From contig SVMF01000009.1 of assembly GCA_015067565.1 (NCBI GenBank), positions 32,512 through 96,511 on the forward strand: DNA of 64,000 bases. The letters are read 5' to 3'. Each line of letters opens with the position of its first letter. Within the stretch, counting starts at the first letter, position 1. This DNA is from Oscillospiraceae bacterium (lineage in GTDB: Bacteria; Bacillota; Clostridia; Oscillospirales; Oscillospiraceae). The translations under genes and the position numbers were made by a program. The notes beneath the pieces are model-generated. The model was not told the DNA's origin. It did no database searches and saw only the letters and a list, made by a program, of their open reading frames with translations. Positions 1 to 64,000 of the stretch are shown one piece after another.

Positions 1-588
1 GGCAGTATGGCGCAAAATGTCCATTTGTGTACGCTCGTCAATTAAGATGCGGTAGTTCACACCGCCGGTGAGCAGATTCGTCAAGGTCTGACTGACACGT
101 GCAAGATCAATGTCATTGCGAACAGAGCCATCGTCGATACCTCGTGAAAGCGCGGCATGGGCAGGTTTGTTGAGCGGAGACTCCAAAAATGCAAATTGCA
201 TATATTTCAGCTGATCGGACAAGCTCTCACGCAGAGAGTAGGCGGTCATCTCCTGCAAGAAACGGATATATTCCGGATGTGCCTCGTAGGTGTCAATATA
301 GGCGTGAACGATGCGGACAAACTCCTCAAAGCCGTTTTCGCCATCTCGTCTTGTTGCCTCACACCGTTGGGCATGCTCCGCTAAATATTGCTTCAGGAGC
401 TCGTTTGCGGTTTCAACGGCGATGCTTTGTTTGCTGCCGAAATATCGGTAGACGGACATCTGTGTCAGACCGCTGCGCAGCGCGATATCATTGATTGAGG
501 TCTTGTCGATCCCTTCATTCAGAAAGCAATCTATCGCGGCTTGCAGTATCAATGTGCGATTTTGCTTTCGCTCTTCATCACGCTTCAT
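1..588 (-). CDS. TetR/AcrR family transcriptional regulator (truncated at window start)
   Basis: Reverse complement from ATG at 588 reads MKRDEERKQNRTLILQAAIDCFLNEGIDKTSINDIALRSGLTQMSVYRYFGSKQSIAVETANELL..., a typical TetR helix-turn-helix. GAAAGGAGG RBS upstream. Open to the window edge. Not in the supplied ORF track. Confidence 0.88.
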   Translation of the reverse strand, partial: MKRDEERKQNRTLILQAAIDCFLNEGIDKTSINDIALRSGLTQMSVYRYFGSKQSIAVETANELLKQYLAEHAQRCEATRRDGENGFEEFVRIVHAYIDTYEAHPEYIRFLQEMTAYSLRESLSDQLKYMQFAFLESPLNKPAHAALSRGIDDGSVRNDIDLARVSQTLTNLLTGGVNYRILIDERTQMDILRHTA

Positions 589-771
589 GGGTTGCCTCCT
601 TTCAAAATCTGTTAGTCATTATAACACAAAAAATGAAAAAGTCAAGGGATGCAAGAAATTCATACCCGGCGGCAAAATTTTTGAGTAGAAAATTATTTTT
701 ATATTTTAGACTTTATTTCCTGTGTATCTTGGTGTATAATCAATAGTTGGGTAAGAATATGTTCTGAAAGG

Positions 772-1437
772 ATGTTTGTTATGGACGACAGAGAAGAAAT
801 CTTGGAGCAGATAGAAGAGCCGATTGAGATGCAGAAGGAAAAGCACTCTTTTTTATATGACATTTACTCGCTTTTGCATGATTTGGTTTATATTCTTGCA
901 GCGATCACTTTAATTTTCGTGTTCTGCGTGCGTCTGGTCGGCGTCAGCGGTGCATCGATGAACCCCACACTGCACGACGGCGATTACCTTGCGCTGCAAT
1001 CTAATGTGATCATGGGTGACCTTGAGCGGGGCGATATTATCGTTGCCCGCGAGCTGACCTTCCGCGATGGCGAGCCGATCGTCAAGCGAGTGATTGCAAC
1101 GGAGGGGCAGCTGGTACAGATCAAATATGATGACGGCGTGCTGCGGGTCTTTGTGGACGGCATACGGCTGGAAGAGGACTATATCAATAACGGAAGAATG
1201 CTTACCGAGTATTTTTTCAATGACAACGACGGAAACCCCAATCAGTTTTCTATGACGGTCAGTAAGGACTGCATTTTTGTGATGGGTGACAACCGCGATA
1301 ACAGCGCAGACAGCCGTGATCCGTCGATTGGTGAGATCCACATAGATCAGGTGATGGGGAAGGTACTCTTTGTGGTTCTGCCGGGCGCAGATTCCAATGG
1401 CAAGCGTGATTTTTCCAGATTTGGAGCGGTTTCGTAA
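772..1437 (+). CDS. lepB: Signal peptidase I
   Basis: N-terminal TM, GASMNPTLHDGDYL and VKRVIA motifs, and FVMGDNRDNSADSRD (family S26 boxes). Start may be ATG 781. Confidence 0.93.
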   Translation: MFVMDDREEILEQIEEPIEMQKEKHSFLYDIYSLLHDLVYILAAITLIFVFCVRLVGVSGASMNPTLHDGDYLALQSNVIMGDLERGDIIVARELTFRDGEPIVKRVIATEGQLVQIKYDDGVLRVFVDGIRLEEDYINNGRMLTEYFFNDNDGNPNQFSMTVSKDCIFVMGDNRDNSADSRDPSIGEIHIDQVMGKVLFVVLPGADSNGKRDFSRFGAVS

Positions 1438-2306
1438 TGGATGATAAGATGAATATTCAGTGGTATCCCGGGCATATGACCAAGACCCGTCGCAAGATGG
1501 AGGAGGATCTGAAGCTCGTTGATGCCGTTTGCGAGATCGTGGATGCGCGCATTCCGATGTCGAGCAGAAATCCCGATATTTCCTCCATTTGCGGCAATAA
1601 GCCGAGGTTGGTAGTTTTAAACCGCGTAGATCTTGCGGATCCCGAGGAAACTTTGGCGTGGAGCGATTATCTGAAATCGCAGGGGTTTGCTGTTGTGCGT
1701 ACGGATTGCAAGAGCCGCAAGGGAATCGACCGCTTCATTCCGGCAGTCAAAGAGCTGCTGGCTGAGAAGCTGCAGCGCTATGCTGAGCGCGGTTTTGTGA
1801 ACAAGCCGCTGAAACTGATGGTTGTCGGCATTCCCAATGTCGGAAAGTCGACTTTTATCAACCAGATTGCCGGCAGAAAGGGAGCAAAGGCGGAAAACCG
1901 GCCGGGCGTCACCCGTGGAAAGCAGTGGGTCACGGTCGATCGAGGCTTGCTGTTGTTGGACACCCCGGGCATTTTGTGGCCGAAGTTCGATGATGAAGAG
2001 GTCGGCAGGAGATTGGCCTACACGGGCGCAGTCAAGGACGATGTGATCGATATTGAAACACTGGCCTGCCACCTGATGCAGATGCTGCATAAGCGCTATC
2101 CGCAGGCACTGAAGGAGCGCTACAAGATCGAAATGCCAGAGGGAACGACTGGCTACGACCTCCTGCAGGAGGGGGCAAGAAAGCGTGGCTTCCTACTTGC
2201 CCGTGGTGAGCTTGATACGGAGCGTATGGCTCGTATTTTGCTGGAAGAGTACCGAAATTGCAAGATCGGCCGTTTTACGCTCGAAACACCGGAGGATTAC
2301 TCATGA
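1437..2306 (+). CDS. ylqF: Ribosome biogenesis GTPase YlqF/RbgA
   Basis: [14 protein letters not shown]-terminus and circularly permuted GTPase motifs ([24 protein letters not shown]). Confidence 0.95.
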
Positions 2307-2911
2307 GTGAATTGTGGAAATATGAGCATATTTGTTATGATGAAGGTTTTCAGACCATCTGTGGTGTCGACGAGGCGGGCAGAGGGCCGTTGGCAGGTCC
2401 TGTGTGTGCCGCGGCTGTGATTTTGCCCAGGGATTTGGAGATCGAAGGCCTCAATGATTCAAAGAAGCTGACAGAGAAACGCAGAGAGGCTCTTTACGAG
2501 GTCATTACGCAGGAGGCTCTGGCATACAGCATTGCCTTTGCAAGTGAGCAGGAGATCGACGAGATCAATATTCTGCAGGCGACATTCCTGGCGATGAAAC
2601 GAGCTGTGGAAGGACTTGAAATCACACCTGACATGGTGCTTGTCGACGGTAATCGTGAGCCGCAGCTTTCGCTACCGATCAAGACGATTATCAAGGGTGA
2701 CAGCCTGAGCGCAAATATTGCTGCGGCCTCAATTCTGGCCAAGGTGACACGTGACCGACTGATGCTCGAGCACGATAAGACCTATCCGCAGTACGCTTTT
2801 GCGCTGCACAAGGGCTACGGCACCAAGGTACACTATGAGGCGTTGCGTGAGCATGGCCCGTGCCCCATCCACAGAATGAGCTTCCTGAAGAAATTCTATG
2901 GCAACGGCTGA
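2303..2911 (+). CDS. rnhB: Ribonuclease HII
   Basis: [46 protein letters not shown]. Start overlaps the ylqF stop (ATGA). Confidence 0.95.
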
Positions 2912-3254
2912 GCGCGGACGCTGGGGAGAGGAGCTTGCGGCCAGATACCTGCGCCGAAGATTTTATCGCATCGTCGAGACGAATTATCGCTGCCGCATGG
3001 GGGAGATCGACCTGATCGCCGAGAATCGAAGGTTTTTGGTATTCGTTGAGGTCAAACTGCGAAAAAATGCAAATTTTGCCGAAGCGATGGAATTTGTTGA
3101 TGTACATAAGCAGAACCGTCTGCGCAAGACAGCCATGCTGTATCTGTCACAGCATGAGACGGAAAAGCAATGCCGATTTGATGTTATCGAGATCTACGCG
3201 CCTGACGATGAGAAAAAACCCCGGATTCGACACTTGGAGGATGCGTTCCAATGA
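2898..3254 (+). CDS. YraN/UPF0102 family endonuclease-like protein
   Basis: [46 protein letters not shown]. Adjacent to rnhB. Confidence 0.88.
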
Positions 3255-4147
3255 GACTTTTTGACGGACATTGCGATACGCCCTATGAGCTTTGGATGAG
3301 AGGGGAAACCCTTGAACAAAATTCCTGCCATATCGATCTGCAAAAAACTTCCGAGTTTGGCGCCTTTGCGCAGATATTTGCGTTCTGCTCCTATGCAGGG
3401 ACGCCGATGGCGCACAAGCGCTTGCTGACTGAGCCGCTGAAACTTTTAAAGGATCATATCTTAAAGCATTCTGACCGCATGGGATTGGCTGATACGGCAG
3501 AACAGATCAGACAGCTCCATGCCCAAGGAAAGGCAGCAGCCTTGTTGTCGCTCGAGGGTGCGGAGCTGATTGATTGCGATCCTGAGCAGATCTCTGAGCT
3601 GGAGCACTTTTCGATGTGCACGCTGACTTGGAATGAAGATAATGCCTTGGCTGGTTGTCATTTGTCCGATCGGGGGCTGACGGATCTCGGCAGAGCCTTT
3701 GTGCACCGCGCAAAGGGACGGATGCTGATCGATGTCAGCCACTTGGGAGACCGAGCCTTTTGGGATCTTTTGGAGCTCACCGATGCGCCGATTCTTGCAA
3801 GCCACAGCAATTGCAGAAGCCTGTGCCCTCACAGCCGCAACCTGACGGACGACCAGCTGCGGCAGATCGCGCAAACGGGCGGAACGGTCGGCTTGAATTT
3901 ATATGTTCCGTTCTTGGGAGAAAATGCGAATTTTGAGACAATTCGCAGACACCTGGAGCATATGCTGAGACTCTGCGGTGAGGATCATGTGGCGCTCGGC
4001 GGAGACCTTGACGGCTGCGATCAGCTGCCACAGGGGTTTGCGAATGTGAGCAGCTATTTGTCGCTTTATTCGTATTTGCGTGGCTGCGGATACGACGAGG
4101 CATTGCTGGATCACATTTTCTACCGAAATCTTTTACAGCTTTTTTGA
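3251..4147 (+). CDS. Membrane dipeptidase (M19 renal dipeptidase family)
   Basis: FDGHCDTPYELW, LSLEGAELID, IDVSHLGDRAFWDLLELTDAPILASHSNCRSLCPHSRNLTDDQL. Confidence 0.9.
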   Translation: MRLFDGHCDTPYELWMRGETLEQNSCHIDLQKTSEFGAFAQIFAFCSYAGTPMAHKRLLTEPLKLLKDHILKHSDRMGLADTAEQIRQLHAQGKAAALLSLEGAELIDCDPEQISELEHFSMCTLTWNEDNALAGCHLSDRGLTDLGRAFVHRAKGRMLIDVSHLGDRAFWDLLELTDAPILASHSNCRSLCPHSRNLTDDQLRQIAQTGGTVGLNLYVPFLGENANFETIRRHLEHMLRLCGEDHVALGGDLDGCDQLPQGFANVSSYLSLYSYLRGCGYDEALLDHIFYRNLLQLF

Positions 4148-4159
4148 AGGAGGACGTCT

Positions 4160-4849
4160 ATGGCATTATATGCAATCGGTGATTTGCACCTGTCATTCGG
4201 TGTGAATAAGCCGATGGATGTTTTTGGCGGTGCATGGGATGGCTATGTGGATAAACTCAGAGAGGGCTTGAAAGTGATCGGCCCTGAGGATACGACAGTT
4301 CTCCTTGGCGATCTGACCTGGGGGATCGACCTGCAGCAGGCCAGAGAGGATTTTGCCTTCATCAATTCCATCCCGGGCAGAAAGCTGATTCTTAAGGGAA
4401 ACCACGACTATTGGTGGACGACCGCAGCAAAATTCTACAAATTTTGTGAGGAAAACGGCTTTACAAATATGTACATCCTCAACAACAACTTCTATGAGTA
4501 CGAGGAACTGGCCTTGTGCGGAACCAGAGGATGGTTTTTTGAGGAGGATGCTGCGCTGGGCAGCCACAATGACAAGATCTTCAAGCGCGAGTTGATCCGC
4601 CTGGAAACCTCGCTGAAGGCGGCGGGAGACCGTGTGAAACTGTGCTTTTTGCATTACCCGCCCCGCTATCGCGGTTATGAATGTCCGGAGATCCTGCGAC
4701 TTCTGAAGGATTACGGTGTGCGACAGTGCTGCTACGGGCATTTGCACGGTGATAGCCATAAACTTGCAATTGAAGGCCTGCATGATGGTGTCGATTTTCG
4801 ACTTTGTGCGGCGGATTTTGTAAAATTTTCGCCAATTCGTTTGAGATAA
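4160..4849 (+). CDS. Metallophosphoesterase
   Basis: ALYAIGDLHLSFGVNKPMDVFG, VLLGDLTWG, LKGNHDYWW, CYGHLHG. Confidence 0.88.
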   Translation: MALYAIGDLHLSFGVNKPMDVFGGAWDGYVDKLREGLKVIGPEDTTVLLGDLTWGIDLQQAREDFAFINSIPGRKLILKGNHDYWWTTAAKFYKFCEENGFTNMYILNNNFYEYEELALCGTRGWFFEEDAALGSHNDKIFKRELIRLETSLKAAGDRVKLCFLHYPPRYRGYECPEILRLLKDYGVRQCCYGHLHGDSHKLAIEGLHDGVDFRLCAADFVKFSPIRLR

Positions 4850-4929
4850 CGAAATAAAGCTTGTAATTTCAATAAAAATCTGATAAAATATATCGGCTAT
4901 TATAAAAGTAAACCATAGGAGGATTTACA

Positions 4930-6228
4930 ATGAACGTTAAGAATGTTGAGAAAGAAGCAACGCGTGCTTCCATTACAGTTGACATCACCAAGTCTGAGCT
5001 CGAGCCCGCAATTGCCAAGGTGTACAACAAGGTCCGCAAGGACATTACTCTGCCCGGCTTCCGCAAGGGCAAGGCTCCCCGTGCAGTGATCGAGGCTGCT
5101 TACGGCAAGCACGTTTTCTATGAAGATGCCATCGAAGAGATGTATGCACAGATCTATACCGAGGCTGTTTTGTCGCAGAAGGACCTTAAGCCCGTTGGCC
5201 GCCCGATGGTCACCAAGATGGAAATTATCGATGGCGACGGCGTTGAACTCGTGATCGTGACCGATCTGTATCCCGAGGTTACTCTCGGCGATTATAAGGG
5301 CCTCGAGGTTGAGAAGGCTGAGGTTACCGTCAGCGCAGAAGAGGTTGAGGCTGAGCTCGACCGCATGGCAAACAATGTTGCCCGCATTAGCAGCGTTGAG
5401 CGTGCAGCTCAGGAAGGCGACACTGCAGTGATCGACTTTGAAGGCTTCAAGGACGGTGTCGCATTCGATGGTGGCAAGGGCGAAAAGTATGACCTCAAGC
5501 TCGGCAGTGGCAGCTTCATTCCCGGCTTTGAAGAGCAGGTTGTCGGTATGGTTGCCGGTGAGGAGAAGGACATCAATGTCAGCTTCCCCGAGAATTACCA
5601 AGCAGCTGAGCTTGCAGGCGCTCCCGTTGTGTTCAAGGTCAAGCTCCATGAGGTCAAGGAGACCATCGTTCCTGCCAAGGACGACGAGCTGGCAAAAGAC
5701 GTTTCTGAGTTTGATACCATCGATGAGCTGCGTGCCGATCTGGAGAAGAAGCTTGTTGAGAGCCGTCAGGCCGGTGTTGACCGTGCATTCCAGAATGCTG
5801 CGATCGACAAGGCAGTTGCCAACATGACCGTTGAGATTCCTGACAGCATGATCGACGAAGAGCTCGAGCGCCAGATGGAGCGCATGGATTATGAGCTGCG
5901 CAGCCAGGGTGCTTCCCTCGAGGCTTATGCACAGATGCTCGGTGGTGATATGGACGGCATCAAGAACAGTCTGCGCCCCGGTGCACTGGCTGCTGTCAAG
6001 ACCAATGTCATGCTCGACGCTGTTGTGACCGCTGAGGGCATTGAGGTCTCCGACGAGGAGTGCGAGGAAGAGTATGCAAAGATCGCTGAGAGCTACAAGC
6101 TCGATGTCGAGCGCGTCAAGCAGCTTATGGGCATCGACGAGCTGCGCGGCGACTTGCAGGTTCGCAAGGCTGCAAAGCTGATTGCTGACGAGGCGGTTGC
6201 TGTTCCTGTTAAGAAGGAAGAGGAATAA
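4930..6228 (+). CDS. tig: Trigger factor
   Basis: N-terminal ribosome-binding GFRKGKAPRAVIEAAYG, FKBP-like domain, and clpP/clpX downstream. Confidence 0.96.
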   Translation: MNVKNVEKEATRASITVDITKSELEPAIAKVYNKVRKDITLPGFRKGKAPRAVIEAAYGKHVFYEDAIEEMYAQIYTEAVLSQKDLKPVGRPMVTKMEIIDGDGVELVIVTDLYPEVTLGDYKGLEVEKAEVTVSAEEVEAELDRMANNVARISSVERAAQEGDTAVIDFEGFKDGVAFDGGKGEKYDLKLGSGSFIPGFEEQVVGMVAGEEKDINVSFPENYQAAELAGAPVVFKVKLHEVKETIVPAKDDELAKDVSEFDTIDELRADLEKKLVESRQAGVDRAFQNAAIDKAVANMTVEIPDSMIDEELERQMERMDYELRSQGASLEAYAQMLGGDMDGIKNSLRPGALAAVKTNVMLDAVVTAEGIEVSDEECEEEYAKIAESYKLDVERVKQLMGIDELRGDLQVRKAAKLIADEAVAVPVKKEEE

Positions 6229-6249
6229 TTACCGATCAAATCGGTTAGA

Positions 6250-6855
6250 ATGTTTCGAGAAAGGAGCATGGATATGAGTTTGGTACCCTATGTTGTTGAA
6301 CAAACAAGCCGTGGCGAACGTTCCTATGACATTTTTTCCCGTCTGCTGAACGACCGCATCATCTTCCTGTCTGAGGAGGTCAATGATACAACGGCCAGTT
6401 TGATCGTTGCACAGATGCTTTATCTTGAGGCACAGGACCCCGATAAGGATATTCAGTTTTACATCAACAGCCCCGGCGGCAGCGTTACAGCCGGCATGGC
6501 AATTTACGATACGATGCAGTACATCAAGTGCGATGTTTCCACCATTTGTATCGGCATGGCTGCTTCTATGGGCGCATTCCTGCTGTCGGCAGGTACGAAG
6601 GGCAAGCGTATTGCGCTGCCGAATGCTGAGATCATGATCCATCAGCCCTCCGGCGGTGCGAAGGGTCAGGTAACAGATATCCAGATCCACGCAGAGCGCA
6701 TCATTGCCATCAAGCGTAAGCTCAATGAGATCTTGGCCGCAAACACCGGAAAGAGTGTTGAGGTCGTGTCGCAGGACACCGAGCGTGACCATTTCCTGAC
6801 TGCCGAGGAGGCGAAGGAATACGGCATCATCGATAAGGTTATCTATCAGAGATAA
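6250..6855 (+). CDS. clpP: ATP-dependent Clp protease proteolytic subunit
   Basis: [69 protein letters not shown]. Likely start 6271-6274. Confidence 0.96.
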
Positions 6856-6872
6856 TTAGAGGAGAGATCAAA

Positions 6873-8111
6873 TTGGCTGAAAAAATGATCCACTGCTCGT
6901 TCTGCGGAAAATCGCAGGGGCAGGTGGTAAGAATTATATCCGGGCCGGGTGTCTACATCTGCAATGAATGTGTTAATCTATGCAATGAGCTGCTTGACGA
7001 GGATATGTACGAAGCTGCATCGAGCGGTTTTGAAACGCCCGAGAAGCTTCCGACTCCGAAAGAGATCAAGGAGTATATGGATGGCTATATCGTCGGCCAG
7101 GACGAGGCGAAGATCGCTTTGGCTGTGTCGGTTTATAACCACTATAAGCGAATTTACTATGGCGGCATCTCCGATGTGGAGCTGCAAAAGAGCAATATTT
7201 TGCTCATTGGCCCCACGGGCTGTGGCAAGACCCTCTTTGCCCAGACCCTGGCCAAGATTTTGAACGTACCCTTTGCCATTGCTGATGCAACGACTTTGAC
7301 CGAGGCAGGCTATGTCGGCGAGGATGTTGAGAACATTCTCCTGCGCCTTTTGCAGGCGGCTGACTATGATGTGGAGCTTGCCGAGCGCGGTATTATCTAC
7401 ATCGATGAGATGGATAAGATTGCTCGCAAGAGCGAGAATACTTCCATCACCCGCGATGTTTCGGGCGAGGGCGTGCAGCAGGCACTGCTTAAGATTGTCG
7501 AGGGTACTATGGCGAACATTCCTCCGCAGGGCGGCAGAAAGCACCCACAGCAGGAATACATCCAGATGGATACGACGAATATCCTATTCATTTGCGGCGG
7601 CGCATTCGATGGCCTGGATCAGATCATCGAGCGACGCACCGAGCGCAGCAGTCTCGGTTTCGGCTCTGAGCTGAAGAGTAGCAAGGAGAAGGATATCGGT
7701 GCCCTGTTTGCACAGGTTCAGCCGCAGGATCTGCTGAAATTCGGCATTATTCCCGAATTGGTCGGCAGACTTCCGGTCATTACCGGCCTGACAAATCTTT
7801 CCGAGGAAGAGCTTGTGCGAATTCTGACGGAACCGAAGAACGCACTGTGCCGTCAGTATCGCAAGCTTTTCGAACTGGATCATGTCAAGCTGGACTTTGA
7901 GCCGGAAGCGTTGGAGGCAATTGCACAAAGAGCGATCGAGAGGAAGATCGGCGCACGAGGACTTCGTGCGATTTTGGAGTCTGTCATGACGAAGATCATG
8001 TATGAGATCCCTTCCGATCCGTCGATCACAGAAGTTATGATCACCCGTGAAAGCGTCTTGGACGGTAAACAGCCGACCATCAAGCGTAAGCGGGAGAGCA
8101 AACCTGAATAA
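6873..8111 (+). CDS. clpX: ATP-dependent Clp protease ATP-binding subunit ClpX
   Basis: N-terminal C4 zinc finger (CSFCGKSQ...CNECVNLC), [24 protein letters not shown]. Confidence 0.97.
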
Positions 8112-8174
8112 TGAAGGGGGAAGGTGACTTCCCCTTTCTTTGCGTTTTTCAATTCCTTACGAAAGGAGAATATT

Positions 8175-10583
8175 ATGCAGGAAATTATCATTTCTGAACG
8201 CATTCCCGTCCTGGCCCTGCGCGGTCTGACGGTGTTCCCGAAGACAACGATGCATTTCGATGTCGGTCGGGACAAGTCTGTCAAAGCCCTGGACCAGGCA
8301 ATGGCCAAGGATCAGCGCATCTTTTTGGTCACGCAGAAGGATCTTCTGCAGGATGATCCCGATTTTAAGGATCTTTATCCCGTAGGAACCTTTGCGCAGG
8401 TGCGTCAGGTGCTCAAAATGCCCGGTGATTCTGTGCGCATTTTGGTCTATGGTGAGTGCCGAGGCAGGATCGTGGAAGCTCATCAGACTGCGCCCTATCT
8501 ATGCGCAAGAGTGGAGTCGCTGCCGGATCTGGACTATGTCGAGCGTTCACCCCGTGTCGATGCGCTCATCCGCCAGGCAGCACAGATGTTTGATGAGTTT
8601 GTCGAGCTGTCGCAAAGACCGGTTCATGAGGTGATGCTCAAGATTCTTGCCTCGAAGGATCCCGGTTTTGTTGCCGATATTATGGCGCAGGCGGCAAGCT
8701 TTGACTATTCCGATAAGATGCGCGTGCTGTCGATTCTGCATCCTGTGCGCCGTTTGGAGCGTGCCAATCAGCTCATGGCGCACGAGCTGGAGGTTCTTAG
8801 ACTCGAAAACCAGATCCAGGATCAGACCCAGCAGAACATCGATAAGGGACAGCGTGAATATTTTTTGCGCGAGCAAATGAAGGTCATCCGAGGCGAACTT
8901 GGTGAGACGGATGACGAGGCAGAGATCGAGGAATACCGTGAAAAGATCTCACGGCTACAGCTTTCCGAGGAGGTTGTGCAGAAGCTTCATAAGGAGCTGA
9001 CACGCCTATCCAAGCAGGGCTACGGCTCTTCTGAATCCTCTGTTATCCGCAATTATCTCGATACCGTCCTGGCGCTTCCTTGGAATACCCGTACGAAGGA
9101 ACGCCTGAGTGTCGATCACGCACGAAAGATTCTCGACGCAGATCATTTTGGACTTGAGAAGGTCAAGGAACGCATCCTGGAGTCCATTGCGGTCAAACAG
9201 CTTGCGCCCGATATGTCCGGACAGATCCTGTGTCTGGTCGGACCTCCCGGTGTGGGCAAGACCTCGATCGCCATGAGCGTTGCTCGTGCGCTGAATCGTA
9301 AGCTTGCACGTATTTCTCTCGGTGGCATTCATGACGAGGCGGAGATCCGCGGCCATAGAAAGACCTATATCGGCGCAATGCCGGGGCGTATTATGAGTGC
9401 CATTTCGCAGTCCGGTTCCTCAAACCCCTTGCTGCTCCTCGATGAGATCGACAAGCTCGGCAGTGATTATAAGGGCGATCCGTCTGCGGCGCTGCTTGAG
9501 GTTCTGGATGCAGAGCAGAATCATTCCTTCCGTGACAACTATCTGGAGATCCCGTTTGATCTTCGGGAATGTATGTTCATCACCACGGCCAATACGACCG
9601 ACACAATCCCTCGTCCGCTTCTTGACCGTATGGAGGTCATCGAGCTGAACTCCTATACCGACGAGGAAAAGCTGATGATCGTCAAACAGCATCTGCTTGC
9701 AAAGCAGCTGATGAAGCACGGCCTGAAGAAGAGTCTGGTGCGCGTGTCGGACGATGCGATCCGTGAGATCATCTGCTGCTATACCCGTGAGTCGGGGGTC
9801 CGAAATCTGGAGCGTGAGATCGCAAATCTGGCCCGTAAGTGCGCCATGCGCTTTGTCAGCGACCCGACCTTGACAAAGATCAGCGTCAGGGCTTCGAATC
9901 TGGATGAATTCTTGGGGCCGAAGAAGGTTTTGCCAGATCAACTGCCCAATGCCGACACAGTCGGTTTGGTCACGGGCCTGGCATGGACGAGCGTCGGCGG
10001 CGAGACCTTGGAGGTCGAATGCAATGTCGTTGACGGCACGGGAAAGCTGAACCTGACTGGAAATCTGGGCGATGTGATGAAGGAATCGGTGCAGGCGGCT
10101 ATGAGCTATATCCGCTCGAGAGTCGACGTACTGCACATTGCGCCTGATTTCTATAAATCCAAGGACATTCACGTGCATTTTCCCGAGGGCGCTGTGCCTA
10201 AGGATGGCCCTTCGGCAGGCATTACCGTTTGTACGGCGATGGTTTCGGCACTGACAGGTGCGCCCGTGCGCCGTGACATTGCCATGACCGGAGAAATATC
10301 CATCCGTGGCAGAGTCCTGCCGATCGGTGGACTGAAGGAAAAGACGATGGCGGCGCTTCGTCACGGCATCAAGACGGTCATCATACCGCAGGACAATGAA
10401 AAGGATCTGCGATTGATCGATCAGACTGTGCGCAAGGCATTGAATTTCATCACGGTGGAGCATATCGACGCTGTGATTGAGGCAGCACTTTGTTTGCCCA
10501 TTAATGAGCCGAAGCAGCCGACCAAAACAGCGGTCGCCATTTTGCATGAAGCACCGAAAACGAAAACGGAGATTCGACAATGA
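8175..10583 (+). CDS. lon: Lon protease
   Basis: [38 protein letters not shown], and catalytic [16 protein letters not shown]. Confidence 0.97.
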
Positions 10584-11161
10584 ATTTACAGAAAGTAGAA
10601 TTTATCACATCTGCTGCACAGCCGAAGGCCTTTATCGCCGACGGCTTGCCGCAGGTGGCATTTGTCGGCAAATCGAACGTCGGCAAGTCTTCTGTTCTGA
10701 ATTGTGTCCTGCAGCGAAAAAATTTTGCCCGCGTTGGTCAAAAACCGGGCAAAACCATCCATATCAACTATTTCAGAATTGATAACAAGGCCTATTTCGT
10801 GGATCTTCCCGGTTACGGCTACGCACAGGTTGCGCAGGCTGAGAAGGATCGCTGGGGCCGCCTGATGGAGAGCTATTTCGGCTACCCCGAGCGCATTACC
10901 CTTGGGGTTATGATCGTCGATGCCCGACACGAGCCTACAAAGCTCGACTGCGTGATGGCACAGCTGTTCCAGTCGTGCGGCTGCGAGTTCGTTGTTGTCG
11001 CCAATAAGCTTGATAAGCTGAAAAAGAGCGAGATCGAGCCGAATATGGCACGCATCCGGCAGACTCTGCAGCTGTCTGAGGATACCTTGCTGATCCCTTT
11101 CTCTGCAGAAAAGGGAACGGGCAGAGGGGATCTGGTCAGTGCCATAATGAATGCGTGTTAA
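10580..11161 (+). CDS. engB: YihA/EngB family ribosome biogenesis GTP-binding protein
   Basis: PQVAFVGKSNVGKSSVLN, GKTIHINYFRIDNKAYFVDLPGYGYA, VVANKLDKL. Confidence 0.95.
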   Translation: MNLQKVEFITSAAQPKAFIADGLPQVAFVGKSNVGKSSVLNCVLQRKNFARVGQKPGKTIHINYFRIDNKAYFVDLPGYGYAQVAQAEKDRWGRLMESYFGYPERITLGVMIVDARHEPTKLDCVMAQLFQSCGCEFVVVANKLDKLKKSEIEPNMARIRQTLQLSEDTLLIPFSAEKGTGRGDLVSAIMNAC

Positions 11162-11172
11162 TAGGTGAGCAT

Positions 11173-12150
11173 ATGAAGAATTTAACGGAACACTTGATAC
11201 AAGCGGTAGAGCGTGGAGAGCGTGTCGTTTTGTGCACCATTCTGGCAAGCTCCGGATCTTCGCCTCGCGGTGCGGGCGCAAGGATGGCCGTTTTTGCCGA
11301 CGGCTCGACCATGGGAACCGTCGGCGGGGGAGAGGTCGAGTACTTAGCTTTGAAGGAAGCACTTTCCGTCCTGGACAGCGGCAAGACCTATCTGCGCGCG
11401 TTCGACCTTGCACCGCAGCAGGTTGCCTCCATTGGTATGATCTGCGGCGGCAAGGTGACGATCCATTATCAGATCATCTCTGAGAAAGATCTGTCCGTGC
11501 TGGAACAGATGCGCTCGGCTTTGCAGAAGGACGAGAACAGCTGGCTCAATCTTCAGATCCGCGACGGCGTCGTAGAGGATTTTCGTGTGGTAACGCAACA
11601 GGAGGCTGACGATCCGAGCTTGTATACGTCTCGTGCCGTGCTGAAAAAAGAAGAGCCTCTGCGCTATGCAGAACCTCTGCAGAGGGCCGGCCGCACTTAC
11701 ATATTTGGTGGTGGACATGTCGGACAGGCGCTGGTGCCTGTTCTGGCAAAGATCGGCTTCCGTGTCACTGTTTTCGATACCCGAGAGCAGATTGCGACCA
11801 AAGAGCATTTTCCAATGGCTGAGGAGGTCATCCTCGGAGACTATAACGATATTTATGCCAAGGTAAAGCTCACGGAAAACGATTTTGTCGTCATCATGAC
11901 CCCGGGACATCAGTCGGACTTTGCGCTTTTGGAGCAGGTCTTGCGAAACAAAACTCGCTACGTTGGCTGCATCGGATCCCGGCATAAGATCGCCAAAACG
12001 CAGGCGATGCTGCGCGAAGCGGGGATCAGTGAGGAGCGCATCGCTTCGGTGCATTCTCCCATTGGCTTGCAGATCCTGGCGGAAACGCCCGACGAGATCG
12101 CCATCAGCATCGCAGCGGAGATGATACAATGCAGAGCGGAAAGTCTATGA
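11173..12150 (+). CDS. XdhC/CoxI family protein
   Basis: VVLCTILASSGSSPRGAGARMAVFADGSTMGTVGGGEVE, FGGGHVGQALVPVLAKIGFRVTVFD, CIGSRHK. Confidence 0.88.
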   Translation: MKNLTEHLIQAVERGERVVLCTILASSGSSPRGAGARMAVFADGSTMGTVGGGEVEYLALKEALSVLDSGKTYLRAFDLAPQQVASIGMICGGKVTIHYQIISEKDLSVLEQMRSALQKDENSWLNLQIRDGVVEDFRVVTQQEADDPSLYTSRAVLKKEEPLRYAEPLQRAGRTYIFGGGHVGQALVPVLAKIGFRVTVFDTREQIATKEHFPMAEEVILGDYNDIYAKVKLTENDFVVIMTPGHQSDFALLEQVLRNKTRYVGCIGSRHKIAKTQAMLREAGISEERIASVHSPIGLQILAETPDEIAISIAAEMIQCRAESL

Positions 12151-12848
12151 TGCAGCGATGGAATCCCGATGCACTGCGCTTTATGAGCGATGCATCGGAA
12201 TATGGCAGCTATCCACGGGATCTGGCAAACGAGCTTCTGCCGTATTTGCCGCGTGACGGTCATATCTGCGATGCAGGTTGTGGATTGGGTTATTTGGCGC
12301 AGGAGCTTTCGAATTATTGTAAGACTGTGACTGCCATTGACCGCGCTGCAGCCCCGATCGAAGCGTTTCAAAAGCGTTTTGCAAAGGAAAATCTGTTCGT
12401 ATTTTGTGGCGACATTATTACGATTCAGACACAGTTTGATGCAATGGTCTTTTGCTATTTCGGAAAAACCGAGGAGATCCTTGCCTTGTCTGAGCGCCTC
12501 TGTAAGGGCAATGTTTTGGTCGTGAAGCGAGATTGCTCTGCCCATACATTTTCCCTCGGGAAGATTGATCGCAAGCGACACAGCGTGGATTCGCTCGTAA
12601 GCGAGCTTCATACGAGACGGATTCCGTATGAGACGAAACCTCTTTCTATTGAGCTTGGGCAGCCGTTCCGTTCCCTGAACGATGCAATGGTTTTTTATCG
12701 CCTTTACAATAAGAGCGACAAACCCGTTGAGGAATCGGACGTCAGGAGCAGACTCATGAAAACGAATGATCCGATGTTCCCGTTCTATCTGCCAAGCGTT
12801 CGGCATATGGAGCTGATCGTTTTCGATGCGAATACATTAAGAGGGTGA
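12129..12848 (+). CDS. Class I SAM-dependent methyltransferase-like protein
   Basis: GHICDAGCGLGYLAQELSNYCKTVTAIDRA motif I. Overlaps the XdhC stop. Confidence 0.7.
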   Translation: MQSGKSMMQRWNPDALRFMSDASEYGSYPRDLANELLPYLPRDGHICDAGCGLGYLAQELSNYCKTVTAIDRAAAPIEAFQKRFAKENLFVFCGDIITIQTQFDAMVFCYFGKTEEILALSERLCKGNVLVVKRDCSAHTFSLGKIDRKRHSVDSLVSELHTRRIPYETKPLSIELGQPFRSLNDAMVFYRLYNKSDKPVEESDVRSRLMKTNDPMFPFYLPSVRHMELIVFDANTLRG

Positions 12849-12852
12849 GTGG

Positions 12853-13338
12853 ATGAATCTGATATTCTGTGGCTGCAGCGGTAGTGGAAAAACCACGGCG
12901 ATCCGTCGTATTTTGCAAGAGCTTCATGAGCCAATCTATGGTTTTTGGACCGAGAAGCTTGCACCGGATCTCGATGGCTGTTCTCCGGTTTACATACATG
13001 GCTACAGAGAACCGCTGTGCTTTGATCATTTGATCGGCACCTGCAAAAATCGACAGGCTGAGAAATTCCCTGAAGTTTTTGACTCGGTCGGCACGACCTA
13101 TCTGACGGATATTCCAAAGGGAAGCCTTGTTGTCATGGATGAGATCGGTTGCATGGAAAGTGAGGCGAAAGAATTTATTAACGCGATCTTTCGTATTCTC
13201 GACGGCGATTACAGGGTGATTGCTGCAGTTCGGGACAAGAGCACACCGCTTTTGGACGCGGTTCGCACTCATCACAAGAGTGTTTGCCTGACGCCTGAGA
13301 GTTTTTGCTGTCAGGATTTGGTCTCTATTTTAAGATAA
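12853..13338 (+). CDS. THEP1-type nucleoside-triphosphatase-like protein
   Basis: NLIFCGCSGSGKTTAIRRIL P-loop, GSLVVMDEIGCMESEAKEF Walker B, small NTPase_1 layout. Confidence 0.7.
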   Translation: MNLIFCGCSGSGKTTAIRRILQELHEPIYGFWTEKLAPDLDGCSPVYIHGYREPLCFDHLIGTCKNRQAEKFPEVFDSVGTTYLTDIPKGSLVVMDEIGCMESEAKEFINAIFRILDGDYRVIAAVRDKSTPLLDAVRTHHKSVCLTPESFCCQDLVSILR

Positions 13339-13400
13339 ATTTATTTGTCGAAAAAAATTGCTTGATTTTTCTGAAATCTGTGCTATAATAGCATGGCAAC

Positions 13401-13477
13401 GGAGGCTTAGCTCAGCTGGTTAGAGCGCCTGCTTCACACGCAGGAGGTCACTGGTTCGAGTCCAGCAGTCTCCACCA
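13401..13477 (+). tRNA. tRNA-Val (anticodon CAC)
   Basis: ggaggcttagctcagctggttagagcgcctgcttcacacgcaggaggtcactggttcgagtccagcagtctccacca. Acceptor stem ggaggct/agtctcc, anticodon loop ttCACac, T-arm GTTCGAGTCC, encoded CCA. Confidence 0.93.
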
Positions 13478-13479
13478 TG

Positions 13480-13519
13480 AAAAAAGTCACCTTTGTCTAC
13501 TGACAAAGGTGACTTTTTT
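13480..13519 (+). terminator. Rho-independent terminator of tRNA-Val
   Basis: Perfect 18-bp stem aaaaaagtcacctttgtc-tact-gacaaaggtgactttttt. Confidence 0.9.
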
Positions 13520-13692
13520 CAATGATGTTTGCCTTCGGCAAATGATGTTGGCTTTGCCAATGATGACGGCTGCTCCTAATGATGTCGCTTCGCTAATGTA
13601 TTGGCAAACATCGCATCATTGCGACCAAGGGGAGCAACATCATTATGCGAAGGATAACATCATATCACCGAAGGTGATGCATCATTGAAAAA
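13515..13692. repeat. Palindromic AATGATG-module repeat array
   Basis: Bounded by exact inverted ends tttttcaatgatg ... catcattgaaaaa. Inside are AATGATG-separated mini-hairpins (tttgccttcggcaaa, ttggctttgccaa, ...), with modules inverted in the right half. Confidence 0.8.
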
Positions 13693-13768
13693 TTCATAGT
13701 TTTGTGATATAACCTGTTCGAAAAATAAGAATTTTTCGAACATCAATCCATATTTTTTCAGAAGGGTA

Positions 13769-13799
13769 TTGACTCTCACGCTCCGTCATAGTGTATGCT
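13769..13799 (+). promoter_or_regulatory. MerR-type promoter with 19-bp spacer
   Basis: TTGACT (13769-13774), 19-nt spacer, TATGCT (13794-13799), directly upstream of a MerR-family gene. Confidence 0.7.
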
Positions 13800-13825
13800 C
13801 TTGTTGTGAGGTGATAAAATTGAAA

Positions 13826-14548
13826 ATGCAGATTAAAGAATTTGCCGATTTTACGGGTGTAAGTGTGCGCACACTGCATTATTACGATGAAATAGGATTG
13901 TTGATGCCAGCCTTTGTTGACAAAACTACAGGCTATCGCTTTTATGACGAAAAATCTTTTCTTCGTATGCAAGAGATTCTCTTTTACCGTGAACTTGACT
14001 TTTCCTTAAAGCGCATTGAAGAGATTTTGTCATCCCCGAATTATGACAAAAACAAGGCGCTGAAAGAGCAAAAACACCTTCTCACACTCAAAAAAGAGCG
14101 GTTAGAGCGGTTAATTTCTGCTATTGACGGTGCTGTGAAAGGAGAAAATGTTATGAAAGCATTTGACAACAGCGAATTTGAAAAGCACAAGGCTGAAGCC
14201 AAAGAAAAATGGGGTAAAACGGATGCGTACAAGGAATACGCAGAACGGACTAAGGATTACTCCAAACAGAAGTGGAATGAAATTGCCGAGGGAATGGACC
14301 ATATTATGGCAGAGTTTGCACTCTGCATGAGAAAAGACGAAAGTCCTAATTCCGCTAAAGCACAAAGCCTTGTAAAAATGCTGCAGAACTATATTACTGA
14401 GAATTACTATCTTTGTACAAACGAAATATTGGCAAGTCTCGGTCTGATGTATGTAGCGGACGAGCGCTTTAAGAACAACATTGATAAGCATGCTGACGGT
14501 ACTGCTACGTTTATCTGTGAAGCAATTGCGGTGTATTGCAGCAAGTAA
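13826..14548 (+). CDS. MerR family regulator with TipAS-like effector domain
   Basis: MQIKEFADFTGVSVRTLHYYDEIGLLMP winged HTH; C-terminal helical domain resembling TipAS. TTG 13820 is an alternative start. Confidence 0.88.
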   Translation: MQIKEFADFTGVSVRTLHYYDEIGLLMPAFVDKTTGYRFYDEKSFLRMQEILFYRELDFSLKRIEEILSSPNYDKNKALKEQKHLLTLKKERLERLISAIDGAVKGENVMKAFDNSEFEKHKAEAKEKWGKTDAYKEYAERTKDYSKQKWNEIAEGMDHIMAEFALCMRKDESPNSAKAQSLVKMLQNYITENYYLCTNEILASLGLMYVADERFKNNIDKHADGTATFICEAIAVYCSK

Positions 14549-14592
14549 ATCCCAAGAGGTGTAGAAAAGGCCACAAATCAGAAATAAAGGGA

Positions 14593-14619
14593 AGTCGGAG
14601 AGTTTCTCACTCTCCGACT
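14593..14619. terminator. Terminator hairpin, left copy
   Basis: agtcggagag-tttctca-ctctccgact; identical 27-bp copy at 14875-14901. Confidence 0.7.
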
Positions 14620-14874
14620 CAGTCTGTCGAAAAACTCGTTTTTCGACAGACTGTCAGAGTTCAAAAAGGCGGCAAGACGAGCAAACCGAGTTCGTCGGCG
14701 TACGATGGTACGGTAGAGCTCGGTTTGCGATGTAAGTCAAAATGCCTTGCGAAGCAAGCATTGGAAGTGTTTTGGCTTATATTAGGGTTCTGCTCGCAAC
14801 AGTCTATTGGAACACAGATCGCCAACCGTCAAAAAATTTGCATTTTGACGATTGGCGACTTTTTTGACACTCTG
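14620..14874. repeat. 255-bp structured repeat element, copy 1
   Basis: About 93% identical by eye to 46188-46443. Imperfect terminal inverted repeats CAGTCTGTCGAAAAACT / AGTCGCC-side ACTTTTTTGACACTCTG. Several internal hairpins; flanked by identical 27-bp terminator hairpins. Confidence 0.9.
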
Positions 14875-14901
14875 AGTCGGAGAGTTTCTCACTCTCCGAC
14901 T
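14875..14901. terminator. Terminator hairpin, right copy
   Basis: agtcggagagtttctcactctccgact, identical to 14593-14619. Confidence 0.7.
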
Positions 14902-14905
14902 TAGA

Positions 14906-15601
14906 TCATTTATATTCCCAGGAGACGACAGCTACTGCACAGTAATTTTCCCTCAATTGGAAACAGTGCATGGTACAATCTCTGTGATTGTCCTCGCGAT
15001 AATTATGTATGATGCGACTGCCGCCGTTGAAGGCGATGTCGGCAAAAGCGGCAAGAAGATGCGTCATGGCAAAGCCGAAAAATTCCAGATGTGACTTGTT
15101 TAGAATATCCTCCATAGAGCAATTGTGGTAATTCAGGAATTCATTATTGCAATAGCGGAAGTAGAATTCCGGAAAATTACGGTCGGATAATTCCGTGACC
15201 TCCAGAATCGCAAAGGGAATAGGCATTTTGTCAAGGATCGCATATTCCGTGGGGAAATCGGAAACAGCTTGCGTTTCCCGCTTCGATACAAGCATGGCTT
15301 TGTTGTGCGCGTGCTCGGAAAAGTTGCGTTTTCTGCCGTGGAAACTACGGCCGTCTGTCATGGTATAAATGCCGTGGTCAATATCGGCGATATAAGATGC
15401 GGATAAAAGAAGTCCTTTGCCAACGTTCAAAAATTCGTCCTCAGAAAGAAGCTCCCGCAGGGACTTGATAGTGTGATAGGTCTCGATGATGCGATTGTCG
15501 GCCAAATAAATCTTGGTCAGCCCTTCTTCTCGAATGATGTATTTAATATTTTGGGCATCAACATGATTTTTGTGAAGAAAGCGACTTAAAATTTCTTTCA
15601 T
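14906..15601 (-). CDS. LytTR DNA-binding domain protein with PAS-like C-terminal domain
   Basis: Residues IKYIIREEGLTKIYLADNRIIETYHTIKSLRELLSEDEFLNVGKGLLLSASYI... fit LytTR. C-terminal FAILEVTELSDRNFPEFYFRYCNNEFL resembles PAS. Confidence 0.7.
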   Translation of the reverse strand: MKEILSRFLHKNHVDAQNIKYIIREEGLTKIYLADNRIIETYHTIKSLRELLSEDEFLNVGKGLLLSASYIADIDHGIYTMTDGRSFHGRKRNFSEHAHNKAMLVSKRETQAVSDFPTEYAILDKMPIPFAILEVTELSDRNFPEFYFRYCNNEFLNYHNCSMEDILNKSHLEFFGFAMTHLLAAFADIAFNGGSRIIHNYREDNHRDCTMHCFQLRENYCAVAVVSWEYK

Positions 15602-15852
15602 AACGATACCGCTCCTTTTAAATATGATGTTTTATTCACTATATCATATCTTAATGAAAAAATCAATATATTTTAGTGAATAATTACAAAAAATTTTGCG
15701 ATAAAAGAAATGCGGGAGGAGAGAGTGCTTTGAAAATCAAGTTTAAATATGGACACGTAATATGTTAATTAAAATTTTGTAAATTAACCGCTAAATGACA
15801 TGATAAAATGCGGGTTCGCCGTTTGGCGAACCCGCACATTTCATGCTTTGAA

Positions 15853-16056
15853 TTACTTCAGATTGCTCTCGTAAGCCTCGATCATCTTCTTGACCATCTG
15901 GCCGCCGACGGAACCGGCCTCACGGGAGGTCAGGTGACCGTTGTAGCCGTTGGTCAGGTTGACGCCGACTTCGTTTGCAGCTTCCATCTTGAACTTGTCC
16001 ATTGCTGCTCTTGCCTCGGGAATGTTGATCTGGTTGTTGCTCTTCATATATTCCAT
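15853..16056 (-). CDS. Alpha/beta-type small acid-soluble spore protein
   Basis: INIPEARAAMDKFKMEAANEVGVNLTNGYNGHLTSREAGSVGGQMVKKMIEAYE (SASP signature, EAANEVGV). Confidence 0.93.
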   Translation of the reverse strand: MEYMKSNNQINIPEARAAMDKFKMEAANEVGVNLTNGYNGHLTSREAGSVGGQMVKKMIEAYESNLK

Positions 16057-16179
16057 CTCCTTTTGTCGTTTTGAGTCAACTTTTGATTGCCTCAGCGATA
16101 GTTTTGCCTATCGAACGAAAAATATCAATGTCAATATTTGCTCAAAAAAACAGGCCGCATGTCATTTAGCTGCGTACTT

Positions 16180-17640
16180 TTACTTTCTTTTCATTTTTTT
16201 GAAAGACGCTTTCAGAATATCGAGCAGATAGTGGTAGGTTTCCATCTTGAATAAAATGGAACCGCCGATGTAAATGATTGCGCCGAGAGGAATCTGAATT
16301 GCAAGCGAGGCCCAATCGGATAGGTGCAGGAAATTGATCAGGTACACGCATCCGCCCATCACAGCGGACAGGGCGATATAGGGGAGCATGTCGTATACCT
16401 GCTGCAGGTAGGTATAATTCAGCAGCTTTTTGTTGGGGAAGGAATTGATGAACTGTGAGATCAAGCTGCCAAACACAAGACCGACGGCGATGGCAAGCGG
16501 GCCGAAGGGGATTGTTATGATCAGAATTATGATGCCCACGGCCTTTTTAACGATATCTAACTTCAGGAAAATATCGCTGCGTCCCAGGGCCTTGATTGCG
16601 TTGAGGTTTGATGTATGAATCGGGTGCAGTGCGGAAGTGATGCAGAACAGCTGCAGATACGGAGCGCAGGAGATCCATTTCTCGGTCAGCAGGATCCGAA
16701 TAAACGGCTCGGCACAGACGGCCAGGCCAGTCACAAGCGGCAGGATCAGGTAAGTACTCACGCGTATGGACTTTCTCGTCATTTCGCGGATCCTTTCTTG
16801 CTCGCTTTGCACAGAGGAGAGCGCAGGGAAGAGCACGCTGTCGATTGCGGTGTTGATATTGTTGGTGATCATGGACGGCAGCTGCGAACCCTTGTTGTAG
16901 TACGACAGATCCGAGGCGGAATAGCGATAGCCAATGATAATCTGACGAATATCCGTGATCAATGTGCTCAGAAGTGCCGAAGCGAGGATCTTCCAACCGT
17001 AAGAAAAGGATGACTTCAAACGCGTAAAGGAAAACAGTTTCTTCGGCCGCCAACCGGTCGTGACCCAAAGAACACAGGTGTCGATCACGAGGTTTGTCAG
17101 ATGCTGTGTGACGATGGCCCAGACTCCAAAGCCGAGGTAGGCCATGACGATGCCGACGACGGCGGCGACGATGGTTCCTCCCAATGTCGAGAAGAAGAAA
17201 AGCCGGAACTGCAGCGTTTTGGAAACATATGCGTGCTGGACATTCTTAAGACCGGAGACGATGATCGTGATACCGAGAACTCGCAGGGGAGCGGTCAACG
17301 ATGCATCGCCATAGGACGAGGAGATCAAAGGTGCGCAGAAAAACAGCACCATATACAGGAACAGACAGAAGCCGACATTAAAGTAGAAAACGGTAGAAAA
17401 ATCTGCATCATCTGCGTCTTTCTTTTGTATCAAGGAAGCGGCGAGGCCACTGTCAACAAAGACGGTCAGCAGGCCGGTAAAAACCGTCATGATCGCAACG
17501 GTTCCATAGTCGTCGGGTGTGAGCAGACGTGCCAGGATGAGGCCGACTATGAACGTTACAGCCTGCGCACCGCAGCGTTCTGCAAAGCTCCAGAGAAATC
17601 CGGATATGACCTTGCCGCCGCCGGGAGAAGTGTTACTCAT
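16180..17640 (-). CDS. Lipopolysaccharide/oligosaccharide flippase (MATE-like polysaccharide exporter)
   Basis: GFLWSFAERCGAQAVTFIVGLILARLLTPDDYGTVAIMTVF; multiple TMs throughout. Confidence 0.9.
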   Translation of the reverse strand: MSNTSPGGGKVISGFLWSFAERCGAQAVTFIVGLILARLLTPDDYGTVAIMTVFTGLLTVFVDSGLAASLIQKKDADDADFSTVFYFNVGFCLFLYMVLFFCAPLISSSYGDASLTAPLRVLGITIIVSGLKNVQHAYVSKTLQFRLFFFSTLGGTIVAAVVGIVMAYLGFGVWAIVTQHLTNLVIDTCVLWVTTGWRPKKLFSFTRLKSSFSYGWKILASALLSTLITDIRQIIIGYRYSASDLSYYNKGSQLPSMITNNINTAIDSVLFPALSSVQSEQERIREMTRKSIRVSTYLILPLVTGLAVCAEPFIRILLTEKWISCAPYLQLFCITSALHPIHTSNLNAIKALGRSDIFLKLDIVKKAVGIIILIITIPFGPLAIAVGLVFGSLISQFINSFPNKKLLNYTYLQQVYDMLPYIALSAVMGGCVYLINFLHLSDWASLAIQIPLGAIIYIGGSILFKMETYHYLLDILKASFKKMKRK

Positions 17641-18944
17641 GAGTTCCTCCTGAAAAGTCTTTTGATTCGTTTTTTTACAATTCGGCCCAAGCCTTTTTCC
17701 TTAATAGCATTTTTGTAGCCGAGCATTTTGGTTTTGCGCATGACCTTCCGGAAAGCTTTGTTGACAAAGCGGATGTCGCTTTCACTCAGGACAGCGCCTT
17801 CGACAGAGTTTTCGAGGTCTTCGATTAGAAGCTGCGCAGCGGAAGTGTCATTGAAAGTGTCGTAGGAGTCTTTACATTTACGCACATACTCGTCTTCGGA
17901 GATATTCAGGATCTCTTCAATAAACCCTTCTGCAGGCATACCGGGGACCGTCGAAACAGTCATAGCCTTTGACTCGGGCAGATAGCCGTAGACCTCACAA
18001 TCGCAGCAATAATTTCGAACAGGAAGTGACAGCGTGCCGTTTCGAGCGCCCGTTGTACAGCAGCCGGCGGCACTGATATTGAGGTTGGCAGATCTGTAAA
18101 TGCCAACAAGCCCCTCAGGGGAGGCCGGGCCATACAGGTGAATATCGGTCTGCGCTTTTTCGCTTAGCTTTGCGATCGCTTCATGCACCTGCGCCTCGTC
18201 GGAGCCATAGCCGACGATCGTGAACTTCAGCCGATCATATCGTTCTTTTAATTTACCGTAAACGGAAATCAACCCTAGCAGATAGCCCTTGTGCGGGAAG
18301 TCAAATCTGGAAACGCTGAGGAGACGGAAATCTTTGTTGCGGTACAAGCTTCTGGCATTTTCTTCGTCGAATTTTGATATTTCGAAGGCGGAAGGAACGG
18401 CGGTTTGCCCCTTTGCATTGTAGGAGTAATTCTCCTCCATGACTTTGATATGTCGGGAGGAAAAGTAACGGATATTGCCGCCGTTATTCATCTTTGAGAA
18501 GACCGTGGAAAGTCGTTTGCGGATCGAATTCCGACGGAATTTTGGATAAACGGTCTCAAGATAATTCATCCAACCAGTGAAATGATTGACAAAGAAAAAG
18601 TTATCCATGCGGCACCAGGTGTTCTTTGTGCGGAATTCTTCGGCCATCACAAACCAATTGATATAGGAGGTGACAAACACAATGTGCGCATCTCGGGAAC
18701 CTTTGGTCAGGCGATACAGTTCATCACGGTTGATCTTGTTTTTCCATATGATCAGGCCGCAATTCTTCAGACCCTCCTCGTAGGAGGGGGCGATATAGCT
18801 GTAGTTTCCCGAAATCCAGATGGTTGTGATATCGCGCTTGGACAAAAGAATCGCTTGACGATAGATGTAATTCTCAATCCCACCGATACCCAGATCCTCT
18901 TGCATAAAAACGACGATCTTTTTTTCTGCCATAAAGTGCACCAT
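17637..18944 (-). CDS. Glycosyltransferase (GT4-like)
   Basis: EDLGIGGIENYIYRQAILLSKR, LLSVSRFDFPHKGYLLGL, FTIVGYGSDE; overlaps the flippase start. Confidence 0.82.
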   Translation of the reverse strand: MVHFMAEKKIVVFMQEDLGIGGIENYIYRQAILLSKRDITTIWISGNYSYIAPSYEEGLKNCGLIIWKNKINRDELYRLTKGSRDAHIVFVTSYINWFVMAEEFRTKNTWCRMDNFFFVNHFTGWMNYLETVYPKFRRNSIRKRLSTVFSKMNNGGNIRYFSSRHIKVMEENYSYNAKGQTAVPSAFEISKFDEENARSLYRNKDFRLLSVSRFDFPHKGYLLGLISVYGKLKERYDRLKFTIVGYGSDEAQVHEAIAKLSEKAQTDIHLYGPASPEGLVGIYRSANLNISAAGCCTTGARNGTLSLPVRNYCCDCEVYGYLPESKAMTVSTVPGMPAEGFIEEILNISEDEYVRKCKDSYDTFNDTSAAQLLIEDLENSVEGAVLSESDIRFVNKAFRKVMRKTKMLGYKNAIKEKGLGRIVKKRIKRLFRRNS

Positions 18945-19076
18945 TCGACCCTTTGTCGGATCGCCTTTGTAAATACTTATGAAACACCGAAATTATTATA
19001 ATGCCAAGTGCGGTTTTTGTCAACGAAAAAAGCGGCACGCCTTAGCGCCAACCTTTGAAATTAATCAAAAAAGGTA

Positions 19077-19105
19077 TTGCAAAATATGAAAAGGTATTGT
19101 ATAAT
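19077..19105 (+). promoter_or_regulatory. Predicted sigma-A promoter with overlapping direct repeat (RiPP operon)
   Basis: TTGCAA (19077-19082), 17-bp spacer, TATAAT (19100-19105). Direct repeat AAAGGTATTG at 19070-19079 and 19090-19099. Confidence 0.7.
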
Positions 19106-19165
19106 AACTCATAGAAATATGGTTGCATGGTTTTGCGCTGAAATTGGCGCAAAGTTTTGGAGTAG

Positions 19166-19441
19166 ATGAGAATGAAGAGAAAATATCAAAAGCCCTATCT
19201 TGGACTGGAGTCCTTCCAACTGAATGCTTCGCTGGCGGTATCTTGTTCTGCGCAGAACAAGATACCGATCAACCATGGCGAGGATGACTGTTCCTTCGGT
19301 GGCCCCGGTGGCGGTGGTGGCCAGTTCTTTAACCTATTCAATTGCCAGATTGACCTGACCGGACCCGCGAATGACGGCAATGATACTATTTGCTATCATG
19401 GACCTCTCGCATCGGGCGGCATCAGCTTCACTTATTCTTAA
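19166..19441 (+). CDS. Putative RiPP precursor peptide (Cys/Gly-rich core)
   Basis: MRMKRKYQKPYLGLESFQLNASLAVSCSAQNKIPINHGEDDCSFGGPGGGGGQFFNLFNCQIDLTGPANDGNDTICYHGPLASGGISFTYS. Short leader-like N-terminus, then a four-Cys, Gly-rich C-terminus. First gene before HPrK-like/rSAM/PqqD genes. Confidence 0.65.
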   Translation: MRMKRKYQKPYLGLESFQLNASLAVSCSAQNKIPINHGEDDCSFGGPGGGGGQFFNLFNCQIDLTGPANDGNDTICYHGPLASGGISFTYS

Positions 19442-19451
19442 TTATCTTCAG

Positions 19452-19486
19452 GGAGCCGGAGAATCTTCGGCTCCTTGCTTGTTTTG
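19452..19486 (+). terminator. Hairpin with T-rich tail between precursor and maturation genes (attenuator-like)
   Basis: ggagccg-gagaatctt-cggctcc followed by ttgcttgtttt. Confidence 0.5.
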
Positions 19487-19495
19487 GAGAGTGCC

Positions 19496-20350
19496 ATGCG
19501 ATATAGATTTGCAAATTCAGAACTGTTATGGCAGGCGAAGACACTTCTGCTGACGGAGGACAATTTTTCGGTTTTGTTTACTTCAGTTCGAAATACTGAT
19601 CCTGATTTTTTCTACTATGAAACGGCGATGCCCTCTGACATCATAAAAAATGCCAGACAGATCAAATATGCCGGTGGTTATGAGCTTTTTCAAACGGAGT
19701 GCGGTATCTTTCATATGAACCATTGGGCGATGTGCCGCTACGCCTTCGGCTTTTACATCGATGACCTGGACGGCGACACACCGATCTATGTCAATCCCGA
19801 GATCCTGAACCAGCAGACGATGATCGCGAGCCATTTCTTAAGCACCATCGGAGTGCACAGAAAGCTTTTGAATCGAAATTGTCCGATTCTGCACGCATCG
19901 TATGTTGTACACGACTCAGAGGCAATCTTGTTTTTGGGCGCATCGGGTACGGGGAAATCCACGCAGGCACAGCTGTGGCAGGATGTTCTTGGTGCGCAGA
20001 TCATCAATGGCGACAGAGTGCTTCTGGAATGCATTGGCGGCAAATGGACGGCACACGGTTACCCTTGCTGCGGCTCGTCGTATATCTGCATCAATCAAAG
20101 CGCTCCGATCAAAGCGATCGTCTTACTGCAGCAGGCGGCAGAAAACCGTGTCGAGGTGTCGAGTGTAGCAAAAAACATATGCGCGTTGACCTCTGCAACG
20201 GAGATATATCCTTTTGCGGACGCGGAGGTTTCGAAGGCCTTTGATCTGGCACAAAAAATCACCGCCAATATACCGATCTTGACGCTTCGTTGCACCCCGG
20301 ATGAACGGGCGGTCATGGCGTTAAAAGATTATCTGGAGAATGTACTATGA
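19496..20350 (+). CDS. HPr-kinase-like P-loop ATPase
   Basis: PILHASYVVHDSEAILFLGASGTGKSTQAQLWQDVLGAQIINGDRVLL, a HprK-like Walker A and core. ATG 19496; TTG 19475 possible. Confidence 0.8.
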   Translation: MRYRFANSELLWQAKTLLLTEDNFSVLFTSVRNTDPDFFYYETAMPSDIIKNARQIKYAGGYELFQTECGIFHMNHWAMCRYAFGFYIDDLDGDTPIYVNPEILNQQTMIASHFLSTIGVHRKLLNRNCPILHASYVVHDSEAILFLGASGTGKSTQAQLWQDVLGAQIINGDRVLLECIGGKWTAHGYPCCGSSYICINQSAPIKAIVLLQQAAENRVEVSSVAKNICALTSATEIYPFADAEVSKAFDLAQKITANIPILTLRCTPDERAVMALKDYLENVL

Positions 20351-21444
20351 ACACGATTACCGACTACTTGCATAGGAAGGCTTCGGCCAATGCCGTACCG
20401 TTAAGCGGCTCGTTTGAGCTTTCGCCCGTGTGTAATTTCAGCTGCAAAATGTGCTATATCCGCAAAACACCGCAGCAGATCACAAAAGAGGGCGGAAGTC
20501 TGATCGACTGGAAAGACTGGCTTGCTCTTGCGAAGGATTGCCGGGAGGCAGGTATGCTGTACTTGCTGCTGACCGGTGGAGAGCCGTTCTTGTATCCGAA
20601 TTTCAGAAAGCTGTATGAATCATTGCATGAAATGGGACTCCTCTTGTCAATCAACACCAACGCGTCTTTGATCGATGAAGAGGTGATTGAGTGGCTCAAG
20701 GCCAGGGCTCCCGTGCGTATCAATGCCACACTTTACGGTGCATCGAGACAGACCTATGGCCGAATTTGCGGAAATCCAGATGGCTATGATAAAGCGGTCT
20801 GGGCGATCAGAAAACTGGTAGAGCTCGGCATCCCGGTCGTCATCAATGCCAGTATGATCCCTGAGAATTCGGAGGATCTTGAGGCGATCGTTCATTTTGG
20901 GCGCGAGCTGGCCCTTAATACCCGCATTAGCCATTATATGTTCCCACCGGTACGAAGGGAAAGGGAGAAAACGGATTCGCGCTTTGCCCCCGAAGTGGCA
21001 GCGCAGATGTACATGCGTAGGATCAAGTGTATGTACGAACCCGAGTATTTGCACAATATGCTGCAAAAGCAGACGGAGAAGAAACCGGAGGACACTTGGG
21101 GAAGCTATGGCGATTATATGTGCTGCAGAGCGGGACGAAGCAGCTTCTGGATTTCTTGGACGGGCAAGATGACAGCATGTGGATTGTTCGATTTTCCGAT
21201 CGTAAAGGAGCCGTTCCGCGAACCGTTTGCATGCTGCTGGAAGGAACTGACGCATCTGGTCAGAACCACACCTGTGCTTGAAAGCTGCTATGAATGTTCT
21301 TTGCGAGATATCTGCAATCCGTGTGCGGCGACTGTGCACGCAGAATGCGGTGATGTCAATGGAAAGGCGGAGTATTTGTGCCGTATGGCCGAATGCACCA
21401 GAGATGATATTTTTGCATACCTTAAGGAGGCAAATCATGAATAA
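20347..21444 (+). CDS. Radical SAM/SPASM domain RiPP maturase
   Basis: SPVCNFSCKMCYIRK (CX3CX2C), LLTGGEPFLYPNF. SPASM-type C-terminal cysteines CCRAGRSSFWISWTGKMTACGLF ... CYECSLRDICNPC. Confidence 0.9.
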   Translation: MNTITDYLHRKASANAVPLSGSFELSPVCNFSCKMCYIRKTPQQITKEGGSLIDWKDWLALAKDCREAGMLYLLLTGGEPFLYPNFRKLYESLHEMGLLLSINTNASLIDEEVIEWLKARAPVRINATLYGASRQTYGRICGNPDGYDKAVWAIRKLVELGIPVVINASMIPENSEDLEAIVHFGRELALNTRISHYMFPPVRREREKTDSRFAPEVAAQMYMRRIKCMYEPEYLHNMLQKQTEKKPEDTWGSYGDYMCCRAGRSSFWISWTGKMTACGLFDFPIVKEPFREPFACCWKELTHLVRTTPVLESCYECSLRDICNPCAATVHAECGDVNGKAEYLCRMAECTRDDIFAYLKEANHE

Positions 21445-22099
21445 AATGACTCGATTGATTGCGATTGTGATGGCGATTTTGCTTTTGACAGCTTGCACTG
21501 CGAGCGAGAAAAAGGTGGAGGAAACCGAACTTATTAAGGAATCCGCTATGGCGGGTGGAGAACAGGACACTGAGGATGTAAAGACTGGTGATGATTCTGA
21601 GAATATTGCTGAGCAGTCCGTGCCCGCCGAGAGTGGAACCAACGGTGAAGAAGAGCTGCAGACAAGTGGGGGAGCACAACCCTCCGAGCCGGATAATCAA
21701 TCCAGTGAACCACAAAGTGAAAATACTGACTCCGGAGCAACAAACATCCATTACGAGCCGTACCTTGCTGCGCTGTCATTGATGTCGCTTTCGCTGGAAT
21801 ATCCGGGCTTTGAGCTTGACGGTATTTATTTTGAGACCATTGTAGATGTGTCTGAAAAGTTTGAAAGCAAGGGCCTTTACATTTGTTTTAAAAGCGGCGG
21901 TGAGAGCTTGATCATTCGTGTGCTTCCGATGGAAAACGAACGTACCGAGCCTATGACACGCGATATTTTTGCCGATCAGGTCGGTTATGCAAGCTTTGAT
22001 CTTGCCGATACCATGCCTGAGGGCCTCAAGCGAATGAGAGAAGAGGACTTTGCAAGCCTTTTGCCTGAGCTTACGGCCATCAAGGTTTTGATGCATTGA
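21438..22099 (+). CDS. Putative lipoprotein in RiPP operon
   Basis: MNKMTRLIAIVMAILLLTACTASEKK has a lipobox (LLTAC). Low-complexity acidic linker, then a ~110-aa C-terminal domain. Confidence 0.75.
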
Positions 22100-22109
22100 G
22101 GGATAGACG

Positions 22110-22373
22110 ATGAAGCTAAAATATGAGCTTATGAGCCGTGAGATTATGGGGGAGTATGCCCTGATTCCGGTGGGGGACAGTGCAATTGCTATGGGCGGCA
22201 TGATGATCACCAATGAGGTCGGTGCATTCTTGTGTGAAATGTTGCAGGTAGAAATGACGAAAGACGAACTTATTTCAGCACTCAGAGGCGAGTTTGACGT
22301 CGATCAGGCAACCGCCAATCAGGACGTTTCGGCCTTTCTTGAGCAGCTGGAAGGATGGGATTTATTAATTTAA
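22110..22373 (+). CDS. PqqD family protein
   Basis: YALIPVGDSAIAMGGMMITNEVGAFLCEMLQVEMTKDELISALRGEFDVDQATANQDVSAFLEQL, RiPP recognition element-like PqqD fold pattern. Confidence 0.85.
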   Translation: MKLKYELMSREIMGEYALIPVGDSAIAMGGMMITNEVGAFLCEMLQVEMTKDELISALRGEFDVDQATANQDVSAFLEQLEGWDLLI

Positions 22374-22385
22374 CTTTAATGTGAA

Positions 22386-22424
22386 AGGAGCCCCTGCACT
22401 CCGATTCAGGGGCTCCGTTATTTT
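22386..22424 (+). terminator. Rho-independent terminator after RiPP operon
   Basis: ggagcccctg-cactccgatt-caggggctcc followed by gttatttt. Confidence 0.8.
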
Positions 22425-22507
22425 GCACAAAGAATTAAGGTTTGCTTTGCGAAATTGAATGGAAAACTGTTTATTAATCCGAAAAAATTGATTTTGGGAA
22501 TTGTTGA

Positions 22508-22535
22508 TTGACTTTTTGTGCAAGTGTGTTAAAAT
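22508..22535 (+). promoter_or_regulatory. Predicted promoter upstream of pilus locus
   Basis: TTGACT, 16-nt spacer, TAAAAT. Confidence 0.5.
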
Positions 22536-22660
22536 GGTACAGGAAGGAGAGTTTCAGCGATTTACTTATTTGTGGATTTGCCGGGAACTTTCTATTATTT
22601 TGCTTAAAACGCCGTTTTTATTGCGTTTCTGACCACGATTGCTTGGAGACGATAGAAATC

Positions 22661-23284
22661 ATGACCAAAAAAGATTTGCGAAAACTCAGCAGGGCAGAGC
22701 TTCTTGAGCTTCTGATCGGACAGACAAAGGAAGTTTCGGCTTTGGAAGAGAAGCTTGCGCAGATGCAGCAGGAAAATGACCAGTTGAGCGCACAGCTCGC
22801 CGATCGGCAGATTGTGATGCAAGAGGCGGGTTCCATCGCGGAGGCCAGTCTTCGCCTGAATGGTGTGTTTGATACGGCTGAGAAAGCTGCGCAGGAATAT
22901 CTTGAAAACATTCGCCTTCGCAATGAGGCGTTGAACTCCTTTGCACAAGAAGCTGAAGCTAAGATGCAGGCAAAGATCGATGCCATGATGCAACAGGCAC
23001 AAGCTGACGAAGCGGAAGCGCAAGCAAGGGTGGATGCGCTTTTGGCGCAGGCCGATCTGATCGAGACCGAGGCAAAACAGAAGGCTGATGTGATCATTCT
23101 TGAGGCGCAGGAACGCAGCGAACGACTGGAAAGCGAAACCAAGAGCAGGTGTGATGAGATGCTCGCAAAGGCGGAGCGAGATTCGGATGCTTACTGGAAA
23201 CAGGTTTCGAAAAGGTTTGGTGACTTTGTCAAACTGCGTGACGATGCAAGGGCAACACTTGCCGAAGAAATGAGACGAGTTTAG
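22661..23284 (+). CDS. Coiled-coil protein (DivIVA-like helical repeats), hypothetical
   Basis: MTKKDLRKLSRAELLELLIGQTKEVSALEEKLAQMQQENDQL; long heptad-rich Ala/Glu/Gln region. Confidence 0.6.
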   Translation: MTKKDLRKLSRAELLELLIGQTKEVSALEEKLAQMQQENDQLSAQLADRQIVMQEAGSIAEASLRLNGVFDTAEKAAQEYLENIRLRNEALNSFAQEAEAKMQAKIDAMMQQAQADEAEAQARVDALLAQADLIETEAKQKADVIILEAQERSERLESETKSRCDEMLAKAERDSDAYWKQVSKRFGDFVKLRDDARATLAEEMRRV

Positions 23285-23295
23285 GCGGAGTTTGA

Positions 23296-23877
23296 ATGGA
23301 AAAGAAAAAGATTGAGCTTCCATCCATCGAGGCTATGGAGGCTGAGCTCAAGCGAGTCAAATATCAAAAGCGTTATCGCAAGGTCATCCGCAGCACGATT
23401 TATACGCTCGTCACGGTTGCTGCGGTTGCGGTTCTGGTCGCAACGCTCTGGCTGCCTGTTTTGCAAATTCAGGGCAGTTCCATGACACCGACGCTTTATG
23501 ATGGAAATATTGTGGTTTCCGTCAAGGACAGTACGTTTGAAACCGGCGAGGTTATCGCATTTTATTACAATAACAAAATCCTTGTGAAGCGAGTAATCGC
23601 ACAACCCGGTGATTGGGTCGATATTGACGCCGACGGCACGGTGTTTGTCAACGGCGTCGAGCTCGACGAGCCTTACCTGCAGGAAAAGGCCTTGGGAGAA
23701 TGCAACATTGAGCTTCCATACCAGGTTCCCGCGGCAAAGATCTTTGTTATGGGTGATCACAGAAGTGTTTCGGCAGACTCGAGAAATACAGCTGTCGGTT
23801 GTGTTTCTGAAGAACAGATTGTCGGCAAGATTGTGTTTCGAGTTTGGCCATTATCTGAATTTGGATCGATAGGATAA
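23296..23877 (+). CDS. Signal peptidase I (pilus-locus associated)
   Basis: GSSMTPTLYDGNIV, ILVKRVIAQPGDWV, FVMGDHRSVSADSR; in the same block as pilin and sortase genes. Confidence 0.92.
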   Translation: MEKKKIELPSIEAMEAELKRVKYQKRYRKVIRSTIYTLVTVAAVAVLVATLWLPVLQIQGSSMTPTLYDGNIVVSVKDSTFETGEVIAFYYNNKILVKRVIAQPGDWVDIDADGTVFVNGVELDEPYLQEKALGECNIELPYQVPAAKIFVMGDHRSVSADSRNTAVGCVSEEQIVGKIVFRVWPLSEFGSIG

Positions 23878-23898
23878 ACGAAAGTTGGTGAGTCCTGA

Positions 23899-26800
23899 AT
23901 GAAATTTGATACGCTGCAGAGAGTGGCGAAGTACAGCAAAGCCCGAAAACGCAAAAAGCGTTGGCAAAAGCTGGTTACTTGTCTTGCTGCGGTTGTGGTG
24001 TTCTGCACAGCATATGCGCTGATCCTTCCGGCAATCACAAAGGAACGGCCAAAATATTGTGGTATGCAGGAGCATACGCACAGTGCCTCGTGCTATGAGG
24101 AGGGTCAGCGTCTGCTGACCTGTGATCCTGTTGTCGAGGGGCAGATGCTTCTGCATTCGCACAATGAGTTGTGCTACGATGCCCAGGGGAACCTGATCTG
24201 CATGCTTGAGGAACTTACAGGTCATACGCATGGGATGCAATGCTTCGAGCTGGATCTGGTCTGTGTCAGCGACGACGAAGCGCATACGCATACGGATGGA
24301 TGCTATGCAGCTCGCAGCTTGTGCAATCTTCCAATGGCACACAGCCATACAGACACCTGCTATGCAGAAGGCAAGCTGATCTGTCCTTATCCCGAAATTT
24401 TGGAGCACGTACATAACGATGCCTGCTTCACAAGGGTTGATGCGACGCTGCTTTGCGAAAAGACGGAGCATGTTCATGATGAGAACTGCTTGGTTGATCG
24501 AACGGCAGATGTCGAAAGGGAAGAGGATTGGCTTGAGACCCTCCCGAAAGAGGAACTGAGTGAAAACTGGGCGCTCGATACGCTGAGCATTGCAGAGAGC
24601 CAGCTTGGCTATCAAGAGAGCAAAGAGAACTACGAGATACTGCCGTCCGGTGTCAAGAAGGGCTACAGTCGCTATGGCGCATGGTACGGCGACCATTACG
24701 GCGACTGGTGCGCAATGTTTGTCAGCTTCTGTCTGAACTACGCAGAGGTCGATTCCGAGTTCCTGCCCTTTGAGGCCAACTGCCAGACTTGGGTGGAAAA
24801 GCTCGAGGAGCTTGAACTTTATCATAAGGCGAATGAATATCCTGCCGGACCCGGCGATATTATCTTCTTTGATTATGAGGGGGATGAGAGCGCTGATCAT
24901 GTAGGCATTGTTGTTGAAATTATTGAACCGGATGAGAAGGAAAAAGACAAGCTTCCTGTCATCAAAACGATTGAGGGCAACTCCAGCAACTGCGTTGAGT
25001 ATAAGGAATATTCGGTAGCTGACCGCAAACTGATGGGCTACTGCGACGTGGACAAGGCTCAGCGCAATTATATCGAAAAATGCGTACATACCAAAACCTA
25101 CGAGACTGAGTTGTTCCGCGTGAGTGCGAGCTATGTAGCTGCGGCTGGGATTCCTGAGGAAGCGGAGCTGATGGTTCGCAGCATCATGCCGGATACCGCA
25201 ATTTATGGAAGCTGCCATGCGGATGCAGAAGCATTTTTGGGAGCTGATTGTGCAGACGTGGTAAGCTGTAAAATTACCGATTTTAAGCTATATGACATCT
25301 GCTTCACGCTCGATGGACAGGAGATAGAGCCATCGTCTTGGGTAGATGTTGAAATTCAACTCCACGATGCACAATTGAGTGCAAATGAATCGGTTACTGT
25401 GATCCATTATCGTGATGATGGTGTTGAGATTCCGGATGATGTTGCGTTCACGACCTATGACAGCGGCCTTACAACCAGCTTTGAGACAGATAGCTTCTCT
25501 CTGTTTGCTGTTGTTACAACACAAGAACAGGTCGTACCCATTATCTGCCTGAACAAATTCAGCATCACAAGCACCAATATTCAGTCCTTGGCGGGTAGAC
25601 GATATATGATCACTGCCGGCGATTATGCGTTGGCTCTGAGCGACGACCAAATGCTTGCTACTGAGCTTACTGTTGCTCAGACAGATGATCGCAGAACGGC
25701 TTCTGAGGAGCTTGTGTGTTGGGAATTTGAACAGAGCTCTGGTACAAGGTATTATATCAAGACAGTTCGAAACGATACAAATTATTACCTAAGTATCGCA
25801 GATACCGCATTCGAGGTAGTGACGGAAAAGGGTGATGCTACCGTTTTCACAGCTACACGCAGCGGTACAAACCTTACAATTGCAAACGGTAGCTTGTATC
25901 TAAACCTTTCGGATGTCGGTGTGAGCGCCGGAACTTCTTCTAATCTGAGCCTCTACACGATCCCTTCGGGAGAGTTTACAGTCACTTTCGATGGTCAGAT
26001 TGGTAAAGCTGCTTATTTTATGAACAGCGGACAGAGCCAAACTTATAAGTTTGATGATTCGAAGAAGTGGGATGTCAAAACTACCAACAACGGTTATGTG
26101 ACGTTGCCCACCGCAGAGGAGACACAGACTCCGGGCAATTATCCGTTGAAGCTGAATGGTTGGTATGACATTATCAACAAGGTCTTTTACGACAGCTCTA
26201 TGCTTGGACAGCAGATTCGTGTTACAAATAATACGATTTTCTATCCGGAATGGATCCCAGCTTCGTACGATATTGGACGTGATGTGAATGTCATCAAGGG
26301 TCAGCCCGATACAAGCGATTTTATCCAGACACATGTTTACGATTACACCGAGCTTTTTAATACGCATAGCGCAAATTATAATGAGTCTACGAAAGCTTGG
26401 GAATTTGATCCGAACAGCGAGCTTGGATTTATCTTCTTCGATTATCTTACCACAGGCAATATAGGTAACATCAGCAACAAAAACCAGGCGGTTGATGGTG
26501 TTACGGTAAATGCCGAAAAAACGAACGGTAGACGTGGGTCATCTACGAGCTTCCCCGGCACGATAACCACGGGCATCGCAAATGATCAGCGACTTGAAGC
26601 GCTTTTCGGCACAAAGCCTCTGGCCGGCAGACACAATGTCGGTGAGGCGGACTGGCTGTACAGTTTTGATCCGGATACCGGTTTTTACTACTATAATAGT
26701 GCGAAAAATGCCGCTTCCTACAATCAAAGCGAGCAACGCTTCTATGTTTATGACTATGTTGTCAATATTGACAGCCAGAACAGCTTGAATGACTTCTTGC

Positions 26801-28959
26801 CGCTTAATTACGGCCAGCATCAGTATGCCGAGAAGGATAATGAGGCGAATTACTGGTTTGGTATGAAGAGCGAGATTACATTCTATCTGCCGGATGACAG
26901 TGGTAGCGGAAAGAATAAGTCTACGAACGGAACGGATATGCAGCTTCGCTTCTCGGGTGACGATGATATTTGGATTTTCATTGATGACAATCTCGTTCTT
27001 GACCTGGGCGGCGTGCATGATGTCGTTTATGGCGAGGTTAATTTCTCGACCGGTAAGGTTACGACAGGACAAGCTCTTTCTTCAAGTGCTATTGCGCAAG
27101 ACACAGCACCTTCTTATGCGGATATGCCCGGTGTTACCTATGGCGCAGCCGGAGTTACCACGATGGATCTTCCTGATGTGATTGAGGGAGGTAAGGAGCA
27201 CAAAATCACGATCTATTACTTGGAGCGTGGATCCTCGCTCTCGAACTGTGCAGTCTACTTTAATCTTTCTCCTGCCTACGAGCTTCAGATTACGAAGACA
27301 GATCCGAGCTTGAATGAGGAGGGAGCACATGACAACCTTCCGGGGAAACCACTCGCTGGAGCTCAATTCCAAGTCTTTGATGATGCGGCATGCACAACTC
27401 CCTCTACACTGTACATCATTGGCGAGGACGGCAGCAGAGTGGAAAGCGTCGACTCCATATTTACCACAGGTGCTGACGGTATCGTGAGATGCTGGGGACT
27501 GTTCCCGAATAAAACATACTACATAAAAGAGATCAAACCACCGAGTGGATATCCCGGTATGTCGGAATATCTTATTAAGATTGACCTGAATGCTGTTGGT
27601 GAGGCTGTTATTGTCACGCTTGACAGCAACGGTAGCGAGTGGAAATTTGCCGATGCATATTACCGTTCAAGCGAAAACGAGCATCTGATCCATATTGATG
27701 TTTATAATGAGAAATTTATAACTTCTCAGGAAGATGCCCACCGTTCCTTGTCTGTAATGAAGGAATGGGCGGAGGGCAGTGAAAACATTCCGGATGAGAT
27801 CGAGGTCACACTTCTTGCAAACGGGGAACCTACGAACCGAAAGCTCACCATTGGCAAGGAAGATGACTGGAAAGCGACCTTCTATTACCTGCCGGTCAGA
27901 GATGCTGATGGTAAGGAAATCGAGTATTCGGTTGTCGAAACTTCTGTGATCGGCTTTGTACCGAGCTATGAGTATGTGGAGGGAGAGAAGTACACCGTTG
28001 TTGTTCAAGAGGCTAACTGGGGAACGGTTACAACACTTGAAGACGGTAAGACATATCGTTTCGTTGCCAGCAGCAGAGCGGTTTCGAACGAAGGTGGAAG
28101 TTCACTCGTGGCACATACGCCTTCGGAAACAGATACCGAGCAACAGTGGATTGCGCATTATGTGACGAATGGATTCCTGCTGCAAAATGTTGCGCACCCG
28201 ACGCGCTATATGTCTATCAGCACATCAAGTGCTACAGCGGTTGTGGGATCTAACGGTAATGAACCAAGCGGAAACAATGTCACGATCAATCTTACCAATG
28301 GATCACTGAAATCAAGGGCTACCAGCGTTGGCCGCAATGCTTCTCTGTATTACAGCAATGGCAGCTATAGAGGTAGTGCGTGGAGTTCAACCTCGTTTAC
28401 AACCTACGTTTACAACGAGGCAATTGTGGAAGAAGTTGACAATCCTCCGTACTGGAAGGTTACGAACACACCGCGACCGACGCACATAAACATACCGATA
28501 CAAAAGAATTGGGACCGTACGCTTCCGGGCTCAAGCAAGAAGGAGGTTACCTTCAGCCTTTACTATGTGGCAGAGGGTAAGAATCCTGAACTTAAGGGCA
28601 CGATTGCGTTGAATGAACAGAATGTTTGGTTTAACGAATTTGTGAATATGCCCGTTCCTGAGGAGGGCGCATTCTACTGTGTCATAGAAAATACGACGGA
28701 ATTTGATGTGCGATATGGCGATAACCTCGTTAAGATCATCATCGACGGAAAACTGAGAGAGGCTTCCAAGGTTGTTCTTGACGATGAAGGGAAAGCGGTA
28801 CAGGTTGATATTACCAACAGCTTCCTTCTGGTCATGCCCGCCACAGGTGGGGTCGGTACCCAATGGTATACAATAGGAGGACTTGTGTTGATCGTTGCAA
28901 GTTTGCTCCTGATGTATAAACGTCAAAAATGCAGAAAGGAGGATTATATATCTTCCTAA
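23899..28959 (+). CDS. Large cell-wall-anchored pilus/adhesin protein (HxH-Cys array, CHAP-like, fibro-slime, SpaA/Cna-B domains)
   Basis: N-terminal TM; repeated H-x-H-x(5)-C-Y units; CHAP-like domain (GDWCAMFVSFCLNYA ... GDIIFFDYEG...DHVGIV); fibro-slime-like MQLRFSGDDDIWIFIDDNLVLDLGGVH; C-terminal sorting-like VMPATGG + TM + KRQKCRK. Confidence 0.85.
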   Translation: MKFDTLQRVAKYSKARKRKKRWQKLVTCLAAVVVFCTAYALILPAITKERPKYCGMQEHTHSASCYEEGQRLLTCDPVVEGQMLLHSHNELCYDAQGNLICMLEELTGHTHGMQCFELDLVCVSDDEAHTHTDGCYAARSLCNLPMAHSHTDTCYAEGKLICPYPEILEHVHNDACFTRVDATLLCEKTEHVHDENCLVDRTADVEREEDWLETLPKEELSENWALDTLSIAESQLGYQESKENYEILPSGVKKGYSRYGAWYGDHYGDWCAMFVSFCLNYAEVDSEFLPFEANCQTWVEKLEELELYHKANEYPAGPGDIIFFDYEGDESADHVGIVVEIIEPDEKEKDKLPVIKTIEGNSSNCVEYKEYSVADRKLMGYCDVDKAQRNYIEKCVHTKTYETELFRVSASYVAAAGIPEEAELMVRSIMPDTAIYGSCHADAEAFLGADCADVVSCKITDFKLYDICFTLDGQEIEPSSWVDVEIQLHDAQLSANESVTVIHYRDDGVEIPDDVAFTTYDSGLTTSFETDSFSLFAVVTTQEQVVPIICLNKFSITSTNIQSLAGRRYMITAGDYALALSDDQMLATELTVAQTDDRRTASEELVCWEFEQSSGTRYYIKTVRNDTNYYLSIADTAFEVVTEKGDATVFTATRSGTNLTIANGSLYLNLSDVGVSAGTSSNLSLYTIPSGEFTVTFDGQIGKAAYFMNSGQSQTYKFDDSKKWDVKTTNNGYVTLPTAEETQTPGNYPLKLNGWYDIINKVFYDSSMLGQQIRVTNNTIFYPEWIPASYDIGRDVNVIKGQPDTSDFIQTHVYDYTELFNTHSANYNESTKAWEFDPNSELGFIFFDYLTTGNIGNISNKNQAVDGVTVNAEKTNGRRGSSTSFPGTITTGIANDQRLEALFGTKPLAGRHNVGEADWLYSFDPDTGFYYYNSAKNAASYNQSEQRFYVYDYVVNIDSQNSLNDFLPLNYGQHQYAEKDNEANYWFGMKSEITFYLPDDSGSGKNKSTNGTDMQLRFSGDDDIWIFIDDNLVLDLGGVHDVVYGEVNFSTGKVTTGQALSSSAIAQDTAPSYADMPGVTYGAAGVTTMDLPDVIEGGKEHKITIYYLERGSSLSNCAVYFNLSPAYELQITKTDPSLNEEGAHDNLPGKPLAGAQFQVFDDAACTTPSTLYIIGEDGSRVESVDSIFTTGADGIVRCWGLFPNKTYYIKEIKPPSGYPGMSEYLIKIDLNAVGEAVIVTLDSNGSEWKFADAYYRSSENEHLIHIDVYNEKFITSQEDAHRSLSVMKEWAEGSENIPDEIEVTLLANGEPTNRKLTIGKEDDWKATFYYLPVRDADGKEIEYSVVETSVIGFVPSYEYVEGEKYTVVVQEANWGTVTTLEDGKTYRFVASSRAVSNEGGSSLVAHTPSETDTEQQWIAHYVTNGFLLQNVAHPTRYMSISTSSATAVVGSNGNEPSGNNVTINLTNGSLKSRATSVGRNASLYYSNGSYRGSAWSSTSFTTYVYNEAIVEEVDNPPYWKVTNTPRPTHINIPIQKNWDRTLPGSSKKEVTFSLYYVAEGKNPELKGTIALNEQNVWFNEFVNMPVPEEGAFYCVIENTTEFDVRYGDNLVKIIIDGKLREASKVVLDDEGKAVQVDITNSFLLVMPATGGVGTQWYTIGGLVLIVASLLLMYKRQKCRKEDYISS
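24052..24500 (+). repeat. Histidine/cysteine repeat array in surface protein
   Basis: Translation shows HTHSASCY, HSHNELCY, HTHGMQCF, HTHTDGCY, HSHTDTCY, HVHNDACF, HVHDENC at near-regular spacing, with interleaved L-x-C. Confidence 0.85.
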
Positions 28960-29015
28960 TGCGTACAAATTCGCTCAAAAATTCAATCTGATAAAACATG
29001 AAAGGAAAAATTGTC

Positions 29016-30587
29016 ATGAAAAAAGCATTTAGCATTCTCTTGGCACTGGCTCTCATTTTGAGCCTGTCCAGCTTCGTAATGGCTGCAAACATTACGATTA
29101 AAGACGGAGCAGCAGGCTCTGAGTATGCAGCATACCGTATTTTGAACGCAACCGACGGTGGCGAAGGCAAATTTGCATATACCCTCAACGACAAGTATGC
29201 TGACATCCTCTACGCTGTCACCGGCAAGAGCGACCTGGCGGACATCATTGAATACATTTCCGCACTTGATTCCGATGGCGTTCGCGCATTCTCTGATGCA
29301 ACCTACAAGGCTATCATCGAGGCTGATCCCGCTCTTGATGCAGACTACACCTCAGTCGATGGTACATTTGCTAATGTCGAGCAGGGCTACTACCTGATCG
29401 CTGAGAGCAAGGTTGGCGACATGACTGATACCTTCTCTCTGGTTATGCTTACCACTGCAGGCAAGGAAAATGTTACGATCAAGTCTAAGGAAGACAAGCC
29501 TACCGTTCAGAAGCAGGTTATGGAGAAGAATGACTCCACCGACTTTGAGGTTTGGGGCGACAGTGCCGACTACGACTTCAACGATACCATTCCTTACACC
29601 ATCACCGGCAGAATCTCTAATAAGTATGACAACTATAGAAGCTACTACTATAGCATCAATGACTCTATGGAAGACGGCCTGACCTTCAACCGGGATGCTA
29701 AGATTTATGTTGCTAATGGCGACGAAATGTACGAGGTAACCGAGTATTTCAAGCTCACCGTTACCACCAGCGAAAACACCGGCTACGCAAACGGCTTCAC
29801 TGCTGAGTGCAACCTGAAGGAACTGGACGAAGAGTGCGACGAGTTCGTTATCACTTCCGATAGCCTGATTCTTGTTGAGTATTCTGTCACCCTGAATGAA
29901 CACGCCATTGCAGGACCTGAGGGCAATAAGAACACTGTATACCTCGAGTACGAAAACGATCCGTACAACGAAGGTGACGGCGACATTAACACTCCCGATA
30001 AACCCGGTGAGGGCGAAGACGATGACGATGACGATAAGCCCGGCCAGACCGAAGGCGACACCAACATTGTTTTCACTTATGACCTGGTTCTGAACAAGGT
30101 TGACAAGGATGGCAATGCACTGGAAGGCGCAGGTTTCACACTCTTTAAGTGGATCAACAACGACGGTCAGGAGTACTGGGAGAGAGTCGGCGAGGAGATC
30201 ACCGGCGTTACCACATTCTACTATGAGAGCATCGACAACGGCAAGTATAAGCTGGTTGAGACCAAGGTTCCTGAAGGCTACAACAGATGCGAAGACCTGA
30301 TCTTTGAGGTCGTCGGCGACTACGACACCACGAAGGATCCCGTTGAGCTGACCAGGCTTTATGTTGTCAATGAGGACGGCGAGGATATCTCCACTGAGGA
30401 GAATACTCTCTTCATTGCAAATCTTGAGATGGGCACCGTTACAACCAACATCGTTAACCACACTGGTGCTGAGTTGCCCGAGACCGGTGGCATGGGCACT
30501 ACCATGATCTATATTGCCGGCGCTGTTCTGCTCGTTGGCGCAATCGTGCTTCTGGTTGCTAAGAAGCGCATGAACTCTGCTGAGTAA
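29016..30587 (+). CDS. SpaA-type isopeptide-forming major pilin, LPXTG-anchored
   Basis: Signal peptide; KSKEDKPTVQKQV; Cna-B domain NKVDKDGNALEGAGFTLFKW; sorting signal LPETGG + TM + KKRMNSAE. Confidence 0.92.
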   Translation: MKKAFSILLALALILSLSSFVMAANITIKDGAAGSEYAAYRILNATDGGEGKFAYTLNDKYADILYAVTGKSDLADIIEYISALDSDGVRAFSDATYKAIIEADPALDADYTSVDGTFANVEQGYYLIAESKVGDMTDTFSLVMLTTAGKENVTIKSKEDKPTVQKQVMEKNDSTDFEVWGDSADYDFNDTIPYTITGRISNKYDNYRSYYYSINDSMEDGLTFNRDAKIYVANGDEMYEVTEYFKLTVTTSENTGYANGFTAECNLKELDEECDEFVITSDSLILVEYSVTLNEHAIAGPEGNKNTVYLEYENDPYNEGDGDINTPDKPGEGEDDDDDDKPGQTEGDTNIVFTYDLVLNKVDKDGNALEGAGFTLFKWINNDGQEYWERVGEEITGVTTFYYESIDNGKYKLVETKVPEGYNRCEDLIFEVVGDYDTTKDPVELTRLYVVNEDGEDISTEENTLFIANLEMGTVTTNIVNHTGAELPETGGMGTTMIYIAGAVLLVGAIVLLVAKKRMNSAE

Positions 30588-30653
30588 TTGATGCCTGTTG
30601 TAACGTGGGGAGGGTAATCCCTCCCCACGAGATAAGCGTTAGGAGAGCCCAGG

Positions 30654-31472
30654 ATGAAAAAACGTTTTTCTACCATTCTTTTAATATTGGTGTTTCTTGT
30701 TGGGTTGTCCTTGCTCTTATATCCGACGATCAGTAATTACTGGAATTCCTTGCATCAATCTCGCGCCATCGCCGGCTATGTCGACGAGGTGCGAAACTTG
30801 ACAAAGGAAAAATGTGATAGACTCTGGGTGCAGGCCGAAGAGTATAACAGAAAGGTCAGCATTCTCGGGAACCGTTGGCAGATCAGCGCAGATGAGCGCG
30901 AGGAATACTACAAGCAGCTTGATGTTTCGGGCAACGGTATCATGGGATATATTGAGATTCAGGATATCGGAGTTTCCCTCCCGGTCTACCATGGCACGGA
31001 GGACTCAGTTCTCCAGATCGCCATTGGACACCTTGAGGGCACGTCCCTTCCGTCAGGTGGTAGCAGCTCTCACTGCATCCTTTCGGGGCACCGCGGGCTG
31101 CCGTCTGCGACACTGTTTACCGATCTTGACAAGCTTATACCCGGCGATATTTTTACGCTCAATGTACTTGATCGAACATTGACCTACGAAATTTACGAGA
31201 TTCTGACAGTCTTGCCGCATGAGGTCAATAATCTGCGTATTGAGCCGGGGGAAGACCTGTGTACCCTGGTTACCTGTACTCCGTACGGTGTAAATACGCA
31301 CCGTTTGCTACTTAAGGCGCATCGTATTGAGAATATAGAGCAGGAAAAGGCCATCCGCGTGACGGCGGATGCCATGCAGATCGAACCGATCGTTGTTGCG
31401 CCGATGCTTGCCATACCGATGCTGATGGTATTGTTTATTGTGCTGATCGCTCAGCCGAAAAAGAAGAAATGA
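30654..31472 (+). CDS. Class C sortase
   Basis: GYIEIQDIGVSLPVYHGTEDSVLQIAIGHLEGTSLPSGGSSSHCILSGHRGLPSATLFTDLDKL and LVTCTPYGVNTHRLLLKA. Confidence 0.93.
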   Translation: MKKRFSTILLILVFLVGLSLLLYPTISNYWNSLHQSRAIAGYVDEVRNLTKEKCDRLWVQAEEYNRKVSILGNRWQISADEREEYYKQLDVSGNGIMGYIEIQDIGVSLPVYHGTEDSVLQIAIGHLEGTSLPSGGSSSHCILSGHRGLPSATLFTDLDKLIPGDIFTLNVLDRTLTYEIYEILTVLPHEVNNLRIEPGEDLCTLVTCTPYGVNTHRLLLKAHRIENIEQEKAIRVTADAMQIEPIVVAPMLAIPMLMVLFIVLIAQPKKKK

Positions 31473-31481
31473 GGTGATATT

Positions 31482-32138
31482 GTGCAGATCAGAAGAATCC
31501 TTGTGTCGATCATCATCTGCTTCTGCCTGACACTTAATATTGCTGCTGCCGGACCTCTGGATGAGGGGAGAACCGGATCGATCACGGTGAAAATGTCCTT
31601 TGAGGACAAGCCGGTCCCCGGTGGAACGCTGACGATCTATCAGGTCGCTGTTCCCGTTTGGCAGGAGGATCATTATGAATTTGTCTATACGCAGCCTTTT
31701 GATGATTGTCTGTTACCTCTCGATGATTTCAGCACACCCGACTCGGCCAATGGGTTTGTCGAGTATGTGATCGATCACGATATTTTGGGTATAGAAGAGA
31801 CGATCAGCGATCATGGCGTGGTTATGTTCGATCGCCTGGAGCAAGGACTGTATTTGCTCGTTCAGCAGGAGGCTGCAGAAGGCTATTTTTGCGCAACACC
31901 TTTCATGATCAGCGTTCCGATGTATGTCGAGGATGATTGGGTTTATGATATCGATGCTACACCAAAGGTGGATCTCGAGCGTGAGCCTGTTCCGCCTCCT
32001 CCTGTTACACCTCCCGATATCCCCCAGACGGGTATGCTGCAGTGGCCGATTCCTGTGATGGCGATTTCCGGCATTGCGCTTTTCATGACTGGTTGGTTAC
32101 TCTTCTTCAGAAGAAAGAGCCGTGGCGATGAAGCGTAG
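31482..32138 (+). CDS. Minor/basal SpaA-like pilin with IPQTG sorting motif
   Basis: GTG start with GAGGTGATA RBS; GSITVKMSFEDKPVPGGTLTIYQV; DIPQTG + TM + FFRRKSRG. Confidence 0.85.
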   Translation: MQIRRILVSIIICFCLTLNIAAAGPLDEGRTGSITVKMSFEDKPVPGGTLTIYQVAVPVWQEDHYEFVYTQPFDDCLLPLDDFSTPDSANGFVEYVIDHDILGIEETISDHGVVMFDRLEQGLYLLVQQEAAEGYFCATPFMISVPMYVEDDWVYDIDATPKVDLEREPVPPPPVTPPDIPQTGMLQWPIPVMAISGIALFMTGWLLFFRRKSRGDEA

Positions 32139-32781
32139 TTTTGGTGCGATCTTTATGGTTCTTGGGCTTGCGCTTTTGACGGGTGCGTTGCTTCTGTATC
32201 TGAGCAACCATAAGGAAGAGGAACAGGCTGAGCTTTCGGTGCAGGAATTCATGCCGCAAGTGGTTGAACGCATCGAGCTTAATGTGCAGGCACTCAAACA
32301 ACAGGTTGACATGCAGGAAAGTCCATCTGAATCTGTTGAGAGTGAGTCGCAGATGCCGTATGAACCGGACTATTACAGCACAGAAATGACGGTCGAAACA
32401 ATTGACGGTTATGATTTTATTGGCTATTTAACAATTGATAAACTGGATCTGCAGCTGCCGATCCTTGCGCAGTCAGATGATGCGAAGCTGAAAAAATCGC
32501 CGTGCCGTTTTTCAGGCGCGACGAAAACCAACGATCTTGTGATTGGTGCACATAATTATAGTCGTCATTTTGGCAGGATCACGGAACTCAAGAGTGGAGA
32601 TATCATTTATCTAACCGATATGGACGGAAGAATATGGAAATATACCTATGTGACACAAGAGATTTTAGGACCCAATGATGTCGATATTCTTACAAATGCA
32701 GAATACGCGCTGACGCTTTTCACCTGTACCTACGGTGGTCGTAGCCGTATTACGCTTCGCTTTGATCTTGTGGAGACATAA
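32122..32781 (+). CDS. Second sortase family protein
   Basis: IGYLTIDKLDLQLPIL, TNDLVIGAHNYSRHFGRI (catalytic His), LTLFTCTYGGRSRITLRF (catalytic Cys/Arg). Confidence 0.88.
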   Translation: MAMKRSFGAIFMVLGLALLTGALLLYLSNHKEEEQAELSVQEFMPQVVERIELNVQALKQQVDMQESPSESVESESQMPYEPDYYSTEMTVETIDGYDFIGYLTIDKLDLQLPILAQSDDAKLKKSPCRFSGATKTNDLVIGAHNYSRHFGRITELKSGDIIYLTDMDGRIWKYTYVTQEILGPNDVDILTNAEYALTLFTCTYGGRSRITLRFDLVET

Positions 32782-32817
32782 GTGTAAAAAGTCCGAAATT
32801 GAAAATTTGATAAAACA

Positions 32818-32866
32818 ATTCCCTGCAAAATCAGGAGTTCTTTCCTGTATTTTGCAGGGAATTTTC
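32818..32866. terminator. Terminator between sortase and oadA (convergent)
   Basis: attccctgcaaaatcagga...tcctgtattttgcagggaat hairpin followed by T-rich sequence. Confidence 0.75.
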
Positions 32867-32925
32867 AACTTTTTGTTGGAAGTGTTTTAATGAAATGAGA
32901 TTTATTAGCAGTCCCTTAATTCTTT

Positions 32926-34368
32926 TTATCCGCCGCAATCTTCGACATAGAGCTCGCGCACTGCGTTGGGATCAGCCTTGGGGGCGGTCTCTTTGGCAGG
33001 AGCTGCGGGAGCTTCTTTCTGCGGATTGTTGCGGTAGGCGAGGAACTTCGGAGCAACCTGAGGGAACAGGGCGTAGGAAAGAACGTCCTCTTCGCACTTG
33101 GCAAGATCGCCGGCTTCCTTGCGGTACTTTTCCAGTTCCGGTTCAAGAAGATCTGCAGGGCGGCAGGTGATAACCTTGTCATCGCCGATGCACTTTCTGC
33201 GGACTTCCTCATTAACTTCACCGGGCAGCTTGCCATATTCACCGCGGAGCAGACCCTTGGATTCCTTCGGAACCATCTTGTAGCGCTCGCCGCCGATGAT
33301 GTTCATAACGGCCTGCGTGCCAACGATCTGGCTGGTCGGAGTGACAAGGGGAGGATAACCGAAGTCCTTACGAACACGGGGAACCTCAGCAAGAACATCG
33401 TAGTAACGATCTTCCTGTCCAGCTTGTTTGAGCTGACCGAGCATATTCGATAACATGCCGCCAGGAACCTGATACATCAGGGCCTTGGTATCCACATTGA
33501 GCACCTTGGGATCCAATGTGCCGTCCTTCTTGAGTTTTTCAGCGACCTTGCGGAAGTGAACGGCAGCTTCATTTAGCTTGACCAGATCCATACCGGTATC
33601 ACGTTCAGTGCCCTCGAGCGTTGCAACCAAGGACTCGGTTGCCGGCTGAGAGGTGCCATTTGCAAGGGGTGAGAGCGCACAGTCAACGATATCCACGCCT
33701 GCCTGAGCGGCCATCAGGTTGACCATGTCGCCCGTGCCGGCGGTGTTATGCGTGTGCATATGGATGGGGACGGAGACATTGTCCTTGAGCTTCTTGACCA
33801 GCTCAAATGCGTGGTAGGGAAGCAGGAGGTTTGCCATGTCTTTGATGCAGATGGAATCAGCACCCATCTTCTCAAGCTCCTTGGCAACATTGACAAAATA
33901 CTCGTCATTATGGACGGGACTGACGGTGTAGCTCAGAGCGACCTCGGCCCATGCTCCATACTTCTTCACGGACTCAACGGCCTTGCGCAGATTACGAATG
34001 TCGTTCAGGGCATCAAAAACTCGAACAACATCAATGCCGTTTTCGATAGACTTCTTGCAGAACTCTTCGACGACATCGTCGGCATAGTGCTTGTAGCCAA
34101 GGATGTTCTGGCCACGGAAGAGCATTTGCAGCTTGGTTTTGGGCATGTGCTTTTTAATGGTACGCAGTCTTTCCCACGGATCTTCATTCAAAAAACGCAT
34201 ACAAACGTCGAAGGTTGCACCGCCCCAACACTCGCAGGACCAGTAGCCCATATTGTCGAGCATTTCAAGCGCGGGGAGCATATCCTCTAAACGCATACGG
34301 GTTGCAGCCTGCGACTGGTGTGCGTCACGGAGAATGGTTTCAGTAATTTTTAAGGGATTCTTTTTCAT
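32926..34368 (-). CDS. oadA: Oxaloacetate decarboxylase alpha / pyruvate carboxylase subunit B-type carboxyltransferase
   Basis: ITETILRDAHQSQAATRMRLEDMLPALEMLDNMGYWSCECWGGATFDVCMRFLNEDPWERLR. Confidence 0.95.
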   Translation of the reverse strand: MKKNPLKITETILRDAHQSQAATRMRLEDMLPALEMLDNMGYWSCECWGGATFDVCMRFLNEDPWERLRTIKKHMPKTKLQMLFRGQNILGYKHYADDVVEEFCKKSIENGIDVVRVFDALNDIRNLRKAVESVKKYGAWAEVALSYTVSPVHNDEYFVNVAKELEKMGADSICIKDMANLLLPYHAFELVKKLKDNVSVPIHMHTHNTAGTGDMVNLMAAQAGVDIVDCALSPLANGTSQPATESLVATLEGTERDTGMDLVKLNEAAVHFRKVAEKLKKDGTLDPKVLNVDTKALMYQVPGGMLSNMLGQLKQAGQEDRYYDVLAEVPRVRKDFGYPPLVTPTSQIVGTQAVMNIIGGERYKMVPKESKGLLRGEYGKLPGEVNEEVRRKCIGDDKVITCRPADLLEPELEKYRKEAGDLAKCEEDVLSYALFPQVAPKFLAYRNNPQKEAPAAPAKETAPKADPNAVRELYVEDCGG

Positions 34369-34380
34369 AAGTTAACCTCC

Positions 34381-35787
34381 TTAACCGCCGAGCAGAGCAA
34401 TAAATACGCCTGCGGCAACAGCAGAGCCGATAACACCGGCAACGTTCGGGCCCATCGCGTGCATGAGTAAGAAGTTGGAAGGATCATCCTTCTGTCCTAC
34501 TTTCTGCGAAACACGAGCTGCCATCGGAACGGCGGAAACACCGGCAGAGCCAATAAGCGGATTGATCTTCTTGCCTTCCGGCAGGAAGAGATTCATGAAC
34601 TTTGCGAGCAGAACGCCGCCTGCGCTACCGCCTGCAAAGGCGAAGATACCAAGTGCGAGGATACCGAGAGTCTTCGGATCGAGGAAGCTTTCTGCTTTTG
34701 CGGTAGCGCCGACCGAGACGCCGAGGAAGATGACAACGATGTTCATCAGCTCGTTCTGAGCGGTCTTTGCCAAGCGTTCTGTAACGCCGCATTCACGGAA
34801 CAGGTTACCGAGCATTAAGCAGCCAATCAGGGGCACTGCGCTCGGCAGGATCAATGCTACAAAAGCGGTAACAGCGATCGGGAAAATGATCTTTTCCTTC
34901 TTGCTGACAGTTCGCAGATTGTCCATACGGATGAGTCGTTCCTTCTTGGTTGTCAGGCCCCTCATAATGGGAGGCTGAATAACAGGAACGAGAGCCATAT
35001 AGGAATATGCTGCGATTGCGATGGGGCCAAGCAGCTCCGGTGAGAGCAGGGAGGTAGTGTAGATTGCAGTGGGGCCGTCTGCACCACCGATGATACCGAT
35101 GGAACCGGCCTCTTGCTGATTGAAGCCCAGAACGCTGTTTGCGAGGATGAATGCAACGAAAATGCCAAGCTGCGCAGCAGCACCGAGGAACAGGCTCTTC
35201 GGATTTGCAATCAGCGGAGCGAAATCGGTCATTGCGCCAACGCCGATGAAGATCAAGCACGGATAAATACCGAGTTTGACCCCCAGGTAGAGGATATCGA
35301 TCAAACCTGCGGTCTCAGTCGAGCCGTCGGGAAGGGTAATACCGTCTTTGATCAGGGACCAATTGATGTGTCCACCTTCAAAAATCTCGCTGTGGAACAT
35401 TCCTGCACCGGGCAGGTTGGTCAAAAGCATACCAAATGCGATGGGCAAAAGGAGCAGCGGTTCAAACCCCTTGCCGATGGCAAGATACATCAGGACGAAG
35501 GAAATGAGGATCATCACAATGGGCTTCCAGTCAGCAGAATTGACGAGTTTCTTCACACCGGTTTGCTCAAGGAAGTCTGCCAGCGCTTCGCTGTTGGTCT
35601 TATCATCGGAAGTGGCTTTCTGCTGATTGGAAGATTCTTCCTGCAGGGAAGTATTTTGGGTGCCGGTAGTCAGGACTTGGGGCTCTTCAGAAGCGGAAGC
35701 TGCCAGAGTGAAGCACAAACATACAAGGAAGGCCAACACCAAAAGCGCGATGGAAAGCCGATGCGCCTTTTTGCTGTTCTTAAACAT
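34381..35787 (-). CDS. oadB: Sodium-translocating decarboxylase beta subunit
   Basis: [62 protein letters not shown]. Confidence 0.95.
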
Positions 35788-35811
35788 ATCTGTTTCTCTC
35801 CTTAGTTGCGA

Positions 35812-36168
35812 TCAGGTAATGGAGCAGATCAGAGCCTGAGTTTCAACGCTGTCGCCCTTGCGAACATTGACACCGGAAACCGTGCCATCACACGGAGCAA
35901 GGATCTCATTTTCCATCTTCATAGCCTCGAGGATGACAAGAACTGTGCCCTTGGTAACCTTCTGACCGTTCTGAACACGAACATCCAGAATTGTACCAGG
36001 CATCGGTGCTTTGACTTGCATCCCACCTGCGGGAGTTGCAGCTGGTGCGGGCTTTGCCGCGGGAGCATTCATGGTGGAGGGAGCGTTCATTTCCTCGATC
36101 TCGATCTCATACAGAGAACCATTGACATTAACACGATACTTTTTCATTTTTATATTTCCTTTCTTCAT
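35812..36168 (-). CDS. Biotin/lipoyl carrier protein
   Basis: VKAPMPGTILDVRVQNGQKVTKGTVLVILEAMKMENEILAPCDG biotinylation motif; Ala/Pro linker. Confidence 0.94.
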   Translation of the reverse strand: MKKGNIKMKKYRVNVNGSLYEIEIEEMNAPSTMNAPAAKPAPAATPAGGMQVKAPMPGTILDVRVQNGQKVTKGTVLVILEAMKMENEILAPCDGTVSGVNVRKGDSVETQALICSIT

Positions 36169-36425
36169 TAAATTTTCTTGATGGACACGATGCGAAGTGC
36201 GGCTGCGTTGGTGCCGGAATATTCAGCGACAGCGGCAGACAGAGCAGCGACGAGCTCAGCGCGGTTGGGGATCTCGTCGGTTATTTGGGCGGTGGGGACA
36301 GTTTCTTTGGGTGTTTCTTTGCGATCACGGCAGAGCATACCTAGCAGGTAGCATAAGCCGATGATCAGGGATAGCACGATAAAGACCGTTGCAAATCCAA
36401 TGACAACAACAAACCAGTTTTCCAT
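36168..36425 (-). CDS. OadG-like decarboxylase gamma subunit
   Basis: Single N-terminal TM (VVVIGFATVFIVLSLIIGLCYLLGML), C-terminal ELVAALSAAVAEY; start of the oad gene block. Confidence 0.82.
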   Translation of the reverse strand: MENWFVVVIGFATVFIVLSLIIGLCYLLGMLCRDRKETPKETVPTAQITDEIPNRAELVAALSAAVAEYSGTNAAALRIVSIKKI

Positions 36426-36481
36426 ATGGTTCCTCCTTATGTTTTTCTATCATCAGGCGCGTGCGCCGTACGAGATGTTCA

Positions 36482-39400
36482 TTAGGCCTCGATGGTGAAG
36501 CCCTTTTGTGCCAGGAGCTTGCCGTTGATGTAGACCTCTACGAGGAAACGGCCGGTCTGGACAGTTGTTTTGCCGTCTGCATCAAGCTGCAACGGCTTAG
36601 GAACGATGCCGGTGTGACGGCGCTCGAACCAGACAGAAGCCCATGTCATTTCACGGTCATCTACCAGGATGACACCGCCTTGAGATGCTCGTCTGACAAC
36701 ATAGGTCACATGAACCTTGTCATTGATGACTGCAGTAGAAAGATCGCAGCTGTCAATCTGGATGCACATGGCGATATCTTCATCTGACTTGAAGCTCGTG
36801 CGACGTTCGCTCAGAAGGTCACGGAAGTCCCACGTATCCTTATCAGGCTTTTTCCACAGTGCGATTAGGCTGTCGGACTCGTATCCGTCGCCGTAGGGGG
36901 TGGCAGGGAGAATCTGGTAGCCGTTAAAAGGAATCGCATCAGCAGTTGATGCTTCGATCGTGGTTGTTCCGAAAATGCGGGGATATGTATTGCTGTCGGT
37001 ATCCAATGCCATCAGGGTGATCTCATAATATGCATTGGACGGCAGATACTGTAACGTTACGGAATTTTCAACAGCAGAAGAGCAGGAAACACTGGGGACT
37101 GCATATCCTTCTTCTTCGTTATAATAGCCGTCCTTCAGCTTGTAGCTGATTCGCCACTGACCGTCCGGTTCTCCGGCCGGTGTGTCCCAGGTAACGATGA
37201 GATTGCCGTTTTCGTCGGCAGAGGCATTCAGGTTGTTGACGATAATCGGGTTTTCGACCAATTCCAGATGCTCAGGATCAGCCATTCCGTGTGTGAACAA
37301 TGAGAAAATATAGGCCGTCTTGAAGTCGGGGACGGTGATATCAATGGTCGTTTCCGTTGTTTCGACTCGCTTATAGTTTCCGCTGGGTTCCTGATAAGAG
37401 ATTGTCCACTTATCCGGCGTGCTTGCTGTGCTGTCCCAACCGAGGGTAATGGTGTTGTCCACGATATTCTTGATCTCGAAATTACTGACAACGACACGGG
37501 GATAAACATCGTATTCTGTGCTGTTTTCACCTACAATGAAAATACTGTCAACGTTTTCAATTGTGAATACATAGGTTTTGTACAGCTCAAGACCGTTGAT
37601 CTGATAGCTTTCGCCATCGAAACGGTAGGTGTGTGCATCGCTGCCGTCCGATTGCGCGTAGCTAAGCTTCCACTGAGACGGTACAGGTCCCTTGTGATCA
37701 AAAGACAACATCACATCGCCATCATTATTCAATCGTTCAAGTTTGATATCCGAAATGGTCGTATATTCATTCGTTGTTTCGACCATGGACGGAACAGCCG
37801 TGGAAAAATCGTGATATTTTGCAGCCTCGACGCTGATGGTGTAGGAGGTTTTTTCCTTGAGGTCTGCAAAACAGTACTGATGATCGGAGCGCAGTGCTGT
37901 GTGGACATTGCCGAAGGAATCGGTACACAGCACATTAAAATGCTCGGGATTGTCATCGGAAATGATCTCAACAATGATCTGCGAGGGAGTTGTTGAAACG
38001 CTCTTGATTTCCGTCACATCGATAAAGTACCAGTTGATCAGGAAGTAGCCTCCGACGGCCAATGCTAGGAAGATCGCTGCAATGACGATCCAGCGAAGCC
38101 GTGAGGTCTTCTTTTTCTCGGAAGGCTCGTCTTCATCACTAAGGGTATCGGCAGAGATCTTGTCGGCATACTCGTGCATTGGGACAGAAGTCTCTTGCAC
38201 TTGTTCGGCTTCTTTGGAGAGCTCAGGCTCCTCAGACGGGGTAATTTGATCATCCTTCGAAACACCAACGGTAAACTCGACATTTGGGCCCGGTGCATCG
38301 ATGTATTCATTGACGGAGGCCATAAGTGCATCAAAATCCATCTGCTCCGGCAGATCGGCAGGAGCTTCCTCCGCAACAGCATCGGCTTCCTCAACAGGGG
38401 TCTCGGGCTGCTCAGCCTCTTCGGTTACTACATCATTACCGACGGTACTACGGTCAGGAGCAAAGCTTTCACGGAAGTTTTCATCGAGTGCATCGGCATC
38501 TGTCATGCGGATGGGTCCTTCTTCGGTCGGCTCATCAATCAGAGGCAGAGGATCCAGCTCGGCCACGATCGGAGGTGCGATCAGACTGTCGGAAATGTTG
38601 TTTCGCTGGAGATAATTTACAATATCCTGCTTCATTTCCTCAGGAGTCTGGTAACGATCTTCCTTTTTGAACGCACAAGCCTTCAGGACAATCGCAGCCA
38701 GTTCATAATCGGCATAGATCGGGGTAGGCAAGGGCTTGCCGGTCAGACGCAGCTTGTCTGCCATTGCACCGTTGGTGCTCTCGTCCTCGAACGGAGAGTG
38801 ATTGCCGTTGTATATGCGGTAGAGCAGCATGCCCAACGAATAAATGTCGACCGTATGATTTGCAGTCATCATAATGTCAGACAATTCCGGCGCAGAGTAC
38901 GCTCCAATATATTCTTCCGGAACGGTTGCGTACTTCAAAAATTCTATTTCCGTCAGACCAAGGCCACCAAGCAGGAATTTTCCGTTTGGAAGAAGGTAAA
39001 CATTTTCGGGGGTGATGTTCATATGCATATATCCGCCTTGACGGCATGCAATGACCGAGTCGCACAGATCAATGGCAAGATTGACAGCTCGCAGATGTGT
39101 CATTGCATTCATATTCACAAACTCACCGAGTGAGATGTTCAGAGGATACAATACATACACGTCATAGCCAACGCCGCTCTCCTTGGCTTCGATCTGGTGT
39201 GAGATCGCGCCGACAAAACCGCCATTTTTGCTCAAGCGCTGACCGATAGAGAGCTCCTTTGCGATATCCTCGGCCAGGTTGCCGTAATATGCATGGACAG
39301 CAGCTTCGTCGGGATACGCTCCGGATAGGATCAAAGCGCGAATGCGGCTGTCGTTTTCGGGCAGGGAAATAATCTTTAAGATATAATGCTCGTCTTTGTC

Positions 39401-39505
39401 ATCCTTTCGTAGGATGTAACTTGAGCGTCCATTCTGTCCAATGTGCTCTTTCTCCAGATTAAGGCCGTCGAGCAAGGGTGAGATCATCTTCAAATCGGAC
39501 ATCAT
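36482..39505 (-). CDS. Transmembrane Ser/Thr kinase-like protein (predicted pseudokinase) with FN3-like ectodomain
   Basis: Kinase fold motifs YILKII, MHMNITPENVYLLPNGKFLLGGLGL, YIGAYSAPEL...DIYSLGMLLYRI; TM WIVIAAIFLALAVGGYFLINWYF; repeated FN3-like strands (WTISYQEPSG, WRISYKLKDG). Confidence 0.82.
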   Translation of the reverse strand: MMSDLKMISPLLDGLNLEKEHIGQNGRSSYILRKDDKDEHYILKIISLPENDSRIRALILSGAYPDEAAVHAYYGNLAEDIAKELSIGQRLSKNGGFVGAISHQIEAKESGVGYDVYVLYPLNISLGEFVNMNAMTHLRAVNLAIDLCDSVIACRQGGYMHMNITPENVYLLPNGKFLLGGLGLTEIEFLKYATVPEEYIGAYSAPELSDIMMTANHTVDIYSLGMLLYRIYNGNHSPFEDESTNGAMADKLRLTGKPLPTPIYADYELAAIVLKACAFKKEDRYQTPEEMKQDIVNYLQRNNISDSLIAPPIVAELDPLPLIDEPTEEGPIRMTDADALDENFRESFAPDRSTVGNDVVTEEAEQPETPVEEADAVAEEAPADLPEQMDFDALMASVNEYIDAPGPNVEFTVGVSKDDQITPSEEPELSKEAEQVQETSVPMHEYADKISADTLSDEDEPSEKKKTSRLRWIVIAAIFLALAVGGYFLINWYFIDVTEIKSVSTTPSQIIVEIISDDNPEHFNVLCTDSFGNVHTALRSDHQYCFADLKEKTSYTISVEAAKYHDFSTAVPSMVETTNEYTTISDIKLERLNNDGDVMLSFDHKGPVPSQWKLSYAQSDGSDAHTYRFDGESYQINGLELYKTYVFTIENVDSIFIVGENSTEYDVYPRVVVSNFEIKNIVDNTITLGWDSTASTPDKWTISYQEPSGNYKRVETTETTIDITVPDFKTAYIFSLFTHGMADPEHLELVENPIIVNNLNASADENGNLIVTWDTPAGEPDGQWRISYKLKDGYYNEEEGYAVPSVSCSSAVENSVTLQYLPSNAYYEITLMALDTDSNTYPRIFGTTTIEASTADAIPFNGYQILPATPYGDGYESDSLIALWKKPDKDTWDFRDLLSERRTSFKSDEDIAMCIQIDSCDLSTAVINDKVHVTYVVRRASQGGVILVDDREMTWASVWFERRHTGIVPKPLQLDADGKTTVQTGRFLVEVYINGKLLAQKGFTIEA

Positions 39506-39646
39506 TACGCCTCCTTTTGTTAATACTCAAATTCTCACATATATATAGTATAATATTTTTTGAAAAAAATCAATAAGATTCTTGTCATATGAGAAATAAA
39601 ATGTTATTATATAGAAAATCGGATACGATTGAAAGGAGATCCACGG

Positions 39647-40870
39647 ATGGAAAATAAGGTCGTATGTTACTATTGCGGCACGATCTACGATGCCGATGCG
39701 GAAAAATGTCCGCTCTGCGGAGGAACCGTCAGGGCAAAGGAGGAAGAATCGCTTCAGCCGATACAGCGCCGTAGAATCACGGATCAGGAGCGAAGAGAAC
39801 GCCGCCGAAGCTCTTCTCAGGGGGGGAAGTTTGCCTCCGGTAACAAGAAGAGAACGGAAACAACTGAAGATAAGGAAAAGAAAACCACAAAGAGTATGCT
39901 CATTGCAGCACTTGTGATGCTGTCTTTGGCTGTGATCTCGGTGACATGGTTTATCGGGGATATGATCGGCTGGTGGGGCGGCTTCGAGGATGCGGTGGAA
40001 CGCCCCAATGAAAGCGTTGAGATTGACTTCTCCAATGAGAAATGTCAGTACCTGAGTCTCTCTGAGAAAACGATTCAGCTTGAGAATATCGGCCAGAGCG
40101 CAGAACTCAAGATCAGCGTCAATGTAGAGTGCAGAGAGGAAATTAGAATCACTTTCCCGGATGCGGCGATCGTGACTGCAGTCAGCGATCAGCCCTCTCA
40201 GGTTGAAGATGATACCAAGAGCGATATTTGGCTTCTGACAGCTGTCTCTGAAGGAAAGGCACAGATGGTCTTTGCCTGTGGCGAGTTCCATGAAGTTTGC
40301 GATATTTATGTTGGTAAGCAGGCTCAGCCGACACAGCCTGATGTCACAGAGGATCCGACCGAACCGATCGTACCTGATGAGGACTTCGAGCCTGTGCTGA
40401 ACTTTACGGAGGACATTTCGCTGTACCAAAAGGGCGAGAGCGTCCCGCTGCGTGTGATGAATCTGCCTGCTGGCGCGACTGTAACCTGGAAGAGCGCAGA
40501 TGAAACCGTCGCTAAGGTCGATGAAAACGGCATTCTGACCGCAGTCGGTGGCGGCACGACCACAATTACCGCTGAGGTATTTGGTAAATCTACCGAAATT
40601 ATGGTTCGTTGCCCGTTTGACCAAAGCGGCAACATTGGCGCACATCTGGAATATACTGACGTGACGATCCGCGTAGGGGAGAGCTACTATCTGTATCTGT
40701 ATGATAGCGAGGGCTACCGCATCACAGATGTCGTATATGAAGTGTCTGACGATGGTGTTGTTTCCATTGAAGATGGAAAAGTCACCGGTGTGACCGGCGG
40801 CGATTATGTAGTCATTACTGTCAAATATAACAACGAAGAATTCGAGTGCATCGTTCGTGTTCGTTGGTAA
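39647..40870 (+). CDS. Zinc-ribbon, TM and BIG2-like domain protein
   Basis: VVCYYCGTIYDADAEKCPLCGG zinc ribbon; single TM; VTWKSADETVAKVDENGILTAVGGGTTTITAEV (BIG2). Confidence 0.78.
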   Translation: MENKVVCYYCGTIYDADAEKCPLCGGTVRAKEEESLQPIQRRRITDQERRERRRSSSQGGKFASGNKKRTETTEDKEKKTTKSMLIAALVMLSLAVISVTWFIGDMIGWWGGFEDAVERPNESVEIDFSNEKCQYLSLSEKTIQLENIGQSAELKISVNVECREEIRITFPDAAIVTAVSDQPSQVEDDTKSDIWLLTAVSEGKAQMVFACGEFHEVCDIYVGKQAQPTQPDVTEDPTEPIVPDEDFEPVLNFTEDISLYQKGESVPLRVMNLPAGATVTWKSADETVAKVDENGILTAVGGGTTTITAEVFGKSTEIMVRCPFDQSGNIGAHLEYTDVTIRVGESYYLYLYDSEGYRITDVVYEVSDDGVVSIEDGKVTGVTGGDYVVITVKYNNEEFECIVRVRW

Positions 40871-40884
40871 TATCGAACCAAATA

Positions 40885-40918
40885 TAGCGTTTTCCGAATT
40901 CGGAAAACGCTATATTTT
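40885..40918 (+). terminator. Terminator hairpin
   Basis: atagcgttttccgaattcggaaaacgctat followed by attttgt. Confidence 0.8.
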
Positions 40919-41122
40919 GTAAAATGAATGCGTGGTTACATAAATATACCGCATTTTGTTTGTTAAAATCACGAAACAAGTCGCTTTATAGGCTCCGCCT
41001 TTGTAGGAATGCACAAAATTGAATTTTTTACCAAAAAAGTGTGGACTTTTTTACATTAAAGTGATACAATGTTTTCGAACTCATTCATGGGACACCATGA
41101 AAATTTGGAAGGAGAGTTAATC

Positions 41123-44100
41123 ATGAAAAAAATGATCGCGGCATTGTTGCTGGTTGCAATGATCCTGACCATGCTTCCGATCTCTGCTACTGCAGCAAAG
41201 AGCGAGCAGGCCATCGAGATCTCTGCTAAGGCAATGGCTACCATCAATGAAGACGTTTGGGATCTCATCGATGCCTATGAGGCAGAACATGTTATGGCCA
41301 AGCGTGGCAAGAAGGTCTCTGCAAACGATTTTGCAAAGATCACCTTCGAGATCGAGGACCTTGTTAAGGGTACTGATACTTTCGTCGAAGGCTCCATCAA
41401 TCGTAACGGCGATTTCTTCACCTGGGAAACCACAGAAGGCATCGTTTGCGGCTATTCTCCGCTGCTCCGTTACCGTGAGAGCAAGGTCGACAGAAGTGTT
41501 ATGAGAGGTGAAAACATCTCCACCACCTCTTTTGCAACCAAGGGTTCCACCCCCACCAGCAAGGCTGTTTACCTCATCTCCCCGTACTACAACGATTCTT
41601 ACTCCGCTGACAGCAGCTTCACCAACCAGTACAAGAACGAAGGTAAGAGCATTGCTTCCGCTACTGGCGGAACCTTCACTCAGTACGGCTATACCGCAGC
41701 TACCGTTACCAACATTGCTAAGGCTATGCAGTCCGGCGCGGTCGTTCTGTTTGACTCCCACGGCATTACCGACTACTCCAATGGCGAAGACTATGTCTCC
41801 CGTGCAAATACCTCTTATCTTTGCCTGAACACCGGCACCGGCATCACCAGCTCCGATATGGCTGCTGTTTCCGGCACCTATGGCACCTATTACCATGCTT
41901 TCAACGGCGGCAGCTCCACCTACTGCGTCGACGGAACCGCAATCTCCAACCATATGACTGCAAACGCTCCGAGCAGCATTCTCTGGATGGCCATCTGCCT
42001 CGGCATGGCTACCAAGGGTCTGAATGCTCCGATGCGTTCTCGCGGTGTTGAGGTTGTTTACGGCTACTCCCAGTCCGTTTCCTTCACCGGCGACTATAAG
42101 TACGAAGCAGCCTTCTGGAACAACATGAAGGCTGGCAAGACTGTTGCACAGGCTTGCTCCTCCATGAAGTCCTCCTACGGCAAGTGGGATCCGGCTTACA
42201 GCTCCTACTCCGAGAGCAGTGCGAGAAATAACTACGTTGCATTCCCGATTGTTGTTTCTGACGAGGACGCATATCCCGGCCAGGGTAAGGTCGACGCAGT
42301 TCAGAATGTTTACTCCACCTGGACTCTGTTCCAGAAGGACAGCGGTTCTGACAGCGGCAACAACTCCGGTTCTAACTCCGGCAGCAACTCCGGTTCTACC
42401 ACCACTTCCGGCGATACCTATGAGCTTGTTACCAGCTCTTCTGCACTGACCGCAGGCAACTACATCATCCTTGCAGCTGCTGACGGCAACTATGCAGGCA
42501 ACTATGGCTACTACGCACTGACCACCAGCGGTGACAGCTCCTATGCTGCAATGAGCGCTGAGGGCTTGAGCTTCGACTCCCTGCCTACCAGCCTGACTTG
42601 TGATGCATCCATCGCTTCTGACTATGTTTGGAAGCTGAGCGGCTCCCGTACCAGCTTCACTCTTTCGAGCGGCAGCAACTATCTGATCAGCGCTTCTAAC
42701 TCCACCAAGTTGTCCCTGAGCACCAGCTCCACTTCTTGGGCCGGCACTTATGGCTCCAGCGCACAGGGCTTCCGTGTTAAGGGCAACAGCCGTTACATCT
42801 CCCTGCGTGACGACATCAGCACTACCGGTGCAAACGGCAACCCCTTGTTCTGTACTGTCAGCTCCACCAGCTCCGGTACTACCTACCTGAACTTCTACAA
42901 GCAGACCTCCGGTAGCTCCAGCTCTACCCCGACTCCGACCGGAACGACTGCTTGCCCGCACACCAGCACCACTACTTCTACCACTGCAGCTACTTGTACT
43001 ACAGCTGGCAAGACCACTTACACCTGTAAGGCTTGCGGTGCTGTCGTGAAGACCACGAGCATTCCCGCTCTGGGCCATAGCTACAAGTACACCAGCAACA
43101 ACAACGGCACTCATAAGATCACCTGTGCTCGTTGCACCTATTCTTCCAGCGCAAACTGCACCTACTCCAGCAACAAGTGCTCCTACTGCGGCTACAACAA
43201 GCCGTCCAGCAGCTCCGGTAGCACCACCACTACTGCTATCCCGAGTGGCCAGTATGTTATCGCAGCTAAGGTTGGCAACACCTACTATGCAATGTCCAAC
43301 AGCTTTGCAAGCAAGATCGCTTCTAAGGCTATTACCGTCAACAACGGTACTATCTCTGCTGACGCAGCGACCGGCTATGTTGTCAACATCACTGCCAACG
43401 GCAGCAATTACACCATCGACAATGGATCTAAGTACCTGAAGTACTCCTCCAGCACCAACTTCACCACCAGCACTACTGCATACAACTGGAAGATCGGCGC
43501 TGGCGTGAACGGCACTTATCGCATCACTGCTTCTGGTAGCACCAGCCGTGGCATCATCTTCTATAAGAGCACTGCTAAGTTCGGTGCATATGCCATCAGC
43601 AATGCAACTGCTACTTCTAGCACCTACTATGATGTTGAGCTGATCCCTGTTACCGGTTCTTCCTCTGGCTCTGACAGTGGTTCTAACTCCGGTTCCACTT
43701 CTTCCGGCACCTATACCTACGAACTGGTTACCAGCTCTTCTGATCTGACTGCAGGCTCCTACATCATCATCGCTGAGGCTGATGGCAGCTATGCAGGAAA
43801 TTACAGCTACTACGCTCTGACCACCAATGGTGATACCAACTATGCTGCAATGAGCGCTTCCGGCATCAATCTCAATGGTCTGCCCTCCGCTTTGACTTGC
43901 GACGCTTCTTCCGTCTCTACTTTCGAGTGGACCTTGAGTGGCTCCAGAACGAGCTTCAAGCTCTCTGCTAACGGCAAGTACCTGATCAGCGCTTCCGGTT
44001 CCACCAAGCTGTCCCTGAGCACCAGCTCTACCTCTTGGTCCGCAACCTACTCCTCCAGCTACCAGGGCTTCCGTGTAAAGGGCAACAGCCGTTACATCTC

Positions 44101-44215
44101 CCTGCGTGACGACATCAGCACTACCGGCGCAAACGGTCTGCCTTTGTTCTGCACTGTCAGCTCCACCAGTTCCGGAACCACCTACCTGCACTTCTATAAG
44201 CTGGTCACCGACTAA
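41123..44215 (+). CDS. Secreted putative clan-CD (caspase/gingipain-like) cysteine peptidase with duplicated C-terminal modules
   Basis: Signal peptide; AVVLFDSHG followed ~75 aa later by SILWMAICLGMATKG (His/Cys dyad layout); Ser/Gly linkers; two copies of the ~160-aa YELVTSSS...GTTYLNFYK module. Confidence 0.68.
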   Translation: MKKMIAALLLVAMILTMLPISATAAKSEQAIEISAKAMATINEDVWDLIDAYEAEHVMAKRGKKVSANDFAKITFEIEDLVKGTDTFVEGSINRNGDFFTWETTEGIVCGYSPLLRYRESKVDRSVMRGENISTTSFATKGSTPTSKAVYLISPYYNDSYSADSSFTNQYKNEGKSIASATGGTFTQYGYTAATVTNIAKAMQSGAVVLFDSHGITDYSNGEDYVSRANTSYLCLNTGTGITSSDMAAVSGTYGTYYHAFNGGSSTYCVDGTAISNHMTANAPSSILWMAICLGMATKGLNAPMRSRGVEVVYGYSQSVSFTGDYKYEAAFWNNMKAGKTVAQACSSMKSSYGKWDPAYSSYSESSARNNYVAFPIVVSDEDAYPGQGKVDAVQNVYSTWTLFQKDSGSDSGNNSGSNSGSNSGSTTTSGDTYELVTSSSALTAGNYIILAAADGNYAGNYGYYALTTSGDSSYAAMSAEGLSFDSLPTSLTCDASIASDYVWKLSGSRTSFTLSSGSNYLISASNSTKLSLSTSSTSWAGTYGSSAQGFRVKGNSRYISLRDDISTTGANGNPLFCTVSSTSSGTTYLNFYKQTSGSSSSTPTPTGTTACPHTSTTTSTTAATCTTAGKTTYTCKACGAVVKTTSIPALGHSYKYTSNNNGTHKITCARCTYSSSANCTYSSNKCSYCGYNKPSSSSGSTTTTAIPSGQYVIAAKVGNTYYAMSNSFASKIASKAITVNNGTISADAATGYVVNITANGSNYTIDNGSKYLKYSSSTNFTTSTTAYNWKIGAGVNGTYRITASGSTSRGIIFYKSTAKFGAYAISNATATSSTYYDVELIPVTGSSSGSDSGSNSGSTSSGTYTYELVTSSSDLTAGSYIIIAEADGSYAGNYSYYALTTNGDTNYAAMSASGINLNGLPSALTCDASSVSTFEWTLSGSRTSFKLSANGKYLISASGSTKLSLSTSSTSWSATYSSSYQGFRVKGNSRYISLRDDISTTGANGLPLFCTVSSTSSGTTYLHFYKLVTD
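42414..42903 (+). repeat. Repeat module copy 1 within secreted peptidase
   Basis: YELVTSSSALTAGNYIILAAADGNYAGNYGYYALTTSGD...GNSRYISLRDDISTTGANGNPLFCTVSSTSSGTTYLNFYK. Confidence 0.85.
43717..44208 (+). repeat. Repeat module copy 2 within secreted peptidase
   Basis: YELVTSSSDLTAGSYIIIAEADGSYAGNYSYYALTTNGD...GNSRYISLRDDISTTGANGLPLFCTVSSTSSGTTYLHFYK. Confidence 0.85.
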
Positions 44216-44243
44216 GATTTTCGATCGCATCCAATATATTACG

Positions 44244-44270
44244 CCCCCCGATGCTTCAGCATCGGGGGGT
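44244..44270 (+). terminator. Terminator hairpin
   Basis: ccccccgatgcttcagcatcgggggg palindrome just after the CDS stop. Confidence 0.7.
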
Positions 44271-44345
44271 TCAAATATTTTCTATTGCAAATGGATGTTT
44301 ATTATGATAAAATATACTCAAATATTTCATGTTGGAGGAACTTTT

Positions 44346-46154
44346 ATGTCGATTCAGTCTCGATTTAAGGATGAATCCCCGACCAAGACCGTTGAGAAGA
44401 TCCAAGCGCTTCTGTTGTCTTACGGAATCGAAACAGTAGAGGAATGGTCTGAGTCCGGTGTCAGGAATTGCTTTTCTTGTCGTGTCACGGTAAAGGGTAC
44501 CAGCTTTGGTGCAAACGGAAAAGGCATCAATAAGGAGTTTGCCCGTGCCAGTGGTTATGCTGAATTCATGGAGAGAATGCAGAGCGGGTTCCTCGCAAAA
44601 CGAACGATCCGTGAGCATTTGATTAATTACGCCGATGAACTGCAAATGGAAAAGAATGAATTGATGGAGCAATGTGCTGACTTTGTGAATTCAATTTCTA
44701 AGGGTCTGAGTGATTTGTTTTCCACGCAGATTCCTGCGGATCATATCCGCAGCAAATGCTTGGAGCCTGAAACCGATGAGACGGTTGCAATCGCAGTACC
44801 GTATTATAATTTTACGAAGGACAAAATTACGTACTTGCCTAAGAAGGCATTGCCGTTCTTCTATACTACCAATGGACTGGCGGCCGGAAATACTTTGGAG
44901 GAAGCCTGCGTACAGAGCCTGAGTGAGATTTTTGAGCGTCACAATGTCATTCGTTACTTCTTCGGTGGCTTTACACCACCCTCAGTTCCTGACGAGTATT
45001 TACGTCAATTTGAAAAGCCGTATGAGATCATTCAAAACCTGCGTGAGCATGGTTTTGAAGTAATTATCAAAGATTGCTCTATGGGTGAGCCATACCCGCT
45101 TGTTGCAGCGGTTGCCATTGATAAGAAGAGCCATGGCTACCATGTTCATATGGGCTCACATCCTGTTTTTGAGATCGCGCTGGAGCGAAGCTTAACGGAA
45201 ATGTTCCAGGGCAGAAATCTCACGAGTGTTGCCTCTATGAAGGAATTTTCCGTATCCGGCGCAAAGGGTCGCTCTCATGGAGAGCTGGTTGAACTCTTGA
45301 CGAAGGGCTGCGGTAAGTATTCAATGTCCTTCTTTGCAGGGAAGCCCACCTATGAGTTTAAGCCTTTCGCTGACCGCTCACATATGAATAATCGTGAGAT
45401 GCTTAAGGAATTTATCGATTATTATGCGCAAAAAGGTCATGATGTTTATGTAAGGGATATTTCCCATCTCGGTTTTCAGTCTGTCAGCATTATTGTTCCT
45501 GGAATTAGCGAGGCTTTCCCGCACAATTTGTTGGAGCAATTTCCGGAATCGTTGTATTATCAGCGCTATAAGGATGCCGCGTTTGATATTGATAAGCTCA
45601 ACGGTCAGCAGCTGATGGATTATCGTTTGTATCTGAATTATCTGCTTTCTAACCACGGACTTGCTGCCCTTCGCATTCATTCCTTGACCGGAATGAGAAT
45701 TGGCGGCGATCTGGTTCGCACCTCCACTTACTATGCGCGTATTTTGTATACCTATATCGAATGGAATTTCAACCAGGACAATGCGATTCGTTTCGCAAAG
45801 GTTGCAGCCACTGAGATTGACGGCGATGCCTCTTCCTACTTATCTTGTCTGTGCACATATTATGACTACAGAAAAGCAAAGCACGACGAGGATATGATTT
45901 ACGCAGGCTTGTGTGTATTGTATGCGAAAGAAACCGTCGACGCTGTCAAGTATGCATTGGATCATGGTGAAAACCCGTTTAAGAACTGTGTCGTCCGTTG
46001 CGATTTCCAAAGCTGTGATTCCTGTATGGCAAGGAGTACTTGCACAGCAGCTGAAACACAGAAGCTGATTGCGAAGGTGCGAAAGGCAGTGCTTGATTTT
46101 GATAATCCATCGGCATTTACTCGAATTGCGCAGCTGCAGCGCCAAATGAATTAA
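44346..46154 (+). CDS. YcaO-like family protein
   Basis: KGTSFGANGKGINKEFARASGYAEFMERMQSGF, TNGLAAGNTLEEACVQSLSEIFERHNV, FEIALERSLTEMFQGRNL; C-terminal Cys cluster CDFQSCDSCMARSTC. GGAGG RBS before ATG 44346; the track start 44106 is too far upstream. Confidence 0.9.
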   Translation: MSIQSRFKDESPTKTVEKIQALLLSYGIETVEEWSESGVRNCFSCRVTVKGTSFGANGKGINKEFARASGYAEFMERMQSGFLAKRTIREHLINYADELQMEKNELMEQCADFVNSISKGLSDLFSTQIPADHIRSKCLEPETDETVAIAVPYYNFTKDKITYLPKKALPFFYTTNGLAAGNTLEEACVQSLSEIFERHNVIRYFFGGFTPPSVPDEYLRQFEKPYEIIQNLREHGFEVIIKDCSMGEPYPLVAAVAIDKKSHGYHVHMGSHPVFEIALERSLTEMFQGRNLTSVASMKEFSVSGAKGRSHGELVELLTKGCGKYSMSFFAGKPTYEFKPFADRSHMNNREMLKEFIDYYAQKGHDVYVRDISHLGFQSVSIIVPGISEAFPHNLLEQFPESLYYQRYKDAAFDIDKLNGQQLMDYRLYLNYLLSNHGLAALRIHSLTGMRIGGDLVRTSTYYARILYTYIEWNFNQDNAIRFAKVAATEIDGDASSYLSCLCTYYDYRKAKHDEDMIYAGLCVLYAKETVDAVKYALDHGENPFKNCVVRCDFQSCDSCMARSTCTAAETQKLIAKVRKAVLDFDNPSAFTRIAQLQRQMN

Positions 46155-46161
46155 AAAAATA

Positions 46162-46187
46162 AGAGCCCGGACAAATGTCCGAGCTCT
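46162..46187. terminator. Terminator hairpin, left copy
   Basis: agagcccggacaaatgtccgagctct; 25/26 identical to 46444-46469. Confidence 0.75.
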
Positions 46188-46443
46188 CAGTCTGTCGAAA
46201 AACTCGTTTTTCGACAGACTGTCAGAGTTCAAAAAGGCGGCAAGACGAGCAAACCGAGTTCGTCGGCGTACGATGGTACGGTAGAGCTCGGTTTGCGATG
46301 TAAGTCAAAATGTCTTGCGTAGCAAGCATTGAAAGCGTTTTTGGCTTATATCAGAGTTATATTCACAACAGGCTATTTGAACACAGATCGCCAACCGTCA
46401 AAAAATTAGCATTTTGACGATTGGCGACTTTTTTGACACTCTG
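46188..46443. repeat. 256-bp structured repeat element, copy 2
   Basis: Same element as 14620-14874; the first ~124 bp are identical. Flanked by 26-bp terminator hairpin copies that differ in sequence from those at copy 1. Confidence 0.9.
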
Positions 46444-46469
46444 AGAGTCCGGACAAATGTCCGAGCTCT
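46444..46469. terminator. Terminator hairpin, right copy
   Basis: agagtccggacaaatgtccgagctct followed by tattttat. Confidence 0.75.
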
Positions 46470-46473
46470 TATT

Positions 46474-47502
46474 TTATCTGTTTTCGTACATTTTTTTGTA
46501 GTAGTTCTGGTAGTCTCCGCTGAGGATCTCTTCCCACCATGCGCGGTTGTCCAAATACCACTGAATCGTCTTTGCAATACCGCTGTCGAAATCGGTTTCC
46601 GGCAGCCAACCAAGTTCATCGTGGATCTTTGTCGGGTCGATCGCATAGCGCATATCGTGGCCAGGACGATCTTTGACAAAACGAATGAGGGTCTCAGGCT
46701 TACCCAATGCGCGTAGAATGGTCTTTACGACCTCGAGATTGCTGCGCTCGTTGTGACCACCGATATTGTACACCTCACCAACGCGACCTCTGCGCATAAC
46801 TGCATCAATGGCAGCACAATGGTCTGCAACATACAGCCAGTCACGGATATTTGCTCCGTCACCGTAAACGGGCAGAGATTCGTCGGCCAATGCACGGGAG
46901 ATCATGAGCGGGATCAGCTTCTCAGGGAAGTGATACGGGCCATAGTTGTTGCTGCAACGGGAAATCGAAACAGGAAGTCCGAATGTACGGTGATAGGCGA
47001 GTACCAAAAGGTCCGCACTTGCCTTCGAGGCAGAGTAGGGGCTGCTCGTATGGATCGGAGTCTCCTCAGTGAACATCAGCTCGGGACGATCGAGAGGAAG
47101 ATCTCCGTAGACTTCATCGGTCGAAACTTGATGATATCTGCCAACGCCATATTTTCTGCAAGCGTCCATCAGCGTCTGGGTACCGAGAATGTTGGTTCTA
47201 AGGAACAGACCGGGATCTTCGATGGAGCGGTCAACATGGCTCTCAGCGGCGAAGTTGACAACGATATCAGGCTTCTCTTCTGCAAAAAGCTGGTCAACAC
47301 ACTTGGAATCCGCAATATCACCCTTGACAAAACGGAAATTCTCCTTTTCCATCAGAGGAGCAAGGGTGGATAGATTGCCCGCATAGGTCAACGCATCGAG
47401 ACATACCAAGCGATCCTGCGGATTCTTTTCTGCTTCCCAGAACAAGAAATTACTGCCGATAAAGCCGGCACCACCGGTAACTAAAATTGTCATATCATTC
47501 AC
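46474..47502 (-). CDS. rfbB: dTDP-glucose 4,6-dehydratase
   Basis: ILVTGGAGFIGSNFLFW, VNFAAESHVDRSIEDPGLFLRTNILGTQTLMDA, HQVSTDEVYGDL. Confidence 0.95.
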   Translation of the reverse strand: MNDMTILVTGGAGFIGSNFLFWEAEKNPQDRLVCLDALTYAGNLSTLAPLMEKENFRFVKGDIADSKCVDQLFAEEKPDIVVNFAAESHVDRSIEDPGLFLRTNILGTQTLMDACRKYGVGRYHQVSTDEVYGDLPLDRPELMFTEETPIHTSSPYSASKASADLLVLAYHRTFGLPVSISRCSNNYGPYHFPEKLIPLMISRALADESLPVYGDGANIRDWLYVADHCAAIDAVMRRGRVGEVYNIGGHNERSNLEVVKTILRALGKPETLIRFVKDRPGHDMRYAIDPTKIHDELGWLPETDFDSGIAKTIQWYLDNRAWWEEILSGDYQNYYKKMYENR

Positions 47503-47503
47503 C

Positions 47504-48388
47504 TCAATACATTAAGCTGCCGTCTGCGACCTTCTTCAGGTGCTGTCCGTAGGGGGACTTGCCGTAGCGTTTCGCAGCTTCCAGCAGCTCTTCTTTTGTG
47601 ATCCACTTTGCAAGGTAAGCGATCTCCTCCAAAGCGGAGATCATCACGCCCTGACGATTCTGCACCGTTTGAACAAACTGTGACGCTTCAATCAGCGAGT
47701 CCATAGTGCCGGTGTCGAGCCAGGCAAAGCCACGACCAAGGATCTGTGCACACAGAGTACCGTCTTCTAGATACATTCGGTTTAAGTCAGTGATCTCTAG
47801 TTCGCCTCTCTTGGAGGGTTTTACCTGTTTTGCATAGTCAACAACACGATTGTCATAGAAATAAAGGCCGGTAATACAGTAATTCGACTTCGGGTTTTCC
47901 GGCTTTTCTTCCACGGATAGAACCTTTCTGTTATTATCGAACTCTGCAATGCCAAAGCGCTGCGGGTCGTTGACATAGTATGTAAAGATCGTAGCCTTTC
48001 CATCGTTGGCATTTTCGACAGCCTCAGCAAGCTTCTTTCTAAAGTAGCTTCCGTAGAAGATATTATCACCGAGGATCATGGCGCAAGTGTCATCACCGAT
48101 GAATTCCTCGCCGATCAGGAAGGCCTGAGCCAGACCGTCGGGACTCGGCTGTTCGGCATAACTTAGAGAGATGCCATAGGATGAGCCATCACCGAGCAGC
48201 TCCTTGAAACGGGGAAGATCTGTCGGGGTTGAGATGATCAGAATATCCCGAATACCTGCAAGCATCAGGGTCGAGAGGGGATAGAAGATCATCGGCTTGT
48301 CATAGATGGGAAGAAGCTGCTTAGAGGTCACATTTGTCAGCGGATACAGACGGGTGCCGGAGCCGCCGGCAAGAACAATACCTTTCAT
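47504..48388 (-). CDS. rfbA: Glucose-1-phosphate thymidylyltransferase
   Basis: [60 protein letters not shown]. Confidence 0.96.
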
Positions 48389-48404
48389 TTGTTTGTCCCC
48401 CTTC

Positions 48405-49505
48405 TTATTTATGTGCTGTGATGATAACATCGCAGATACGGTCGATTTCTTCTGTGGAAATATCGGCATAGAGCGGCAGGCTCAGCACGCATTCAGAGGC
48501 TGCTTTTGCAATCGGGGTTTCCTGCGGCTGCTGATCATAGCACGCAAAAGTGTTTGTAAGAGGATAAAAATATCGACGCGCAAAGATTTCGTGTTCCTGT
48601 AGTTCCTTCGATAAGCCCTCACGCCCCATACCGAAGCGCTCTGCGTCAATGAAAATAGGGAAGTATGCATAATTAGAAACGACCTCGGCTTGTTCGGGCT
48701 TGAAGGTCAGACCATCCAATTGGCCAAGACGCTTCAGATAATGCTCCGTAGCCCTCTTGCGTTTACCGATTTCCTCATCGATATGGCGCAGATTGCAAAG
48801 GCCCATTGCAGCTTGGAAATCGCTCATTTTTGCATTGCCGCCTGCGTAGGGGACATCGTCCTCTGCAGCAAGACCGAAATTCTTCATTACATTCATCTTC
48901 TGCGCCAAAGCTTCGTCCTGGCAGGAAACGCAGCCGCCTTCGATCGTATGGAAGACCTTAGTGGCGTGGAAGCTGAACATAGATGCATCACCATAGCTTG
49001 CAATGCTCTTTCCGCGATATGTAATGCCGAAAGCGTGCGCAGCATCGTAGATGACCTTGAGATCGTGTTTCTTTGCAATTGCCTCGATTGCCTCAACATT
49101 ACAAATACTTCCGTAGACATGAACGGGCACGATGGCGCGCGTGTTTTCATTGATCAGTTCTTCGATCTTGGTTGGATCTATCGTAAACGTTACCGGATCG
49201 ATATCACAAAATACCGGCTTCAGACCACAGCGTACAATGGCTTGTGTTGTGGATGCGAATGTGAAGGGTGTTGTGATGACCTCACCCTCGGGCACCAAGG
49301 CCTTGATCGCAAGTTCCAGCGCCAAATGCCCGTTGGTTGCAAGCACAACTGCTTTGGAATCCAAGTAATCCTGCAAACGGGCGGTCAATTCTTGATGCTT
49401 TTGGCCATTATTCGTCAGCCAGCGAGTATCCCACAGGGAACGAATTTCGTCACAATACTCCTCGAAAGGAGGCATGGACGATCGGGTTACATTGATTTTT
49501 GACAT
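48405..49505 (-). CDS. DegT/DnrJ/EryC1/StrS family aminotransferase
   Basis: [60 protein letters not shown]. Confidence 0.94.
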
Positions 49506-49523
49506 AATTTACTCCGATCGAAG

Positions 49524-50729
49524 TTATTTTACCAAAACCTTGATATATTGATCGAGATTTTCCATGTAATGATTAAGCTGCTGGGCGGTCTCAAAGCGCA
49601 GGATCGCAGAGCCGATGGTCTGATTTGCCATTCGAAAGGAGAAAACCTTGTTGCCGCTGAAGACATCGAGTTTTGTTTCAACAACAAAGCGCTTCCGGAA
49701 TTCCTCGTCTATCCACAAGGAATCAAAGACACCATCCTTTTTTGAATGCAGGACAAGGATTGCCCAGTGACCGTTGTACTTAGGGTCAGAATCAATGCCG
49801 ACTACAGGTTCTCCCACAGCGGCACGCACAGCATTGGTGACCAGATCGACATTTGTAGCCATGGTCAGAACCTCAGACAGACGATTGCCGCCGGCTCGAG
49901 GGGAGACCTCCATGATATACACTTTGCCGTTTGGGGCCAGGCGTGCTTCAATGTTATACAGAGAGGTCTTCATACCAAGAAGGGTCAATAGACGCTGCAG
50001 CTCGCTGCGCAGCTCGTCCTGCGCCCACTGCGGCATCGAGGAGGGCCACGTGTGCGCAGTCGGTGCAAAGGGAGAAAAAGAACCTTCGTTGAAATGCTGG
50101 TCGTCAAAGGATGCGTAAACGAGCTTGCCGTCAATAGAGAAAGAATCAGAGCCGGTCGTATAGCCGACCTTTTCGATATATTCTTCGACTATAACACGAT
50201 TCGTAAAGGAATATTTCAAGGCAAGTGCAACAGCATCGGCAAGCTCGGCAGGGGAGTCGACTTTTGTGACACCCTTGCTTCCAGCGGAATCGACCGGTTT
50301 GACGATAACAGGCCATTGATAGTAGTCAACATCCTCGAGCACATCGTTCAAGCAACCATATCCGCGAGCTTTCGGAACATGGAAGCCATTTTTCTCCAAG
50401 AAGGTGCGAAACAGCACCTTGTTTTGCAGTATGGTGACAGATTCGTAGCTGCCGCAGGTCGGAAGGCCCATTATTTCAGCAACATAGGCTGCTGTGACAA
50501 CTCCGGGATCACACGCAAAGGACATGATGCCGTCGATCTTGAGTTCTTGAGCAAGTGCTAAAACCGCATCCTTGTCGATGATACTCACATTGTAGTAAGC
50601 ATCGGAGTAACGATGTGCGATATTATCGGGCAGATTGTCGCAGGTGACTGCGGCATAGCCAAGGCGGTGCGCAGACTCGATCACGGGAATAAGAAAGCGG
50701 CTTCCGCCTAACAAGAGTAATTTTTTCAT
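49524..50729 (-). CDS. ATP-grasp domain protein
   Basis: KKLLLLGGSRFLIPVIESAHRLGYAAVTCD, WPVIVKPVDSAGSKGVTKV, IVEEYIEKVGYTTGSDSFSIDG, EVSPRAGGNRL. Confidence 0.92.
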   Translation of the reverse strand: MKKLLLLGGSRFLIPVIESAHRLGYAAVTCDNLPDNIAHRYSDAYYNVSIIDKDAVLALAQELKIDGIMSFACDPGVVTAAYVAEIMGLPTCGSYESVTILQNKVLFRTFLEKNGFHVPKARGYGCLNDVLEDVDYYQWPVIVKPVDSAGSKGVTKVDSPAELADAVALALKYSFTNRVIVEEYIEKVGYTTGSDSFSIDGKLVYASFDDQHFNEGSFSPFAPTAHTWPSSMPQWAQDELRSELQRLLTLLGMKTSLYNIEARLAPNGKVYIMEVSPRAGGNRLSEVLTMATNVDLVTNAVRAAVGEPVVGIDSDPKYNGHWAILVLHSKKDGVFDSLWIDEEFRKRFVVETKLDVFSGNKVFSFRMANQTIGSAILRFETAQQLNHYMENLDQYIKVLVK

Positions 50730-50758
50730 AATAAATCATCACCTGAGAGTTTGAAAAC

Positions 50759-51766
50759 TTAACGATAGAGCAACTTTGCCCCGCGTGCGCTCTTCATCCT
50801 GCGATAAATCGGGGTGAAGGGAGGAAAATAATAGCAGCAGCCCAGGAAAAAGCGCTGTCTGCCGGACAATTTGTGATAGATAGGCAGAAATTCCGGATTC
50901 TTTCTGGCGCGGAATTGCTCACGGAATGAAAGTGTATTGAACTTGCAATCTGCTATTTGCTCTGTAATTTGGTTGTCAAATTTCTTGCCTGACAGTTCAT
51001 TGTAATAGGATAGTGATTCTGCCACACGCAGCGAGAAGGTGTTGTGGATAGCTGCGCTCTTTTGACGGCTTGACCATGAACCGGCGCTGTTTCTGCGATA
51101 ACGGGACATTATTTCATTGATGAAATAGCAGTTGCCACGGTTCAGCGCACAAAGCACCATTGCGTAGTCGGTCACCGGGCAATGATAGACAAATTCCCGA
51201 GCGCCGTTTTCCATGTATTCCAAAAGACCGCTGCGGAAGAAGAAGCTGGTCGTCTGGAAGGGGTAGAACTCCTTGTCTAACATCTGCTTTCTGAGATGGT
51301 CGGCCTCCAACACACCTTCTTCGAAGGTGAGAACGGATGGAATGGTGGTGGTCAAAAGCGTACCATCCTCGGCAATATTTCCGACAATATGTGCGGACAT
51401 ATAGCAATCGGGATGAGTCTCAAGGGCATCGTGCTGACGCTGAAGTTTGGTGGGATCACACCAATAATCATCCCCCTCGCAATAGGCGAAGTATTTTCCT
51501 CTGACCTGTGAATACAAGAAGCGGTCAAAGGCTTTTTTGTCCTTGGAGTACTGATTCTCTGTCTGATAAATGGCTTTGATGATATTTGGATATTTGGCCT
51601 CATATTCACGGATGATCGCTGCGCTGTCATCCGACGACGCATCGTCGTGGACGATGACCTCAAAGGGGAAGTTCGTCTTTTGCATTACGAAGCCATCCAG
51701 AGCGTTACGAAGATATTTAGCATGGTTGAAAACAGTGCAGATTACGCTGACAGCAATCTCCGGCAT
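50759..51766 (-). CDS. Family 2 glycosyltransferase
   Basis: AVSVICTVFNHAKYLRNALDGFVMQKTNFPFEVIVHDDASSDDSAAIIREYEAKYPN, YCEGDDYWCDPTKL. Confidence 0.93.
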   Translation of the reverse strand: MPEIAVSVICTVFNHAKYLRNALDGFVMQKTNFPFEVIVHDDASSDDSAAIIREYEAKYPNIIKAIYQTENQYSKDKKAFDRFLYSQVRGKYFAYCEGDDYWCDPTKLQRQHDALETHPDCYMSAHIVGNIAEDGTLLTTTIPSVLTFEEGVLEADHLRKQMLDKEFYPFQTTSFFFRSGLLEYMENGAREFVYHCPVTDYAMVLCALNRGNCYFINEIMSRYRRNSAGSWSSRQKSAAIHNTFSLRVAESLSYYNELSGKKFDNQITEQIADCKFNTLSFREQFRARKNPEFLPIYHKLSGRQRFFLGCCYYFPPFTPIYRRMKSARGAKLLYR

Positions 51767-51932
51767 ATGATCGCTCCTTTCGAAAATTATACAGATACAT
51801 TATAGCAATTCTCCCTATAAAAGTCAATCCATAATATCAATTCATGCGACTGTGTTTTTCTTGAAATATCGTTGCAATGAGCCCTAAAATTTGTTATAAT
51901 TTATGAGTAAAAATACATATTGAGGTTTAAGG

Positions 51933-54900
51933 ATGACACATGCGATGAAAAAGACGATTGCCTTACTTCTGACGCTTCTTCTTTTCGTGCAGCTTCTGCC
52001 GATGACCCTTGCAGCATCAAAGGAAACAGATGAGGGGACATCCGCCTTTTCCGGAAGTCTGTCTACCTCGCAGGATCTGTTGTTTGATTTTTCGAACAAT
52101 GCTGCAGCTCAGACTCGTTATAAATCAAGCGCGTACGGCGGTTATAATTTCGACCAGGAGACAAATGGCTACTGGGCAACCGGATATAACGGTACGAATA
52201 CGAATTATTCCATTTCAAATGCAAACGGAACCCTCCGCGTCAATATCACGGAGGGTTCCGATGCCAACGGAACCTATGGCCCGTGGCTGAAGACGACTAA
52301 TACCTACGGAAGGCTCCCATCGAGCAATTCCTCGACGTACCAGTATTATCCGCTTAACTACGATCCGTCGGCTGCGCAGTGCATCAAGATCCGATTCAAG
52401 CTGAACAACTGTACGATCCCCACTGGTACAACACCGAGATTCGTTTTTGAGTATTACTACACGAGCGGCTCGACCTACAGCTACAAGAACAACATCTATT
52501 CTGACTTCAGCTATCAGAACAATGTCTACCAGACTCTGACGATCCCGCTCAATTCGACATTCCGAAACGCGGATGCAATCAAGGGATTTGGTCTGCGTCT
52601 GCGCAATGTAAAGGCGACAAGCGGCACCCTCTATATCGACTATATCTATATCGGCAAGGACACCTCCTATAAGGTGACCTCGCACAATGATATGACCTTC
52701 CTTTCGCAGAAGGATGTGCCGATTGCCTCGGGTGTCAACGAGACCACCGTGCTTTTGAAGAACCGAGACAGCCAGCCGGTCGCAGGCTATTTTGCAACTG
52801 TTTCACCGTCGGCAATGTTCACATTCAAGGCTTCGTACCCCGGGTATTATACTGCAGGCAGTTCCGTTGCAAGCCGCGCAGCTCTGGCTCCGAACCTGCC
52901 TTTGACCGGCGCAACGACCACAAAACAGGCTTCCAACTATGAGAGTGTCTTCGGTGAAGAGGTTGTCTTTGCAACCAATGCGGACTTCTTCAATATGGAC
53001 ACCTTCCAGCCGAGAGGATACCTTGTCATGGAAGGCAATCTGATCCAGAACTACGGCACCCGTCAAACGCCCTATTTTGCGGTGCTGAAGGACGGTAGCT
53101 ATGCGATCCGACCCTATGGTTCTCCCTTGGGCGATGTTAAGGAAGCGGTATCGGGTTACCAGTGGCTTGTGCGTGACGGTGCGGTCGTGAAAAATAACGA
53201 TGAAGAACGACATCCGAGAACTGCTATTGGTCTGAAGGCCGACCAGACCGTCATTGTCTTTACCGCTGACGGCAGACAGGAGGGCTACTCTATGGGTATG
53301 ACTCTGCAGGAGCTTGCCAATCTCATGTATGCTGCAGGCTGCGTGGATGCGATAAACCTTGATGGTGGTGGTTCTTCGACATTCGTCTCGGCTTACAGTG
53401 GAACGACCAATCAGGTGATCCGCAATAAGCCGTGTGATTCTACGGGAGAACGTGTGGTATCTACTGCTTTGCTCTTGGTGCCGGCGACTTGCAAGCACAA
53501 ATTTACAAGCAATTCCTATGCGGTTCATGAAGACGGAACGCATACGACAGCGTGCACCTCCTGCGGTGAAAAGATCACAATTAGCCACAGCTATACAGAC
53601 GGTTTGTGTAAATGCGGATTGCGGGAAAAGACGTCGTCGGGGCTGTATTTTGGCTTTGGTAACCGCATGGCAGATACAGAGCGTTATAACACTCCTGCCT
53701 ATGGCTACCATAATTACGATTTGACCACAAATGGCGTTTGGTCCCGTGGTTATTGGGCGACAGGATATAATGGCGGCAGCACGAATTATACGATCAGTAA
53801 TTCATTGGGTGAGTTGACAATGAATGTTACCGAGGATTACAGCGGTACTTTAGGTCAAAATGAAATCTATGGCCCATGGTTGAAACTAACCAACGGCCAT
53901 GGCGCTGCTCCTTCCAAAAGCACACCGACACTCTACTCTCTGAATTATACCCCAACAAAGGCAAAAGAGATTCAAATTCGATTCAAGCTGTCTGATTGCA
54001 CAGCTGTGGGGGGAAAGACCCCGACAGTTGCCTTTGAATATTACTACTTGAAGAACGGAGAGTATAAATCTGCGCTCCTGAGCAAGACGTATTCCTTCGA
54101 AGATGGTATTTATCAGACCGTTACTCTGCCTGTCAACCCTACCTTCACCTCTGCGGATGCGATCTGTGGCTTCGGCTTCCGATTCCAGCATATCAAGAGC
54201 GCGGCGAATGGCAAATTGACTGTGGACTTTATCCACATCGGCGAAGAATCTGCAGATACATTGTTCTTTGATTTCAAGAACGATTTTGCCTCGAAGCAAC
54301 GTTATCAGAATACGGCCTACAACTTCTATAACTTTGACCTTGCCACAAGCGGCTTCTGGACAACCGGATATAATGTAAGCCGCACGGACTACGCAATCAG
54401 CAACAGCGAAGGTGTTCTGAAGGTCAATGTGCAGCAGGGTTACAGCAGCGCTGCAGATGGCAGTGATGTCATCTATGGCCCATGGCTGAAGACAACAAAC
54501 AACCATGGGAAATTTACCACAAGAACATCCTATGACTATTATCCGCTAAACTACAATCCGGAAAATGCGGAATATGTGCAGATTCGTCTGAAGCATACCG
54601 GCTGCGCGGTACCGAGCGGCAAGAAGCCAAACCTCGTGCTTGAGTTCTATTATACAGAAAATGGCATATACAACATGGCGAATAATATTACCTGCAGCTA
54701 CACAATGGACAATGGCACCTATCAGATCCTGACCTTCCCCGTGTCCTCCCAGTTCAAGAGTGCTGACGAGATCGAATGCCTCGGACTGCGCTTCCAGCAT
54801 GTGATGGGCAATCCTGAAGGGCAGATCGTGATCGATTATATCTACATTGGGCCACAGAAGGATCTGCCAAATGATACCTACGAAGTTTCCTTTGTTGATG

Positions 54901-57083
54901 CAGACGGAACGGTATTCGAAACGCAGACCGTCCTGAAGGGAAACAGCGTGATCTACTCGGGCGCAACTCCGGCGAAGGCATATGATGCAATCAACCATTA
55001 CACCTTCAGCGGTTGGGACAAGGATCTGACAAACATTCAGGCTGATACAGTTTTCGCTGCACAGTTCGATGCGCAGGCGCATACCCTCAGTTATACCTCG
55101 GTGGATGACGATTCCCACAATTCAAGCTGCAATTGTGGCTATGCAATCAGCGAGAGTCATACCATAATCGAATGCATCTCGAAGACACCAACCTGTACGT
55201 CAACGGGCATTAAGACGATCGCTTGCCCAAAGTGTAACCTCAGCAAATCAGAAGTGCTGCCCAAAACAGATCATGTGTGGAAGGTGCTTGCGGCTGTTGC
55301 TCCTACCTGCACGGATGGAGGACAGACCGAGGGCGAGAGCTGCTCGGTCTGCGGTGAGATTCTCGTGGAGCAGAAAGCAATTGATGCGCTCGGACATTCT
55401 TACAAGTCGGTTGTGACAGATCCAACCTGTACAGAGATTGGTTATACGACCTATACCTGCTCCAGATGTCGTGATTCCTATGTGGATCACGAAATACAGG
55501 CCGCCGGACACAGCTACGATAACGGTAGAATTACAGCCCCGCCCAATTGTACGGAAGAAGGCATTAAGACCTACACCTGCCTGATATGCGGCGTGACAAA
55601 AAATCAGACGATTGCACCGCATGGCCATATAGAGGTGAAGGACGGTGCAGTTGCCCCGACCTGCACAGAAAGCGGCCTGACTGAGGGAAAGCACTGCTCC
55701 GTCTGCAAAGAGGTACTTCTTGCACAGACTGAGATTGCAGCACTTGGCCACAGCTACGATAACGGTGTGATCACCGCAGAGCCGACCTGCACGGTAGCAG
55801 GCGCCAAGACCTTCACCTGCCACTGCGGTGATACACAGACCGAGACCATTGAAAAGCTCAACCATAAATCGACGTATGTTGCGCAGGTCGCCCCGACCTG
55901 CACGGAAGACGGCCACGAGGCACATTACAAGTGCAGCCGTTGCGAAATGACCTTCGTGGATGAGGTGTGCAGGTATCCCTTGCCGGTGGAATATATGGTC
56001 ATTCCTGCAACCGGCCACAGCTACACCTACACCAACAATGGCAAAAACCACACTGTCGGCTGCGTAAATTGCGACGACTCCGCAACGGAAGATCACACCT
56101 ACGTAGATGGCAAGTGCATCTGCGGCGCAAACGAGCCGACGGAGCAGTTTGTCGAGACACTCAAGCCCAGCATGAGCATCGTTGTCGGTGCGGAAATGAG
56201 CGTTGCATTTACCGTCAATCAGTCCATGGTATCCAAGTACGAAAGCTTCTACCTCGTCGTTGAGAAGGATATGTTTGGCGCTGAGGCCAAGACCGTGACC
56301 TTCGGCTACGGCGAAGGCCAGACGGCTCTGACTCCGATGCCCAATGCAGCAAATCCGTTCCTGCACAATGCAAGCTTCACGGGTCTGACCGCAAAGGAAA
56401 TGGGCGACGAAATCAGAGCAACGCTGTACTGCGTGGACGCAGAGGGCAACATCTTCTACGGCCCGACGCAGGCTGACTCCGTCAAGGATTATCTGCTCAG
56501 AGGTCTTGACCTTGCAACCTCGACTCCCGAGAAGAAGACGATGTATGTCGATATGCTTCGCTACGGCGCAGTGGCGCAAACCTACTTCGACTACGACACC
56601 GACAACCTAGTTTCCGATGATCTAAAGGAAGCACATCTCGCCTATGCTACCACCGTGATCCCCGAGGCAGTCGATGGTTCCAAGGCAGAGGGCGGCCGTG
56701 GCACCTTGAACACCAGCGTCGTTCTGAAGGCAAGAGTCACCCTGACTCTGTCCAACCTGAAGCCCGGTGCAAACCTTGCAAATATGAAGTTCATTGTCAA
56801 GGACGCACTTGACGGCACTGTCATCAAGGAACTGCCGGCTTACAACCTCAATCCCGTCATGGTTGCTGCTGACTTCGACGATGTCGGCGCAAAGCAGATG
56901 AGAAGACTCATCACCGTCACTCTGTACGACGGCGACACGGCGATTACCGATACCGTGACCTGGAGCGTTGAGAGCTATGTTGCAAAGATTCGTGCAACGA
57001 GCACCGATGCAGTCCAAATTGACCTCGTCAACGCAATGCTCACCTACGGTGACGCAGTTGCCGCCTACATGGCAACCCAATAA
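51933..57083 (+). CDS. Giant secreted protein with phosphodiester-glycosidase (NAGPA)-like domain and Cys/His repeats
   Basis: Signal peptide; FGEEVVFATNADFFNMDTFQPRGYLVMEGNLIQNY ... RHPRTAIGLKADQTVIVFTADGRQEGYSMGMTLQELANLMYAAGCVDAINLDGGGSSTFV. Three ~210-aa repeated ectodomain modules (TNGYWATGYNGTNTNYSISN); PTCTE-type Cys/His repeats. Confidence 0.85.
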   Translation: MTHAMKKTIALLLTLLLFVQLLPMTLAASKETDEGTSAFSGSLSTSQDLLFDFSNNAAAQTRYKSSAYGGYNFDQETNGYWATGYNGTNTNYSISNANGTLRVNITEGSDANGTYGPWLKTTNTYGRLPSSNSSTYQYYPLNYDPSAAQCIKIRFKLNNCTIPTGTTPRFVFEYYYTSGSTYSYKNNIYSDFSYQNNVYQTLTIPLNSTFRNADAIKGFGLRLRNVKATSGTLYIDYIYIGKDTSYKVTSHNDMTFLSQKDVPIASGVNETTVLLKNRDSQPVAGYFATVSPSAMFTFKASYPGYYTAGSSVASRAALAPNLPLTGATTTKQASNYESVFGEEVVFATNADFFNMDTFQPRGYLVMEGNLIQNYGTRQTPYFAVLKDGSYAIRPYGSPLGDVKEAVSGYQWLVRDGAVVKNNDEERHPRTAIGLKADQTVIVFTADGRQEGYSMGMTLQELANLMYAAGCVDAINLDGGGSSTFVSAYSGTTNQVIRNKPCDSTGERVVSTALLLVPATCKHKFTSNSYAVHEDGTHTTACTSCGEKITISHSYTDGLCKCGLREKTSSGLYFGFGNRMADTERYNTPAYGYHNYDLTTNGVWSRGYWATGYNGGSTNYTISNSLGELTMNVTEDYSGTLGQNEIYGPWLKLTNGHGAAPSKSTPTLYSLNYTPTKAKEIQIRFKLSDCTAVGGKTPTVAFEYYYLKNGEYKSALLSKTYSFEDGIYQTVTLPVNPTFTSADAICGFGFRFQHIKSAANGKLTVDFIHIGEESADTLFFDFKNDFASKQRYQNTAYNFYNFDLATSGFWTTGYNVSRTDYAISNSEGVLKVNVQQGYSSAADGSDVIYGPWLKTTNNHGKFTTRTSYDYYPLNYNPENAEYVQIRLKHTGCAVPSGKKPNLVLEFYYTENGIYNMANNITCSYTMDNGTYQILTFPVSSQFKSADEIECLGLRFQHVMGNPEGQIVIDYIYIGPQKDLPNDTYEVSFVDADGTVFETQTVLKGNSVIYSGATPAKAYDAINHYTFSGWDKDLTNIQADTVFAAQFDAQAHTLSYTSVDDDSHNSSCNCGYAISESHTIIECISKTPTCTSTGIKTIACPKCNLSKSEVLPKTDHVWKVLAAVAPTCTDGGQTEGESCSVCGEILVEQKAIDALGHSYKSVVTDPTCTEIGYTTYTCSRCRDSYVDHEIQAAGHSYDNGRITAPPNCTEEGIKTYTCLICGVTKNQTIAPHGHIEVKDGAVAPTCTESGLTEGKHCSVCKEVLLAQTEIAALGHSYDNGVITAEPTCTVAGAKTFTCHCGDTQTETIEKLNHKSTYVAQVAPTCTEDGHEAHYKCSRCEMTFVDEVCRYPLPVEYMVIPATGHSYTYTNNGKNHTVGCVNCDDSATEDHTYVDGKCICGANEPTEQFVETLKPSMSIVVGAEMSVAFTVNQSMVSKYESFYLVVEKDMFGAEAKTVTFGYGEGQTALTPMPNAANPFLHNASFTGLTAKEMGDEIRATLYCVDAEGNIFYGPTQADSVKDYLLRGLDLATSTPEKKTMYVDMLRYGAVAQTYFDYDTDNLVSDDLKEAHLAYATTVIPEAVDGSKAEGGRGTLNTSVVLKARVTLTLSNLKPGANLANMKFIVKDALDGTVIKELPAYNLNPVMVAADFDDVGAKQMRRLITVTLYDGDTAITDTVTWSVESYVAKIRATSTDAVQIDLVNAMLTYGDAVAAYMATQ
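55890..57083 (+). repeat. C-terminal module, left arm of ~1.2-kb inverted duplication
   Basis: The encoded C-terminus (APTCTEDG...[18 protein letters not shown]...AYMATQ) is nearly identical to that of the convergent gene at 57646. Boundaries approximate. Confidence 0.85.
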
Positions 57084-57093
57084 AAACTGAAGA

Positions 57094-57121
57094 CCCGGGA
57101 TAGGCAAAGGCCTATCCCGGG
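57094..57121. terminator. Terminator hairpin copy A
   Basis: cccgggataggcaaaggcctatcccggg followed by tttt. Confidence 0.85.
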
Positions 57122-57192
57122 TTTTGCTGTAACGCACAATATTGTGGCGTGTTTATAGAGTCACGTTGTACTGTACCCGTTTGCGGATACCA

Positions 57193-57303
57193 CATGTCAT
57201 CTCATTATGAGGAGAGAGCATGACCGAGAAATCTTGACTAGGGAAAAACGAATTGCAGGATACATATAACAACACAGATTCTTCGCTTTGCACACAATGA
57301 CAT
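57193..57303. repeat. Degenerate palindromic GTCATT-type repeat
   Basis: catgtcatctcattatgag...gaccgagaaatc at left and gattcttcgctttgcacacaatgacatg at right are imperfect reverse complements. Confidence 0.5.
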
Positions 57304-57404
57304 GCGACCTTGCAAACCCGCTATCCACAGGGGGAAGCAGCGGTCTCCTGGCGGACGGCCATAGCCGTTCCCTACAACGGTGCGTGTAAATACACATACG
57401 AAAA

Positions 57405-57431
57405 CCCGGGACAGGCTTTAGCCTGTCCCGG
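57405..57431. terminator. Terminator hairpin copy B
   Basis: cccgggacaggctttagcctgtcccgg; 25/27 identical, same orientation, to copy C. Confidence 0.8.
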
Positions 57432-57607
57432 TGAGCGTGCCAAAAAAGTTCTTATCGTGTCATCGCGAGGAGCGCAGCGACGTGGCGATCTCGTGCTGAA
57501 AGTTTGCTATTCTACCGAAAGAAAGATAAAAATCAAACTTTCGAGATTGCCACGACCGCCTGTTCGGCGGTCTCGCAATGACAAGACTATCGTTTTTCGA
57601 CAGTCTG
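57432..57607. repeat. Third terminator-flanked element: same termini as the 255-bp element (inverted), different core
   Basis: Right end GTTTTTCGACAGTCTG is the reverse complement of CAGACTGTCGAAAAAC (15/16 to the 255-bp L end). Left end reverse-complements to ACTTTTTTGGCACGCTC (14/17 to the R end). Core is a GTCATYGCGAGG...CGAGATTGCCACG...CTCGCAATGAC palindrome. Confidence 0.75.
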
Positions 57608-57635
57608 CCCGGGACAGGTTTTAGCCTATCCCGGG
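57608..57635. terminator. Terminator hairpin copy C
   Basis: cccgggacaggttttagcctatcccggg. Confidence 0.8.
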
Positions 57636-57645
57636 TCCGTTATTC

Positions 57646-58845
57646 CTATTGCGTTGCCATGTAGGCAGCAACGGCATCACCATAGGTGAGCATTGCGTTG
57701 ACGAGGTCAATTTGGCCTGCGTCGGTGCTGGTTGCACGAATCTTTGCAACATAGCTCTCAACGCTCCAAGTAACGGTATCCGTGATAGCGGTGTTGCCGT
57801 CGTACAGAGTGACGGTGATGAGTCTTCTCATCTGCTTTGCGCCGACATCGTCGAAGTCAGCTGCAACCATGACGGGGTTGAGGTTGTAGGCAGGCAGTTC
57901 TTTGATAACAGTGCCATCGAGTGCGTCCTTGACAACGAACTTCATGTTTGCAAGGTTTGCACCGGGCTTCAGGTGGGACAGCGTCAGGGTGACTCTTGCC
58001 TTCAGAACGACGCTGGTGTTCAGCGTGCCGAGGCCGCCCTCTGCCTTGGAAGCATCGACTGCCTCGGGGATCACGGTGGTTGCGTAGGTCAGGTGTTCCT
58101 CCGTCAGATCGTCCGTAACCAGATTGTCCGTGTCGTAGTCGAAGTAGGTCTGTGCGACTGCACCATAGCGGAGCATATCGACATACATGGTCTTCTTTGC
58201 ATCGGTGCTGGTTGCCAGATCCAGGCCTCTCATCAGGTAATCCTTGACGGAGTCAGCCTGCGTCGGGCCGTAGAAGATGTTGCCTTCTGCGTCCACGCAG
58301 TACAGGGTTGCTCTGATTTCGTCGCCCATTTCCTTTGCGGTCAGGCCGGTGAAGCTTGCATTGTGCAGGAACGGATTTGCTGCATTGGGCATCGGAGTCA
58401 AAGCCGTCTGACCTTCGCCGTAGCCGAAGGTAACCGTCTTGGACTCTGCGCCAACCATATCCTTCTCAACAACGAGGTAGAAGCTCTCATACTTGCCAAC
58501 GAGTGCGTTGGGAACGGTGAAGGCTACGCTCATTTCCGCACCGACAACAATGCTCATGCTGGGCTTTAGGGTCTCGACAAATTCCTTGGTGGGTTCGGTG
58601 ACCTCTTCTGAGCCGCAGATACAGGAGCCGTCAATATAGGTGTGATCTTCGGTGACGGAGTCGTTGCAATTTTCGCAGCCGACGGTATGATCGTCGCCGT
58701 TGTTCGTGTAGGTATGACTGTGGCCGGTTGCGGGAATGACCATATATTCCACCGGCAAGGGATACCTGCACAACTCATCCACGAAGGTCATTTCGCAACG
58801 GCTGCACTTATAATGCGCCTCGAGGCCGTCTTCCGTGCAGGTTGG
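57646..58845 (-). repeat. C-terminal module, right arm of ~1.2-kb inverted duplication
   Basis: Near-identical translation to 55890-57083, in opposite orientation. Boundaries approximate. Confidence 0.85.
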
Positions 58846-61800
58846 TGCAATTTCCGCGACATATCTCTCTGCATGACCGAGGGACTCGGTTTCGTCGGCG
58901 ATATGGGTGTCATTACAGAGATAGCAGGTATAGGTCGTGAATCCGTCCTCGGTACAAGTCGGAGCGGTTACAACAACATCGTAATCGTGTCCCGTTGCGC
59001 TGATGATCATGAACTCGATGGGCAAGGCATAGCTGCACGCTTCATCGATGAAGGTTTTTTCGCAGTGGATGCACTTGTAATGTGCCTCGAGGCCGTCTTC
59101 TGTGCAAGTCGGGGCGACATGCGCAACATACGTCGATTTATGGTTGAGCTTTTCAATGGTCTCGGTCTGTGTATCACCGCAGTGGCAGGTGAAGGTCTTG
59201 GTGCCTTCGGCCTCGCAGGTCGGCTCAACGGTGATCTTGCCTTCATCGTAGCTATGGCCGTTGGCGGCAATGGCTTGCTGCGCCACAAGGACTTCGCCAC
59301 AGACGTCACAGTGCTTGCCCTCGGCCAGACCGCTTTCAGTGCAGGTTGGTGCAACTGCCTCGTCGATTACTTCGCTGTGCCCAAGTGCTGCAATCTCAGT
59401 CTGTTCAAGCAATACCTCGTTACAGACGGAGCAGTGCTTTCCCTCAGTCAGGCCGCTTTCTGTGCAGGTCGCTGCGATGGCCTCGTCGATGATCTCATTG
59501 TGACCGAGCGCATCAATAATCTCCTGCGCAACAAGGATTTCTCCGCAAACATCACAGTGTTTACCTTCGGTCAGGCCGCTACTCGCACAATCAGGGACAA
59601 CGGCTTCGTCGACGACTTCAGTATGCTCGATCATTTCAATCGATTTGGTGTATGTAGCATTGCAGATAACACAGGTAAAGGTCTTTTGGCCTTCTGCAGA
59701 GCACGTTGCCTCCGTGGTAATCTCGCCATCATTCCACGAATGGCCTTCGGCCTTACTGTAGCCGCAGACACAGGTAGCCGTGTGCTTATCGCCGTCAGCA
59801 TTATCATAAGAATAGCTATGTTCCACGGCCGCATACACCGGATAAAGCAACAAGTCCCTTGTAATACTATTAAGATCTGCAACCGTTCCATCAGCTTCTG
59901 CCCATGCGGTAAAGGTGTAGTGTGCAGCTTCCTCAAACTGCTTGGTAGGCAGCTGTCCTTCGAAGGTGATTGCTTCACCCTCTGTAGCCGTAATTTCCTG
60001 CAAGACAGTACCATTCGCGTCGTGGAAGCGGACACTATAGCTCCCACGTGCACCACAAGCGCAAATGCCGTAAACATAGGTATGCATCTGCGTATAGCTT
60101 GCGCCACAAGAAGCACACTTGCAGGTGTGGTTCTTGGAATCGAGCTGTGCAAAGCTGACATTATGGTGATAATTCACACCATTTGCGGATACAGCAGACT
60201 TGGTCGCCTTACGGCCTTCCCTATTTCCATAATTTGCAAAGTGCTCCAGCAGCTTGAACTCGGTGTTCAAATGAGATAGATCTGTGTATTGAGAATAGTA
60301 ATATGCAGGATCAAAATTGACGGAAAGCTTCTTTGGCGCATCGCTGAACTCGCTCGTGCTGTCCATATAAGAGATGAAATGATTCATCGCTTTCTCGTAA
60401 TCGCCCTTTGCGTACTCCGTCAGGTTAATATTATTGTGATTTGCGTAGTAACCAATATCAAAGTAAGGACTTGCGCTGCGTCCTTCTTCAATACCGAGGT
60501 TCACAAAGTGCTTGTACAACATTGCTTCGTCCGTGCCATAAACAGCCATCAGATCAGGATAGCGGTTTGCATAATATTCCGCATCAAATACAAAAGGTTT
60601 GACCTTTTCAGGGATAGAAACCGTCGTCGTATTTCTCGGTGTGCCAAAGTACAGCACCTGCGGCCCTTTATATGCAGGATAAATGACAGCGCCAAGACTC
60701 GTAAGCCAAGCCTTGGGATTCGTGGAGCTTGCCGCACTGCCACCGGTCACCTCGTGGGTAACACCGGTGCAGGGCCACAGGCTGATCTCGGGGTCGATTG
60801 CCTGATAAACAGCCTTCGACTGCCCGTTTCTGCCACCGTGATGGGCCATCTGGACAATGTCGCTTTTTAGGTTAAAATATTGTGCAGAATTTGACTTGTT
60901 TGATGCCTGATATGACTCCAGGACAATACTGCAGCCTGCAGCTGCGTCGCCTAGGAACAAAATCGTCTTGCCGCCAACGGTTGCACGGCACACCATTGTT
61001 GTATTGTTTGACGTGTCCGAAACAATCTGGACAAGTGTTTTGTCAGCATAGTTTGTATTATGTGTGTCCATGGTACAGGTATACTTGCTCGTCATCGTCT
61101 TGGTTGCGGCGATCGTATCATCAAATGTCAATAGTACGTCAAAATGAACCTCGTCAATGTCAAAGGAAGAGTTGCACTTTCCGGTATGTCTGGAGTTGAG
61201 CTCCACAATTTCGACAGCACCACCTTGGGCATTTTTCAGAAGCTTGGTAGCATTGTACACAGCCTGGATAGCAGAGTTCATACCAGCAGGATTGTCGTCG
61301 GCACAGTATTTGTTGAGCTCATCCAGAGTAGGATAGTTACAATACAAACGGTCAAGCGTGATGGAATTCGGGTACTTCTGTGCGATATCCAAGTAGGCAT
61401 AAACATGATCGCTGTGTGCGTGTGTATGGATCCATGCATCAATATGCGGCACAGCCTTGCCGGTCAAATTACGCAGATAGGACAGAAGATACAGCGCTTC
61501 GTTGCCGCGTCTACCACCGTCAATCACGATGATCTTCCCCTCCGCTGTTTGCATGACATAGGCCATATTCTGCGCCTGTTCGCCAGCATAGGAAGAGTTG
61601 TCGGTCATCGTCGGAAGTTGATGTAGTGTTGTTATACCTGGCATCGCCTTCGCAAGCCCAAATTGCAGATCTTTCGCTGCAGTGCGCAGTTCAAGCGCAC
61701 GCGCCTGGAGCGTTCTTTGCAGCTGAGTATCGGTAAAAATGATGCGGCTCTTCTGATACAGCGCTAAAGTTTCTGCCAGATATTGGACAAAGCTTGCATA

Positions 61801-63708
61801 GCTCTCCGACGAATAGCCCCCGGAGTTTCCGTTTTCTACATAAGGCAACATTTCCTTCAGAGCCTTATAAAGCTCCAGCGAAACGTTTGATACCTGATAC
61901 ATATAGAATTCAATAACAAAATCACGATCAACATCGTTACGACGCATCTGCGCACGGGTTGCTGTGGTAAAATTATTGCTATTATCCGTGTCAGAACCGA
62001 GCCAATAGGTAAACTGGTTTACACCACCGATATGCATCTTATATGCTGTGGCCGTACCGTTTGAATTTGCTTGGAAGAAGTAGGGATAGCTACTCGTTCC
62101 GACCTGCAGTCCTTCCTTGTTGCCATAGGGAGAAAGGTAACTACCGCCTCCGAATCGGAGTGTATAGGCCGGATCCTTTGAAGGATCGGGCTTCGTATAG
62201 ATGCGATAACCCTTCGTGGTATCGGTAGCAGGATCCTTGCTGTTGGTTTCCCATTCCTCCTGCGTGTAGGACTGGTAGGTCACATCATTTTTGTTGTAAT
62301 ATGTAATGCTGCCCGACCATTTTTGCAGCTGCACAGTATACTGCAGCGAGGTCTGTGTGCGGACGGCATTGTTGTTGACAGGGATGACGACAGGCGCAAA
62401 GCCGCTTTGCGGCACATTGCTCGTGCTGTTCGCCGAGCGGTGAAGCACGCCGTTTGTTGTCACTGGGGCATTGGGATTAATGGTCTGATAATGTCCACTG
62501 GAATAGGTCAGCATAAAATACGTGCCGTTCAAGGAACCTTGATTGGATGAAGTCAGCTTCTTCTGCTTTGCGATGGGTATGTACAGATTACGCAGCTGAG
62601 CTGCGATATCCGCAGCAAGAGCCAAAGTTTCACCCTGATTGCCGTAACGCAGCTGCTTTACCGCCAGTCGCAGCGCTTCCGCCTTATCCTCAAGGGTTTT
62701 CTGAAGGTTCGTGTTGGAAAAAACCTGAGAATTTGCACGGTACAGCGCAATCGCATCCTGCAATGATTTCAAGTAGGAGGCATAGCTTGCCTCTTCATAG
62801 CCCGTGTTGCCGTTTTGCACATAAGGCAGCATTTCCTGAAGGGTCTTGTAAAGCTCAATCGACACCGGAGAAAGCTGAAACATATACAATTCAATGTTAA
62901 ATCCCTTGCTCACATCGTTTCTGCGCATCTGTGCACGGGTAGCCAGCGTGAAGCGGTTGCTGTCATTGGTATCCATTCCGAACCAATAGGTAAACTGGTT
63001 GATGCCGTCGATATGTATTTTATAAGCTGTAAGCGTACCATTGGTATTAGCCTGGATCATAAATGGATAAGATGTTGAAGACTTCTTCAGTGCTTCACCA
63101 TTGCCGTTGGGGGTCAAGTAATTACCGTCAGAAAAACGCAGAGTGTAGGCGGCATCCGCCGCAGGTATCGGAATCGTGTAAACGCGAGCGCCATCGGTTG
63201 AACTATTTACGCTGTTAGTCTTCCATTCTTGCAATGTGTAGGAATAATAGGTCGTCTCCGCATCGCTATAGTAATAATTAATGGGTTCTCTCCAATAATC
63301 AAGCTGAACCGTATTTTGCAAGCTTGATTGACCCGTAACCTGATTATTCGAAACGCTCAGCGCGATCGGAGAGAAGGCGCTTTGCGGTCTGTTTGTGGTG
63401 CTGTCCTTGGAGCGGTGCAGCACACCCTTAGAGGTCACGGCTGCTGCGTGATTGAGCGCATAATAGATACCATCTGTCTTCGCAGCAACAAAATAAGTTC
63501 CTGCCAGTTCGTGGGAGTTGGCATAATTGATCGTTTTAAGCTGATTGACCGGAATGGGTAACGACTGAATCTGCGCAGCCAAGTCCGCCGCAAGTACGGA
63601 TGAATTCAGGGCAGAGTCTACCTCTGTCGCAGAAACATTCGCAGGAGGTAACCCGCAAAGAATCGTCAACATTAAAATTAGAGCAAGCATTCTTCTTAGC
63701 ATAAACAC
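57646..63708 (-). CDS. Giant secreted MBL-fold (ComEC-like) hydrolase with duplicated N-terminal modules and Cys/His repeats
   Basis: Signal peptide; MBL motif [16 protein letters not shown] and [14 protein letters not shown]; two tandem ~330-aa N-terminal repeats; [36 protein letters not shown] repeats; [19 protein letters not shown] repeats. Confidence 0.85.
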
Positions 63709-63888
63709 AACCTCACTTTTGGCAGGCAGTTTGCCTAATTATTGTCAGATACTGCTTGATGAATCACAAATTAATGTTGCACTTCGATTTGTTGCATAGC
63801 ATTCTGAAATTCGTCAAGTCTTTAAATTATTCTAACAATATATTATGATAAATTCAATAGGTTTGCATAAATTTACATAATGCGTACT

Positions 63889-63986
63889 GAACAACGCGAA
63901 AGCCCTTGCAAGCCAAAGCTTTCAGGGCTGTTTTGCGTTGTTCGAGTGCAAGGTTTTGGCGGTAAAACCGCTAAAAACCTTGCACA
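63889..63986. terminator. Two consecutive hairpins near window end
   Basis: gaacaacgcgaaagccct...agggctgttttgcgttgttc and gtgcaaggttttggcggtaaaaccgctaaaaaccttgcac are inverted repeats; likely terminators/repeats of the next locus. Confidence 0.5.
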
Positions 63987-64000
63987 TTTCGCACGAGCGT

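Follow-up and report, generated by a model that had tools for sequence, protein, structure and literature searches.

A terminator-inserting MITE with whole-hairpin target duplications and a probable RNA core in an Oscillospiraceae genome

IS1272 and TnSha1, both of the IS1182 family, insert at hairpins, and the stem is lost without any target duplication (PMC5678879, PMC4923244). For IS1272, Wan 2017 proposed a replacement pathway and drew duplication of the hairpin as a hypothetical pathway b (Fig. 13 of PMC5678879); TnSha1 removes part of the hairpin (Furi 2016, PMC4923244). In our search of the literature on IS1182 in connection with terminators or RNA-bearing MITEs, this IS1272/TnSha1 work was the only close match. 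The pneumococcal repeats BOX, RUP and SPRITE are nearly confined to one species and its close relative (PMC3049150).

The element that we describe here, from an Oscillospiraceae genome, has features of both groups. With IS1272 and TnSha1 it shares the transposase family (as judged from the insertion sequences, ISs, of its relatives), a preference for hairpin targets, mostly terminators, and the lack of primary-sequence specificity; whereas IS1272 deletes or replaces the stem-loop, however, the present MITE duplicates the whole of it. With BOX, RUP and SPRITE (PMC3049150) and the MITEs of PMC10969869 it has in common that it is short, non-coding, highly folded when transcribed and present in many intergenic copies, and with BOX and RUP also that it has terminal repeats and target duplications. 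It differs from these repeats in that the duplication is a whole hairpin of variable length, and in an internal core whose covariation extends over several families and orders. We consider it very probable that the element is a terminator-inserting MITE which is moved by an IS1182-family transposase, duplicates the hairpin that it enters and carries a core maintained at the RNA level.

Copies in the window and across the genome

The window, by which we mean the whole 64,000-nucleotide stretch that was analysed, contains the element twice (Table 1). The first-pass annotation had put the identity of the two copies at about 93% by eye, and alignment gives 94.6%. The two hairpins around the copy described here lie where that annotation had placed them and agree at 25 of 26 positions, and the neighbours of this copy are indeed convergent, a YcaO-domain gene and a dTDP-glucose-dehydratase-like gene. 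The 27-bp hairpin that flanks the other copy is a different one. The annotation had argued from this pattern for repeated insertion at terminators with duplication of the target, and had named shared sequence beyond the element as the finding that would speak for a copied segment. Our analysis supports its argument: the flanks are site-specific and the element constant, a repeat search finds nothing shared outside the element, and the similarity stops at the element ends, so that a block duplication of the two sites is refuted. No empty site of the kind that it suggested looking for was found in the genus relatives (one genome per species), where synteny around the locus is not kept and the dehydratase gene has other neighbours.

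Table 1. Features of the two MITE copies in the window (positions are those of the window)
Feature	Positions	Strand	Remark
Left copy of target hairpin, agagcccggacaaatgtccgagctct	46162-46187	none	terminator between convergent ycaO and rfbB-like genes
MITE, 256 bp	46188-46443	+	the RNA core reads on the + strand, judged from wobble pairs
Outer left terminal inverted repeat, CAGTCTGTCGAAAAACTCG	46188-46206	+	end shared with the unassembled parent IS
Fold-back hairpin H1, left end	46188-46221	+	terminal repeat with an inverted copy of itself behind it
Inner terminal-repeat-like strand	46222-46240	+	predicted partner of the right terminal repeat in stem P1
Stem-loop P2 of the RNA core	46250-46295	+	covariation
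P2 arms	46250-46261 and 46284-46295	+	enclose near-invariant GTCGGCGTAC-GATG-GTACGGTA
P3 (long-range stem), 5' strand, GTCAAAATG	46304-46312	+	
P3 (long-range stem), 3' strand, CATTTTGAC	46410-46418	+	
Right terminal inverted repeat, CGACTTTTTTGACACTCTG	46425-46443	+	
Right copy of target hairpin, agagtccggacaaatgtccgagctct	46444-46469	none	
Left target hairpin of the other MITE, 27 bp	14593-14619	none	
Other MITE, 255 bp	14620-14874	+	
Right target hairpin of the other MITE	14875-14901	none	

The right terminal repeat, taken together with the hairpin before it, resembles an intrinsic terminator. The fold-back H1 at the left end, opposite a single repeat at the right end, also occurs in genus relatives, in other families and beyond the order. 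Elsewhere in the window, at 55606-59522, there are large inverted repeats with arms of up to 888 nt that are 89% complementary; they lie between two convergent long ORFs, 51933-57083 (+) and 57646-63708 (-), which apparently encode paralogous repetitive proteins.

Across the genome we find about 50 copies, short, intergenic and bounded by imperfect 19-bp terminal inverted repeats, as is characteristic of a MITE. Flanks were aligned for 44 of these copies, and at 34 of the 44 the element stands between exact or near-exact copies of a hairpin, which constitute its target site duplication. The direct repeats are themselves the hairpins (17-41 bp), their sequence is different at nearly every one of the 34 sites, and strong stems are present at all 34, compared with 186 of 1000 random sites. 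With some 50 copies, and duplicated and varied hairpins at 34 of 44, chance is excluded. The ten copies in which no duplication is directly detectable comprise three whose duplicated hairpin has acquired small mutations (L019, L023, L030), four truncated copies (L007, L020, L040, L042), two with different hairpins on their two sides (L013, L029) and one that runs into another IS (L002). The pattern extends beyond this genome. Hairpins are duplicated at 34 of 42 elements in genus relatives, and the combination of a constant element with a site-specific hairpin recurs at 32 sites in the genus relatives and 10 in other families of the order, in addition to the roughly 50 loci here; 15 related full-length ISs likewise have site-specific hairpin duplications. 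Insertion into terminators with duplication of the target is thus well supported.

Recombination between copies can leave an element with mismatched flanks. Clostridiales bacterium CCNA10, whose genome is complete, shows this: L185 and L215 are two IS copies, and the hairpin to the right of L185 is the one to the left of L215; such recombination explains at least one case of mismatched flanks in that genome. The hairpin shared by L185 and L215 is also the trace of a genome rearrangement through IS copies, and shared hairpins of this kind could serve to join contigs, as seven pairs of contig ends in the genome studied here (G000) suggest.

The structured core and its distribution

The surprising part of the MITE, which the first-pass annotation did not see, is its core, a three-way junction of conserved structure whose internal loop is near-invariant. 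Aligned over an 18-bp structure, 50 cores have 97.9% of the cells paired, and 10 of the 18 pairs have changed on both sides; cells changed on both sides number 134, versus 38.6 in shuffles. The long-range stem P3 reaches a complementarity of at least 8 in 90% of 41 elements, versus 9.7% in shuffles, and is kept with very different sequences (GTCAAAATC:GATTTTGAC, GCAGAAAAA:TTTTTCTGC, AAAAGTCAC:GTGACTTTT, GTAAACAAAAAA:TTTTTTGTTTAC). Selection on the structure, as read from these aligned sequences, is well supported. The core resembles the structured RNAs of Rfam 15 in its covarying stems and its conserved internal loop and junction; unlike them, it matches no family at gathering score in Rfam 15 scans of several versions of the element, and the few weak matches returned in 'evalue' scans lie far below that score. 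If so maintained, the core would be a new and widespread structured RNA family, tied to mobility and not represented in Rfam.

Relatives of the element occur in nine species of the same genus and in another family, with the core at roughly 70-78% identity. A covariance model of the core, searched in samples of 397 genomes of the order and 392 of the class, detects it in 35 and 27 of them, respectively, mostly inside terminator-inserted elements. Ends of the same type, with hairpin duplications, are present outside the order at L325, L326, L327, L330, L331, L334 and L335. Other core copies stand between other terminal repeats: the kind that begins GGGGCTGTCGCATTTAG... at L292, L311, L288, L294 and L287, and the kind that begins TAAGGAGATAGAAAA... 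at L301 and L309, in these cases apparently without hairpin duplication. In some families the core has no recognisable ends.

A MITE is usually, though not universally, derived from its parent IS by internal deletion, and this is not what we find here. The core is absent from 76 of the 78 IS1182-related loci that we searched; the two matches are at L154 and, weakly, at L164, where the match overlaps the target hairpin. Since the core is nearly absent from these loci, the MITE represents a separate, old lineage and not a recent deletion product. L154 (2720-4473) is a composite of 1753 bp, in which a MITE with its core on the minus strand is fused to an IS1182 gene and the whole is flanked by a single pair of 37-bp duplicated hairpins.

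Could the core be nothing but a DNA structure, a cruciform or a hairpin bound by the transposase, whose arms are kept complementary by conversion and which has no role as RNA? MITEs are often palindromic, homogenisation of hairpin arms could keep a DNA palindrome complementary as well, and the orientation of the element relative to genes is not clearly biased. We nonetheless regard this explanation as unlikely, at perhaps one chance in five. The unpaired loop bases are near-invariant across families, and the ISs themselves lack the core except for the one composite. More directly, the 67 distinct pairs of P2 arms contain 40 G-U cells versus 4 A-C cells on one strand, counts that come from related sequences and, for the members at order and class level, from a collection made with a G-U-tolerant model; the genus set alone, mostly found by BLAST, gives 9 to 2. 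The excess of G-U over A-C speaks for RNA rather than DNA, and for the + rather than the - strand. Selection at the RNA level is likely.

The genes on the left point into the element at a ratio of 51:30 over all sites (with noisy ORF calls), and tandem gene pairs show no orientation bias (17 with versus 22 against). A bias relative to neighbouring genes is therefore weak at most, which argues against a strong benefit to the host that depends on transcription coming from the neighbour. We also considered that an upstream gene might transcribe the RNA by way of a left hairpin cut off from its U-tract, and gene orientation lends this little support. We propose that an old MITE lineage keeps a structured core consisting of P1 (formed by the terminal repeats), P2 with its near-invariant internal loop, and P3, and that this core would evolve as an RNA read from the + strand. 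Because the orientation to neighbouring genes is not clearly biased, our guess is that the predicted RNA serves the element rather than the host, for example by binding the transposase or controlling its use. To a broader proposal we give an even chance: that these elements are mobile non-coding RNA genes which form one family across the class, a bacterial counterpart of SINEs. In this view a three-way-junction RNA of ~220 nt under RNA-level selection would be carried into gene terminators by IS1182-type ends, the whole terminator being duplicated; it is found behind other terminal repeats as well, and would work for the element, possibly via the transposase.

Parent IS and shape of the duplication

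The left end of an IS (CAGTCTGTCGAAAAAGCTCAG..., a promoter-like sequence and the ORF start MLERGKMERGIFEIVDT) is found at eight contig ends of the same genome, and its right end at others. These IS ends, CAGTCTGTCGAAAAAG and CAGTCTGTCGAATAAC, match the ends of the MITE. The interior of the IS is missing from the assembly, so that no more of the transposase of this genome is visible than the first 17 and the last 32 residues. Seven pairs of left and right contig ends each have one identical terminator hairpin, from which it follows that the parent IS makes the same duplication. The C-terminal 32 amino acids bear a weak resemblance to those of IS1182 proteins (E = 0.002, from a small set) and by themselves give no family hit. 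Another genome of the genus (G011) has an IS whose ends are of this type and which stands between two copies of one hairpin. It encodes an IS1182-family transposase (NF033551, 362.9 bits versus a cut-off of 270) with the domains DUF772 and DDE_Tnp_1_6; the G011 contig matches a reindeer Oscillospiraceae MAG at 100%. From this relative and the C-terminal resemblance we strongly infer that the IS of the present genome belongs to the IS1182 family. A PDB search with the transposase yielded no relative, and the viral contigs that were searched for the start of the IS yielded no match.

At nearly all 34 sites the duplicated stretch is centred on the dyad of the hairpin, with stem-edge offsets that are equal or within 1 bp. 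The length of the duplication correlates only weakly with the span of the stem (r = 0.27) because the A and T tracts of terminators extend the stem outward, and a position-wise pairing profile is the better test. Pairing across the dyad is ~0.94-1.0 just inside the edge of the duplication versus ~0.3-0.6 outside; it is nearly full once the second base within the duplication is reached and has dropped to near background a few bases beyond the edge, and the profile is alike in the MITEs and in full-length ISs. At the 15 full-length ISs (1.5-1.75 kb) of other genomes, the duplicated palindromes measure 19-64 bp, the longest being that at L167. As the edges track the hairpin up to 64 bp, the cut follows the foot of the stem and not a fixed spacing. 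At L161, L172 and L023, one of the two hairpin copies has its loop in the opposite orientation, which may reflect processing or flipping of the hairpin.

We propose that the MITE is non-autonomous and would be mobilised by a DDE transposase of the IS1182 family that recognises hairpin-forming DNA, mostly intrinsic terminators, presumably by extrusion of a cruciform and joining of strands at the 5' feet. In this genome the donor would be the IS assembled only at its ends and flanked by duplicated hairpins. Insertion into a terminator that leaves a full hairpin on each side would explain a high copy number at little cost. These loci are numerous natural cases in which a DDE transposase duplicates a hairpin in full, an outcome that for IS1182 relatives had previously been only a drawn hypothesis, and they make structure-directed choice of target directly testable.

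Three other routes to such flanks are far less probable. In a stem-loop replacement like that of IS1272, the target hairpin would be removed and the flanking hairpins would come from the donor or have been adjacent beforehand. This has precedent in IS1272 and TnSha1, which belong to the same family and lose the stem without target duplication (PMC5678879, PMC4923244), and at L002 another IS1182-type IS abuts a MITE without a hairpin. Replacement, however, predicts no copies in the flanks, and here full copies lie on both sides and differ at nearly every site, so that we think it very unlikely.

Still more improbable is that segmental duplication or recombination spread a block of terminator, element and terminator, with no transposition into terminators. 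Recombination between copies does occur (L185/L215), and the neighbouring copies at L028 have the same hairpin. The hairpins nevertheless differ at nearly every site with nothing common beyond the element, and the same pattern is found with unrelated hairpins in many genera. L028 (G000, C18:5382-6465) consists of two MITEs ~830 bp apart with the same terminator hairpin, GCCGCATCGTAAGATGCGGC, and differing outer flanks.

Class C group II introns also settle at terminators, after which they insert, and CRISPR repeats are duplicated by Cas1-type integration in a way that the duplication of a whole palindrome resembles, but we consider either route a negligible prospect, since the length of the duplicated stretch changes with that of the hairpin, the element ends in inverted repeats of the type seen on ISs that encode DDE transposases and, for the introns, 256 bp leave no room for an RT gene, a target duplication is present and the Rfam scan of the element gives no group II intron match.

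A second IS1182-type IS, with ends GGGGCTGTCTCAAAACTAAATAG, is found at contig ends of the same genome (L067, L002, L117), where it is close to the ends of genes, has no hairpins at its flanks and, at L002, adjoins a MITE. Judged from these positions, it may replace terminators in the manner of IS1272.
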